The notes beneath the pieces were generated by a model. The model worked only from the letters and a program-made list of their open reading frames with translations, was not told where the DNA came from and searched no databases. Of a stretch of DNA of 64,000 bases, positions 1 to 64,000 are shown piece after piece. This stretch comes from Viridothelium virens. Its lineage: Eukaryota; Ascomycota; Dothideomycetes; Trypetheliales; Trypetheliaceae. The translations under genes were made by a program, and so were the position numbers. Numbering within the stretch: position 1 is the first letter of the stretch; each line of letters opens with the position of its first letter. The stretch spans positions 1-64,000 of the forward strand of contig ML991874.1 in the NCBI GenBank assembly GCA_010094025.1, written 5' to 3'.

Positions 1-495
1 GTCGTGGCGACGTGTGTGCGGAGCGATAATGTGTGCTTGCGTGCGGTGAAGACGGGCATTCCTCAGGGCAAATACCATGCTCGCTTTGTGGTGTGCTTCT
101 TTGAGCCGTCTGGCTCACCGGCGGCGACGATCAGTAATGATGAAGGTCCTTCCAAATTGGTACCGCCGACGGAGCTGGTGTTTTCGGTTGGCCAGCCGTA
201 TGATGCTGCGACGTTCTTGTATCGGTATGTCGATGCAAGGATTACGCCAGATGTCGTGCCAGTTCTTCTACACCCAGACGCAGTCCGTGTGCGCGTCGGT
301 CGGAACCGTCTTGAGGATCGAAAAGGTAAGGGTTGGATCGAGATGGAGGGTGATGTTGATGTCACCGTTGGCTTAGACGGCGCCCTCGGGTTCATCGTGA
401 GCCGGAGATTTGACGAAGACGCTGTTTCTGGGTGGAGTTTTGGTGGTGTACGATTGGAGCCTGTCTATGGCGATAATGCTCCAAAGAGCAGATAA
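1..495 (+). CDS. 3' end of an unidentified protein (5' truncated by window)
   Basis: The frame is open from the first base and ends at the TAA at 493-495, giving about 164 residues of a C-terminal region; no internal start is convincing, so the gene begins upstream of the window. The visible part is beta-strand-like with a closing block rich in Gly-Trp (KGWIEMEG, then GWSFGGVRLEPV). That pattern loosely resembles the end of phloem-protein-2-like domains sometimes found behind F-boxes, but the resemblance is weak and I do not assign a function. Downstream, the convergent acyl-CoA dehydrogenase gene ends at 803, leaving about 300 bp of shared 3' flank with no other gene visible. Confidence 0.55.
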   Translation, partial: VVATCVRSDNVCLRAVKTGIPQGKYHARFVVCFFEPSGSPAATISNDEGPSKLVPPTELVFSVGQPYDAATFLYRYVDARITPDVVPVLLHPDAVRVRVGRNRLEDRKGKGWIEMEGDVDVTVGLDGALGFIVSRRFDEDAVSGWSFGGVRLEPVYGDNAPKSR

Positions 496-802
496 GCGCG
501 AGCATTTGTGGTGCTCTTGCCCAAATTTCTTGATGCTCTCCTTAGTCACGGTTGGCTTTGTGGCGCTCACTTGACGATTTATTGTGGTCTTGGGATGTGG
601 AATAGCATTATCTGCGTATGGATACCCCTGGAAACTATCGGCTGACTTTGTAGACGAGGAATACTGGGGTTCAGGTTCGTGAAGGCGTTTTAGCTGATCT
701 TGTTTCTCTTTGCTTTTCTGTTGAATCTTCATTTGTGAAGCTGTGGGGATTTTCGAGTTATTTTTACATTTGATCTTCCTTTAGTGTTTAATGTATCCAA
801 TG

Positions 803-2385
803 TCATAACATTGCCTTCGGCATATTTCTCATGGCTTGTCGGACACCTAAGTCGGCCAGAATCTCCTCGGTGCCACCCAATATGGCATCGAATTTATAAG
901 TACGCTGGAACATCTCGATAACCTTCCCCATTCCGGATTGTGTGATGCCTCGGCCACCGAAAATATTTGTTGCGTCGTCTGCAATTTCATGGGCGGATCG
1001 AGTTGCAAATGATTTCAAGAGACCAATGGGGCCACCCAGCTGTTTCGATTGCTGAGCATACGACATTTGACACATTTGATGTGTGATTTGCTCTAGCCAT
1101 GCTTGATTTGCTTCGACGAGGGATATCATCCGTGCTAGCTTTTGCCGTATTACTGGTTGCGCGACGAGGTTTTTACCAAATACAATTCGTTGGTTCGACC
1201 ATTTGAGACATTCCTCCACTACGGAACGCGATTGCCGAATGACAGCAGAGCTCATCCTATTGAATATTAGCTTTGTCGGGTTGGTTGAAATGCGTCTGCT
1301 CACATCCATCTCTCGTGATTGAAGTTGCTCATGATGACTTGGAAGCCATTATCTTCTCGACCAAGCAAATTCTCCACGGGTACCTTTATATTCTCGAATT
1401 GGACATATGCTGTGCCTGCCGCAGTCGAGTAACTCGTCTTCAATTGTGTTGTCTCTACCCCTTCTTGTCTCTCAATCAATAGCACGGAAAAGCCCTTCTT
1501 CGTTTTGCATCCTGTAATAAAATAATCCGAAAACATCCCATTTGTTATCCACTTCTTTGTCCCGTTCACAACGTAGTATTTCCCGTCCGCCGTTTTTTCA
1601 GCTGTAGTCCTCAACCCTGCCACATCAGAGCCTGCAAAGGCTTCCGTAATAGCGAGGCACATCTTTTTCTTCCCCGAGAGCACTTCCTCTGTTATCCTCT
1701 CCCTAATTGCCTCATCTTTCATCCAATTCCTCACCGCCGTTAAACTAATCGTCATGCCCGCCATGTTCCCATCTTGAAACCCCCTTGCATTCGCCCTCAC
1801 CAGCTCTTGCCCTACCACTAAATCATGGAAATAGTCAAATTCCCTACCATCCACCGCTCCACCCAGCAACTTCCTCCCATGCAAGTGCTGCCCAGGACCC
1901 AACCGCATCGCCAGGATATTCGTCTCCGCCATCCGATCAATCAACTCCTGACTAATGTACGTCCCATCTCGCTCCTTCTCCTGCGCTTCCGGCGTCACAT
2001 ATGTATCCACAAACCGGCGCAACTCCCTCTGCAGCCGACGATGGCTCTCTCCAAAATACGGGCTATTGTACTGAGGCGTCAGCCATAGTGGCTCTGCATA
2101 CGGCACCGTACTCAAGTCACCGGGCTGAGGCTCGATGACTTCCGGCGTCTCGTCGCGTATCGTGCCAATGCAGAGGGAGGCGTATTTCTGGAGGACCTCA
2201 TGTCGGTGTAGGTTGTAAAACGCCGCGGTGGTGTCGGTGCCAGCGATTTGGGAAAGGACGACTGAGCCGCCTGGGTGAGCATCGAGGAAGTCCGTGAGAT
2301 CGTAGACGCGGTGGTCGACGATACACCAGAGGGAATCTTCGGTGTTGTTGGAGGCGACCTCATCGCGCGTGTAGGTCTTGGACAT
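803..2385 (-). CDS. Cytochrome b5-acyl-CoA dehydrogenase fusion protein
   Basis: Two exons (2385-1304 and 1256-803) give 511 residues; the 47-nt intron (1257-1303) has GTGAGC, a CTAAT branch site and TAG, and joins HERW to the following helix in frame. Residues 1-80 are a cytochrome b5 heme domain with the HPGG motif (His37) and a second candidate heme His at 60 or 62. Residues from about 95 to the end are an acyl-CoA dehydrogenase: an N-terminal helical part, the middle domain (ITEAFAGSDVAG, then VNGTKKWITNG), and the C-terminal four-helix bundle ending with GGTEEILADLG. Such b5-ACAD fusions are known in fungi. The enzyme should oxidise an acyl-CoA with FAD, and the heme domain may pass electrons on; the substrate is not predictable. 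I see no clear targeting peptide. Confidence 0.9.
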
Positions 2386-3313
2386 GATTGGGTGAGATAT
2401 GGAAGAGGGGAGAATATGTGTCGGATAATAGAGGGAAGGAATAGGGAAGTAGTAAGTAGAAAATGGAAGTTAAAGATATAGAAATTGCAGAAATTAATGA
2501 ATTAAGAGACGGCCAGGACTCCGGAGAGCTCGTGGTATTGCCGGTTCTGGCACGTCATTTTGCCGAGGCATACGGAGTACCAGGTACTCTGTCTAAAGTG
2601 CTAGCTGACGCCCGACGATCCTGCCAAAGCTAAGTGCTACTTAACTGAATGGATAGCTTGCCTGGGTACTCCGTACCTAATTTTTGTCAATAATTTTTTT
2701 TTCCAAATCTAAAACGTCTAAAGGCTACCTACAAGCTTGTATCTGAAGATGTTTTGGCTAGTATCTTAGAATGTAATCCTACTTTCTCAAGAAATCATTT
2801 GTCGTTGAGACACCATGGATACGACGTTCTGTGGCTGCAAAAGTTTGTAGCACTCTAAGGCTCTGCCCGTCCATCGTGAAGCTATATTTGATCATGACCC
2901 ACCAAGTCTTTTGAGATAGGAACTATGCGAGCATCTATTGAAGATCACAGAGCAGCTACTCAAGGGAAATTATTATTGGGCTAAGCTTCTTTACTGGTAG
3001 ATAGTACCAGCCTTTAAGAGGGAATAGCACTATCAGACAATGGGTGTCAACCGCATCAGTATTGGTTGTTCACTTTCTGGTTCAATGATTGAGGTACGCA
3101 CGCGGCGTCGGCGGTGAACAGCACAGTAGTCTACAATGCAAAGGCCAGGCTGGATAAGCAGTCTGTATGATATCATCTCCATGCAAATTAAGACTAAAGC
3201 CCCAATACTCCGTATATCGTCCGAAACATCCACTGAGTTTTCATCCAATAAATTGAAGAGATGAAAAGTAATACTGTATATAATCGGAAGCACTAATAAA
3301 CACCCTTTGTTGT
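2386..3313. other. Intergenic region with TACTCCGTA motifs
   Basis: Upstream of the acyl-CoA dehydrogenase and before the tRNA gene. I see no gene. The stretch holds three copies of the self-reverse-complement motif pair TACGGAGTA/TACTCCGTA (2571, 2667, 3206) and an A/T run near 2690. The 86-codon frame at 3033-3293 on the minus strand lacks any recognisable feature. Confidence 0.5.
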
Positions 3314-3350
3314 GACGTGGTGGCGGAGCGGTTAACGCGATAGACTAGAA

Positions 3351-3365
3351 AGCCGTTTCCTTCTG
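3351..3365 (+). other. Canonical-site tRNA intron (15 nt)
   Basis: It lies between position 37 (A3350) and position 38 (A3366) of the tRNA-Ser, where eukaryotic tRNA introns are cut by the tRNA splicing endonuclease. The A at either border makes the exact cut ambiguous by one base. The insert contains TTCT, which can pair with the anticodon bases as in known pre-tRNA anticodon-intron helices. Confidence 0.7.
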
Positions 3366-3380
3366 ATCTATTTCCTTCGG

Positions 3381-3444
3381 GTGAGTTATTCTCATGGATA
3401 GCCGATGTGATGAGATCAGATCAAATGGAATTAACAATCTGTAG
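3381..3444 (+). other. 64-nt insert in tRNA variable arm with spliceosomal-intron borders
   Basis: It starts GTGAGT, ends TAG, and has TTAAC about 12 nt before the end. The same three signals occur in protein-gene introns of this window (for example the DOP1 introns at 41985-42038 and 37609-37659), and 64 nt is within the 41-124 nt range seen here. Precise removal restores the variable-arm stem TTCC/GGGA and the two linker bases GC. Whether the spliceosome, the tRNA endonuclease or nothing removes it cannot be told from sequence. Confidence 0.6.
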
Positions 3445-3487
3445 GAGCACAGGTTCGAATCCTGTCCACGTCGATCGAATGTGTGTA

Positions 3488-3498
3488 TTTTTTTTTTT
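3488..3498 (+). terminator. Pol III terminator (T11) of the tRNA-Ser gene
   Basis: An uninterrupted run of eleven T residues begins 15 nt after the tRNA discriminator base, the expected place and form for RNA polymerase III termination. Confidence 0.85.
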
Positions 3499-4759
3499 CC
3501 AGTCACTCTTAGATGAGTAATCGCGATACAAGCACCCAAGTACGTTTGGAACTCAGGCTCCGTGGTTCTTCCAATGAACACTTGTGTCATGGACTGAACC
3601 TCAGCATGCATCCGTGCATGTCTGACCATCGGCTGAACCCCGGATGGTGTCGGAGCTAACTCCGTATGAGCTAGCATGCGGCCGGACCTCGGCGGACATC
3701 GGAGATTACTCCACTTCGACTGGAGGTTCTTCCTTTCCCCGCAGCTACGCACTGCCAAATCACTGTATCTACCTAGGCAGATTTTAGTTCATCATCAATA
3801 CATCATTTACTGCTGTTCTGACAACTTGAGTTGTACCTTGACCGGCAGTGTAAAAATCTCGGCCAGTCGTCATCTTCACGTTCGAAATGTCCGTACTTTG
3901 ACGAAGTGACAGGAAATGTCTACGTAAGATATGATTTTGATATCTATCAATATTACTACATAATTATCGCTCACAAGTTCGCGACCCCAAGGGGTCTGGT
4001 CGATTCATAGCAATATTGCGCTGTAGATCAAAATCAATCGTTTCATTCTCTCAGCGCTTGCACGAGGCATAGGTACCGAACGATTTCTCACCTTAGATTT
4101 TCTCATTCAATTGATGAGACTCACTTAAGTGAAAGCCAGTAGGTGGATCCTTTGTAGCCTTGGACAAATTAGCCAGCATTCGTCAGTAGCCTCCGACGAG
4201 GAATCTAGAATGACAAGGAATTGTGCGTGATCTTGATACGGACGAGAGGAGAAAGAGACGTTCGGGAAAAAAGCAATGAAAAGAGAACAAGCTAAAAATT
4301 ATCATGATCACATTCCTGCTCCATAGGAACCAGATGCCGACCTGCCTGCCATCTGAGGTACCGCGGAACCATAATTTCTGCATCATGCTTACATGTGATG
4401 TAGCAAAGAGTGAGGTGATATCGTTGTCTGACTTATGAAAATGTGGAATGAAAATAACTCGAAAGCCAACTACATCTCGTTGTTTAAGCCTCTGATCCTG
4501 TGTAGGATGAAGAAACCCCGCCTCCGAAGAATAGCATAATTGTCGTGGTAAGGAATTTAGACGATGACACAACTCTGGAGTTTCCTGCGACGCTTCTTCC
4601 AATCCGACGAAAAATCTCACTAGGAGACCACTCAAACTAGTTAGATCTGGATACTTTGTGAGCCGCTTCGGATCGTCGCAACTGGCGAGCATACTTCAGT
4701 CCAAAATTCTCGAGTCACTCCAAGAATCCGTATAGTCCCCAGTTCTCTCTCAATTCAGC
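3499..4759. other. Intergenic region, no supported gene
   Basis: About 1.26 kb between the tRNA terminator and the D-serine dehydratase. The longest frame (169 codons, minus, 4183-4692) shows no domain, no Kozak-like context and no conserved pattern, and it covers the presumed promoter of the downstream gene. I therefore do not call it. Confidence 0.45.
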
Positions 4760-6303
4760 ATGTCGAACTTCCTGCCTTCTTCTTGGCTCTATCCAAATAC
4801 CACAGAAGCGGCCGTGAAACAGCAATTTATAGGCTGCCATCTGAAGGATATTAACCCCCCGGCTGCCGTGATCGACGCAGCGGTTGTCAGAAGGAATTGC
4901 GGGACAATGCTTGAAGCTGTAAAGCATTTAGATATCGGGTTCAGAGCACACGTAAAGACGCACAAGGTCGGTCGATCTAAGGGAGTCTTTGATCGGAAAG
5001 ACCTCAATGAGCTGGAGGCTAACGGAGCTACGAGACCACACAAATCACCCAGCTTCAAGTCGGTGACACGAAGCAAGTGAACCTTGTCGTTTCGACAGTT
5101 GCGGAAGCAGAGCAATTACTACCATTTCTCCTGGAAAGTAAGGGCCGCGGAAAATCAGTCAGTGTGAGTAGTTTGAAACGATATCAAGGAGAGCTAATTG
5201 CATATATGGGTATCTTATGAAGAATGCTACTGATCCATATCTCAAAGATGCTTTATGGCATGCCACCTCCACCATCCAGTCTCCAGCGTCTCGGTGCGTT
5301 GGCTAAACAACTCGGTCCAGAGAGCCTCAGCGTTTTGCTCGATCATCCCGATACCATAGACCATCTGAGACAAGTTTCCAGCTCAGTATGGTCCAAACCA
5401 ATTCATTCATTCATCAAGGTAGACACTGGCTACCATCGTGCCGGGGCGGAGCCACAGTCTTCTCGAATGAAAGCTATCATTGAAAAATTGGAATCGAATA
5501 AGGACCATTTCCTACTTCAAGGCTTTTATAGTCATATGGGCCATAGCTATGGCTTCAGCTCGCCAGCTGAGGCTCTGGACGGACTGGTGGCGGAGATCAC
5601 AGGAGCTGCAGAGGCAGCTGCGATGGCAGGGGGAAAAGACGTCGCCAGTAAAAGATTGATCATTACCGTTGGAGCCACACCAACCGCGACAGCAGCCCAG
5701 AACATACTGGCAGGAGGTACGGATGCGAGAGCTCAAATGGTGAAAAGAGTCATTCAGCAAATGAAAGAAGATTATGAGATAGAGTTGCATGCGGGTGTAT
5801 ATCCCATCCTGGATCTTCAACAGTTAGCAACACGAGCCCGGCCCTCCACACAGGAAGAAGTGTCGACATACCTGTCCACGGCAAGTCTCGGACTCCGCAT
5901 CCTGGTAGAAGTTTCAAGTGTATACGACGATCGGGAAAAGCCCCAGGCATTGATCGCAGCAGGAACACTGGCTCTTGGTCGGGAACCCTGCAAAAGCTAC
6001 CCAGGCTGGGGCGTCGTGACATCTTGGCAGGATAACTCGTCAAGTCCCGCATCTGGACCGGTCTACGGGGAAGAAGACCGGACAGGATGGATCGTAGGCA
6101 AGATAAGCCAAGAGCACGGGATCCTTACATGGGAAGGCCAAGAGCAAAGCATGCGTAGATTAAAGATAGGTGATAAGTTGATGCTGTGGCCTAATCATGC
6201 CTGCGTCGCTGGCTCAGGCTTTGGTTGGTATCTCATAGTAGACTCTGAGAGTGAGGATCCAGATGTGGTTCAAGATGTTTGGGTGCGATGGAGAGGCTGG
6301 TAA
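4760..6303 (+). CDS. DSD1: D-serine dehydratase (fold-type III PLP enzyme, Dsd1-like)
   Basis: Three exons (4760-4966, 5035-5163, 5248-6303) give 463 residues. The first intron (68 nt) has a weak GTCGGT donor but a good branch GCTAAC; the second (84 nt) is GTGAGT...AAG. The N-terminal part is the alanine-racemase-like barrel, with the PLP-binding block RAHVKTHK at residues 62-69. The middle reads LHAGVYPILDLQQL and typical D-threonine aldolase/D-serine dehydratase strands. The C-terminal domain carries NHAC (His429, Cys431), the zinc pair of this family. The enzyme should convert D-serine to pyruvate and ammonia; yeast Dsd1 is the characterised relative (about 430 residues). D-threonine aldolase is the nearest alternative, but the His/Cys zinc motif favours the dehydratase. 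Its stop lies only 32 bp from the convergent gene at 6335. Confidence 0.85.
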
Positions 6304-6334
6304 GGATATAGATAGGTGAAGATCACTAGACGAA

Positions 6335-7660
6335 TCAGGTGCCTTCCGAGGCCGTCCGTGCTTCGGAATGGCCACTTGAAGTTTGAGCTTCCGAATCGGA
6401 GCGGCTTTTCTCTGTTGGGTTTGTAAGATCCACCAGTACTGGGTCTTTACTTTTTTCAGCCGCTTCTCTTAACTGCGTTTCGAAAGCTGGCGGTCGGGTT
6501 ACTACGGGACTCGGAGTCGGCACAGGGGGCAATTCATAGTCTCTGCCTTTGATCTCTCTGCAAACATCAAGAAGCATATCCGTAATGCGCATGCTTCCCT
6601 CGCGTTGCGCCTTGAGTTCTTGTACAACCCACTTCTCAGAAACTTCACGATTTTTGTGGGCAGTGTCATGAAACGTCGCAGATGATGATCGCCATGTTTC
6701 TTCTCGACGATCATGCTGCGTATTAGCTGCGGCTCGCCTATCGTCAAGCCACCGAATATCCTCTTTCAATCGCTGAAACTCTACGAGAACTTGACTATGT
6801 TTCACGGCCAGATCAGAGCTTGCTGTGACATGGTACGACTGCATGACAGCACCGACGCGGCTTTCCACATCTTTGAACATGCGTTCCATCCATGCCTTCT
6901 TTGCAACCTCATCATCGTGCGCTCTCTTGAAAAAGTCGTACATCCAACCACCTTGCTCACGCCACTGCTCACGCCAGTCGACGATAAGTCTTTCGAGCTT
7001 GGTTGTACCTGCGGAAGTATGATCTTGGACTCTCCGCTTTTGCCATTGCAGCAAGCTAAGAAGAGCGGCTGGCGCGTCATCGGATAAGAGGTCATCTGGC
7101 AAGGACGGCGGAGGAGATTCAGGTCTTGGTGGCTCAGATACGATCCTCGGACGTTTCTCAGTAGAAGTGTCGGCACCTCCCGATGCATCTGTTTCTCTCG
7201 GATGTTTACCTAGATGCTGGGTAGTTGCGACAGGCTCACGCGAAACTGTCGAAGTAGATTGGAACTGCAGCGAGCTTCCATTTGGACCCATGTGTCTTTT
7301 AAATATACCAACATTTGGTCCTGCAGTGGGCGCATTATCTAAAGAAAGATTAAAGGCTCCATCCGGACCTGTGCCAAAGTCAAGTTTGAGCTCGCCCTTC
7401 AATGATATGGCAGGGTGTTCTTTCTTGAGTGTTTGGAGAAGCTCGGTAACGCGATCGCCAACCTTTGCGAGAATAGCTTTGGGAGCATTCGCCGCGTTGC
7501 CGTCACCAGTGGTATTCCGTCCATCAGATACTCCGTTAGTTCGATTTGACTCTGTTGTTGAGATGGTACGCGCAGCAACATTGTTGTTGTTGCTGGAGAT
7601 GGGAGGTTGGGATGACGGAGAGGTCGAATTGGCTGTGTTCGGAGGTCTTCCTGGAGGCAT
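6335..7660 (-). CDS. Unknown fungal protein with central helical/coiled-coil region
   Basis: A single exon of 441 residues from the ATG at 7660. I do not recognise the family. Residues 1-60 are low-complexity Asn/Ser/Thr/Pro. A short ordered block follows (about 60-115: AKVGDRVTELLQTLKKEH, then a Gly/Asp-rich stretch). Residues 195-380 are strongly helical with many Trp, Arg and Glu (QWQKRRVQ, VDWREQWREQGGWMYDFFKR), suggesting a coiled coil. The tail is Pro/Ser-rich with VLVDLTNPTEKS, which resembles a SUMO-interacting motif (hydrophobic core followed by acidic/Ser residues); that is an inference only. It is divergent to the gene at 8468. Confidence 0.75.
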   Translation of the reverse strand: MPPGRPPNTANSTSPSSQPPISSNNNNVAARTISTTESNRTNGVSDGRNTTGDGNAANAPKAILAKVGDRVTELLQTLKKEHPAISLKGELKLDFGTGPDGAFNLSLDNAPTAGPNVGIFKRHMGPNGSSLQFQSTSTVSREPVATTQHLGKHPRETDASGGADTSTEKRPRIVSEPPRPESPPPSLPDDLLSDDAPAALLSLLQWQKRRVQDHTSAGTTKLERLIVDWREQWREQGGWMYDFFKRAHDDEVAKKAWMERMFKDVESRVGAVMQSYHVTASSDLAVKHSQVLVEFQRLKEDIRWLDDRRAAANTQHDRREETWRSSSATFHDTAHKNREVSEKWVVQELKAQREGSMRITDMLLDVCREIKGRDYELPPVPTPSPVVTRPPAFETQLREAAEKSKDPVLVDLTNPTEKSRSDSEAQTSSGHSEARTASEGT

Positions 7661-8467
7661 TCTGGAGGTGATCAGGGCCCGAAACGAGAAAGCTCAGCCC
7701 GCGATGATTTCAAGTGAAAGCAGGCGCGACCGAAGAATAGATGGATGTATAGGGCTGATCACGATTGGACGCGACCAAGGGCGGAAGTGATTCCACGAGG
7801 GATGTTGATCACCTTGGTGGTGCTGGGGCTTTATTCGGCGACGAGCGAGGACCGATACCGAATCGAGCTGGCTCTGTCAGCCCGTCCATGCCATCCCAGC
7901 ACCGTTCGCTGTGGCTCTGGGTCTCTGGGGCTCTGTGGCTGCGGGCCGTCATCGAAACGAACGGGGAGTGCTCCCTAAAAATACCGTCAAATACCATTGT
8001 TCGGGGACACGCGAGGCGCAACCATGGTCGAATCAAAAGAGACCGTTGTTTGACTGCGTTTGAACCGCGTTTGACTCGGGGCCGTCTCGATTCAGCCTGA
8101 CTACTCTGTACCCTAATTACATACTACATATGCACGCTTCTCCTCACAGCCGCTGTTATTCTCGTCAGCTCGAGCCGTAGACAAGCTCCCTCTCTTGCTC
8201 CCTCCTCTCATTGCATTTGGAAGGGCTCTACTGAGCGATTCTCTCCCGTAAACATGCGGAAGTCCTGGCGCCTCTGACGGAAGCTCTCCACCGTTCCGAC
8301 GATAGCTTCGCCTGGTCGTAGAAAAAAGCGAAAAAACCAACACGATCGGCGCTTATCAGCTGCCCTCCGCCTAATCGACCCTGACCCTTTTACTCTGGAT
8401 CTCTCCCCCGTGATATATCTTCCTGCTCAATTATTCTGCCAGTAACTCTACGCTCGCAAGCTTCGAC
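7661..8467. promoter_or_regulatory. Divergent promoter region between two unknown genes
   Basis: About 800 bp between opposite starts at 7660 and 8468. The last 300 bp before 8468 are pyrimidine-rich (CTCCC/TCTC blocks around 8190-8430), typical of fungal 5' flanks. No long coding frame is credible here. Confidence 0.5.
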
Positions 8468-10197
8468 ATGGCTCTTCAATGCGTGGGCGAAGAGGAAGAG
8501 GAAGAGAAAATCGTCGTGGCCCTGGAAAATGCGCAATTGGAAGACGACCCACAGATCATTACTTTAGACCAGCCTCCAGTGCATCCTGTAGCGGTCATGC
8601 AAGGTGCTTTCGAGGAGTCTATACTTGAATCGGCGGAACAGGATAGCTCACGAACCGAGTCCAAGCAAGATAAAGCAGACCCTGTCACTCGAAGGAAAAG
8701 ACTGTTAGATGGAGACGAGAGGGACAACAGGAATACATCGCGCTGGAACCAAAAGCCTTCTGCCAAGTTTCATCCCCTGTGGAAGCTTGTTGCACAAATC
8801 ACTTTCGGCATGCACCTCCTGCATCAACAACTGGCCAAATCAGACGAGGAGGTGGTTAAGATATTACATACACATGTGAACGAGATCGACAGCTTCCTTG
8901 AAAAGTCGCATGAAGATTTCGACCTCGCCATGAAAGACATTGCGGAACGCATCCGCTACCTAAAGCTCCCCCTCGAACACATAGACGTATTTGATGTCAT
9001 GCTCGATGATAAAAAATTCCGGACATCCATTCTTGACGGCAATGAGAAAATTGAAGCAATAGTTAAGCGGACAGCTCGAGCGATGAACGACAGTCTTCTC
9101 GATGTGAAATCAGGCATAACAGCCACGACGGAGCTCAGAAAGTATCTCGAATCTCTTGGCTATGACTGGGCTCATAACAACGAAGATCTGACTAGCACAT
9201 ACCATGTGATGCAGGAGAACGTTGAGGGCTGGATCCGGGCTTTCGGCGATCTTCAAATGAAAGGGAACTCGTTGGAGGTAACCATGGTACGGCTGGGTAG
9301 CATTGTTAACGACATGTCGAAGCGGGCTGGCATTGCAAGTAGACGAAACAAGGTAGGGCTACCGCTATCCGGCCGAACGAAGATTGATACTAAATTCACT
9401 AGCCACAGGTGACGAGTGAACCAGCGAGTCCAAGGATAGGCCGCATCAATAGTCCTCCACCAAGGTCCCGCTACGCACCAAAATCGACGATCCCAAACAA
9501 ACCGCTTCCTCGGGATCCTGATCTTGTCAGACCTGCTGTCGAGGCAACCCTTTCCCATAGCACTTATATGCCGGAACGTCGATGGGAACAGCCAAGAGAC
9601 ATTCCACACCCTCCAATCAGAAGAACGACGCACGGTCAACAAGTTCCCAACCAAGTCCAGATCACGGATATTAAGAAGAAGTCAGAACTTGCAAGGCGAT
9701 TCAATACGCACCGTCCACCGCAGACTCCTCGTGTAGAAATGCCGGCTGATAGCGTCGTAGAAAAAGCTAGCAGGAAGAATTCAATAAATGCGCTCGGTCG
9801 AAGATTGTCGGTCAAGCGTAACCAGGAGCAGAAAGAATCGCCTACCGCCATTGACTCCGCCTATTCTTCGGGATCCGATAATAAAAAGGACTATGGGTCG
9901 ATGAAGTCACCCGAATCTATTTTGTCGTCTCCTACACGCCCTGCCACTCCTCTTGCATTATTCCCCATTGCCTCAGCGCCCCTCACTCCATCGGCTGCTT
10001 CGATAAGGAGCAGTGTCACGATGCCGATTCATAGTAATTCCGTAGCTCCCTTATCGATCATCGACCGCCAGCGTTCCTCGACGACGACACCCTTAAGGAA
10101 GAAATCAAGCTTGGGGAGCGTCAAGGACTTCTTCCAGCGGCAAAGGAAACAGGGCAAACGCAACCTCAACCCGCTCGGCAAGGTTGATGAAGGTTGA
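8468..10197 (+). CDS. Unknown conserved-looking fungal protein, helical N-half and basic Ser/Pro tail
   Basis: Two exons (8468-9352, 9409-10197) joined by a 56-nt intron (GTAGGG...CACAG) give 557 residues. Residues 1-95 are acidic and disordered. Residues 100-290 are a helical block beginning KFHPLWKLVAQITFG and containing HTHVNEIDSFLEKSHEDFDLAMKDIAERI, which looks like an extended helical bundle. After residue 290 the chain is Ser/Pro/Arg-rich with repeated SPxR and RPxxP-like stretches and ends in a basic segment (FFQRQRKQGKRNLNP). I recognise no named family. The layout (folded helical head and disordered phosphorylatable tail) would fit a cytoskeletal or scaffold protein, but that is conjecture. 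Confidence 0.8.
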
Positions 10198-11070
10198 TGA
10201 AGGCCATGCTGTCAATTGGCCTGGCCGTTGTGTTTAAAGAATTTACGAAAGCGACGTTGTTTTTCTTTGCTTGTACGCTGGGCTATCCTGATACCCGACG
10301 AGTGTTGTTGTCCCCATTGTGCAGGAGCTCATTGGAGCATTAAAGGCGTTACTTCATCCTTTGGCTTTGGCTCAAGCTTATTGTTTCGGTTCTAGACATG
10401 TATTACTGATGCCCAATGTACTATACAGGTCGGCTTATCAGCATTTAATTTCTTATGTTTAATTGAGCTAATGCGGATCTTCTGAAACTTCATAAGTCTT
10501 CTTTGCGCGAAGATGTCTCTTTGGTCTGCAATCACCTTTTAAACGACGTTGTCTGGCATTAAGAGACGGATTGACTCGGAGATATCTCCATCGGTACGTT
10601 GACATTTGCGATCAATTTCCATCGTCTTCTGCATAATCGTGGCACTAAGTTCCCTAGCATCCATCTATGGAAACTGCATCGGGACGGCTGCCACTTTCCG
10701 CAACTGCCTACTTCAGGAGGTAGGCACCTCGTCACTACTTGTACGATCCCACGTCGCACCAGCGCTTTCTGCTCTTCGAGCCTTACTTTCCATCACATTG
10801 TGATCTGTATGGCTCTGACTTCCCACACTTGAGATTCGGTGGTAGTCTCGATGTCAACATTGTCGTTTCCTACACATACGGCACTCAGCTTTGAAGCAAT
10901 TCTTACTCCTATCTGCCTTCTTTCCCATCTCTCTCTCATTCTGTCACCAAGATTCACCCTCTGGCTTCCCCTCAAATTTTCGTCTGTCCTAAAACTACTC
11001 GCGCTCACTGTCAAGAATCACCTTCATTTGATCTATCATCGCACCAGTGTCAAGCTCTCGAGGCGGCACA
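10198..11070. other. Intergenic region, 3' flank and promoter
   Basis: About 870 bp between two genes on the same strand. The final 220 bp before 11071 are CT-rich and lack ATG, consistent with the leader of the downstream gene. No gene seen. Confidence 0.5.
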
Positions 11071-14000
11071 ATGCCTCTCTCTCAGCTCGATCCCAATCTC
11101 ACCGGTCGCTCGAGCCGAGCTTCAAATCTCTCTGCTGGCTCTGATCCGACTAAAGTATACTCTAATCGAGCTTCATCCGAAAGAGATGCTTACAACGCTC
11201 CTGGGGTCATGTCTATGCTTCGTGCGTCCACTGAAGTCGGTGATTTGGGATCGATCACCTCACCATCAGCTCGTATGCCCACAGTGCCTCGGCCGGCTCA
11301 CAGGAGGAGCGGGACTCAACGTTCAGCTGGCTCCTCTATAAACAGCACCAGCGCATCTCAAACATCCAGAAGCTATCGATCCGTCAATCCTCATCCTCAA
11401 GGCATGCTTCGTGGTCCTCCACGTGGTCTTCATCCGGCTCCGCTGTTCTTCAGTTCGCCAAGCCGACAACATATACCTCGAGGGTTGCCCATGCCTCCTC
11501 GTGTGGCCGGGGGTGAAATTCGCTCGTATTCAATGACAAACACATCCCGCCCATTGCATGGCTTGCCAACTCAACGGTCGCTCACGAGTCTCAGAAGCCA
11601 AGGACCTCCTGATCGGTCAATGAATTTATCCCCGCAGTCTGTTTACAAGTATCCAGTGCGGGTTCGACGGTCTCACCAACGTACTGATTCTCCGACTTTC
11701 AGCGACGTGAGTGGACACTATGCCTACGCAGCGAATCGTATGGATGCCATTCGATCCCACCACGGCCGCCGCGTTGGCACGATTTCACCTCCACCGATCC
11801 CCTCTGCCGACCTCGCTCAGCTCCCTCGCGGCCCGCAGCCGATGAGATCGGCACCAGTACTGCAGGAAAGAGAACGCCTACCTTTACCTCGCTTGCAGCG
11901 TGACCAAGGCTCTTCCTCCCCTCCTCCCTCCCCTCTGCCGCCCACACCACGAGATCTCAGACAAGGCAGTTCGGTGATGGTCGGAATTCCATCGTCACCT
12001 CTTCACTACGATCAAAGCATAATGAATTCTCCAACAACGTACTATGACTACACTGAGGAATTCTCCACAACTGATCCTTCCGGCGAAGATGAATCCTCAG
12101 CTTTGGCAGCAGGTTTCGTTCATCGTATTCGGACAATCATCGAAGAGAAAGCTGGACAAAATGAAACCAAGCGAAAACAACTCGAACAAGATTCTCAAAA
12201 GACGGTAGAAGCTTCGGAACTCGACACTACTCCTAGCGCATCAGAGATTGCTGCTACGTTTGCGCTGCCAGAATCTTCACCCGCGTCCAATAGAATCACA
12301 CGAGACATGGTCACGGCTGCTCTTGAAAACTCATTCGATGATGCCGACGAAACGAAGGGACTGGGCACCAGCACATCCACCGTTGATGAAAGGAGCCAGA
12401 AAAAAGCTCGCAAAACGTCCATCAGTACGCAAGGATCGTTGGCTGGATCTGCTTCTCTCCTTCACTCCTCATTCCTGCAGGATGAAAAATCAGTTCAGCA
12501 AGAAGACAGCTCTACCGAATTGAAAGAAAGCACCTTCACTGATGGTCCTTCGTCCGTTTGGGATGGTGACTCACCCACACAAGGGAGTGGTGACTTGACA
12601 GTCAGGTTCTCACTTCCACCATCTGCTCCACAAATACCCACAAATGTCCAAGACATTTCTTATAGCACCACAAAGGCCACTAGCGGGAATGAGCCTCGAG
12701 CGCATGAAACAAAAGATGCCTCCATGATAAACCGGCCGATGGAGAAGCAGACTTCTACCAAAGTCACCATAAGTGCTCCGCCAGAGACAGAATCTTATCA
12801 TAAGTCGTCCCCAACAGAAGACCTCAAGAATCATTCCGAAAGTCTACCTTCAACGCCAACAACTACCGTCAAATTGACCACCACAACATCTCAGAACGTC
12901 GGGCCAGCCTCTTCACAGAACGCCCTGAACGTACCGAAAGTCGATGTCAATGTATCGAAGTCTACGGATCAAAAGAAACTTGGCAGAGCACCAGCTAAAT
13001 ACCACGAAGAGGACGAGGGCTCTGAAGGTAGTCCCGGCACAGCAATCATTGGGGAGACAAGCTTCTCTACTCAAGTTTCAGATTCCACTACTTCCAAAAA
13101 ACCAACTGTGAAGATCCTTGAAGATGTTATCAAGCCTATGGAGCCGATCCAAAATGGAGGCAGAACCATGACTGAATTCTTCAATGCTCGAAGGTCACAG
13201 ACTCGGCCATTTTCGGCCGTAAATGAATCCGAAACATTCAAGAGGCTGTCACAGGGATGTACGCAAGACGATCATCTGCCTGATGTTAGAGAGGAGTCGA
13301 GAGAAGATGTCAGCACTACTGATCTCAGCAGCTTCAAGTTCCCGATGCCGTGGCATGCAAACCGCAAACAGCCCAAATCGAGACCAAGAAGTCGATCTGA
13401 CATATCACCTATGACGAGAAACAACTCCTCGCGCCAGTCTGCACGTCCGAGCATGCCGGCAATGCCGAAACCAATGGCAGAAACGCGAACTATTCCTTCG
13501 CTGAATTTCAGTCGCTTGGATTTGATCTCGAAGCTCAACGAAGCGCTTGAAGCTCGTGATCGCACTTCTCGTTCTTTGGATACGCGCAGATCAAAATCAT
13601 ATAGTGGTATTCACGCCCCGGTTCCGGAAAGAGCGCTGTCTCCGGGTGCTATACGAGAACGATACAAGAGTTTCTTTGCAGCGGAGGACGAATCTGAAGA
13701 CCAAGGAGACGAGGGGCAGGCCGAAGATACAAGTGGAAGCAGTGGAGAAAATGATAGTTCCTCCAGTGCCGTTCCCAGATTGAAGAGAACCGTTTCTCCA
13801 GTGGAACTCATGTATGAGATAGATCGGCTTTCGATTCCATCAGTCAATCCTCTCACAGCCCGATTGTCCCGCCTCATGCCCTCTCTGCGGAACCATAAAT
13901 CCTGGGAGCATGTTCTGGATGATGAAGAGGCCATTACACAGACAATTGAAGACATTCGCCTTCTGGGCGATCGTCGAACGCCTAATAAATCTTCTCCCAC

Positions 14001-15843
14001 TAAAATGGACGAAGCAGGAGGGCCTACCACAGGTACTTCCACCGACATGATACAGAAGGCTACTTCGCCATTCATCGCGGACTCTACCCCGAACCTTATG
14101 AAAGATCTTCCTCCCCTGCCAGACTTGAAGGAAGGAAATGGTAGAGCTCAAGATGGACTAGGCCGGCCTTCTAGTGCAGTCAAGAGTCACGAAAGCCTCG
14201 CTACCCTTGACGCATCGGCTTCATTAACACATAAGCCGCGAAGCATGGCAGAGCTTTCTGGCCTTCCAGTGTCTCCACACGACCAATTGATCACACGCGG
14301 CTCACATCGCTCGTTTCAGCATCGTTCTTCTCCATTCAACCGGCCATGGAATCTTGAAGAAAGCTACCCGTGGGATGATTCGGTTCCTCCGATTGATATT
14401 GCCTTACCCCTACCAACACATCGCTGGGAGCCATCTTCCTGTAGACCTTCTCGGCTACGCCAGCATGGCTCTATCTCAAGTTCTGGCAGCGAACGAGAAC
14501 TCCTATCATCTCCAACACGCAATGTTCTAACACCCCGTTTTGCCAACACGCCCAAGCCTTCACAGAATCATCTAGTAGGTGAACAAGTGAAACTCGAGCA
14601 TCAACCCACCAGGCCTGCCAAATCCGGTTTGCTGGGATCATTGAAGATCAAGTTATTCGGTGTTCCTTCGACGACCAAAAAGATTGTCAAGCGCAACATC
14701 AGCACGCCGAATTTTCGACATCAAAGTCCACTGGCTTCCCATCCAGTCATGCCGAGCATGAATGGTTTTGCCGCTTTGCCCACTGTTCTCTCTGTCTCCG
14801 ATCAATTTACACCGGAACAAGCTCCACTACAGGAGGACCTTTCTCACTCGCCAGTGAATCCCGGTGACAGATATCCAACGTCTGCCCTATCTCCTCCTTC
14901 CGCGTTCAATCTTTCAGAAGTTCGCAGTTTCTTCAGTGACGACAGTAGCATCAATGGCGGATCCCAGAGCCGAAAGAACCGTCGCGATCGTCCAAGTCTA
15001 GGCAAACGACTAACCACACACCTCCGTTCACGAGTTCGATCGCCATCTGGCAATGCACTCAAAACAGATGTCCCACCAGTGCCTAAGATAGATTTGAAAC
15101 TGAAAGCTGTCCCAGCTGCCGTTCCCACCCCCACGGCTGCCTCAAAACGGCGTACACGATCTGCGGACGACTGTCGAACGCCAAGGCAAAGCCCCCACGA
15201 TGCGATGCAACGTGCTGCGACTAGTCCGAACTTTGAAACCCGTGCAAATTCGCCGGAACCACAAAAGGAGGAATTCGCGCACGTTGTGTCAAACTCTGAG
15301 AGGCAGGATCATGCCCCGAAGCAATCACAGGAACCCAACAAGACAACCGTATCTCCGTCCGCACGTTCTTCCACTCCTGTACCTCCGATACCTTCGCGTG
15401 CGCACAAGTTCGTTGACCGTCTCCGTCACCTCTGGGTCAAGAGCAGCGGTTTCTTCCGTCATTTGAGCAACAGTAATGGCAAGCGCTTGCAAAAGAAGGA
15501 AGAGGATCGGGAGTGGAGTGCTGGCACGGATATCGAAGTGTCCGTTGAAGAACTTCCCAATGCACGCATGGTGGAAGCGCAGGATAAGCAGACACTTAAG
15601 AAGGAGAGCATCGAACCTGAAGGAGCTTGGGGTAAGGTGGTCAAGAAGGTCGTCGAAGGTAGTATCAGTGTGGAGGACTCAAGTAGGGACAGCAGGGCAG
15701 ACACTTCAAAAGACAGTCGAGCACAGACTCCAAAGGGAGATAGAGAGGAGTCAAAGAACGATCGTCGCGACAACAGGACTCCGACGCAGAGCATTTTTGT
15801 ACGACCCTCAAACTTGACCATCCGGCCCGCAACTGCGGGATGA
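11071..15843 (+). CDS. Large Ser-rich disordered protein of unknown function (1590 aa)
   Basis: A single uninterrupted frame. I take the ATG at 11071; the frame extends upstream only through a GTG at 11047. The protein is dominated by Ser, Pro, Thr and Arg with many SP/TP and RS sites, so it is probably disordered and heavily phosphorylated. More ordered islands are a helical block near residues 815-850 (LDLISKLNEALEARDRTSR), a block near 910-990 (MYEIDRLSIPSVNPLTARLS, then HKSWEHVLDDEEAI), a basic segment KSGLLGSLKIKLFG near 1190, and FVDRLRHLWVKSSGFFRHLS near 1460, an amphipathic basic stretch that could bind membrane. No catalytic domain is visible. Proteins of this kind in filamentous fungi are often polarity or septation scaffolds, but nothing in the sequence proves that. 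Confidence 0.85.
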   Translation: MPLSQLDPNLTGRSSRASNLSAGSDPTKVYSNRASSERDAYNAPGVMSMLRASTEVGDLGSITSPSARMPTVPRPAHRRSGTQRSAGSSINSTSASQTSRSYRSVNPHPQGMLRGPPRGLHPAPLFFSSPSRQHIPRGLPMPPRVAGGEIRSYSMTNTSRPLHGLPTQRSLTSLRSQGPPDRSMNLSPQSVYKYPVRVRRSHQRTDSPTFSDVSGHYAYAANRMDAIRSHHGRRVGTISPPPIPSADLAQLPRGPQPMRSAPVLQERERLPLPRLQRDQGSSSPPPSPLPPTPRDLRQGSSVMVGIPSSPLHYDQSIMNSPTTYYDYTEEFSTTDPSGEDESSALAAGFVHRIRTIIEEKAGQNETKRKQLEQDSQKTVEASELDTTPSASEIAATFALPESSPASNRITRDMVTAALENSFDDADETKGLGTSTSTVDERSQKKARKTSISTQGSLAGSASLLHSSFLQDEKSVQQEDSSTELKESTFTDGPSSVWDGDSPTQGSGDLTVRFSLPPSAPQIPTNVQDISYSTTKATSGNEPRAHETKDASMINRPMEKQTSTKVTISAPPETESYHKSSPTEDLKNHSESLPSTPTTTVKLTTTTSQNVGPASSQNALNVPKVDVNVSKSTDQKKLGRAPAKYHEEDEGSEGSPGTAIIGETSFSTQVSDSTTSKKPTVKILEDVIKPMEPIQNGGRTMTEFFNARRSQTRPFSAVNESETFKRLSQGCTQDDHLPDVREESREDVSTTDLSSFKFPMPWHANRKQPKSRPRSRSDISPMTRNNSSRQSARPSMPAMPKPMAETRTIPSLNFSRLDLISKLNEALEARDRTSRSLDTRRSKSYSGIHAPVPERALSPGAIRERYKSFFAAEDESEDQGDEGQAEDTSGSSGENDSSSSAVPRLKRTVSPVELMYEIDRLSIPSVNPLTARLSRLMPSLRNHKSWEHVLDDEEAITQTIEDIRLLGDRRTPNKSSPTKMDEAGGPTTGTSTDMIQKATSPFIADSTPNLMKDLPPLPDLKEGNGRAQDGLGRPSSAVKSHESLATLDASASLTHKPRSMAELSGLPVSPHDQLITRGSHRSFQHRSSPFNRPWNLEESYPWDDSVPPIDIALPLPTHRWEPSSCRPSRLRQHGSISSSGSERELLSSPTRNVLTPRFANTPKPSQNHLVGEQVKLEHQPTRPAKSGLLGSLKIKLFGVPSTTKKIVKRNISTPNFRHQSPLASHPVMPSMNGFAALPTVLSVSDQFTPEQAPLQEDLSHSPVNPGDRYPTSALSPPSAFNLSEVRSFFSDDSSINGGSQSRKNRRDRPSLGKRLTTHLRSRVRSPSGNALKTDVPPVPKIDLKLKAVPAAVPTPTAASKRRTRSADDCRTPRQSPHDAMQRAATSPNFETRANSPEPQKEEFAHVVSNSERQDHAPKQSQEPNKTTVSPSARSSTPVPPIPSRAHKFVDRLRHLWVKSSGFFRHLSNSNGKRLQKKEEDREWSAGTDIEVSVEELPNARMVEAQDKQTLKKESIEPEGAWGKVVKKVVEGSISVEDSSRDSRADTSKDSRAQTPKGDREESKNDRRDNRTPTQSIFVRPSNLTIRPATAG

Positions 15844-17100
15844 ATGCAGAAGCCACTCTGCACGTGAGAAGGGCAACGACAGGACCTAAGCTGTCGCAAG
15901 ATCATTAAGATCATCACTACCGCGCCTTGTCTTGGTTTTTCCGTTGGAAGGGTAATCAGGCTTTGGGTTCTCACTACTTTTGCCTCCATTTGCTGACCAT
16001 TGCTCTATTCTCGTCGATATCTCTTTCGTCGTTTCCGTTATCACACACACACTCTTGCATGTCAAATGGCCTTTCTTTTTGTGATTTTGGTGGTTCCATG
16101 GTTTTGGCATCTCAGGCGAGCGTAATTCTGGAGGGGTTCGACATGCGACATCTATCTGTATCACATTCAGCAAGTACCTAGGAGTTTGCAATATGGTCAT
16201 CGTTGCTATGGATAGGTTCTCTAGGTTTAGCAGGCGAACATGTCACGTCTGCTTCAGCTCATGTACGATTATATGTGTCCACTGGGGTATGTACTATTGT
16301 AACATTTGGTCGTTGCCTAATGTCTGTTGTTGTACTTATGACCTCAATGACGTTTTCATGTTACTTACCTGGCAGGCTGGGAATTAAGATTCGCGTACAC
16401 CGTGAATGAATGTCTAAATTGCCCCAACATTCAAGACCAGTCTGCTTCCCTGTCAACATTCTGTCTTGTATCCTCAACAAGAATCTAATTTTTCTCTCAC
16501 CGGGCGCATCGAACATCGTCAAAAAGGTGGCGGGGAGCCGACGTTGTCTATTTTCGGGAGGATTGCCCACTAGGTGCTCACGCATTCTGCGGGGCGATGA
16601 GTGGTCGTCATCCTTGTTATTTAGCAACGCTATAGCTGGATGTTTTCAGAGCTGCATCTGCGGATGCTAGCCGGTTATACACTCAACAGACTTTTAAGCG
16701 ACTTGTCTTACATCATCAGTGCTGCCACATTATCGACAAGAGAGAAGGCAAGCGTCTTCTCGTTCTCACTCCAACCATGAAGAATCGCTGGCTCGGGACA
16801 CACCAGCTTATGGAGATAGAGAAATACTATGGCTCAAAATAGTGTCCAAGACACATGATATCTTTCTGCGCTGTATGATGGCAAATGTATTATTATTGTA
16901 TTACTCTGACGACCTAAGGCTGATCCTTCCCGCCCAATGGACCTTCACAAAGTAAGCGAGGGGGTTTCCAACGGTTATGCTAAATATTCAAGATAACGAT
17001 AGTGAGAACTTTTTGCAAGAATGGTACTTGAAACGATCTCATAAAACAACGCGCTGATTGGTTGAAGCCAATAGAACAAGTTCAATTTTGAAAGATACTA
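15844..17100. other. Intergenic region, no supported gene
   Basis: A convergent gap of about 1.25 kb. Several short frames exist on both strands, but none has a domain, a signal peptide or splice-supported extension. Confidence 0.5.
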
Positions 17101-18484
17101 TCACGGCGTTGCAGAAGGTGTGTATGTCACGGTGATAGTGACAGGAGGAGGACAATTGCTCGAGTTCGAAGTAGTGGCTGGCGAGGAAAGTGAGCTGCTC
17201 CGAGAGGATGCCGTACTCGAAGAAGAGCTAGACAGAGATGATGAGGCGGAACTGCTGATCGACGAGCTCGTAGCAGAAGACGAACTTGATGAAGAGCTTG
17301 AGGAAGAGCTAGAACTGGCGCTGGAGCTCGTAGTCTCTGATGATGTGGAGCTAGACAGACTGGAGCTGGATGATGTGATTGTGGACGATGGCGTGCTCGA
17401 TGAAGGTGATTCACTAGATGACGAAGTCGATGTTGTCGAAGAGTTTATGGAAGTCGAAGAGCTTGTGGAAGTCGAAGAGCTTGTGGAAGTCGAAGAGCTC
17501 GTGGAAGTCGAAGATGCCGCAGGTGTGGGAATCGCACCGCATGCTGTAGCAGTCCCACTGAGATAGCAAGTACTTACATTTACGACTGACGTCGTTGCTG
17601 TCACTATCCAGAACACCATGATCAGATATCGGTCTTCTTGGACTATTTCCATAGCAACACTGGCGTAATCCAGTCTTATAGAAATGAGAAGCACTTACCT
17701 GTTACCGTCGTAGTAGTTGATTGAGTTGCAGTAGCCGTCGCCGTCGCCGTGAGCATGTTAGAGGTTGTCGTGGTCGCTGTCACGGTACCACCAGGCGCAG
17801 TAGACACAACAATCGTCTGCTGAATGCTTGTCGCCGTCGCTGTGACTGTACCACCTGGTGCAGTAGACACGATGATTGTCTGCTGGGTGCTCGTCGCTGT
17901 GGCTGTGGCTGTATCATGTTGCGTAGATGTAGCTGTGACTGTACTAGCAGAAGCAGTTGAAACGATAGTTGTCTGCTGGATACTGGTGGCTGTCACAGTT
18001 ATATACTGCGGCCCATTCGTTGGACTCGCCGAAGTCGTGGGACTCGTCGAGGTCGCCAATGTCGTAGAGAGGTACCTACAGATTTGATTAGTTCTATAAA
18101 TGAAAGTTGCGGTGAAAAGACTCTGTCGTACTTAATACCAGCAACAAGATTTGTGTTACCAGCTATGGTACTGGGATTAATGGCACTGATCTTGATATAG
18201 CAATTTCCCGGTCCTATGCCATTTGGCCCGCCTGCAAAAACCCAGGCATTGCATCCAGGTGCGTTATCACACAGAGCAAAACAATCATCGAAGCTGTTTG
18301 CAGGATCAGCTCCGTTGGAGCCACCGCTGCTATCGTTGCCGCAGCCGAGGAGGTACTGGGCCCCTGATGGATCTGTGACCATTTGCCCATTGTTTGCCGG
18401 GCAGGCAAACGTTGGACTTGCTGTCGTTTGCGCACTTGCTAGCATAGCAAAGCTAGCAAAGGCCAGCAACCTTTGCAAGGACAT
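17101..18484 (-). CDS. Secreted protein: Cys-rich (PAN/apple-like) head and Ser/Thr-rich repeat stalk
   Basis: Three exons (18484-18132, 18075-17699, 17603-17101) give 410 residues; introns of 56 nt (GTACGA...GTAG) and 95 nt (GTAAGT...ATAG) keep the frame. Residues 1-18 are a signal peptide ending in ASAQ. The head (about 27-117) has six cysteines in a pattern C-C-C-C-C-C (CPANNGQ, LLGCG, DDCFALCDN, PGCNAW, GNCYIK) like PAN/apple-type carbohydrate or protein binding modules of fungi. The remainder is a stalk: imperfect repeats of STAPGGTVTATATSIQQT, then a poly-Ser/Thr tract. Only one further Cys pair and one late Cys occur. No GPI-type hydrophobic tail is seen. Likely a cell-surface or matrix glycoprotein; the ligand is unknown. 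Confidence 0.8.
17435..17518. repeat. 18-bp tandem repeat encoding Ser/Thr stalk
   Basis: About 4.5 near-identical copies of the unit GTCGAAGAGCTTGTGGAA (plus-strand reading) at 17435-17518. On the coding minus strand each unit encodes Ser-Thr-Ser-Ser-Ser-Thr, so copy-number change would alter stalk length without a frame change. Confidence 0.85.
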
Positions 18485-19362
18485 GGTGGTCGAAGCTCGT
18501 AGTGTATGGTATCACTGCACCGCAGAAAACTAGCTTGTCCGTCTGGAAGAGATGTTTTGTAACGAAAGTTGTTCCTAACGAAATGTGGAACGAGTGACCT
18601 CTTCAACAGAGCAATGGAATGTATGTACCGACTCGGCAGGGTGCCTTCTAGTCCTCGCAGATAAGCGCCAGAAATCAGAGCTTCGCAATGATATAGCGTG
18701 TCTGAGGAGGACTGGAGGCTCAAAGAGACTTAAGCTGCGCTTATAGACGCGTTATTTGCATAAATCCGAACGACTCAAGGAATGTGACAAACAAAAATAT
18801 TGAGGAATGTGACAAACCATAGTTCAGAGTGTCCAAACGCGCGAGGAATGCATATTCAAAACATCGGATACAAGAACCACTGGCACAGCTAGGGTGCTGT
18901 GGGTTGCTCGTTAGGGAGATGGTAGAGGAAATGCGTGGACCTGTACCACTTGTACAAATGTCTCCTCTTAGCTTCGCAGCTGTCGGACCTTCAAACGTGG
19001 CACAATGCACCTAGCTGAGTTCACGAGAAGTCTCCGGACTGAAGGCAAATCTCGTCGTGTTTCAAAAGAGAACAAGTGCAAGTACTATATTGATTGAGAT
19101 AAGATGGGCGAGCTCCGTCGAGACTTGACAAAGACGACTTTGTGCTAGCATGCACTATCCAGCCGTCATCGCGAGAACGAGATGTATAATCATGCCAGTC
19201 CTTGACAGAATTTTCAATCGGTGTGAGCGAATTCTACGCAACTGGTTATGCGTACAAAAATCTTGCATGAACCGTGTTAAGCTCTCCTACTCATCTGCCT
19301 CGATTCCTGCAAAAGGTGGACGCCCGATTTTCTCTCGCACTCGGTGCAACGTCGAGACAGCA
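18485..19362. other. Intergenic region, no supported gene
   Basis: About 880 bp, with the promoter of the secreted protein on its left side. A 14-bp direct repeat GGAATGTGACAAAC occurs twice near 18780-18820. No coding frame is convincing. Confidence 0.5.
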
Positions 19363-20785
19363 CTACAAAGCTTCCTCAAATAGACGTACAGCTGCCAGAC
19401 TCTGCGAAACCAAATCCCGGTTCCACAACCAATGCATACGGGTTTCAAATTTGCTCTTCATTTTCTTAACATCGCTTCCAACTCCCGGCAGCTTCATGCC
19501 CAGCAATTGACCCGACTCTCTACTGGTGGTCACCGTTCTTTGGGATCGCGGTAGCCGAACCTGATTGTAAGCAGTCAGAGCGATTGGAATCTGGTCAGCC
19601 GTCTTGCAATTCCCAAAAAGGGTCTCAAGCACTAAAGCATCCTCGACAGCTTGTGCAGCGCCTTGGCCTTGGTAAGGGGTAGTAGCATGGGCGGCATCCC
19701 CCATGATAGCTACTGGTCCCTTATTGTAATAGGGTGCGGGAGGGGAGTCAAACATTCCCCATGTAGCAAGGTCTGGGGTGTTGATGAGCTGTTCGAGCTA
19801 TTAGCGGGCTATTGAGGAGAGGTGTGCCAGACTTACTTCAATCATTCCTTGGGCCGGATCCCACCAACCCTTTATCTTCTCCTGAAGGAACTTGTAGTCT
19901 GCCGGCACAATCCATTTTTCATGTGGCCAAGTATCGCCAGCCTCAAAATCCATCACCACAATGTTCAAAAGCTCACCATGTTCGATAGGATAACCCATGA
20001 TTGCAGCCCCCGGGCCGCATAAGACTACTGCGTTTTGAGCAAACTCAGGGCCCAGTCGCTCGACAGCAGCGTCCATCGAAACAATCCCCCTGTAGGCGGC
20101 AGTGCCGGTAAATTGTGGATTGGTTGCTGGATGATTCTCGCCCAGGAGGTATTTGCGTACGGCGCTATGGATACCATCTGCACCGATGACCGCATCGGCT
20201 GATGCACTCGTCCCATCTTTGAAATGCATCACACAGCCCACTTCCTCTGTCTCGTTATGCTCGAGCTTAATCAGACGTTTGCCGAAGTGGGCACGTTGGG
20301 GAGGTATCAGGGTGACTAGCCCATCCAGGAAGCGAGCGCGATGTACGGATTGCATACCGCTGCGATTCCTTTGCTCTGCGATCAGCTGGCCTGAGGCGTC
20401 TCCATAGCACTGGAGATTGTCAGCCATCAATTCACTGTACCTCTTCTCTTTTTTGAGCTGGCTCTGCAATTCAACATACCGACCAGAAATGCGAAAACGT
20501 GTTGGCGTGACTGGTCCACAAGTTTGGAGTTGCCCGGTCTTTGAACGCCTGGGCAGCTCCAGGCGCGATGAGCTCCAATGCCCGCTGTGCGTTTGGGCCA
20601 ATGCTGATGCCAGCCCCGATCTCCCCAAAAGAAGGCGCAGCTTCATAGATCTGAACGTCGATGTGTTTATGTTTCATGAGACCAATAGCAAGGCACAAAC
20701 CACCGATCCCACCTCCTACAACAGCAACGCTGTATGCAGTGTCGTGAGGACTGATATCTTTAGTCTCATTCGGAACGCTTCCCAT
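19363..20785 (-). CDS. FAD-dependent monooxygenase (salicylate hydroxylase-like)
   Basis: Three exons (20785-20480, 20409-19837, 19788-19363) give 434 residues; introns of 70 nt (GTATGT...CCAG) and 48 nt (GTAAGT, branch GCTAAT, ACAG). The Rossmann dinucleotide motif VVGGGIGG is at residues 22-29. The middle has DAVIGADGIHSAVR (the DG motif), and the third exon opens with GDAAHATTPYQGQGA, the GD motif that contacts the FAD ribityl chain. This is the group A flavoprotein hydroxylase layout of salicylate and 6-hydroxynicotinate hydroxylases. The substrate is not predictable; an aromatic acid or a secondary metabolite is likely. It stands alone without a visible biosynthetic cluster. A TATA-like TATAAATA lies about 120 bp upstream. 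Confidence 0.88.
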
Positions 20786-20903
20786 TGTGGAAATCAGATG
20801 TCTGTAGGAAATTGACGGTTGTTGCTCAGGAGATTCTTAAAGAAACTTAGAGAAATTATCGAATGATACTTAGACAATACCTCCACACAGGACCTCACGC
20901 CGC

Positions 20904-20911
20904 TATTTATA
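20904..20911 (-). promoter_or_regulatory. TATA-like element of the FAD monooxygenase
   Basis: TATAAATA on the minus strand, about 120 bp before the start codon at 20785. This is a plausible distance for a short-leader fungal promoter. Confidence 0.45.
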
Positions 20912-21459
20912 CACTTGATCGAGGGCATTTTCGGTACTTCGGTGCTCGCGTGAATCGTTTTCTACTGCAGCTAAATCCGAATATCCACATCTAGCCTTCC
21001 AGATCAACTGGGCAAGAATGAGGGGATCTGCTGTTCTGCGTCAGACCAGAGAGGACCATTCTGCAAAGACCATGCAGATAGCCCATGTAAATATGGAACC
21101 TAGATGCATGTTACAGCCAGACGGCAAAATGCTATCTGCTGATGAACCATGACTAAGGTATTCAAAAATCATCAAAGGATGCCGTGCTACGGCGTTTGGT
21201 GGTTAGTAGGGACGCCGAGAAAGCGGGTGGCTTTTTCACCGATGACGCCGGCTGCGTTATCCCATTGGCTAGCATTGTATCTTTACATCGGCCGCGCATA
21301 AAAGCTGTATAGATCATGACGTCGATCTAAGGCTGAAGTCTGTGCCAAAGGTACTACAGCAAGTAGACTCTAACTTTCTTCTCTTCGCTTAGCGTTCACG
21401 GACGAATTCTCGTTTCCCTAGAGGAAAGAGCTGCAGTTTCCTCGCCCTGATGAGAATGC

Positions 21460-21732
21460 ATGGCCTGGATCAAGGCATTATTGGGCTGTCTCTCGCTTTG
21501 CGCCAACATGGGTACTGCGCAGATTGGGCCGTGTCTTTGCACGGGAGGCAGAGCGACGCCATCTGCTGCATCTTCTATCGACTTTTGCAATAGGGATTCC
21601 TTGTGCAGGTGGGTCTTGTCGATGACCATTGTCTTCCGTCGAACATCGGTATTTAGAGTGAGCCGCGCGAAGTGCCTCCGGACCGATCATGCCTTTCTCC
21701 TTGGGGAATCTAAAGTAACCTTAGAGCATTGA
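21460..21732 (+). CDS. Doubtful small Cys-containing secreted protein candidate
   Basis: A 90-codon frame starting MAWIKALLGCLSLCANMGTA, which could be a signal peptide, followed by four cysteines within 35 residues. A TATA-like ATAAAAG occurs near 21300 and a pyrimidine-rich stretch near 21375. Against it: no family match that I recognise, a positively charged unstructured C-terminus, and a possible donor (CAG/GTGGGT) at about 21607 that would change the product. It could well be a chance frame. Confidence 0.2.
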   Translation: MAWIKALLGCLSLCANMGTAQIGPCLCTGGRATPSAASSIDFCNRDSLCRWVLSMTIVFRRTSVFRVSRAKCLRTDHAFLLGESKVTLEH

Positions 21733-22869
21733 AGAGTCTGCAGGTGTCGGAAGTATACTAGCATGAGCAGGTATGCAGGAGGTAGAGGTGATTGGGGGGC
21801 GGGCGTACGATAACGGGGTGGCGGGGTGGATTATTGGCGACAGACCACTTTGTCAATCGGTGCATATTGATCCCGTCCTCACCGCGCCCTTCGATTGAGA
21901 CCCGCCCAACCTAACAAGGAAAAGCCCACAAAGTCTGCACTCAGAATCTGTTTTGATGGAATTGGAGAGGATGAGGGCGAGAAAGGGTCATTGCGCGGTA
22001 CTATTCCATCCGGTCGAAAAACTTGGGGTCACTGCGCGTCGGCAGATGAGTCCTCTATGTCTCCCCTATTCTCCTTTTTGTTTCATCTAGCGGCGAATGA
22101 GACGAATAAGTTCGAGATCCGGATCAGAGTCTTTCCAGGGCACGGAGACACCTACTGTTCTTGCGAGCGGATTGGATCCTTCTGGTCGTAATCCTTGCAG
22201 TCGATCTTTTACGCTACCGGTGTCAGATCCTCCCGTTCATCCAAGCACCCAAAGACGATTACTGTAGCCAACGGTGCAACGTCCTCTAAGCAGCGCACTG
22301 AACCTCTCTACGCGCCACAGCCGGTCTTCTATAATTGATCCTACGTCCGAGATTGACCGAGATTAGTCTTCCGTCGGTTTGTGAAGTGCGCTAGCCTTCA
22401 GTAGTCGCGCAAGCTTTGAAGAGACGTACTATCTTCGCTTGGGCATGTCAAACTCAGAGTTCTATCCTTACCTTAGAAGAGCTTCAGAGTGAAGTCTAGG
22501 AGTAACTTCCGCCGAGCCCCTCTTGATGGAATGCGTCTCTAGAATGATATCCAGATTGACCAAAGCACTCAAGTGAAAATAATTTGCTAGCTTCAAGTTC
22601 TGAATAACCCCGAGGCCGGTTGAAGTATGTACAAGAAGAGGTCCTGGAGGACGCCAACCATGCCAATGCCAAATCATAAATGCAATGCCAAATACGCGTG
22701 CTAAGTGATATCACATTCATGTCAACTGAAGTCGTGGCTGTTCCCTTGATGCGAGACACCAAGATCAAAAGAGGGTATATAAACAAGAAGTACGGAGCAA
22801 AAGTCTCCCAAGTAAACGAGCGTCGTAGATATTGACAAGAACATAAAGCGCAGCCTGAAACAGGAATAT

Positions 22870-23910
22870 TTACTGATAAACCTGAACACTGTTAATCAGC
22901 CAGTAGGCCTCGTTGAAAGCACCTGGGTTGCCTGCAACATATTGCTCGCAAGTAGAAGCGAGGTTGCCGCATTGCGCACCCCATTGACCATCAGCCCAGC
23001 CGCCGCAGAAGTCGATATTGAAGATCTAGCAGCAACCATTAGTATCCTTGAGGCTTATTACGAGGCTCCTGACGGTACTTACAATATTGTGGTTGGCGAA
23101 GTAGCCGTCGAAGTTGCCGTTGCTACATCCAACAAAGCTAGCCGCAGGCGTTCCCCATCCAGCCGGGTTGGGATTGCCGTTACTGATGTCGCCGGGGATG
23201 GCAGAGCGTGGGAAGTACCAGATCTGGATGCCGGTGCTCTCCCAAAGAGTTGCATAGACGCCATTCAGATCAGTACCGAAGCTGCCGCCGTTGTTCGACA
23301 CAACATCACAACCGTTGTTTCCCCCGCCAGCACCGCAGTCAGTTGCGCCCATGCTGCCAGTTTGAGCACCAGGAGAGACGATGCAGCCTGGAGCGGTATG
23401 CAGGGTCATTTGGTCATTTGTTGCAGAATTGACATTCTCGATAATGTCAATCTCGCCACTGGCTGGCCAGTTCGGACCATAGGACCACCTAGTGAAAAGT
23501 GAGCATTGCATGCAAAAGAGAGGTGCAGGTAGAGTAGGGGTCGAAACATACATAGCAGGCCAGAGACCACAGGTACTGGAAGGAGCGTGGGCAATGTCGG
23601 CGATCATGAGATAGTGTGTATATGCTCTGTTGCTTGAAAGTCGGACGCTGTTCCTGCCGGTACCGCTTGGATTCAGGACAGAAGTATGGTCAACACCCAT
23701 GTACACCTGGTTGTTGGCAGTCGAGATATATCCGTTGCTGGTTGCAGTGCCCTCGTCGACGTAGTTGACAAAGCCGTGGGTGGGATCGCCAATATTCTCA
23801 ACGGTGAACGAGTCCAGCCAGTTCCCAGCATTGTAGGTTTGGACGAGGTTGTATGCATTGGCCACAGCCAAGCTCATACCAAGAGCAAGAGTGCTCTTGA
23901 TGCTTGCCAT
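22870..23910 (-). CDS. Secreted GH16 endo-beta-glucanase
   Basis: Three exons (23910-23552, 23488-23083, 23025-22870) give 306 residues; introns of 63 and 57 nt (GTATGT...CTAG, GTAAGT...CTAG). Residues 1-19 are a signal peptide (MASIKSTLALGMSLAVANA). The catalytic signature GEIDIIE lies at residues 131-137, with Glu132 as nucleophile and Glu137 as acid/base of family GH16. Trp121, Trp127 and the later YFANHN and DFCGGWADGQW blocks are typical of fungal GH16 laminarinase-like enzymes (GH16_1 type). Length is normal and no anchor is present, so it is probably a secreted or wall-associated endo-1,3(4)-beta-glucanase. A tandem repeat lies in its 5' leader and a TATA box about 260 bp upstream. Confidence 0.92.
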
Positions 23911-23924
23911 TGTGCTGTTGGGTT

Positions 23925-23990
23925 CAGAAGAAGCGTAATAGTACTTGGGTATCAGAAGAAGCGTAGTAGTACGTGGGTATCAGAAGAGTA
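23925..23990. repeat. 28-bp tandem repeat in the GH16 gene leader
   Basis: Two full copies (23925-23952 and 23953-23980), differing at two positions, and a partial third copy begin 15 bp upstream of the GH16 start codon. They lie inside the probable 5' untranslated region. Confidence 0.8.
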
Positions 23991-25945
23991 TGCGGGAAGG
24001 AGTGGCACTGTGCGGTAAGAAGTATCGAGAAGTGAATTCAAAAGAGAATGAAAGACACCGTAGGGTGAAATAGTCTTGGCAAAAGGAATGACTGAAGTTT
24101 GTGAAGAAGTATATGGAGCGCAAAATAGGTAGAGAACGAATTGGGATAAAATGAGCGACTTTCGAGAGTTTATATAAAATCAGTCTATCTTAGCAAGTAC
24201 TTCAACCATCTACAGTCCCCGCAAAAGCATGGTCCCAGGGCCCACAGCTACCTACGAGTGCAATGACCTGCTGACCAGTGTGCTGGCTGAGCTTCACGGC
24301 GGATGCGTGCGCAGCCAGCACGCAAGGCAAGCATCTTACAATGTGCTGCAACCAGGCACGTACGGCTTAGGAGATTAGGCCAGTCGTCTTGAGACACACA
24401 CCACGGGGAAGCCATCTGGGAGGATTCTGACCTCCCTGGAAGTGGCTGCCGTAGGATGAATCGATTCAGGTTAGGTAGCAGCTTAGCCGATTCGTCAGTA
24501 AGGACCGGTGTTCAACAGTAGTTTCGAAACAAGAGTCAACCATGTCGGACGGATAATATAGCCAGCAAATAGGTGAAGGATCTGACTGTAGAAGCTGACC
24601 GTGCCAGCAGGATAGGCAAGGATACAAGAGACTGTTGGAAGCCTCAGGGTCTTCTAGCTTATCCCCAGCCTATGGCGTGCAGGGAGTCATCTGCGGAGGA
24701 AACAGTGATCCGAACCGTCGGCCCATTACCGAGGACGTCGAAAGACGCCACGCTCGGAACGCCATTCGGCCTGCATCTGTGAGTGGCTGCATGCCAGATT
24801 GCGAAGGTCGACTGGGTCGGCTTAAGGGTTGCGAATCAGCATGCAGATGTTCCTGATTGCCCTTGAGCGTCGGGCCGGGAAGAGAGAAGGTTGTAGGAGC
24901 GGGCGACTAAGGGAAGACCGAGATTGGCGGTGCGCTCCTCTCTCCACTCAGGAGAGTGGTCGAAACCATGCGGCCTCAGCTTCTTCTTCACCTGCTATCT
25001 TGAGAAAGTGCTCCGCTTGAGGGAGACTTTATGTTACCTCTTGCTAGTTGACGGCAGAGGTTCACCGCGTGCGCGACTTTTCACCTGCAATTTGCGCGGG
25101 ATGGCTTTGGCGCTCATCCGCGACGGTCGCCTGCCTATTTGCTGACGAACTCGATCCACGACGGCCGTGAAATTCAGGAGCGGCAGAGATCCTTTGAGGC
25201 TCTGGACGCCGCGGTGCCGCGGTAGCATGTAGTCGTGATTCCTTAGGTGCGTGATGCGCGCAAGGCTGGGCTACAATCCTTGAGGCTCGGTCACTCGTTC
25301 CTATTTCATGAAGGGTAAGCGATACTTTGCTGGTCCATCTATACGGTTAGTGTTCTGCCTAATATTTAAGGTAGCTCATAGACAAGGATACTGCAAAAGA
25401 CTTCGCTGAAGTTCACTGTTGGTATTGCTTCCTCTATGTCTAATTGCCCTGCCATTTTCTAGTTTCAAATTCTGTCTGTAGCCGGATCTGATACGACTAC
25501 ATACGGTAGGTAATATCCTAATGCCATGCAAAACGTCGAGTCACGCGTCTGGGCGCCATATGCAAGTCACACCGCATTAGGTCCCGAAGAATTTGGTTGG
25601 TCCACGACAGTAAAAAGCAGTTGCGAATTCCTTGGAACTTCATTAACGCTAAATGCGCCTACTAGCTCATTCATTGGTTTGTCTCTAGTTGAAGTATTGA
25701 GGTATCTATGTATCCATTACAATTCTTGAAAAGCCATGGCGCATCGACTGGTCGTAGCGCATGAAGCAGTAAGATCGTAAAGCATCGCATCGCAGATCGC
25801 CATACAGCTAACATAAGCAATTGGAGCGTCTACTGCAGTAAGTCGAAGCCCAAGTGACGAGGCGCATGCCTTCGCCCACCTCCCTTCCGCGGAAACCAAG
25901 ACCGAGAGTTTCGTACAACAAGGTTCCTCTGAAGCGTGTGATAAT
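23991..25945. other. Intergenic region, about 1.95 kb
   Basis: It holds the GH16 promoter on the left. I see no domain-bearing frame, tRNA or repeat in the remainder; short plus-strand frames around 24570-25230 overlap one another and look like chance. Confidence 0.5.
24171..24178 (-). promoter_or_regulatory. TATA box of the GH16 gene
   Basis: TATATAAA/TTTATATA about 260 bp upstream of the GH16 start codon. It fits an inducible secreted-enzyme promoter, with a leader of roughly 200 nt. Confidence 0.45.
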
Positions 25946-27409
25946 TCATTCTTCCGTAAGGCGTTTTGCCGCTCCACAGGCTCCACAGATGCCGCAGTCT
26001 CCAGCATTTACGTACAGACCTCCGCGGCAGGCAAGGCTCTGGCAGCGCCAATGATCAGGCAACCTATCAAGATCGAGAACATTCCCGCATGCCATGCATG
26101 TCAGAGATTCGGAATCATTCTTCAGTGAACATATCGCACAAGTGCTGCAATCATGGCTCTTGTCTCGGCCCTTATCGTGTCCATCTGGTTTGTTGAGGGC
26201 CCCTCTGGATTGGTTTTCCTTCTGCGCCTCCTGCGATTTAACGGAGGGAAAAAAGGTGGGCTGCGAGCCAATGTCTCGTTGGTCATTCCTATCCTGCTCT
26301 GACACCTCTTTGAGAGTCCTATCTGACTCGTCGAATGATGGGCTTTGTTTGCTTTCTATTTCTAAGTCACCAGGCTCCTTCTTGATCAGTTTCTGTGGCT
26401 GGTCATCCGCCGATGGTAACGATTTCCAGTTATCGAGCTCATGTAGTTCGTCGAGCTCTCTCTTGACGTTATTGTCGTGCTTATCCTCATCCTCGCATAC
26501 CTTGAACAGGCCTCGTCCCTGCTGATCCAGCATCTTTTTGCCATCAATGTCTAGAGCCTGCTGACCAGTGCTGACTTCCGCCTCGCTCTCAGATTCTGTC
26601 TCGCTTCCACTATCTCGTAATTCACGCTTGACCTGCTGCTCCTTCCCTACTTGATCGAACCTCGCGAGGGCGGCAGCTGCGCGTAATTCTCTTCCTCTCT
26701 TGCTCCCAGCAACCCTCGGCTTGCCGCTTTGCATCTTTCCCTTCTCCAACACCATCCTCGCACCCTCATCATCCCCTAAGGTCACCCCTCCTTCTCCGAA
26801 TTTTCTCCGTATCCTCCTCTGCTGCCTCTCAGCATAACTCTCCTTCGGCTTCTCTTTCACGCTCGCCTTCCTCTTTCTCTTCCGTCCCCCACTCCTAAAC
26901 GTTCCTCCACAAAGGCTTCTCGGCTCCTCTCTCGGATCTTGTGCTGACTGTGTTTCGTATTCCTCCGCCAAAATTGTCCGGCCCTTTCCCCACAGTCCGT
27001 TCCCCGTGTACGCCTTCGCCCACAGCCCTCTCAACTCCTCCGCATAAGCATTCCGTACCCCCCAGAAATACCGACTGTGATTCATTTGCTTACAATGCGC
27101 CAACTCATGCACCATCACCATCTGCACGCTACGAAAGGGCAACCAACCCCCCGAACGGCCCCGTAACACCAGCTGGATGACTTCGCCGGCGTTGAAGTTG
27201 CGCCCGGCGAATTCTGGGTTCGGAGGATATTCCTCGAGTGCCATGACAGCGATGTAGTTGGCGCGCATTATAGGCAGTACGATGGCTGCGATGCGTGAGA
27301 GGAAGTCCTCGGCAATGTGGGAGGTCGGACCCGGGAGGGCCTTAATGAAGTTGATGAGAGGGTTGGGCCGCTGGGTGCGCTCGTTGAGGCGCTCGAAGCC
27401 CAGAGGCAT
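25946..27409 (-). CDS. WLM-domain metalloprotease (Wss1-like) with C-terminal zinc fingers
   Basis: A single exon of 487 residues. I take ATG 27409 (MPLGFERLNE), which matches the usual N-terminus of this family. The WLM domain spans about 1-190 with zinc motif HELAHCKQMNH (His101, Glu102, His105, His111). Residues 190-420 are charged and disordered, with acidic and Lys-rich runs. The C-terminus holds two Cys4 clusters (CAICSLKN...CMACG and CRGGL...CGICGACG), of which the first resembles RanBP2-type fingers. Wss1/SPRTN-type proteases cleave DNA-protein crosslinks and act with SUMO and Cdc48; a role in genome maintenance is inferred from that family. No p97-binding motif is obvious to me. Confidence 0.88.
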   Translation of the reverse strand: MPLGFERLNERTQRPNPLINFIKALPGPTSHIAEDFLSRIAAIVLPIMRANYIAVMALEEYPPNPEFAGRNFNAGEVIQLVLRGRSGGWLPFRSVQMVMVHELAHCKQMNHSRYFWGVRNAYAEELRGLWAKAYTGNGLWGKGRTILAEEYETQSAQDPREEPRSLCGGTFRSGGRKRKRKASVKEKPKESYAERQQRRIRRKFGEGGVTLGDDEGARMVLEKGKMQSGKPRVAGSKRGRELRAAAALARFDQVGKEQQVKRELRDSGSETESESEAEVSTGQQALDIDGKKMLDQQGRGLFKVCEDEDKHDNNVKRELDELHELDNWKSLPSADDQPQKLIKKEPGDLEIESKQSPSFDESDRTLKEVSEQDRNDQRDIGSQPTFFPSVKSQEAQKENQSRGALNKPDGHDKGRDKSHDCSTCAICSLKNDSESLTCMACGNVLDLDRLPDHWRCQSLACRGGLYVNAGDCGICGACGAAKRLTEE

Positions 27410-28102
27410 TTGCAAGGTTTTACTGAAAATGCGCGACCGGTGAGAGCTTTCGTAGACACATTGACGGCTGGGCGATTGTCAATGACAGTAGAAAGAAGCG
27501 TGTTAATTATTGGTGGTGCAGCCACGACGGAAGACTGATGACGAAATGTCGAGATCGCTTAGTCGCGCCATGGTCGCGAGGTCACGTGTGGCTTTACGCG
27601 GCCCTTCAATTGGCCTTCAGTTCTCCGTACTCCGTACCTTACCTTCTATAAGGTATATACAAGGTATGCGCTTGAGTAGGTTCTATGCCACATATTCGGA
27701 AGCTAAAGCTCTATCTGTGCGCTCTTTGAGACCTTCCTTGTACTTCTTCCAACAGAGCTGGGTTTATTCAAGGACATCAAGCACCCCCTAAACCAAATCT
27801 GTGCAGCTTCGCCTTGCCCGAACCCGTAAGAATTGTTATACTCCGTACGTAAGGAACATTCTAGGATTCGGAGACACCGATCTACTTACTTTGTGCATGC
27901 ATCTAATCAGCAAGAACTTGCTGCCGGTATTCCACTCTGGCAGACCGCGGTGATCCTCCTCCCTACCATCTAAAACGCCAATAGCCGAAGAACTCCAGAC
28001 AGCCACCTTCTAGCACCCAATCAGTACCATTATGCATCCCTACTTCCCAAGAAGGTAACGCCCGGTGGAAACATGTAGACTATAATACCTTTCGGCATGG
28101 CC
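27410..28102. other. Intergenic region, WLM gene promoter
   Basis: About 690 bp. It carries two copies of TACTCCGTAC (27628, 27839) and a short imperfect palindrome around 27635-27670. No gene seen. Confidence 0.5.
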
Positions 28103-29884
28103 TTAGGCGGCAGTCTCACGAGGTTCTTCGAGGTGATACTGCCGTTCCAGCATTCCTTTCAATAAGTTCCGGCCCTCTTGTGTCAGCTCCGGTTTGCCCT
28201 TAGGACCAAGCTGTTCGGTGAAGAATCTCGGTTGCCACTCCGCTTTCCGAGCTTCTCGTTCGGCCGCCTTATCTCGCTGCCGTTGCTCGATCTCCTGCTT
28301 CAGATTCGTTGCTTCGCCATAACGCTTCCCAACGATCGCGTCTGTGACGTCATGCCAAAATCGTCGAGACTCATTGGGGAGTTGTTGTTCCTCTGGTGGG
28401 ATGATTTTTGGCACCGGTGTTAGGGAACCAACATCTATGAGAAGGTGCTTCTCCTGAATTTGTGGTAAGCGTGCATACAAATGACAATTATAGGGTTGAC
28501 AACAAACCTCGGATTTGTTGAAGGGCTTGCCGCCGACTGTGTAATAGATCTTATCATGCCAGCAACCCTCAAACCTCACCAGCACATCTTTTTCTGAAAC
28601 GTCTTTGATCTTTGATTTATTGTCGTTGTTGGGATCATACTTGAAGATTACCCCTTCAACTTTATTCTGAGTCTTGCCCAGCCAGCTTTCCTCCATATAT
28701 TGCAAAAGTACCTTAATCCTCGTTTTTGCACAAGCAACGACGGCAGTATCTGAGACCGTAACGTACAGAGAGCCTATGCCGGGTCAACCATGTGGTCAAA
28801 CGAGACACTTACACTAAAGATCTCACCTCTCAGAAAGCCACTGAGATGAGCGGCTGGATGTGTCAACCGATATTCCTCACTGTCTCTTGAGCTGATTGTA
28901 ATGAAAATGCCATCGTTGTATTGGCCTGGTACGACCTTTACGCTGGTGCCAGTAAATTTCGCGCTCAATTGATCGAAACCCCTGGCGCTAATGCCCTTTT
29001 CCGGACAATCTGTCCAATATGCCGATACAGGCGGATGATGGGATGTTTGCTCTGTCAAATAAGAGACCATTATAGGGTTGTCTTTTCTGCTGGTCGCAGT
29101 GGAGGAACTGGTCTTCTCATTTGAGTCGAGGATGGGAGGAGAGATCTCTTCTACTTCCCAATTACACTTTCAAATAATAATAAGTGGGATGTCGGCTGAA
29201 GCACAGGTAAGGACTCACCCGGAAGAACTCGCCCAGCACAGAATTGTATGGCTTACACGGCTTCCCCTTGATATACTTCTGGTGACATTGTCAGCAAGTG
29301 CTCGTGGCCTGGTAATGAAACTTACAAGATCTTTAGTAAACCAAAATCGCAACACTCGCAGCATGCGCTCAAGAGGATCATCCGAGTCCGGAATGCTGCG
29401 CCCAGGTCAGCTCGCGCAGCCACGACCTGTAAGCTGTTCCTGACCTCACGAATGTCTCTGGCCGTTCCAGGTACTGCCAATATTCTACTCATTCTTAGCA
29501 TCATTTCAATACCATCACACATCCTCGCGACCGTGGAGGTATACCTAGATTTGGAATGGGTTCCATCAATTGCGCGGGTAATGAGAATCGAACGGCCGCC
29601 ATGTCAGAGACACCTATGAATCTGATAGGAGACGGTTAGCCAAGACCATGAAAAAAACACAGGAACCTTCGACAGCTTTCCAAATCGAGAACATACCGTT
29701 TCAAAATGCTTAAAAACGTCTTCAGCTTCGAGGAGTCTGTGGGTGTATTGTCGACTGCAGCTGTTGGGACTGATTTCGTAGGAGTGCCCTCTCGAGACGG
29801 TTCGCGAGAAGTTTGTGAGGATGCAACACCGGATGGAGTTGCTTCTCTCGAGGTCCGCATCGATGCAGATGATGAGGATGCCAT
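28103..29884 (-). CDS. Oxysterol-binding protein, Kes1/Osh4 family
   Basis: Seven exons (29884-29697, 29621-29545, 29484-29445, 29395-29326, 29278-29219, 29166-28815, 28773-28103) give 485 residues, with exactly consistent phases. Introns are 41-75 nt, and the smallest (28774-28814) is near the fungal minimum. The ORD domain is recognised by EYWQYLERPETF, LRFWFTKDL, KPCKPYNSVLGEFF and the family signature EQTSHHPPVSA. It continues through GRFE-like VLVRFEGCWH to ESRRFWHDVT and the C-terminal helix WQPRFF. There is no PH domain or FFAT, as in short Kes1-type proteins. Expected role: exchange of sterol for PI4P between membranes and control of Golgi PI4P. The Ser/Thr-rich first 50 residues are disordered. 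I chose the start at the first ATG in frame. Confidence 0.9.
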
Positions 29885-30623
29885 GACTGTTGAGGTGTGG
29901 ATATGGCGAGTGTGGGCTCGTTCTTTGAGGTGGGCTTCTGCGCCGTTAGCGGGCAAAAGCCCGAGCAGTCGTCCAGTACTCGCTGTTACTATTTGGCTTC
30001 GCTGCAGGGACGGTAAAATTGGAGATGGTAGAGAATAATATGTTGCTGACAGGAAAGCGCTGAAAGGGAGGTAGAGGCTGGTAATCGTAGGTGTGGCGGT
30101 CTTTCTGGGGAGCTTTACACCTTGGGTCGTAGAATTGACGAGGCTTGGAGCTCCACGCGCGTGACGTCGTCGTCAACTGGGAAGGGCCCGAAGGATTTTT
30201 CTGGGGAGCGCGGCGTCTCTGGCTCTCCAATTCAGACCGAGATTAGCAATGCTTTAGACTTAAGACAGAGCACGAGAGCAGGCAGTAGTCTAGGTGATAG
30301 TGCTGCGATTCTATTATGGCAGCATCAGTGCGCAACGTGAGGCATTCCTATGCCGGGTCAATCGGGTGCCCAAACCTCGAGTGCTTCAGGGCCAATCATG
30401 CTCGCACGGTGCTTGATCACTGTCTTTCCTCCAAACCCTTCAGTGTGAACATCACGTGTAGCTTAGCAGCATCTGATCAAGGATTAGGTACCGCACCTGG
30501 GTTTCATTGCAATCATTGTCATCTACCTCCATCAGAAGCCTTTCCTCATAATACGTGGGGTATCATCCGACCAATCTAAAGCCTTAAACGCCCGAGACAG
30601 GTAGACAAGGCTAAGGTCCTCCA
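29885..30623. other. Intergenic region between OSBP start and PalB end
   Basis: About 740 bp between two genes on the minus strand, holding the OSBP promoter and the calpain gene's 3' flank. No supported gene. Confidence 0.5.
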
Positions 30624-33496
30624 TTAATCATCCCAACTTCGCCAAACGCCGACCGAGATTCCATCGAACGTGTCGCTGAACATTTCCACCTCAAACCACT
30701 CCTCGACAGCGTCATAAGGGGCACTCATTCGGTCTAAGACAAGCCAAATTTCACGCGCACCCTTCATCTCTGGAAATAGATCCACATCCTCTGTGCTAAC
30801 TCCATTCACCGCGTCTGCATGCTGTCCATTTGAACTCGCCATTAAAATGTGCCGCATGGGACCTCGGCCAATCTCGAGTGTCATCTGCAAAAGGCTATGT
30901 GATTTGAGGGCTTCAGGCAGGTATTCGTAACCCTCTCCACTTCTCGCCGGTGTCTTTTTCGGTTTGCTAAATGCGCCTTTGTGTTTTGCAGTCAAAGCAA
31001 GGCGCGTGTGGCGCTTGGGTACGATGGGTGCTGCCACCTTGAGCGTGCCCTCGCGGAAGGACGCGTCGGCAAGCTTCTTACGCAAACGACCGGCACCTTC
31101 CTGCGGTAGTTTACGTATAGAGGTTTGCGCCATGCTGTCAATGCGAATGGTGAAATTTCCCACTTGTCCTGTCTTTGATGTTAATAACAAGTTTCCTTTC
31201 AGCGTGAAAAGTACAGTAGGAGACTGGCTGGCTTACCCGCATCGAAAGTCGAGCATATGATGGCATAAGTGCCTGCGTCCAGCTCGGAGGAAAGTTCTGC
31301 CAGTGCACTACCTTGACGATAATCTCCTGATTCTACAATAATATCCTGTCGAACGACACTCTTAACTCGGCTAGGTTTCTGTCCGCTGTGCAGAAGCTTC
31401 AGATGGATGTGCAGATCCGTCGTCGCGCTGAGCAGTATAATTGCCAGTGATGTCTTTCGGGTCAACGCAAGGGAATATTGCGGGTTCTGTAAGTATGATT
31501 CAGAACTTGCATTACCACCAGCAGTTGATTTGTTCCAAGATCCCTGGATAGTGGTGTGATATGGATACGAATCTATGGCTTTGGATAAGGTGATGGGCGT
31601 TTGAGAGAAAGTGGAAAGAGTAAATGTGTGTGCCGAGCTCTTTAAATCTTGTTCGCAAGCAACAATTGTATACGAGGTGTTTGGCTCAAGCTCGAGACAC
31701 AACAGCGTCTGTGGAGAATCAACGTACGGCCCACGATGGATCGATCCGTCTCGAAGGTATACTCTCTTTCCTCCATTCTTAAAAGCATAAAGACTGATGT
31801 ATTGCGGTTTAGATTCCAGAAGCGATTGAGGCTCCTGCGAACTAGGCCGCGCTTCATTTCCCCTAAAATGTCTGCTTAGAAGCAGATAAGCAGTCTCGCC
31901 TCCGGCGGAAGTAGTCAACAAGAATTGAGGATTGTAAATTAGACACCCAGTCGCTCTTCCACAGTTCAACTCATCGGAACTGAGGTCCCACGAAAAATGA
32001 ATATCCTGTCTGTGATTGAACATCCCAGGATACCAGTTCAGGTAGATGGATTCGAAATGCTGCATGACGTTCTGCAGGTCAATCCAGAATGTGCCAGGCC
32101 TAAGGTCATTCTCTGGTGTGAACAGGTTCGGGGGTTCTGACTTGAAGTCAATCAGATCTGGGGTCTTGGAGCTCTCGAAAGCATCTCCGTTTTCGCCATG
32201 ACCGTCCTCTGACAATGGCGGAATGCTCCCTTTCCAAGATGTACCTTCGCACCAGGGGTTCTTGACTAGCAATAGGCATTGCTCATCTTTCTCTCGGAGA
32301 TCAAGAACAGCATAGTCGTGCTCCCCGGCCAAGCCTATCTCACGCTCCAGATGGTTGGATATTTTCCCAGTCCCCATGGTAATGAGGACATCACCATTGG
32401 CGAAGCCGCTGAACATTTGCTTCCAAAGTTGGGCCGTCACTATCTCATCGCACTGCAAAAAGATATGTTGTGGAATCCATCCGGTCAACATCCACAAGTC
32501 TGTCCCAGAGTTACTTCCAGGGAAATCGTAGCCCCCTCTTACTTTAAGGAACGCCTTTTCTACGAGCGCAGGCCACAAAAGAGCTGGATTGCGGCGATCA
32601 ATTACATGGATCGTACGTTGAGTCCTTGAGACAGGAAGACGATCGTCAATTTCAACCTTTCTCCAGCATCCATTCAAGTTAAGTTGAACGACGTATTTTC
32701 CATTTGGCGAGCTCTGGGGCAATCCCGAGCTGGCATCGCATGGATATATTTTGGAAGGTATGATTCTTGCATAGCCACGGCTTGCCCTTGCCGAGTCAGC
32801 GCAGAGAGAGGCTACAACTGAGCAGTCTGTAGCGGCATCTTGGACCAGGTCTGTTTCGCTCGTCGGGTCCATTGATGGTACCATTGTTGGCGATGCATCA
32901 GGATACCATGCCGGGGGCGGTAATGCTTCAGAAGCGCGTTTCCAACCTTTGAAGATGCTTCGCTGGAATTCCGAAAGGCCGAGTTCAGGAGCGTCTAAAA
33001 AAGGTTTCTGGTCAGGTTTAATTTCGAAATAGCTCGGATCAGGGGGTCCTTCCCATTGTGGAAAGATGTAGTCGTTCAATTTTGAGGCCTTAAGGAGGAC
33101 TATCTTTTCTGACGTTGTGAATTTCCGTGCAGAGATAGGATCGTTCAGTTTTTTGACCAGAGGAAGACATGCGGACGAACTCTGTTGTCTGATCGGCTTG
33201 AAAGGCTGCCAGTGAGGGTCATTTTTGATCTCTTCAGCTTGTTCTAGGAGCAATTTACACCTTTTGCTTACTGCCGCTTTCTGGTCGCTGCTGCTGGCTA
33301 GTTGGAGGCATCTCATGGCAAGCTCGGCTGCTCTAACGGCCAGCTGAAGGGCAGCATCTTTGTCAGTTGCCTGAGCTATTTCGGCCTCAAGCTCCTGGAT
33401 GTTGTAAACACGTGGAACAGACTTAGAGGGATTATACTCTTGCCCTACCTGAGACTGAGCATCAAGCTCGGCGATGTTAAATGGGTCGCTCTGCAT
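30624..33496 (-). CDS. palB: Calpain-like cysteine protease of the ambient pH pathway (PalB/Rim13)
   Basis: Two exons (33496-31237 and 31168-30624), 68-nt intron, 934 residues. Residues 35-95 form an MIT-like helical hairpin (IQELEAEIAQATDKDAALQL...), which in PalB binds ESCRT-III subunits. The calpain core follows, with catalytic Cys225 (ATDCSVVASLC), His393 (GEHDYAVLD) and Asn413 (VKNPW). After about residue 510 come the two beta-sandwich PalB C-terminal domains (FTLSTFSQTPITL, then KLADASFREGTLKV). All catalytic residues are present, so it is presumably active. In Aspergillus and yeast the orthologues cleave PacC/Rim101 at endosomes in response to alkaline pH. Length fits the family (about 840-940). 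Confidence 0.93.
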
Positions 33497-34067
33497 TTCA
33501 GTGGATTTTTGAGGGATGCGCTTCTGTACATCAATCCGGATCTGAACACCCTATCGACGGCTACGCGGTCTTGCCGCTCAATGCAGCGCTCTATCGCTTA
33601 GTGTGGCCGTGAGTTCCAAGTAGGAAACTTGAGGAGAGATAATAATAGACGCGCCGTATAGTCCGCGTCTCCAGGCGGTGAAGTGATATAATCCGGCAGA
33701 ATCTGGCAGAATCGTTGAACATTATGCCGGTGATTACCGCCCACGCCGCCCTCGCTACCTCGGCTCATTCCTCCAAGCGGTATCCAGGCAGTTGCTTTCT
33801 TTATCGGCCATGTGCACCATTCAATAAGAGCTTGCCTTCTATTTGTCGGTGAACCCAAGACCAATTGTCGGACCGTCCGACAATTTTCGTATCATAATCA
33901 TGAGAAGGTAGCATGTTGCTATCGTGGACCTAATTCATCCCGCCAAGTCTGTCGTCATCCAACCCCGTCCCGCTTCCTCGGCCCAGAACGACGCCATTTT
34001 TTTCCGACAGGATCGTGAGCGACGACCTTAATATAGTTCAAGCTGTATCCGTGGTCTTGAGCTTTCA
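33497..34067. promoter_or_regulatory. Divergent promoter between PalB calpain and peroxisomal carrier
   Basis: 570 bp between opposite start codons. A short direct repeat TCTGGCAGAATC/TCCGGCAGAATC lies near 33690-33715. No coding frame is credible. Confidence 0.5.
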
Positions 34068-35155
34068 ATGGCCGGTCAATCGAAAGAGCTTCCACCATGG
34101 GGTTATGCCGTAGCCGGCTCTGCTGGCGCGGTGCTGGCGAATGCTCTTGTCTACCCTCTGGATATGTACAGTTACAGGAATACCCCTCAGTCCGTTCTGG
34201 CTAATCGTTCTCCAGAGTTAAGACTCGCTTACAAGTTCAGGTCAAGCGTAAGCCCGGCGAGATAGCAAAGACTACAACACACGATCACTATGACTCGACG
34301 CTTCATGCAATCTTCACCATCGTCGAACAGGAAGGCTTGCATGGTCTCTATTCTGGCATGACGGGTTCTCTTCTTGGGGTTGCTTCCACGAATTTTGCTT
34401 ATTTCTACTGGTACACTGTCGTCCGGGAGCTCTATCTTAGATATGCGAATACACAGAAGCCGGGTACTGCAGCAGAGCTTTCCCTTGGTGCCGTTGCGGG
34501 TGCGCTCGCTCAATTGTTCACCATACCAGTTGCAGTTATCACTACTCGGCAGCAGACGCAACCGAAGGGAGACAAGAAAGGCCTCATCGACACAGCTAAG
34601 GAAGTTATTGAAAGCGAAGACGGATGGACAGGATTGTGGCGAGGATTGAAGGCCAGTTTGGTTCTGGTGGTCAATCCCGCAATTACCTATGGCGCCTACC
34701 AAAGGCTCAGAGAAATCTTATTCCCTGGACAGAGCAATCTTCGGCCGTGGGAGGCATTCGTCCTAGGCGCTGCATCCAAGGCGCTGGCTACAATCGCTAC
34801 TCAACCACTCATTGTCGCCAAGGTTGGTCTCCAGTCTCGCCCACCTCCAGCGCGCGAGGGCAAACCTTTTAAATCATTCGTCGAAGTCATGGCCTATATC
34901 GTACAACATGAAGGCCCATTTGCTCTCTTCAAAGGCATTGCACCACAAATTCTGAAGGGTCTGCTGGTCCAAGGATTCTTGATGATGACGAAAGAGAGGA
35001 TGGAGCTTGTATTTATTCTTTTGTTCAGATACTTAAGAAAGGTGAGGGCAGAGCGGGTGCAAAAAATTGTTGACGCTGCTGCGGAGAAAGGCAAAGCGAT
35101 TGCTGATACTGCCGCACAACAAGCGAAGAAGGCTGTCCCTATTACTGCAAAGTGA
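34068..35155 (+). CDS. Peroxisomal adenine nucleotide carrier (Pmp47/Ant1 type)
   Basis: Two exons (34068-34165, 34216-35155) with a 50-nt intron (GTACAG, branch CTAAT, CCAG) give 345 residues. The three mitochondrial-carrier repeats are visible. Repeat one has the signature PLDIVKTRLQ created by the splice, repeat two has the divergent IPVAVITTRQQ, and repeat three has QPLIVAKVGLQSRPP. The last two divergent forms are characteristic of the Pmp47/PMP34/Ant1 peroxisomal branch rather than of mitochondrial carriers. It should import ATP into peroxisomes in exchange for AMP for fatty-acid activation. The C-terminal 50 residues are an unusual charged helix rich in Ala and Lys (VDAAAEKGKAIADTAAQQAKK). 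Confidence 0.88.
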
Positions 35156-35532
35156 GGATCAGTATGTAAAGATGGAATATTGGATCGCATTTTTGTCAGC
35201 TTGCTGAGCAACGGCGAATGGCGTGGGCTGATAGATTCCTGGGATGGTTCAGCGTACACCTTCTCAGACGTGCATTTTATTCAATTAGATACGAGCATAT
35301 GTATACAGGTATTTGAATCGCCAGCTTGGTCCTTATCTTCCAACAACAACATCAATGACCAATGAATATTTTGGAGCGGCCATCGGTAAGCCGATGAGAC
35401 CAGCTCGGCTCTCTTCCATTGGCTGCTGATTTGATCTTCTGGATCAATGGTGTTTGTTTTTGTGGATATCCTCTGTCACGAGATCCCTTCCAGCAGGATA
35501 AGTTCACTTATCCGATTGTCCATCTACGATAT
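35156..35532. other. Short convergent gap
   Basis: 377 bp between two converging genes. It contains only 3' flanks, with no further feature seen. Confidence 0.5.
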
Positions 35533-36037
35533 CTATTTCTTCCTTGACACATCGGTCACCTTGTCTTCGAGCGTCTTCACATATCCTTCTATCCGTTGTA
35601 CCGCTGCTTGCAATGCCTGCAATGAAACACTGTCAGCTATAGTCTTGGATTGTCACAATGCATCCAAATATTCCACAGCACGACACGTACATAGATATCC
35701 TCGGTCAAGAGTTCGTTCGACACCTTGTACTCATTCAGGACATAGTAGTAGAGGCCGCTGCCTGAGACTACAGAGCCAAGGAGGAAACCGAATAAACTAT
35801 ACGAACCAAGATTTAGCTGCGAGATGTGACGGTAGACTTGAGCGCTTCAACGGCTACTCACCCTCCACGGAAAGCTCCAATTGGCTTCCTTACAGGCAAA
35901 GGCTGGCTTGGTGTTTCCATCAATCGACTCGAGCTTTGGAAAGTTCTTGTGGCGCGGACAATCGAGGACGAGGGATAGGCGAGGGTGCGGAACGCGAATG
36001 GCGCATATGCGCATCGGAAGAGCGCTCGAAAGGCCAT
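35533..36037 (-). CDS. Small mitochondrial inner-membrane-type protein, unknown
   Basis: Three exons (36037-35862, 35796-35691, 35616-35533) give 121 residues; introns of 65 nt (GTGAGT...TATAG) and 74 nt (GTACGT...TGCAG). The first 40 residues are rich in Arg, Ser and Ala without acidic residues until Glu41, typical of a mitochondrial presequence. A Gly-rich transmembrane helix follows (GGLFGFLLGSVVSGSGLYYY, about 58-77), then a coiled-coil tail (DIYALQAAVQRIEGYVKTLEDKV). A single-pass mitochondrial protein with the coil in the matrix or intermembrane space is inferred. I do not recognise a named family. The gene is too fragmented to be seen as one frame. A longer start 50 codons upstream exists but would bury the presequence. 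Confidence 0.75.
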
Positions 36038-36330
36038 GTGGACTACGTCCAGATCTCTCTCGGTTGTGAAATGATAATTGCTCAATAATAGAGGAATACT
36101 CGCTTTGGGTTGACTATTAGTAGCGGAGCTCTGAAGCTTGTCAAGAAGCTCGGGCGGAGCACCAGGAGCCGAAGAGCTCCCTTGCAAAAATTCGCAAGAC
36201 TAAATATGACCTCTGCCTTTCATCCTACATTATCTTTCTTACGCGTCATGTCTATTCACAGCTAGGAGAAGATCATGGCGAAGCTTCTGAAATCTTAGAT
36301 TGGGCGTGTGTCTAACGTGAAAGAGACTAC

Positions 36331-39300
36331 TCAAACAATTGTTGCGTCATCGCATATATCCCTTAACACCATCTTTTCGCAATGCTCCAGATCAGGACTT
36401 CCCATCCCATAGACCCCTTCGAATGCTGCAATGCTCAGGTGACCGAACCATGGCCTCAACACCTTGACAACTATTTCCGACTTGTCCATCCTCTTGACAT
36501 CCAAATCACTATCAACCTCGAGAAGCATTCTTCGCTTCCCTCCCATATTGCTTGTTTGAGTGGAAGAGAGCCCGGCCCCTGGGCTCATCTGACCCAACGA
36601 TCCTAATTCGTCCGAAATCTCATCTACCAGTGCAGTTGGATGCCAATTCGAAGGTCGATAGACTGTATCGATAGTATCAGTCACGTAAAGCCATTCTATT
36701 AGCTGGAAGTCATCCGGAGCAATAGCGATTAATAAATCGAGCAGTTTGCAGGCCTGTAAGAGCGCCGGTGCGCTATACGTTTCCTGCACTAGGGACTCCG
36801 ATTCAGGAAGTAGAGAAGAGAGCGCGACATGAAGTTCAGAATTGAGGATAGGCCAGAGCGGCGCCAGTTGGGTCGGAGAAGTGCGGAGGATCAGGGCTCT
36901 CAGCAGCAAATACAGGTCGGCGCGAGTGGCAGACGAAGGAGAAGACGTGGAGGTGGCACTCAGAAGATCAACAAGTTTTTCTTTGATCAAGGGAAGATGC
37001 TGGACGTAGCTGTCCTCGTCAGCTGCCATTGCTAAAAGCGTAACCCGCCGGATTGCTAGTTGGGTTCGGCGATCAGCTTCGAGACGAGCGGATACAGCTC
37101 CAACGCCAAAAACTATGCCTGCTGTGGTGGGCGATGATACACGTGATAGTAGCTCGGGAATGCGGTCCCTATCGCTTAGGGAAAGCTGCCGTAGTATCGG
37201 CATCCAGCCCGACTCGATCAAATCGAATGGTGTAGCAAGAAATCTGGGGTCATTGAACGCCTCGTTGGCTTCCCGTTTCCACGACTTGGAGGATTGAGGT
37301 ATACGGCTAAGTTGGTAGAGAAGATCTAGAGTAGCTCTTGTTACGTTCTCTGGGAAATTCCTGGAACGAAATACTGGGTTCAGCACACTCGTGCAGATAC
37401 TATTCCCAACAGCCGCAATGCGATCGTTGGTTTCGAGGATAAGTCCCAATTTGGGAATCGTAGTAGCAAGAATCTCCACGACATCAAGCAACCTGCTTGA
37501 GCGAGTTTCCACTTGCGATCTAGGCTTGTCAGATGCTGAGGAGGACGGAAGATCAACAACAGAGCCCCTCGTTGTAAATGTTGCCGTAAGCAATCTGGTA
37601 AAGAGGTCCTACTTCAATGTTAATGATTGCTCTACGTCTCCAGCCGTCCATTTACTCACGCTTAATTCGCGTCGCATTCTCCTTTGATCGCCGAAGCTTG
37701 TATTGTCTAGCTTCTGGGCTAACGCTGTTGTGAATTCCAAAAGTCCTGGAAGAATCTGTCGATGTGGCATGGGATTACCAAGAACATCTCTCAGAAAGGT
37801 CATGCAGTCGGGCCATATTTCGTCCATTGCATCATCTTCGATGGATGTTGTGTAGCCTATGAGGAAACCAACCAGTTCGACATCGGAAAGTTCTGACGTG
37901 AGTGTAGTAACGCGCGTTTGTTCCAGAGCATGTGGATTAGTGCGACTGTAAATTGCGTTGAATATAGCAGGAATGGTATTTTTAGGCTTGGAACCATCAA
38001 GGACATGGAGCAGACCAAATGGAGGGGCTCTTTGCTCTTCAAACGAGCGACACCATACCATCGCCAGAGTTTCAAGGCATTCCAAGGGCTCAGCTGCGAA
38101 AAGATGCTCGAGTATACGTCTGGCCCGATTACGCATCCGCAAGGACGTATATGCAAACGTTGCGGCTGAGCCAGCGTCTTGAGTATCATTATCTTGGCTA
38201 TAGCCTGCCCAGGACCAGATTGAAAAGGAGATGCGGACAGTGTCCTGGAAAGAAAGCAACACAGCGAGTCTATTATTTGCCGAAGGTGAACGCGCTTGCG
38301 AAATTTCTGGAGACAAAATACCAGTGACCATGTTGCCAAAGAAACTTTGAGGTTGATCGGGCGATTTTGTGCCGGCAGATTTTGCCTCCTCTGCCAACAA
38401 TCGTTCGTGAGCGCGAGCAAGTATCTGCTCGAGGCCGTTCAGCAGCGATATCAATGTCGGCTCCGGCGACATCTCTTTCGTTGTCGATAGTTTAGCAAAA
38501 ACAGATCTGAGAGCATCAAAGACTGAACTGATTTGCTTGCAAAAAGATTCAACAAGGGGTATCAAGTTTTGAAAAATCGTTTCCTCATAAATGACAAGGA
38601 CCTCGGTCAGAAAATCTACCCAGCTATCAAGACAGGAACGGCTTGAAGAAGAAATTCCCAGACGAATGCATTCGATGAGCTGTGGCGGAGGATGAACAGG
38701 CATGTTAGAATGCGATTCATCCTCGCCCCTCTCATTTTGGAAAGAAAGCCGTGATGCTATGCTGTTCGCTCGAGTTTGCCTCCTCAAACGCGCGGCTGCG
38801 GGAGCATCCTGTATACGAAGCCTCGAGGCTAAGAGGACGAGATCTAATAAAAGCGGCTGAATTTCGGTATCTTGCTCCTCCACAGATTGAATAAGCATTC
38901 TCAATAGAGGCGTCTCAATTTCGAGGTCACGCAAAGGAAGAGCGTAAGGGCCATGGAAGATTTGTCGTAGAAGCTGGAGGGCAACTCGACGGATTGGCAT
39001 TGCTAGATGAGCGGTAAAAGGGCCTGCAGAGTTCCCTCCTACTTTTAAAACTTGCAAAGACATCTGCACCAAGAATGCTTGTAGGCTTATGACTTCTGAG
39101 TCGTCAGACTTTCTCTTGGATATTGTAACGGTGGCGCCAGCAAGGGTAATCCAAATTTGATCTGAAGAAAGCCTGACAAGGTGGTAGAGGTGGCGAAGGA
39201 GATGCAGACATTCAGGGGAGTCATCAACGTCTCCATCCAGTGCATCGGCTCGAGGATCTGAACCATTGCTCATCATGCGGTCTATAACATTTAAGGAGCG

Positions 39301-42144
39301 TAAGCCCCGGACTAAGACGAGGAAGACTTCGGAAACAGATGACAGTGATTGAAACCACGTGGAGACAAAGTTATACAGCTCGGTGTTTTCGTCTGCAAGC
39401 GCATCAAGGACCAGTAGTAGTGGTCTTGTAAGGATGCGGGAAAAGTCTTGTTGACCAGGTTGATCTCCTGATATTGTTACGCTAGAGCCGCGGTGGTGGC
39501 CTCTTGTTCGCTCGCCACGAGTTCCCTGGAGTTGGACGCTGTGAACCCACAACACACTGAAGTGCCTGACGGCATCCACTCGTGTCGATCTGCTTGACTT
39601 TCCAGAGAGGCTGTTTGGGCTCGCAACCGAAGATGTGATTACTGCCTCGATGACTCTTGCGGGAGCAGTGACTATCTCTAGCTGGCGCAGATGGCGCACA
39701 GCTTCGACGTGATATTTGGGAAAAGTGGGTGAGAGATGCCACCATAGAATGTCCACAAGTAATAGGACGATGGATTTCACATCTTCCTTTTTCGTATGTG
39801 ATCGTAGAGCACCGGCGCGGTGAAATGACGTTAGCAGCCCGCTAATGGAGGAGGCAATTGGAAACGAAGCGATTTTCTTTTCAGGGTCGGTGGAGCAATC
39901 CGAAAGGATAGTCTGGAAAGCTGGGAAAATATCTAAATGTTCCAGAATGCTTGAGTTACGCATCTTCAAAGCCAAAGTAGACAAAATCTTTGCAAGCTGT
40001 TCGATTAAGGTTGACTTCTCTGGCGATCTTAGGGCGTGGTTCAGAAGGGCGTGAACAATCCCCAGCACTGCTGGACCAAGATCGCTCGACGATAGAGGTG
40101 GTTTGCTGATGCCAAGATTGCCTCTTTCTTGAACATAAAAATGGCGGATGTCACCAAGCATCGACTCGACTTTCTCAAATGTCGTAAACCTTGCATTGGA
40201 AGCATGATCTCCGTTGAGCGGTTGCGGGTGAAATGCTCGTTCAGGAACTATGTTCAATAGCGTTTCTGCGATATCGAGAGCAAGTGTCTGCAACTCATTA
40301 CCCATTGCTGCTTTCTGCCGGATTCTTTGGTGAAGCATTGAAAGCAACGTCAGAAAGGCTATGGGGATGTGACAGACGATCATCTCTTCCTCCCGGATGT
40401 TGAACTTTGTCGTAACAAATTTGACCAGGTTCAGTTGAGTGATAGCCTCTTCAGAATTAGCATCACTGAGAGCACTGGCAATCAGCCGGACCATTTCGCC
40501 CCAGATAAGTCCGCTTTCTACCCCGTCAAAGAAGATGTTCGCACTCCGTTGCACTTCCTCAACTTCTTCTTTGCTGCCAACTTGACGGTAGGCGTACGCA
40601 CTCCTCATAGCTGGTACAAATACATCAGTAACAAGAAGCCCTCCGACCTCCCAACGATCCATCAGCGACAAACACAGGCGAAAAGGCTTCGCACGCTCCG
40701 ATGGAGTGAGTTTCTTGCTTTCAAACACATTTAGTAGGTAACGGCGCAGCGCACCGAACCCATACTGCGTGAAGTATACTGCCGTGGCTGAGACTTTGGG
40801 TTCGTCTGTTGATGACGCAGGTTCATTCGCTCCATCTGTGTCCACTGACGGCTCTGGACCAAGCAGCCATGCCCAAAGCCTACGATTCAGACTCATATCC
40901 CTTCTAGTGACGACCCCGACCGCTGATCCAACGAGTAGCTCCAGATCTTTGCCATTGATCTTTTGCTGGAGGATCGGCGAGTCCAATGGTACGTGTGTCA
41001 CTAACAAGTCCAGAAAACCACGCTGAATCAAGATCTGATTGTCCGACAAGCCGGATGCGAAGCAACGGACTAGCAGACCTGGTTCAGGTGATACAACCGC
41101 CTGCGCTTCCGGGGATAGCTGGTCGAGGTCTCGTCGAGTTGATGCATCTCCGTTGCTCACCGTACTATTCCGGCGTTTCGGATTGCCTAGCTTGGGTAGC
41201 CTTCGGGTCAAATATGCCAAAGCGCCTTGCCTTCTTGTAGAACCAGTGATTGAGGCGAGAAAGAAGCATTGCCAGAAGAAATCGTCCCCGCCAGGACTAT
41301 CTGACTCCTCGTCCAGCGTGTGTTGATCTCGGACTGAAGCCCTGATCTTATCAACCAAGCTCAAGGTACGGTCAAAATCCTCACTAGTGTCTTCCTCAAG
41401 ACCCGGCAAAAGACTTAATATTATAGACTTTAGGGCCGGTCGGAGTGCACTGACATCTAATTGGACAAGGTGCTCCTCAAGGAGTCCAAGGTAAAGTGGT
41501 CGCACCGTAAGGGAAGCAAAGGAAAGGACCGACGATAGACCAGGGAAATATAAGCGCAGATCTTGTGAAAGAGCTTGGGTCTGGCGCGGACTGCACATTA
41601 GCATTTCGGTCAAGAAGGCAACATAATCGAAGGCGAGCTTACACCTATAAGGGAGAAAATGTATGAGTACACTTCCAGAGCTTTCTGGTGTACACCAGAA
41701 GGCAGAGATGGATTGAGGGATTGTGCTAATCGTGTTGCTATCTGCCCACTATGAGGAAGGACGATAAGCTCGTTGGGATGGGTCTGAAGAGCCTATGCTT
41801 GAAATAGTACGGCATCAGTCAGTTGACCCCGTAAGAATTGCAATAGTTTGCATCCTTGCCTTTAATAGGCGACCCAGGAATGAGATATAGTCGGCCCATT
41901 CTTGTTGTGCAGTATCAAAGGATCCTAATGCTCGCTCGATGACTGTAGAAAATTTGCGGTACGCCTTGTCTTTTTTGAAAAGTCCTGCAGATTGTGAGCT
42001 CCTCGACCACAGCACTTTGCTTCCAAATCACCACTCACCATCCTCAAGCTGTTTTCTAGCAGTGCGCGGGCCTGGGGATGATCGTCCGGACCCCACGCTG
42101 GCGGGAGAGAAGGGCCTTGGTGGTGCGCCAGGATCCAGCGCCAT
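36331..42144 (-). CDS. dopA: Dopey family protein (DopA/Dop1), endosome-Golgi trafficking
   Basis: Five exons (42144-42039, 41984-41860, 41792-41643, 41580-37660, 37608-36331) give 1859 residues. The N-terminal Dopey domain is clear: KKDKAYRKFSTVIERAL, FDTAQQEWADYISFLGRLLK, LAQSLNPSLPSGVHQKALEV, then FPGLSSVLSFASLTVRPLYL. The long remainder is alpha-helical repeat-like with disordered inserts and a conserved-looking Leu-rich C-terminus. In Aspergillus nidulans DopA is needed for development, and in yeast the essential Dop1 works with Mon2 and Neo1 in recycling between endosomes and Golgi. The intron at 41793-41859 uses a GC-AG boundary (AAG/GCAAGG). The gene is divergent to MON1 with 357 bp between starts. 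Confidence 0.93.
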
Positions 42145-42501
42145 TGTTTCTTCGGACAGGAGTCGCGCCTAGGTTCATAAAGGCTGAGAATATCATGGTA
42201 CTGATGATTCAATATGAACTGGCAGAATATGTCTAGCAACAAAGGGTTGCGTGCAATCGCTGACGCGGTTCTGCGCGTCCTTTCATAAGACGACTGAGTT
42301 CTTATCGATAAAGCTCTTCGGCTAGGCACTCTAATTACATGGAGCTACAGTTATGACGAAAGAACGGCATGCTACTTTGCTCATTTCCTTGGCCCCAACA
42401 ACTTATTAATATGGGGTGAAAGCCTACATGTATTTCTCTGCTAAAGATTCGACGCTCGCAGTGGGAAGAATGTCCTCATTAAAGCCTTCCTAAGCGTCAC
42501 C
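42145..42501. promoter_or_regulatory. Shared promoter of DOP1 and MON1
   Basis: 357 bp between divergent start codons, the only upstream sequence available to both trafficking genes. No uninterrupted frame of note. Confidence 0.6.
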
Positions 42502-44603
42502 ATGGCTGACACAGCCAACATTGATACGGCAGAAACCGCCGAAGGCATCAGTACCAAAGACTTCGACAAGCGTGCTGGATCTGAACACTCTGAATCTGGA
42601 ACACGAGAGGTACCAATTGCTTCACTCCAATCTAGGGAATCTTCACCTCCGCCTCTCCCAGCTCGCCCGCGCCAACTCTCGAGACCTGATCGATCCCCCT
42701 TCGGCTCTTATTCACGGCCAAGCAGTGCCGGTGGTCCCAGATTGGCCTCGAGGGCGACCACAGCAGTGTCCCGCGCTGATATTCAGACCAAGTCTTATGG
42801 TGATGAACGTCCTGGGGGTCACTTGTTGCCGGGGAGCAGAGGTGTCTCGAGACAACAGAGCTTTAGCAACCTTGGCCGGTTTGTGAGCAATAGTAAAAGC
42901 GATGGTGGCGACAGTGCAAGCATCAGAAGCTACATTCCAACTCTCGAGGCAAGCGGAGATGTAGAAAGCCTGCTTGGAGAGGTATTGTCGGATTATGCGA
43001 GTCCTGCTTGGAAGAAGCTGGATGCATGTGCTCTTGAGCAAGCGGGCTATTTCCATGACGTGACCTATGAAGTGGACGTGCTGAACGATATTTTTGAGCG
43101 AGAGTTCGACGAGCTAGAACCGTCCCGACCTGATGGAAGCAACGAGGGTAAGCTTTTAGTGAAAATTTGGCTCTACTTTGACTAACTTGGTCATAGAAGC
43201 TTTGATGGCACAATTTCGTTCCAAATTAAAGCACTTCCTGATTTTATCATCGGCTGGGAAGCCCATTTATAGTCGACACGGAGATGATCAGCTCGTGACA
43301 AACTACATTGGAGTTGTTCAAACCATCATTTCGTTCTATCAAGGAGCAAAAGATGGCCTCAAAGGGTTTACTGCCGGCGACGTGCGATTCGTGATCATGT
43401 CGAAAGGGCCTTTGAACCTTGTTGCAATCAGCCAGCTTGGTGAAAGCGACGCTCAATTGCGTGCACAACTAGAGGCCTTGTACATGCAGATTCTCTCTAC
43501 ACTGACCTTACCGAACATGGAACGGATGTTTTCTAATCGCCCGTCAATAGATCTTCGAAGACCATTACAGGGGACGGAAACTTTGCTCTCTGCTCTTGCA
43601 GATGGTTTCACAAGAGGGTCGCCGTCCTCGCTACTTTCAGCCCTAGAGTGTCTCAGACTTCGCAAGACTCATCGTCAAGTGATCAACAATTCCATGCTCA
43701 AGGTTAGGTCGCAAAACCTTCTGTATGGATTAATTGTTGCTGGAGGCAAGCTTGTCAGTGTTATACGTCCTAAGAAACACTCATTACATCCAGGCGATTT
43801 GGAATTGATCTTCAATATGCTATTTGAGGCCGAAGGTATCAAAGCAGGCGGTGGCGAGAACTGGATTCCTATTTGCCTCCCTGGCTTCAACAATACAGGA
43901 TTCCTTTACATGTACGTTAGCTTCCTTAGCGCAACTCAACCAAATCATGAAGTTGTCGAACGGCCATCTTCACGAGACGAGCGAGAAGAAGAAATTGCCA
44001 TTCTCTTCATCAGCCCGAATAAAGAAGGCTTTTTTGAACTGAGGCAAATGAAAGATGACTTAGTAGAAGTAAGCATTCGTTCCCGAGATCCTCATAACAG
44101 GCTAAAATCGTCAAAGCAACTACAGGAAAACGGCGGAATGCAGAGTATTCGATCTGCCGTTGTGAAAGGACGGCCGTCATGTGTGGATATTGCGCCTGGT
44201 ACTGTCGCGAGGCATTTTCTTTACAAATCTAAGGGCAACGTCCAGTTCGCAATGCCATCGTACGAGCCAAATTTCAATACGACGCTCTCAAGGAGACGGT
44301 ATGTCCGCTTGCTCCCGTCATAAGCAGTCTACTCACAAATTTGGAAATCCACTATTCAGATTACTATCGCTTTATCACATTCTTCATGCCAGTGTCCATG
44401 TCAAGAATGCCCACTTGAAAGTGCAACACTGTATTAGTCGCGATTCGATCTCGCTTGCTTGGATCACTCCAATGTTCGAACTCTTTTGTGTGGCAGATCC
44501 ATCAGCAAGCCGTAATGCTTTGGCACAAGCAGCCAACAAAATAATTCAATGGATCCGCCGAGAAGAAGAACGTGTGTTCATCATCGGAGGCGCCGTCTTC
44601 TGA
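42502..44603 (+). CDS. MON1: Vacuolar fusion protein Mon1 (Rab7 GEF subunit)
   Basis: Three exons (42502-43147, 43197-44298, 44360-44603), introns of 49 and 61 nt, 663 residues. Residues 1-165 are disordered Ser/Pro/Arg. The Mon1 core begins near 215 with [23 protein letters not shown], the first longin domain, followed by [14 protein letters not shown] and [20 protein letters not shown]. The second and third longin parts include [21 protein letters not shown] and [18 protein letters not shown]. The end [15 protein letters not shown] is complete. With Ccz1 it forms the exchange factor that loads Ypt7/Rab7 with GTP at late endosomes and vacuoles. Confidence 0.94.
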
Positions 44604-45361
44604 AGATAAGATTTATGATTCTTGTGGTCTTTCACAAGTCCAGGCAATGATGTCAGGGCCCTGCATCATAATCTTAATATGCTACAGTGGCCTTGAGGAG
44701 GACATCAGTCGAAGTTTTGCGGACTCAACTTGCATTCAAGTATCCTGTGTCCCTCGGAGATCAAGTCTCACAATATCAGTGTGCGCGGAAACCCACGGAA
44801 GTTAACGCTCATCATCAATTATGAGTTGAAGGACAAGGCTATCACTACGCGGACATTACGGACTGTTGTCAAATTCCTGTCCGTGTGGGGGTCCTCTCCT
44901 CTCTGTGTTTAGGAATCGTAGGCTAACGCTGATTGGGGGATGATTTTTGACCTCAGTCCTTATGAAGAGCAAGTTGAAAGATGGCATGAAAGAGGCGTAG
45001 CAAGAAGCCGAGGACTGGACGCCAAAACGGTACATTACCGTTAAAAGCTTCGCCGGAACAGAGATTCTCATGCTCAACGATGCTGGTGCCGAAGCGATTG
45101 GTTATGAGGTCTTGATTGCTTCATTCAACGTGATTGAAGCACAATGTGTTTCAGCAATACTCTCAGGCGCTATGGTAGATTACAGAGAAGGGGCTTTAAA
45201 TGAAATCGCCTGACCTGAGAGGCAACCGGCCGTAACGGCAAGAATACAACGATTGGTGTTGGCGACATTAGGAAATGATGAGCAGCCCTAGACGAAGACT
45301 TGATTCAAATATTTCGGTGATAAAACCGATTTATCTTCTCATCCAATAGATAGATTGAGAT
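44604..45361. other. Convergent gap, no supported gene
   Basis: About 760 bp between the MON1 and SDR stop codons. Short frames only. Confidence 0.5.
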
Positions 45362-46132
45362 CTAATTTTTTGGAAATGCTATGCCACTCAGATCTTGACA
45401 TATCTTCAAAAACTCCTCCTGCTTTGCTATGTCATTCGCTCCTGCCTGTGGTTCTATGGGCTTCATATCAGACCAATAGCGACCACTTCCAACATCCTGT
45501 TTTGGGTCCGTCAGGTGAACCTGTGTACGAGCTCCCGCCTGCGGATCTCCTGGCGCATTGAATGTCCCAAGTTTTGTTTTGACCCAACCAGGATTGCATG
45601 CGTTGCTCTCAACATTATTCCAATGTCTCGCAACTGCATTCGACAACAATATGTTATGAAGCTTCGTATCGCAATAAGCCTGGAAAGAAGCAAAGCTCCG
45701 TTTCGAGGTCCAAGCCACATCCTGGAGACTCGGATCACCATTGGAATGCAGTCCTGAGCTCACGTACACCAGTCTTTTCGGCCTCTCCATCAGACAGGTC
45801 AGGATATATTGAGAGAGGCTATTGACAGCAAACATTTTCTCGATGCCGTCCTCGCTCTTGCTTTGCTCCGGATAGGTTCCAAGAGCGGCGTTGTGCATTA
45901 CAGCGTCAAATTTGCCGATCTTGTTGGCTTCGGCCGCGAGCGCTTTGGTTTGGGCGATGCTACTCAGGTCACCGACCAGGACGCCTTTGGCGCCTGGTGC
46001 GCTTTCTCGCGCTTGTTGTGCGCGCTGGGGATTGCGAGCATGAAGGTAGACTTCGTGGCCTTGGGAAATGAGAGAACGAGCTGCGATCTGTCCTAGGCCA
46101 TCACTGCTTCCGGTTACCAAGATCCGTGCCAT
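45362..46132 (-). CDS. Short-chain dehydrogenase/reductase
   Basis: A single exon of 256 residues. The cofactor motif TGSSDGLG is at residues 7-14. An aspartate (GDLSS) follows beta-strand three, and HNAALG stands in place of NNAG. The catalytic part is VYVSSGLHS with YCDTK (Tyr and Lys of the YxxxK motif), then NPGWVKTKLG. It is a classical SDR of the retinol dehydrogenase/WW-oxidoreductase-like type, probably using NADP because Arg34 follows the second strand (HARNPQRA). Substrate unknown. Its length is short but complete. Confidence 0.88.
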   Translation of the reverse strand: MARILVTGSSDGLGQIAARSLISQGHEVYLHARNPQRAQQARESAPGAKGVLVGDLSSIAQTKALAAEANKIGKFDAVMHNAALGTYPEQSKSEDGIEKMFAVNSLSQYILTCLMERPKRLVYVSSGLHSNGDPSLQDVAWTSKRSFASFQAYCDTKLHNILLSNAVARHWNNVESNACNPGWVKTKLGTFNAPGDPQAGARTQVHLTDPKQDVGSGRYWSDMKPIEPQAGANDIAKQEEFLKICQDLSGIAFPKN

Positions 46133-46470
46133 GATGGGTTTGCAATAATGAAACGATGAAGTATGACATGAAAAAAGACGAAATCATCTCGTCTTTATTA
46201 CTTCCAGATGGCTGTGGAATCGCGTAGATCCATTGGCGTCATACCTCGGACGAAACGGGGATAAGAGAGCATTCCATTATGAATCCAGCATTTTTTTTTA
46301 GAGTAACTCCAAGAATGTTACTCAGCGTTCATTTTTAACAGCTAGATGCTTCCATGAGATGGAGGAGTTTCGACTTATGGCCATGAGCTTACTGCATCAC
46401 CAGAGTCCATGAGGCCCCATATACCTAAGGTAGGGAATATCATGTCGTCCCGTGAAACTCCGAATAGGTA
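46133..46470. other. SDR upstream region
   Basis: 338 bp upstream of the SDR start and left of the MITE. It includes a T9 run near 46290. No gene. Confidence 0.45.
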
Positions 46471-46655
46471 CCTTACGGCGGCTGGGGGGTTCCTCAACTG
46501 GTGACTAATACAATGTTATTTCGACTTTACTGTTATGACCTTGTTGGTCCATGTTAAAACCGCCTTAACATGGGCCAACATGGTCACGACGGTTAAACTG
46601 AGGTAACATTGTATTAATTACCAGTTGAGGAACCCCCCAGCCAGCCGCGGTAAGG
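46471..46655. mobile_element. Foldback MITE, 185 bp, probably TA target site
   Basis: The two halves are reverse complements along nearly their whole length (about 90 bp each) around a 7-base centre AACCGCC at 46558-46564. Outer ends read CCTTACGGCGGCTGG and, in reverse, CCTTACCGCGGCTGG. Both ends are flanked by TA (46469-46470 and 46656-46657), fitting a Tc1/mariner-type target duplication. The right arm has a 4-base insertion (GCCA) relative to the left. There is no coding capacity. The arms have about ten mismatches, so the copy is not brand-new. Confidence 0.85.
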
Positions 46656-49285
46656 TACGAACCCTAAAACAACACAGTCAACATCTAATCTCCCACTAGA
46701 CAGCACTCCAACTTAACGAATAGCTGGCATCAGTGTCCTCCACTCTGGAAAACTGCCAATCTTTAGGGAGTATAGGCAATCGACGGCCAACATAAGAGCA
46801 CACGTGCTTGATAGACCAAGACTATTCCGGAAGTGCCGGAAAGCTTGGGTGTGAATGCTTCAACCGTCACCTAAGGTAAGATGGCGTATCTTGTTGGCCG
46901 CGATATACAAGAGGCCGGCACCCGCTTTAATTTTTTTGTCCATCATATGGCAAAGTTGGAGAACTGGATGGTCTACGACACCCAGGATTGCTATGTGCGA
47001 GCGATCTTCGAGTGCAGACTTTGGGCTTGCCGTGCGTTGACTCCACGATTAAAATAGTGCTATCAATAAATCGATCAATTCACGGCTTTCTGCAAAGCTG
47101 TGTCCCAACCAGTATACTAGTTTTTGCATGGCCTTCAAGTAGGGCTGATAGAATTTGTGCTGCAAGCAACCCCGTAGACTAGGGATAGCCGCTTGGGTTT
47201 CGCGTCATTCAGAGTCCACTGCTGCACTCGGGTGAGTGCTGCTCTAACACAGCTAGTGTCAAATTTGTTTCGAATATTCTGAAGTCCATTTTGTCAGGCT
47301 TGTGTCATCAAACTACTACAATTCAGCGCTAAGAACCAGACAATCGCCAGGTAGACTGCAAGAACAATAGATTGCTTTGGTATTGATCATGTAATTAACA
47401 CAGTCCAAGGCCATAGTCTTATATCTTATCGAGGATGTAAGATCAATTCTGTCCACGGCGGCCTTAACTTCACCGATGTCTTTAGCATTGGGAGCGAACC
47501 TCGGCGAAATTCGGCACACTGATCTAACCTTAGGCTTGAATGCTCATGGCAGAACCAGCAGAATCTGCGAATTGATTTGGATTACAGGAAACATGGCAAT
47601 ACACCGAGGCCTAAAGGAGTAGCCTGGAAGCTCTCGAGGCGTTCATCTCGTCCTCATATGTTTCATTACACTGTTATGACGCAATAAGATGAACCCTTTT
47701 GAAGCCAGGATGGTGGAAACTGGCAGCTGGCGAGCGGAGGGTGAGGGAGACATCTCCGTGGGTGACCTGCGCTAGCGGCAAGGGTTGACAACGGCGATCA
47801 GCGAAATGCCTCCGATTCAGTGGGTTTTCAAGCATGGGAGATTGTCAAAGCAAGATGGGATTCGCGTCAAAACGCAGTGACGCTGGACCGGTCTGGAAAT
47901 GTCAGCCGTCTGAGAGGGCTTCGAACCGTGCTTACATGCAGGCACCCAGGGATAAAGCTGCCTCTGAGAGGAAGGGTTAAAATGCATCGGAGCTAATCTC
48001 ATCGATCTTGCATCTCAGGGCCCAAGGGCAGATCTGTGGGCACGGCAGATCTGCTAGAGCGTCGCAGAGCGCTAGGGTGGTACAGAGTACGAAAGACGTT
48101 CTCGAATGAAGGGTCGATGGGGTCTTCACCCGCTGGAATGGAGCAGATTGTAGCCGTGGTGATGTTATAATGAACGGAAGGTAGGAGCAGGGCGGCGGGA
48201 AGATTAGGCAAAGTCGGCTGCATCGTCAGCCATGTTGACACCTTTAGGGTGTTTAGCATCGTTAGTAGGTATTGTTAGCAGCAGCGGTAGAAGCCAGCGA
48301 AGCGTTCACGGCAAGATGAGGGATGATCAGGCCTCAGGCAGTGCGGCACGTTGGACGGCATGAACGGGTAGCAGCAGCGCACTCAGATTAGCGAGAAAGT
48401 TAATCGGACCGCTCTCCGAGCTCCCCTTGGTGCTTCGATCAACTCTTCGATCGCGAGCTCAGCTCGATCCTGACCCACACCCCGCGTGCTGCCAGCGGGC
48501 CCCGAGCAGCGCCGGTCCCCCGGCGTGCTGATCTCAGTTGCCAGATTCGCGACGATCTGAGAAGTTTCGCAACTTCGCCCCTGACAGTTTCGCCCTTGGG
48601 GGCTTGGATGCTTGGTCGCTTGGATGATCGGCACCACGGCATTTGGATGTGCGTGTGTGCGCTTTTGGGGGCGGTGGGAGGCAGAGGCACACCACTTACC
48701 CACTGCCGGATCCAAGCCCAACCTACCTGCCAACGTCGGTATTAGTGCTTTCACAAAACCGTCTCGGCCGTCGCGGTCCATTCCGCTGGTGTCGCAGCAG
48801 CACACCAGGAGGTGGGAATGAGGCATGGACATCTTCTGTCCATGCCTGGAACGACGCAGCCCGCTGCAATGGATTCCCGGCTCCCAGCAAGCAAAACTCA
48901 ACTTCCAGCGCAATGCGAGAACGCAGTGGTGTGCGGTTCTGCAGCTGGCCAGCAGCCGTCTCGCCCTCGGTTTTCGAAGTCTGGTAAGCCTACGCGAAAG
49001 GCGTCGGCGGGGCGTTGCCAAACCAGCTCCTCCCTTCGAGAAGCACCTTACGCACCTGCCTGACTGGGACGAGCACGTATCGACGGGTAGCGGGACTGTG
49101 GAGCAGGCCGGGGATCCCCATGCTGGCCTCTCTGTTCTCAGATAAACGACATGGTCCGGTGCCTTCGCGTCTGCTTCACGGCCAATCAGCGCCGCCGAGA
49201 CGCATCTGCTGCATCAGTGGCAAACCTACAGGGCGGGACGACATCGAAACTCCCACGGACGACAGGCCGCGGCTAGAGCTGCATG
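46656..49285. other. Gene-poor region, no supported gene
   Basis: About 2.6 kb. Frames of up to 212 codons near 48380-49150 overlap on both strands in a GC-rich block and show no domain, so I read them as chance. No transposase remnant is recognised. Confidence 0.45.
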
Positions 49286-50140
49286 GGAGCGTGGACGTGA
49301 CTGGCTGGCAGTAAACAGCTCCTCCTCCCCTTCTGGCCCACGGGCGTGCAGGCCTGGCGGAGACGCGCTGCTCGCACCCTCGGGTCGCCCGTCTGCCCAG
49401 AAAGCCCGTTCCCTTTCCAGAATTCCCATCTCTCCGCTTTTTCTGCACTGCCATCTCGTCTGACTTTGCTATTGCAACTTTTCCGAAAGCTTCTTCGTCA
49501 AATCAGCGTGCTCACTTGCAAATCCCGTCTCTGCCCCGTGCTGTCCCAGCTCCCCGCTCCCATATCATTCCGTCTTTCCCGGCCGGCTTTTGGCCACTGT
49601 CCCTTTGTTTCCTCCACTCGATATTTTCTCTGTAGAATATCGTGTCTTTGTTGTTAGACAAAGTTCATTTTTATTTGGCATTGACCGCGCCATTTTCAAT
49701 TCTTTGACAACGGGGCAGACGCCCGCGACCATACTACCACCACTTCGGGCTCGCGTGGCGCCACCTGCTGAGCTCAACATCGCGGGACTATCGATTTTCA
49801 GATCGCCTCGGTCTTGCAACAACAATCCGATCTGGTTGTTTTGAAAGCCTAGGGCCATCCGGCTGGACACACCGACATCATTTCTTTCGCCTACTGTTCA
49901 TCTGCTCAATAATTCCCCATAATACGCCATCCTAACAGCTTTCAAGAATTTATACCACCCACTATCAAGCCGATTCTCTGGCGTTCACCAGGTGTAGAAA
50001 CCTGAAACGTGCAGTGACCTGGTTCACTGTCTCCTAAAGCTTTCTCATCTATACAGTCCTAAATTTAAGAGTACTTGTTCGCCCTCTTAGAGGTACCCAT
50101 CATCTATACTCGGTTCAACAGAATTTCCATTTGAGTCACA
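49286..50140 (+). promoter_or_regulatory. ATG-free presumed long 5' leader
   Basis: Between the ATG at 49283 and the start codon at 50141 no ATG occurs in any plus-strand frame over 855 nt. The left half is rich in C and T (around 49320-49620), typical of fungal transcription start regions. This suggests transcription starts near 49300-49550 and the leader is scanned through to 50141. A leader intron is possible. Confidence 0.55.
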
Positions 50141-51585
50141 ATGCCACCGGTTCGCACACTCGCGGCCGCAAAGCCCATTAAGACTGAGAGAACACACGAA
50201 GAAAATCAGGAAAGGTGAGTTGTCTTCTCCATACCATCTATGTCCTATCTTCCTAATTTTACAATGACAGGGCATACATTGCCGCATCTCGCCGCAGCGA
50301 TCGGAGCCTTGAAGCACGCGTAGAGTCTGCCCGGCGGGCTTCTGAGATTCACAAGAGGCGAACTGGACGTTCCCTGCGTGTTACAGAGCAAGATGTTGTT
50401 AACGAAGAAATGTATGAGGAGGAAGACGATGACTTGCCTATGCAATATCGGCGCTTGACTGCCCACCTTCAAACCGGTTCTGCCGATTTCAATCGCAGGC
50501 TGGCTGCGTACCTCACAAACCACGTCGCCATGAGGTCTGCTCTCGACCAAGCCATTACAAGTTCCTACGCGCAGCAGTACCCAGGCGCTCCCCACTTTGC
50601 CCACAACTCACAATACCCACCTTCATTTCCCACACCTATAACGAACCCAATGATGCCGCCTCAAATGATACATCGATCCCCATCAAATTACCGACAATCA
50701 CCGTATCCATCATCCAACCCGCAAGGGTTTCGGCCTCAGCAGCACCAACGATCAGCATCCATCGCCACAACCCAAGAGTTACCTGGTAACCAGCAAGCGT
50801 TTGCTTTAGCTAGCCCCACCGAAGGCCCCAAACATGAAGAAGCTCGGCGCATGTCTCTGCCAGCTCAGTCTTCAACTACCCCAGTCCAGATGCCGACTGT
50901 GCAACAGGAAGTCACACAGTCCTGTACTTCGCCACAAGCGTCGCCGCACGTTTCACGCAACTCCTCAAGTCAGAATCTTACATCGCAGGGCACGACGCCA
51001 CATGGATTCTTCAAGCAAGAGGCCCCTCAATCGGAAAATCAATCTTCTCAGGTACCACAGCAAATGTACCCTCTGCAGTCACCGACGTCTTTCCCATCTA
51101 CGACACCTGGGTTCAATTACAGTCCGTTCGCGACTTCTCTTCCAGCGGAGTCGCAGATGTTGCTAGGGTCAGCGCTCGATCCGAACGATCCTTTTACCTC
51201 AATGCTTATGTCTGGTAGTGATCGGACCCAACAACCTTTCTACAGCTACAATCCCAATCCATCATCCAAGTCACGAACGATGCAGCCACATCCATCCTAC
51301 GATGGCATGAACCAGACCTTGGCCCCCGGCGCACTCGATACGAATCTAGACAATCACAATTTCAGCAATCCACCATCTGCAGCTTCAGAAGGTGTCATTT
51401 CACCCTTCACGCCCGGCTTTGGCTTCAATCTAGACGGCAGTTTCAGCGATGCTTTCAAAGCGCCGGCGCTGACACGATCCAATAGTGGCCAGGGCAGTGG
51501 AGGTGGTATCACGCCAGGTCTCGACCGGGAGTGGACAAGTTTTGTCGATGGTAACTTCTGGGAAGACCCAGCGGGCACTTCATAG
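50141..51585 (+). CDS. Conserved-looking fungal Gln/Ser/Pro-rich protein, putative nuclear regulator
   Basis: Two exons (50141-50214, 50271-51585), 56-nt intron (GTGAGT, branch CCTAAT, ACAG), 462 residues. The N-terminal 125 residues are the only folded part. It has ENQERAYIAASRRSDRSLE, then an Arg-rich helix SARRASEIHKRRTGRSLRV, an acidic run EEMYEEEDDDLP, and QYRRLTAHLQTGSADFNRRL. I believe this block is widely conserved in filamentous ascomycetes but has no function I can name. The rest is low-complexity Ser/Pro/Gln/Asn with short aromatic repeats, like an activation region. A nuclear regulatory role is an inference from this composition and from the very long leader. Confidence 0.8.
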
Positions 51586-54096
51586 GAGTGACATCTTCAT
51601 CCTTTTGAAGGTTACTGGAACACCTCATGTCCCCGATCCAAGTTGCATCGGCTCGCAGCTCACGACTGCTACACTTCGGCCTCCAGCCACCAGCCACCTT
51701 GCTCCAAGTGGATATCATGCTCTTCTTGTCAGTCAAGCGTACTTTTCTTCGAATACTCTCCCCTCAATTGGCCTATGGTCTTTAACCGTGGAACTATAAA
51801 TTCTTGTATATAATGGGATGTACGAATCTTCTCGATCTGTTCGGAGCATATACCCTAGGGCGGTTCGGACTTTCGCTTATGAGTTACGGAGTTGTACACA
51901 GGTTTTCCATGCACGCGGTCGGTATGAATTGTCTCTGAGCTTCGTTTGCAAGGCGTTTTTAGGTGTGGCACCTTGCTTGGGTATCAGTTGCTTCGGATTA
52001 AAATCTTGGGCCGGTCTTTCATGCATATCTTCTCACTCAATCGAAGGGATGGGCCCAGCCTCGTCCAGCTGAGCGTGGAATGCAAAGGGCACTTGGATCT
52101 TATCGTATGTTGCAGCGTAGCAATACAACTTGAAAATCCCTCTTTACACAATTGATTATGGAAAGCCTTCGCTTGTGTGATTTTTATGCAGAGTGATATA
52201 CTCGCATTGATCGAATTCTCTTCGATGCAGAGACAGGACGAGATGGTCGTGGTTCACCCATATGGTACTCTCCACATCCAGACAACTATGACGCTACAGG
52301 CTACTTTATCAAACATCAAGCAGGATTCGTGTCTCATTCGTACAAATGAATTTGCACACATAATTTGCGACACAATACCAAAGTGCGCTTTAGAACTGAC
52401 CAAGCAAACCTGCCGCACGGTATGTACGTGTAGGTTCTGCGAGCTTGGACGAATTTAGATCCTGAGTCCCTTCGGTCCCTGCATGCCCACCATCCACCAT
52501 TCCTCTTACTTATCCTTCCGCGTCTGGTGATCGGCTGGTCTAAACGCATTCGGCAGTATGCAGTCTCCATCGCTATAGCCGAAGACATGCAGGTCAACCT
52601 GGCAGCTGAGACAGTGTGGCCTGTGGCTCGGCTTACGGCTGCCGTAAAAACGGGTCTTACATCGCACATGCAAGTAAACGGACCTCAAACGAGGAAAGTT
52701 GCAGTATCTGTGTAGCTGATATACCGCCCAAGTCCTTTTCTGCGCTACCACAGTAGGTCTCCACACACACTTTGTGATATCACAAACTAGCTCAAGAACA
52801 AATCTGATATTCTCTAGGTACGACCTCCAGCCCACATCCATCACTGTCCCTCTGTGACCAATTCATATGCTCCATATACCCTCACGCATCCAAGGAGAAG
52901 TAATATAGACGATCTGCGTAGGTCTTACTCAAATCTTGCCGACAATCATAATGTCGACCACTTCGCGGTTGCAGTGGCGCTATTGAGCTACGATGCCGGA
53001 ACGCCCGCAGCCTGATACTTCAAGGATCTACGATTCCAATCCAAGGCCAGGCATTAAGTGACTTCCAAAAGCGAGAACCATGTCCGCCCATGCCCCACCT
53101 AGTCGGTGCTATTAGCAGGCATCTTGACAAGAACTGGCACGACAGTGACACAGTGATCTGTTCTCCTGAGCTGCTCTTTGCGGGTTATCCTTAGCTTATT
53201 CTACCAAGAGGGACATTCAATGTATTTCCCTCTCATAACTCTCTCCTTCCAATTTATTTGCACCAGAATCGATTGTCCTAGAAGAGACTTCCATTAAAAC
53301 AGGAAGCTGTCAATGTCTCTGACGTTGCAATACGGGCATGTTCACAAGCTGGTGTCACATGTCTTGCTTGTTCGACTCCTGGCGCTCTATTTGCTCGTGG
53401 CTAACATTTGCCTTTCGTGTCCGGTCAAAAAGAAAATTTGGATCTGGACATGCAGCTGCAAGATCTTTTCCGACGGGTAAATGTAGTGGCACCATGGAAC
53501 CGGATTCCTAACGAAACCTCAAAAAGTTTCTCAACTAGGACCAGCCCATTCATTTCCGATACTGTGCGCTCCCGTATTGCAAACAGATCAACCGTTCTTC
53601 TGCCCTATCATTTTGGAGGAAAGGTTCGTATCAAGCACTTCAATTCCTGAAAAGTATGGAGCAACGTCCTCGCTAAAGCATATTTCCTTGAAACTGTGCC
53701 ATCATGGGAGCCGCAATGATCCTCTGGTGGACACAAAATCCATCTGTGGCTCGAGCAATCATCCACCATTGTGTGCCAAGTAAGTCACCAATTTTTCGGG
53801 CAACGAGGAAAGCGATGAGAGAACAAAGCGTCTCTCGGCTCGATGCTGTCCATTAGGCGTACAGACCGGGACGAGCGAGAAAACGTTACATTACGTCTAA
53901 TGTACGCCGGATTGCAGACTGCTGGATGCTTCCTGCGAACTGCCTTTTGGCACGGACGAGACACCAAGGAGTGAAAGTATAAGAGTTATCCGGCAAGAAC
54001 TCAGAGATTATTATCCCAAGAAGCTCACGTTCGTTACATTTACTCTCAGTCTATTGCAAGAGCTGCCTCGGCAGTAACACTGCACAGAAAGCCAGC
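51586..54096. other. Intergenic region, about 2.5 kb
   Basis: No supported gene. Frames of up to 112 codons near 52330-52840 lack recognisable features and overlap on both strands. I find no tRNA or inverted repeat. Confidence 0.45.
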
Positions 54097-56632
54097 ATGA
54101 AGTCGAAATCTCTTCTTTCAGTGGCGGCTCTTCTTTCGCTGGCGGCTGCTGGGCGGCTTCCAGGTAAGTTTACTGCATCATGTGCGTAAAGAACATGCTA
54201 ATTCTTTATACTAGCAGTCCGTCCTCGTCAAGAGGGTTATGGTCCACCAGCCGCTAGTTCTCCCCAAGGGCCTTCAAACTCATACTCGATCCTTCCCACC
54301 GGCTCATCCACTCCTAGCACATCTCTATCATCAGCAAGTACCAGCTATCCATCAAGCCCCAGTTCTAGCGCATCCAAGGGATCGATCGTACCCACACCGA
54401 GCACTGAAACAACTCTACCAGGAAACTCCCCATCACCTATAGAAACGTCTGGCTATGGAGCTACTACTCCAGCTCCAATTCCGTCTTCCAACTTCAGCAC
54501 TTTGCCGAGCGTCGCACCGACGACACCAAGCACAGAAAGCACGCTCACAGGACCTATTGGCACTGTGCCAATCTCACAGAGCGGTGGCCCTTCTGGAGGA
54601 AATTTCTCAACAGGCCCATCGTCAGAATCATTTCCAACGCATGCTTCGTCCACTCCTGCAAGTAATACTTCCCCATACTCTTCAATCTCTTACGCCTGCT
54701 CCTCCCTGCTTCTTTGACTTTCGTTTGGCTTGTCTTCGTCCAAGTTTCCTACAGATCAAACGTCAGTTTTACTTTCTTGCCACAGTTACGCCTTCGTCAA
54801 GCTCATTCACAGGCTCTTCCAAAGGCTTACCCTCACTATCAGCTGCATCGCCATCAAATTATACAAGCTCATCAGGCGGTCATTCTCCGAGCGGGGGATC
54901 CAGCAGCACCGTTACTCAATTTCCTCCTTCGAAGACCTCGGCCAGTTCAAGTTCGGCCTCTTCGAGCAAGCCCAATGGAGGCGCATCTTCTTTGTCCTCT
55001 CAGTCTCTACCGTATCCTTTTTCGTCGAGTCCTGGCTATGGATCTCCAGGCACCTCAATTGGACCGACAGGTGGCTCCTCAGGTGTTACCCACTCATCGA
55101 CTAACACAAGTAGCTATCCCTCCCTAACAGGCACTGGTCATACTGGCATTTCTACGACTTCGCCGACAACGCCATTGATACCCACTGGTACGGCACCTTC
55201 GACGCCTGGAACTCGCTCCACGACCCCGGCCCCATACCCGTCGAGCGGCAATCTCACTTCGTCCGGACCTTCAGGAACAGGGAAGCCCTCAGGCACCACT
55301 GGCTCGACAGCAACGTCCCCAGTAACAGCTAATAGTCCGTCAATACTTTCGACATCGGTTCCGCTGGGTACAGCACCTAGCACATCGATCACATCGAGCT
55401 TGAGTCCTCCTTACCCCTCTGGATATCCTGCTTATACTTCCAGCTTGAACTCGACTGTTCCACCCATTTCTGGGACTGGACACACGACAGGTCCAGGTGT
55501 AAGCCTGACCTCAACACCGTATAGCCCTTCTTCCAGTTTTCCTACAAATAATAGCACCTTTCTTACAACGAGCACACCTATAATACCCACGACCGGACCT
55601 GGGACGAGTTTCCCCCCTTCGCGTAATTCATCATCAATCACCCTTACAGGCTCAATATCATCGGGACCTGGTTCCAGCGGTTACGGGCCTTCGAATACTC
55701 CAATAAGTCATTCCCAAGCCAATAGCTCTTCGACTACCCCAGCGAGTACGCCTGCAACAGTTCCGGGAACGAGTTCAAGTGGAAGTTATACTTTGCCAGG
55801 CATCAGTAACTCATCAACGGCAAATGTGCCAAAGACACCTACAACAAGCACTTCCATCAGTCCAGCAACAGCCTCGAACTCGAGCGTCACGCCGCTCTCC
55901 ACTGAATCCTCTGCAACTATAGTTGTACCAACGTCCTCTCCAAATGCCACACCAAGTGGTCCCGTAACTGGTCCAAGCTACAACAGTAGCATTATCCCCT
56001 CTACAACTTCTTCGGGTTTCGCTAGTAATTCGCATGGGCCATCGGGTAGCTCTCTGACGTATTCTCCCTCTAGCACACCTAGTAGCCCTGTGACGACAGG
56101 AGCCGTCAGCTCTCCTAGCCCACCGGCATCATCCACAGAAACCTGCACCGAGGAGGAAGGGACTACACTGACCTATTCTCTAGTTACCACGTCCTCAAGT
56201 ACGGTAGAGAGCCCCGTCACGGCCAGCCCTACACCCAGCACCTCTACAGCTTCCTCTCCGAGCCTGTCAACCAAAGCGACCCCAACCTATGGTCCCGAGT
56301 CTCTGTCATCACATACGCTAAGCGGGCCAGTCACTGCCAGCTCCGATTCCAGTGCCCAGGGACCGTCCTCGACAGCACCGACTAGCCCTGAGACGACCAG
56401 CTCTCCTGCACTGCCTGGTACCAGCTCAGACACTTGCATCGACGAAGAGACGGCCACCACTGGAGACACTTCGGATTCTGTGCCCTCCAGCACCACAGAG
56501 GGTCCCGTTACTGCGAGCTCGTCTGTGGTTCCATCGACATTGTCGACGTACGGAGTACCTAAGGTTCCAAGAGCTGGCGGGCCGATGCTACATGCGAGGG
56601 AGACTGCGTCTTGGTTCTTGTATGAGGATTAA
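54097..56632 (+). CDS. Secreted mucin-like Ser/Thr/Pro-rich protein
   Basis: Three exons (54097-54163, 54215-54661, 54786-56632), introns of 51 nt (GTAAGT...CTAG) and 124 nt (GTAATA...CACAG), 786 residues. The signal peptide MKSKSLLSVAALLSLAAAG is followed by a possible dibasic-like processing site RPRQ. The rest is almost only Ser, Thr, Pro, Gly and Ala, with two late Cys-Glu clusters (ETCTEEEGTTLTYS near residue 625 and DTCIDEETATTGD near 725) that look like related units. Heavy O-glycosylation and a surface or extracellular location are expected. The C-terminus ends ASWFLYED with no GPI-type tail. The second donor is weak, so the exon 2 border is less sure. No family assignment. Confidence 0.75.
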
Positions 56633-57119
56633 TCGCGATGTTGACACGACTCAGGTAAGTCTTTGCCTCCCCAACCGCTTAGGTGGATCAAGCTGATGTA
56701 ATTAGATAGAGGACCTAGCCTATTCACCATGTCATGACACAGTTTGTAAGTGGGAGCCTGTGGGAATTTCAAGATCTCACTCCTGGGGCATCGGAATGGT
56801 GGAAAGCAAAGACACGGAGAAGCGCGTAGAGCCTAGACGCAAATCACCGGACAAGTATCCCTTTACAGAAGAATTTACCAGGGCGTTGCAATAAAGTCTG
56901 CTTCCTACGCATGTCCTGTGGCGCTTGGAAATAGCCTGTGGGCCATATAGGGTACTGTATTTTACTTGATCCACCTGTCAATCTTTCCCGGCTTGAAGAC
57001 GCATACATATATACAAGAAAAACGTATCTTTATCGCGAACCAGTTTCCATGCAAATCTATCCAACCTTCTCATCCATCATATATCATAATAAGTCATGTC
57101 GCACGTCATGCACCTGCTC
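56633..57119. other. Convergent gap
   Basis: 487 bp between the mucin-like gene and the GH30 stop codon. No gene seen. Confidence 0.5.
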
Positions 57120-58645
57120 TCACTTAGAGCTCGGAGGCAGAACCCAAGTCGTAACCCCGTTGCCTGTGATCTGGCCATTCCACGTCCCCTCTCCACTCCC
57201 CATCGTCACACTCAGCCAGATCTCCTCATCAAATAAATTCTCCACCACAATCGTCCTCGTCCCATCGGGATTCAGCGTCCCGACGGCTTCAACCTTCTGT
57301 CCATTCCCGTAGTCATACGACCCCGTGCCGTCGAGCACGATGGCGTTGCGCGGGATGAACTTGCTGAACTGCCCGAGCATGTAGTAGTCGACCTGCAGCT
57401 CATATGTGCCGGCGTTAGTGTCTACAGTAAACAGACCACGGCAGTCCAAGCAGCCGCCACTGCTCAAGTGCGGCCCGTAATTGGTATCGGTGCCCAGGAC
57501 CCAGGCCATGGCTCCCGACGCCCAGTTTTGGAGTGGGCCCATCGTGAAGTCGGCGGCTTGGTTCCAGGCAGTCTCTGGCGATGTCCAGCACTCGGTCATG
57601 TATTGTGTGACGGAGGGATTGGAGTTGTGGAAGTCGGTGAGCACTGACCAGCTGTTGTTGGTTGCGTAGCAATGCCATGCCACGGTGTTGACGTAGGAGG
57701 AGGCGCCGTTGATGACGGTCTGCGGATAGCTAGGTACATCTGGGAAAGGGTGAGCATGGTTCAGCCATGAAGCGATTTGGAAATGATTGGTCCAGAGCTC
57801 GAGTTTGGCATACCTGTGTTGTGGTCATATGCCCAAATCTGGGTGGACAGACCGGCATTTCGTAAAGCGGGGCCAACGTTGTCTTGTATCAAGCCAGCAG
57901 ATTCGTCCGCATATACGTACATTGTAGGATAGCCTGATTGACTGTTGAGAGGTTCATTCTGAATTGTGATAGCATCTACGTGAGCACCTCCACTTTCGAA
58001 AGCTTGAAGGTACCTAACGAAGTATTCCGCAAACGAATCGACATAGTCGTGATTTAGATTATTGTTGACAGTAGTGCCGGTCAAAACTCCGTCTAACTGC
58101 ATCCAACCAGGAGGCGCCCATGGTGTTCCGAGCAGAGTGAATTCCGGCTGGACTGCTTTGGCCTGAGCGATAAAGGCAGTCATGGCATTGCCAGAGCCTC
58201 CAAGGTTAAAGTAATTGAAACTGGTGTCAACCTGACCGTTGGCGTCATCATATGTATACGCGTTGGCTGACAGGTCCGAGGAGGCGAGGGTATGTCTCAT
58301 CAGATTGAAGTTAACTCCATTGCTAGTGAAAAGGTCCTGCAGCAGCTGCGATTGCTGCGAGCCTGGAAGCGAGTTGAATACAGAGACGGTTGAATCAGTA
58401 ATGGCGGCGCCAAATCCTGCCACAGCCTGCTTCTTGCCAGCGTTTGTATCGTCTACAGTTAATTGCCAAGTCTTAGAAATGCTTCCCTGGTTGCCACCGT
58501 TCAGAGTTGGGACACTGTAAGAGCTCAATGCGAGTGAGAGGTCCGATGACGAAGCATAAGCTTTTGTGGAGGACTGGCGCGCTTTTAGGCTGAACGGCCA
58601 AGCTGTAGCGGCATTGATACATAGAGCGAGGGAGAGCGGGTACAT
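57120..58645 (-). CDS. Secreted GH30 family glycoside hydrolase
   Basis: Two exons (58645-57814, 57739-57120), 74-nt intron, 483 residues. A short signal peptide (about 1-15, ending NAATA) precedes a GH30 barrel. Visible are GFGAAITDS at 78-86, the acid/base in IQNEP (Glu231) and the nucleophile in MTECW (Glu327). The beta-sandwich side domain forms the C-terminus (RTIVVENLFDEEIWLSV, then GVTTWVLPP). Fungal GH30 members include beta-1,6-glucanases, beta-1,6-galactanases and xylanases. The SGGCLDCRGLFTV block resembles the glucanase-type branch, but I cannot settle the subfamily. Both catalytic acids are present, so it should be active. Confidence 0.9.
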
Positions 58646-60099
58646 AGTTAAGAGCGTGGTAACAGTGAAGATGATAGTCTACAGAGATATATACACCAAG
58701 AAGATTTCGAGCTGCCACGAAACGAGATAACAAATGGCAGTTCGAAGAAGTGTATTCTATGAGTTTTGCAAACGGGCATTATTGACTGTAATAAATATTC
58801 TTACCGTAAACTGGAGGCCCGATGATCCTGTCAGCTTGCCTATTTCTCACCGTTCCTCCGAGGTACATCTCTGTACAAGGATCATGCTTCTCTTTGACTA
58901 GATTCCCGAGCTTTTTGAAGGAAAAAGGGTGTTTGAAGATCGTGAGAGCGCTAGCGAAGGCTATGAATGGATTGTTCAAAACCCGCATGACCCCCACGAA
59001 GAAAGATGTCGTCACGGGCAAAGTGTCACACTCCTATTAAGCCCACCTGCCGAGGATTTCCGGTTAAGCCGTCCTGTGTTAAAGCGGAGATTTATACAAT
59101 TCCATCCTAGAGCTGGACATTGGACAAAGAAAAGAGACGGTTGGTCTTTTCACTGGCTTGTGAGACGCGTTTGATGTAACGTCGGGGTGGGGTTAAAGAT
59201 GGCGACGATCATTCCTAGTTTTACTTTGGAGTAGGCACCTACAAGCGTGGAATGTTTTAGAGAGCCCAGCCGTCACAACGCCGTTCCATTGCAGTGCGGT
59301 ATCCTCAAGGATCCTGTCACCTGGACTTTCCTTCTCCCGGCATTCTTCCAGAGGCCAGTAACCTGCAACGTGCAGATCTATTCACCTTGCACAGAAGGCA
59401 AAGTAGAAGTAGATAGAGACTACGCTGGTGCATCGAAGAAAGAGAAAATGAAATAGGAAGGCAAGGCAAGGAAGGGCTATTACATAGGACAGGGTCCTCC
59501 TCATCGAGGAGAACGTAGAATTGAATCCCAAGGGTAAGGATTAGAGTAGAGTACATAGGTGTGCCGAAGCTGAGCCGGGCGGCCCTGCTCCTACTCTAGT
59601 CCCAGTCAGGGGGCAATTGACCCACGGAACTCATCCCAACAGTCGCGGAAATGGAAAGCAGTATCCTGGAATAACTTCGTGAGAAAGAATCTGACTATTT
59701 CAGTAGAGCGGAAAGACAGGTTACGAACATTCAAATTTGAACTATATTGACTGTATATTCGCCAGGAACTACGTGCCAGCGCTTGCAATGGACATTGGAG
59801 GGGAAAGATGACTTATATCTTTTACAGTCTCTCCAAGGGATAGCCAATACTCAGAAAGCCAGACGCTAATCAAACATGGCTAAGTGGGATCGCTAGGATG
59901 AAGGCCACTACTTCATGGAGTTTTTGCTGCAAGGATAGCACCAATGCAGAGGAATCTGAGCTAAGCATTTGTATTTCATATCGTTAGTGGTCTATCGTAG
60001 ACTCCGCAAGAAAAAGAAAGCCATCATGCAGCAAGGAATCGCTGCCAACTCGAGGCCCGTCCGTCTGCCTCATAGCCATGCTCAATATATTCGACCTCC
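58646..60099. other. Intergenic region, about 1.45 kb
   Basis: It holds the GH30 promoter (a TATATA stretch near 58688) and the 3' flank of the next gene. No further gene is supported. Confidence 0.5.
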
Positions 60100-61003
60100 T
60101 CAAGTCTCACCAGCCTCCATACCATCATTTCCCTTCCCACCCTCCTCGTCCTGGCCGATTTGTGCAGACGAGCTCAATGGGAATAATTTTTCAATCTCTT
60201 CTTCGATGAGCTTCTTGTACTTTGCTGCTTCCTCCCCTCCCAGGAATTCAACAACCTTGCCTTTACGGCCTCCAATTTCAGAAGTCGATCCCGTCCACTT
60301 TACAATGTTCCCCGTGATGACATGCATGTCAGTCACATAAATCTTATCACTCACCCTGTGGAGCGTATCATTGGCGAAGATGATCATCTCCTCCTTTGAG
60401 TCCTTGTGGGGCTCTTCGAGAGCTCCCCTGTCGTTCTTGTCCTTCAACGACTTCGTGTTTGGCTTTCTTCCTTCGACCGTGTCTCCTGATAGAGTGTAGC
60501 CAGAGGTCCGAGACCGTAGGAGTAGTCCGTCCGCATCTTGTCTCAGCTTCCTCTCTCGCTCGGTGATGCTATCTTCACGCGCTTCGTTCTCCTTTCTAAG
60601 AACCTCCGCATCCCTCTTCAAGTCAGACTTGTCGAAATCGTCATCTGAATCGCTCTCTGACTTGTATCCGACTTTTGGTTGATAGTTGTCCTCAGTGGCG
60701 GCAGCATAATCATCTCGCTTCTGTCTTGCTTGTCAGTTTACTCACTACAATGAAACATAGATCAGATCTAAGCAATCTCATACCTTTTTCGAAGATTCAG
60801 CTCTGTCCAAGACTTCGCCAAGAGAATAAATACCTGTCTTCCTTTTATTGCTCTGCTTTGTTGGTGTAATCTTTGGAGCAGTGGTGCGCCCTGCAACACT
60901 GCCAAAGCCATGGATGCCTGTTTTCTAATGCCAGCCTCTGGGTAAGCTCTTATCGAGCTGTAGTAATCGCACTGGACACTCTAACCTTATTTTTGGGAGC
61001 CAT
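60100..61003 (-). CDS. Unknown small acidic/charged protein, probably nuclear
   Basis: Three exons (61003-60986, 60924-60784, 60720-60100) give 259 residues; introns of 61 nt (GTTAGA...TTAG) and 63 nt (GTATGA...ACAG). The first coding exon is only 18 nt (MAPKNK). I placed it because it alone brings an ATG in frame with the second exon. Residues 7-50 are basic (TTAPKITPTKQSNKRKTG). Then come YSLGEVLDRAESSKK, an acidic run SDSDDDFDKSD, a Lys/Glu coil, and a C-terminal block IIFANDTLHRVSDKIYVTDMHVI with GGRKGKVVEFLGG, which may be a small fold. I recognise no named family. Confidence 0.65.
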
Positions 61004-61347
61004 ATCAAAGATGTGCAAGAAATGTTCAGAAGGTTTTGCTGAATTTCTGGAGATGAGTAATGAGTAGGGACAAGGGCACGTTCTCCTCAGTGTGATGTGA
61101 AGAATGACTTAGGTGGAGAGAAATGAAGTCGCCATGTCTTCTTGCGTGCATAACACATGCAGGAAGCGTTGAATTCTATGGTGAAGCCGTAGTGATACTT
61201 AATAAACGTGATGTCATTGCTCACTGTTTCTTAGGCCGTGATACAAGAAGTGTAATCAAGTCGATGGACCAAAGCTGATCATTCAAGCTCATGATTGATC
61301 TACTAAAGATCCTAACCTACAGCGATCGCCAGATCGTTCAAGATTCT
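61004..61347. other. Gap between unknown gene start and uS10 stop
   Basis: 344 bp containing the promoter of the 259-residue gene and the 3' flank of the ribosomal protein gene. Confidence 0.5.
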
Positions 61348-61885
61348 CTATGCTGCAATGGTAACCTCCACTTCGACACCGGCCTCAATGTTGATGATGA
61401 TTTGCTTCACAACCTCGGTAGGCGCAGCGAGACTGCACGTTGTTAGCCCTGTGTGTGTAACATGGAGATCCATATCCCTCCATTGGATATGGTGCACTCA
61501 CTCGATCAGCCGCTTGTGGATCCTCATCTCAAATGTGTCCCAAGTCTTTGAACCCTCCTGTAGACTCCATTTAGTGTCACGATCGACTTTTCTGTGCGGA
61601 AGAAGATACGTACACCACAGGGAGTCTTGCGTGTGGTTACTTTTAGATTCTTTGTGGGAAGACGGACGGGACCTTGGACACGGAGATTCTCTGATGATAT
61701 TTGTCAGCATAGATCTTGCATTCAACTCCCGATCGAAGGAAAGGCATACTTGTCTTAGCACGCTCGATGAGCTCAGTGCAGACCTTCTCGAGCGACTGGA
61801 CTTTGCGAGAGGTAAGGGTGATGCGGATCTTGTGAATTTTGGGACCTTCGCCCCCAAAGGCTTTTTCATCTTTTTGGAACGACAT
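61348..61885 (-). CDS. RPS20: 40S ribosomal protein uS10 (Rps20)
   Basis: Four exons (61885-61750, 61690-61614, 61557-61502, 61432-61348) give 117 residues; introns of 59, 56 and 69 nt with GTATGC, GTACGT and GTGAGT donors. The sequence follows eukaryotic uS10 closely: [57 protein letters not shown] and the acidic Val-rich end EVEVTIAA. Length is normal. The flexible N-terminus [10 protein letters not shown] has lysines at positions 5 and 8, matching the region where yeast (Lys6/Lys8) and human (Lys4/Lys8) uS10 are ubiquitinated on collided ribosomes. It is divergent to the Cue3/ASCC2-like gene. Confidence 0.96.
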
Positions 61886-62215
61886 TGCCCAATCGCGACT
61901 CGGATCTTGCGGTCCGGCAAAGTGACGATTGGAGTCGGGTAGTTGAATTGCAGTGTGGGCTCGGTCGCGGAGTTGAATGCGACGCTTGACAGTTGCGTGG
62001 GTCACGTGGTAAACTCTTGGCGAACTTTTGTGCAAGCTTTACCGCTTTGGGATACCAGTTTACCGCATCTCATGATCATGACTCGAACGTGAATATTTAG
62101 ATATCCCAGGCCAATTCGCACTATCGACCAAGAGTGACTTGGGGAATTGGGTGCATTCTGGAAACCTTTGTATCCATGAATAAAATCTTCAAGGTCGTGA
62201 TATATCCCGAAGAAC
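61886..62215. promoter_or_regulatory. Shared promoter of uS10 and Cue3/ASCC2 genes
   Basis: 330 bp between divergent start codons. It includes both leaders; an ATG at 62176 in the Cue3 leader opens a short out-of-frame frame that overlaps the Cue3 start and could act as a uORF. Confidence 0.6.
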
Positions 62216-64000
62216 ATGGCTCTCCCCCCATTTGCGGCTTTTCCAGAGTCAAAGTTTCGAAAAGATATTGTTCCCGAAGAATGGGAAGCCTGTCTCGATG
62301 CATGGATACTGTTGAGTGAAGCCCATCTAACGCTCGAGAACAAGAAATTTGCTCTAGTTTCATCAAGAGATTCGTCCCTCATTTCCTTCCTGATATCTTA
62401 TTTCCATGAAGCTGTCAGGGCCGAAGGCAATGACTTAAATTTTTTGAGCGACAAAGGTTTGAGGTTGAGGAAACACTGCTTTTTACTGAGTCATCGACTC
62501 CTGTCTCAGTCTGACAATATCCCGGAGGATTTGTTGAAGTGGACATTCCTTGCAGACCTTAGCCATGTCTATTGGCGAAGCAACACTCTACGCGACCTTC
62601 TGCAAAGTTTATGGAAGAGGAAAAAAACTTCGCTGGAGCCTTCACTGCAAATCTTGAAAACATCCCTTAACAAGTCGCTCGACTCCGCTAGACTGGAAGA
62701 TGCAGAAAAACAACTTGCACAGTTGGCACCGCTAATTCGTGCCTCGCCTGAAACGGGGACTTTGTTCATGACCGGATCAGACTTCCTCGATTCACTGTTA
62801 TCTTCATACTCAAAAGCAGGTCCAACTTTAAAGTCTAAAATCGCAGCCGTAGCTTTCCTAGGACTGGATTCCTTATTGCAGGTAGAGAAGCTGAATCTCT
62901 CTCTCCTTTCGGATCAGGTATACAATCTTAAAAGCAATGCAGATTTATTGCAAAAGGACAATTCGGGTCATGTATCTTTACTTTCCGATGTTGTCACCAA
63001 TACTCCCCTTCTGGACCACATTGGAGCTGGTGTTGCCGGACCTGATGCCTTGCGAGCCAGAAAGCTGATCGATTCTATTGGTGGCTTCTCTAACGCAAAT
63101 ATAAAGCGGGCCACAAGATGGAAGGCCGACAAAGTGGATAAGGGAAAAGGCAAAGCTAAGCACGAGTACGGGCATGACGCCTTCAATGGAATACACATCC
63201 ACAAGATGAGCCTGATCACCCAAATCCAAGATCTGTTCCCCGACCTAGGATCCGGCTTCGTCCTGCGTCTCCTCGACGAGTACAACGACAACGTCGAGCA
63301 AATCACTGCCCACCTCCTCGACGACTCCCTCCCCCCCTCCCTCCAATCCGCCGACCGCACCGCCAGCCTTCCTGCAGCACCCCCGCCCACCCAACCCACA
63401 GACCTAGCTCCCGACCTTCCCCCTCGCTCAACCCCGCCCCCACCCCCATCATTCCTCCCCCACCGCCGCAACATCTTCGACAACGACGCCTTCGACAACC
63501 TCACCATCTCCTCCTCCCAACTCCACCTCGGCCCCCGCAACCGCACCACCACCGCCGACGACCTACTCTCCTCTCGCGGCTCCGGCCCCTCAAAAGCACA
63601 CATCCTGTCTGCGCTCGTGGCGTTCGATCCCGATGACGACGAGCGAGACGACACGTACGACGCGGACGACGTCGGGGGCGCGATCGACCGCGCAGACGAA
63701 GACGAAGATCTGCCAGCGAAGGGGGGCGCGGATCCCGCCGGGAGCGCGAACGACGAGGCGCTGTTTCGGGCATGGAGGATGGGGAGGGAGGTGTTTGGAC
63801 GGGATATGGCGACGAGGCGCGGCGCTGCGAGGGCGGCGTTGAGGAGTGAGACGGGGATGACGGATGAGGCGGTTGAGGGGTGGGGCGTGATGCTTCAGAG
63901 GGATAGGGCGAGAGAGAGGAGGCTGGAGGTGAGGTTTGCAGGGGTGGGTGGGTTCGATGGGAGGCAAGGGGAGATTGGGAGATCGGCGTGGAGGGCGGGG
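62216..64000 (+). CDS. CUE3: CUE-domain protein Cue3/ASCC2-like, RQT complex subunit (3' truncated by window)
   Basis: The frame from ATG 62216 (MALPPFAAFPESKF) stays open for 595 codons to the window end. Residues 1-300 are the helical N-terminal region of this family. The CUE ubiquitin-binding domain lies at about 323-365 (SLITQIQDLFPDLGSGFVLRLL, with the LP/FP and LL motifs). Then come a Pro-rich linker, NIFDNDAFDNL, and the acidic signature DDERDDTYDADDVGG, which parallels human ASCC2 (EDEYDDTYDGNQVGAND). In yeast and human this protein binds Lys63-linked ubiquitin on stalled ribosomes and helps the Slh1/ASCC3 helicase split them. From about 63240 codon choice shifts strongly to C-ending and then G-rich codons. 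The C-terminus is missing. Confidence 0.9.
   Translation, partial: MALPPFAAFPESKFRKDIVPEEWEACLDAWILLSEAHLTLENKKFALVSSRDSSLISFLISYFHEAVRAEGNDLNFLSDKGLRLRKHCFLLSHRLLSQSDNIPEDLLKWTFLADLSHVYWRSNTLRDLLQSLWKRKKTSLEPSLQILKTSLNKSLDSARLEDAEKQLAQLAPLIRASPETGTLFMTGSDFLDSLLSSYSKAGPTLKSKIAAVAFLGLDSLLQVEKLNLSLLSDQVYNLKSNADLLQKDNSGHVSLLSDVVTNTPLLDHIGAGVAGPDALRARKLIDSIGGFSNANIKRATRWKADKVDKGKGKAKHEYGHDAFNGIHIHKMSLITQIQDLFPDLGSGFVLRLLDEYNDNVEQITAHLLDDSLPPSLQSADRTASLPAAPPPTQPTDLAPDLPPRSTPPPPPSFLPHRRNIFDNDAFDNLTISSSQLHLGPRNRTTTADDLLSSRGSGPSKAHILSALVAFDPDDDERDDTYDADDVGGAIDRADEDEDLPAKGGADPAGSANDEALFRAWRMGREVFGRDMATRRGAARAALRSETGMTDEAVEGWGVMLQRDRARERRLEVRFAGVGGFDGRQGEIGRSAWRAG

What the first reader, a model, noticed from the sequence alone, without database searches (positions are those of the whole stretch)
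3314..3473. tRNA-Ser(AGA) gene interrupted twice, with a spliceosomal-like intron in the variable arm
Seen: acceptor, D, anticodon and T arms are all perfect, and a T11 terminator follows. A 15-nt insert sits at the normal 37/38 site. The Ser-specific long variable arm (TTCC-TTC-GGGA) is recovered only by also removing 64 nt that start GTGAGT, contain TTAAC about 12 nt from the end, and finish TAG. These are the signals used by protein-gene introns in this same window. Known: eukaryotic nuclear tRNA introns lie at 37/38 and are removed by the tRNA endonuclease, not the spliceosome; I know of no spliceosomal intron in a fungal nuclear tRNA. Inference: either a spliceosomal intron has entered a Pol III gene, or the endonuclease tolerates a second, non-canonical intron, or this copy is dead.
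Basis: partly seen in the sequence, partly recalled or inferred. Interest (0 to 1): 0.78.

Follow-up and report, generated by a model that had tools for sequence, protein, structure and literature searches.

The report
Spliceosomal introns in lichen-fungus tRNA genes
In a lichen-forming fungus, this serine tRNA gene and 27 other nuclear tRNA genes are interrupted by introns that look like messenger-RNA introns, so the cell apparently needs its mRNA-splicing machine to make tRNAs, something not described in the papers we were able to search.

Summary
Window 3314-3473 is a tRNA-Ser(AGA) gene with a 15-nt insert at 37/38 and a 64-nt GTGAGT...TTAAC...TAG insert in the variable arm (3381-3444). Removing both gives a normal class II tRNA-Ser; its 13-nt variable arm equals the uninterrupted one of another Ser gene. 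The contig matches Viridothelium virens, a Trypetheliales lichen fungus. A genome-wide, still incomplete, search gave 45 nuclear tRNA genes: 28 carry 34 GT...AG inserts in every arm, 17 of them with a separate 37/38 intron as well. Of the 34, 31 have G at +5 and 29 a YTRAY branch motif near the 3' end (shuffles: mean 8); they are 46-64 nt (one 99), like seven mRNA introns of this genome (47-61). A scan blind to splice sites favours GT..AG over all other end pairs. ARAGORN recognises 27 of 28 with the expected anticodon when spliced, 2 of 28 unspliced. No unsplit copy of initiator tRNA-Met or of this Ser gene was found. Best reading: spliceosomal introns have colonised the tRNA set. RNA evidence and a second genome are lacking.

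The parts
3277..3283 (+). TATA-like box TATATAA, starting 37 nt upstream of the tRNA 5' end (likely Pol III upstream element)
   Evidence: TATAW at 37 and 35 nt upstream; 32 of 43 genes have one 20-50 nt upstream (shuffles mean 8.5, max 16)
3314..3350 (+). exon 1 of tRNA-Ser(AGA): acceptor 5' strand, D arm, anticodon arm 5' half with anticodon AGA
3321..3331 (+). A box TGGCGGAGCGG (internal Pol III promoter)
   Evidence: read; consensus recalled; the 18-mer 3321-3338 that contains it is listed
3351..3365 (+). 15-nt insert at the canonical 37/38 site (tRNA-endonuclease type); 11 of 15 bases match the next 15 bases
   Evidence: 31 of 45 genes have such a 37/38 intron, 7-39 nt, none readable as GT..AG
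3366..3380 (+). exon 2: anticodon arm 3' half and first part of the long variable arm
3381..3444 (+). 64-nt spliceosomal-type intron in the variable arm (GTGAGT ... TTAAC ... TAG)
3431..3435 (+). putative branch site TTAAC, branch A followed by 10 nt of intron
3445..3473 (+). exon 3: end of variable arm, T arm, acceptor 3' strand and discriminator G
3452..3462 (+). B box GGTTCGAATCC, uninterrupted in this gene
3488..3498 (+). T11 Pol III terminator

Best explanation
The 64-nt insert is a spliceosomal (U2-type) intron inside a functional nuclear tRNA-Ser(AGA) gene, one of at least 34 such introns in 28 of the 45 nuclear tRNA genes read in this lichen fungus. Proposed working: Pol III transcribes the split gene, helped by a TATA-like box about 35-37 nt upstream; the spliceosome removes the GT..AG introns first, which lets the tRNA body fold; the tRNA endonuclease and ligase then remove the 37/38 intron. 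Shown from sequence: anatomy, splice signals, genome-wide recurrence, preference for GT..AG in blind scans, and no unsplit copy found for two genes. Inferred: transcription, spliceosomal removal and the order of the two steps.
For: Recurrence: 34 GT..AG inserts in 28 of 45 genes. Splice signals: +5 G in 31 of 34 (28 of 31 leaving out GTT starts, for which the parser asked for it); YTRAY with branch A within 26 nt of the 3' end in 29 of 34, shuffles mean 8.0, max 19 in 2000. In the 19 introns placed by the parser alone: +5 G 18, YTRAY 16 (shuffles mean 4.6, max 11). Length 46-64 nt (one 99) against 47-61 for 7 mRNA introns. Blind tests: over all 256 end-dinucleotide pairs, GT..AG is in the best deletion set at 9 of 15 sites (next best pairs 2 of 15) and passes threshold at 14 of 15 (next 5); in single-deletion scans GT..AG is among the best for 26 of 34 inserts against 0 of 31 37/38 introns. 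ARAGORN gives the expected anticodon for 27 of 28 spliced genes and 2 of 28 precursors. The spliced initiator tRNA-Met has A1-U72 and the ATCGAAA T-loop and was found only as a split gene. In duplicate pairs exons are kept (Gly 66 of 71) while the Gly and Lys introns are near shuffle level; acceptor stems, whose strands the introns separate, show double compensatory changes (Gly 1, Asp 2). TATA boxes and T runs fit the assigned ends.
Against: No RNA data: splicing and aminoacylation are untested. 8 of 34 annotated introns are not among the structurally best deletions (seven lose by 1-3 points, the eighth is the broken Lys copy), and at 6 of 15 sites of the blind scan the best set lacks GT..AG. 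12 of 45 genes, with 15 of the 34 introns, were placed by eye, where splice signals could have guided me; in three of them (Ser CGA, Arg TCT, Gly TCC) I preferred another reading to the parser's first one, which scored equal or higher. The scan used lengths within 6 nt of the annotated ones. For the window gene the one-intron reading scores almost the same. The Asp introns are still similar to each other (38 of 46, above shuffles). Five genes have the B box interrupted, which leaves their promoter unexplained. Only 7 mRNA introns were available, four of them placed by eye, with YTRAY in 4 of 7.
Confidence: 0.88

Rival explanations
1. One long 37/38 intron of about 86-87 nt, removed by the tRNA endonuclease, leaves a tRNA-Ser(AGA) with a short variable loop.
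For: ARAGORN reads the unspliced gene so; parser score 55 against 56.
Against: It leaves a 6-nt variable loop, whereas eukaryotic tRNA-Ser needs a long variable arm (recalled); the four other Ser genes read have long arms, one identical to the spliced junction. It does not explain the 33 other inserts, 26 of them outside the anticodon arm.
Confidence: 0.04
2. The tRNA splicing endonuclease removes the extra inserts through bulge-helix-bulge motifs, as in Cyanidioschyzon merolae or crenarchaea.
For: Ectopic and multiple tRNA introns removed that way are known (passages of PMC4090602 and PMC3978253).
Against: A complete 4-bp central helix forms at 0 of 34 boundaries (0.73 expected from reshuffled partners, so 0 is also compatible with chance). 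The model does not predict GT..AG ends, +5 G and branch motifs. Relaxed motif forms were not tested.
Confidence: 0.04
3. The split genes are dead copies and intact tRNA genes exist elsewhere.
For: One Lys(CTT) copy (L041) has a damaged T arm. Some anticodons (Phe, Tyr, Ile AAT and others) were not found at all, so the catalogue is incomplete.
Against: After splicing the acceptor stems of all 45 genes pair fully (0 mismatches in 315 pairs, though the parser favoured pairing) and there are 3 T-stem mismatches in 225 pairs, all in the Lys copy by the pair comparison; no unsplit copy of iMet or Ser(AGA) was found in the assembly (the other 26 were not tested this way); compensatory changes in duplicate pairs; TATA boxes and terminators kept.
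Confidence: 0.03

Closest known systems
Spliceosomal introns in nuclear rDNA of lichen fungi (Cladonia grayi and others; PMC8527467, passages seen)
   Same: Ectopic mRNA-type introns (57 bp in the one moved to yeast) in a noncoding RNA made by another polymerase, in lichen ascomycetes.
   Different: Host RNA is rRNA (Pol I), not tRNA; the word tRNA does not occur in that paper's main text.
mRNA-type intron of fission yeast U6 snRNA (PMC10484740, passages seen)
   Same: Spliceosomal intron in a Pol III transcript of a fungus.
   Different: One snRNA gene, not a tRNA set. The U6 gene met here (L105) matches the whole U6 model over 100 nt, with no room for an intron.
Canonical 37/38 tRNA introns (tRNA endonuclease and ligase)
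   Same: 31 of these 45 genes carry one too.
   Different: The 34 inserts lie elsewhere, are 46-99 nt against 7-39 nt, and have GT..AG and branch signals.
Ectopic and multiple tRNA introns of Cyanidioschyzon merolae, the Guillardia theta nucleomorph and archaea (PMC4090602, PMC3978253, PMC4033280; passages seen)
   Same: Several introns per tRNA gene, in many arms.
   Different: In C. merolae and archaea they are attributed to the splicing endonuclease and BHB motifs; for the nucleomorph the passages say that the splicing is not understood and that many introns lack a defined BHB. None of the passages seen attributes tRNA introns to the spliceosome.

Membership tests
Nuclear spliceosomal (U2-type) introns | GT at 5' end and AG at 3' end | tested here: met
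   34 of 34 by the way they were picked; preferred in scans that did not ask for it
Nuclear spliceosomal (U2-type) introns | 5' splice site consensus beyond GT (purine +3, G +5) | tested here: met
   +3 purine in 30 of 34, +5 G in 31 of 34, 28 of 31 without the GTT starts; GTGAGT in the window gene
Nuclear spliceosomal (U2-type) introns | branch site near the 3' end | tested here: met
   YTRAY in 29 of 34 against shuffles mean 8, max 19; the window has TTAAC, not the stronger CTRAY (23 of 34)
Nuclear spliceosomal (U2-type) introns | length like mRNA introns of the same genome | tested here: met
   46-64 nt (one 99) against 47-61 nt in 7 mRNA introns
Nuclear spliceosomal (U2-type) introns | removal by the spliceosome as a lariat | not testable with these tools
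   no RNA data
tRNA-endonuclease (37/38) introns | position between nucleotides 37 and 38 | tested here: not met
   the 64-nt insert is in the variable arm; none of the 34 is at 37/38. The separate 15-nt insert does meet it.
tRNA-endonuclease introns at other sites (BHB type) | bulge-helix-bulge at the boundaries | tested here: not met
   4-bp central helix 0 of 34; relaxed forms not tested
Class II tRNA-Ser | cloverleaf with long variable arm, discriminator G, anticodon AGA | tested here: met
   after removal of both inserts
Class II tRNA-Ser | aminoacylation and use in translation | not testable with these tools
   no RNA data
Introner-like mobile introns | many near-identical copies | tested here: not met
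   BLAST among the 34 introns (same strand, E 0.01) matches only the Asp duplicate pair; a 301-nt window piece holding the intron matches only itself in the genome

The most novel reading that the evidence does not exclude
A lichen fungus makes a large part of its nuclear tRNAs, including the initiator tRNA-Met, through the spliceosome: spliceosomal introns have colonised Pol III tRNA genes in every arm, apparently in one case inside the anticodon (Arg TCT, a reading made by eye) and in five cases inside the B box, so that tRNA supply depends on two splicing machines in series and Pol III promoters are partly split or moved upstream.
Probability: 0.85. Interest if true: 0.93.

Novelty: new variant of a known kind. 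Interest (0 to 1): 0.9.

Why it matters
Reviews seen here say that nuclear tRNA introns sit at 37/38 (with algal exceptions) and that tRNA splicing uses protein enzymes rather than the spliceosome (passages). A genome in which the spliceosome must act on most of the tRNA genes read (28 of 45) would join translation to mRNA splicing, show that the spliceosome works on many Pol III transcripts, and raise the question of how Pol III finds genes whose B box is split. It also warns that annotation fails: ARAGORN gives the expected anticodon for 2 of 28 such precursors and calls the initiator Met gene an Ile, and the tRNAscan-SE 2.0 passages seen describe non-canonical intron search for its archaeal model. 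The extent in other lichen fungi is directly testable, since four more Trypetheliales assemblies are public.

Tried and rejected
Single 86-87-nt intron: nearly equal structure score, rejected because of the missing long variable arm and the recurrence. BHB-type removal: no signal. Introner-like spread: no similarity among introns beyond the Asp pair; not excluded for old events. Dead copies: not supported, except one Lys copy. Repeats in 3250-3550 gave one weak 12-nt direct and one weak 19-nt inverted repeat; the unspliced window RNA folds somewhat better than shuffles (z -2.2); I drew nothing from either.

Limits of the catalogue: several pattern lists were cut at 100 places (100 of 374; 100 of 105; 100 of 142), not every listed place was fetched (for instance 9 of 30, 11 of 26, 6), and the Rfam search scored 63 of 927 candidates. 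The A-box pattern gave no clear new gene among the 9 fetched; one search gave three (L123-L125). Contig C129 tRNAs were taken as mitochondrial and left out. Dropped before counting: loci L070, L106, L107, L110, L112, L113, L117, L119 (B-box-like, no accepted tRNA parse; no Rfam family at the gathering score), L148 (Leu-like, unparsed), and the other sites under 44 points (32 of 68). Anticodons not found: Leu TAG and TAA, Phe, Tyr, Val TAC, Ile AAT. L093 is called Ser(GCT) by its 37/38 reading but could be a second Ser(AGA) gene with its 20-nt insert at 33/34. My 37/38 boundary for Ala(TGC) is probably off (scores 71 against 87; ARAGORN does not name the spliced form), and the second His gene (L023) is uncertain. 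Relatives could not be compared: no other fungal genome is held. Ten paper searches (listings of 4-20 titles each, and passages of 12 papers) showed no report of spliceosomal introns in tRNA genes; most subscription papers are not held.

Full report
What was checked. Window 3314-3473 was read directly. The gene has all four arms, a 15-nt insert at 37/38 (3351-3365) and a 64-nt insert GTGAGT...TTAAC...TAG in the variable arm (3381-3444). ARAGORN finds no tRNA in the window with default settings and Rfam nothing at its gathering scores (tRNA 18.5 bits in a permissive search). With both inserts removed ARAGORN calls tRNA-Ser(aga), 81 nt. Structure alone is not decisive for this one gene: the reading with a single 86-nt intron and a short loop scores 55 against 56 (the latter after a 4-point intron penalty), and 76 alternative deletions tie.

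Where it is. The genome held for the window has 30.7 Mb in 175 contigs; the window is bases 1-64000 of a 64,019-bp contig. The Mon1 gene at 43178-44323 matches best a Viridothelium virens protein from a contig of exactly 64,019 bp, and that protein maps without a mismatch onto the window, so the organism is V. virens, Trypetheliaceae, Dothideomycetes; Trypetheliales are treated as lichenised in PMC8809443 (passages). Contig C129 (34.6 kb) carries clustered tRNAs that I took to be mitochondrial and left out.

Genome-wide catalogue. Rfam, B-box patterns with and without T runs and two A-box patterns gave candidate places, some of the lists being cut at 100; the DNA of the promising ones was fetched and read. 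A parser that removes up to two introns beginning GT (or GC) and ending AG, plus one 37/38 intron, scored 36 of 68 B-box sites at 44 or more. The final table has 45 nuclear tRNA genes: 33 as the parser read them and 12 placed by eye, three of the latter against the parser's first reading. 28 genes carry 34 GT..AG inserts, 19 placed by the parser and 15 by eye; 31 genes carry a 37/38 intron, 17 of them genes with GT..AG inserts; 15 genes have two introns and 4 have three. The inserts lie in the D arm (15), anticodon arm (7), T arm (5), the 25/26-26/27 junction (4), acceptor stem (2) and variable arm (1, the window gene). In Arg(TCT), by my reading, an intron splits the anticodon. In Thr(TGT) and Arg(TCG) one lies after nucleotide 5 of the acceptor stem and a second in the T arm. 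The set is incomplete: Leu TAG and TAA, Phe, Tyr, Val TAC and Ile AAT were not found.

Are they spliceosomal? The parser asked for GT[ACG] (or, for GTT and GC starts, a G at +5) and AG ends. Of the 34, 31 have G at +5 (28 of 31 without the GTT starts), 30 a purine at +3, and 29 a YTRAY with its A within 26 nt of the 3' end (2000 shuffles: mean 8.0, max 19); stricter CTRAY 23 of 34 (shuffles mean 3.4, max 11). The 19 introns placed by the parser, where my eye played no part, give +5 G 18 and YTRAY 16 (shuffles mean 4.6, max 11). Lengths are 46-64 nt, with one of 99. Seven mRNA introns of the same genome (three in Mon1 mapped exactly from the annotated protein; three in chaperonin genes, read by eye; one in the acyl-CoA dehydrogenase gene, between exons mapped and printed) are 47-61 nt, with YTRAY in 4 of 7 and +5 G in 4 of 7. 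The 37/38 introns differ: 7-39 nt, and none of 31 can be read GT..AG.

Blind tests. Scanning 69 B-box sites for any 40-70-nt deletion that improves the tRNA score, with all 256 end-dinucleotide pairs open, 15 sites qualified. GT..AG was in the best set at 9 of 15 (next best pairs 2) and passed threshold at 14 of 15 (next 5); at 6 of 15 the best set lacked it. In a scan of single deletions within 6 nt of the annotated length, the best set held a GT..AG deletion for 26 of 34 inserts and for 0 of 31 37/38 introns. Of the eight others, seven lose by 1-3 points and one is the broken Lys copy. ARAGORN names the expected anticodon for 27 of 28 spliced genes and for 2 of 28 precursors, one of these being the window gene read with an 86-nt intron.

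Are the genes alive? The spliced initiator tRNA-Met has the A1-U72 pair and the ATCGAAA T-loop expected of eukaryotic initiators (recalled). Searching the genome with the spliced sequence finds only its own locus in two pieces; the spliced Ser(AGA) finds only the window gene and part of L093. The other 26 split genes were not tested in this way. Duplicate pairs keep their exons (Asp 65 of 72, Gly 66 of 71, Lys 66 of 69 aligned). Their introns are at 69% (Gly) and 67% (Lys), near shuffled sequences (61-62%), and 83% in Asp, above shuffles (59%, max 78%). Acceptor stems, whose strands the introns separate, show double compensatory changes (Gly one, Asp two); one more lies in the Asp T stem and one in the Lys anticodon stem, which no GT..AG intron splits. 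A TATA-like box lies 20-50 nt upstream in 32 of 43 genes with enough sequence (shuffles mean 8.5, max 16), mostly at 34-38 nt, also before the two genes whose first exon is only five nucleotides; 44 of 45 genes have T5 or longer within 40 nt downstream. One Lys copy (L041) has a damaged T arm and may be dead.

Most likely working. Pol III transcribes the gene; the spliceosome removes the GT..AG introns; the body folds; endonuclease and ligase remove the 37/38 intron. The order is inferred: an intron in the D, T or acceptor arm would prevent the fold that the yeast enzyme is known to measure (recalled). How Pol III finds the five genes with a split B box is open; the upstream TATA box is a candidate, and fission yeast U6, whose intron carries a B-box match (a cited title seen), is a parallel.

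Known relatives. Spliceosomal introns are known in lichen rDNA (PMC8527467, passages) and in fission yeast U6 (PMC10484740, passages). Ectopic tRNA introns are known in C. merolae, the G. theta nucleomorph and archaea; in C. merolae and archaea they are attributed to the endonuclease, in the nucleomorph their splicing is called not understood (PMC4090602, PMC3978253, PMC4033280, passages). Ten paper searches listed no report of spliceosomal introns in tRNA genes. This makes it a new variant: a known intron type in a gene class from which it was thought absent, on a genome-wide scale.

Limits. No RNA evidence, no second genome, 12 genes placed by eye, a small mRNA intron sample, an incomplete catalogue, and a window gene whose own boundary needs the genome-wide context to be convincing.

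Noticed in passing
L105:414-513 (G000 C38): U6 snRNA matching the whole model (81.5 bits), followed after its T run by a B-box-like GTTCGAGTC.
   Followed up: partly
L082 (G000 C6:522500-523200, minus strand): Arg(TCT) gene, read by eye with two GT..AG introns, one splitting the anticodon between T34 and C35, plus a 7-nt 37/38 intron; the parser's first reading was TGT with a 59-nt 37/38 intron.
   Followed up: partly
L035, L040, L123, L124, L125: Five genes whose B box is interrupted in the DNA by a spliceosomal-type intron; how Pol III recognises them is unexplained.
   Followed up: partly
L041 (G000 C63:130600-130950): Second Lys(CTT) copy with the same D-arm intron position but a shortened T arm (GCGGGTTACCCGC); probable pseudogene or assembly error.
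   Followed up: no
window 3351-3380: The 15-nt 37/38 insert resembles the following 15 bases (11 of 15 identical), as if a small tandem duplication had made the intron.
   Followed up: no
L070, L106, L119: Three B-box sites share an upstream hairpin-like segment with CTTCGG and CTGAACTTTT; perhaps an unannotated Pol III RNA or repeat; no Rfam family at the gathering score.
   Followed up: partly
L107 (G000 C70:149650-150350, minus strand): A-box-like and B-box-like boxes some 170 nt apart with a T run, no accepted tRNA parse and no Rfam family at the gathering score; possible unknown Pol III gene.
   Followed up: partly
G000 genome: Nuclear tRNA genes are few among those found, mostly one per anticodon (Asp, Gly GCC, Lys CTT and perhaps His and Ser GCT twice).
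   Followed up: partly
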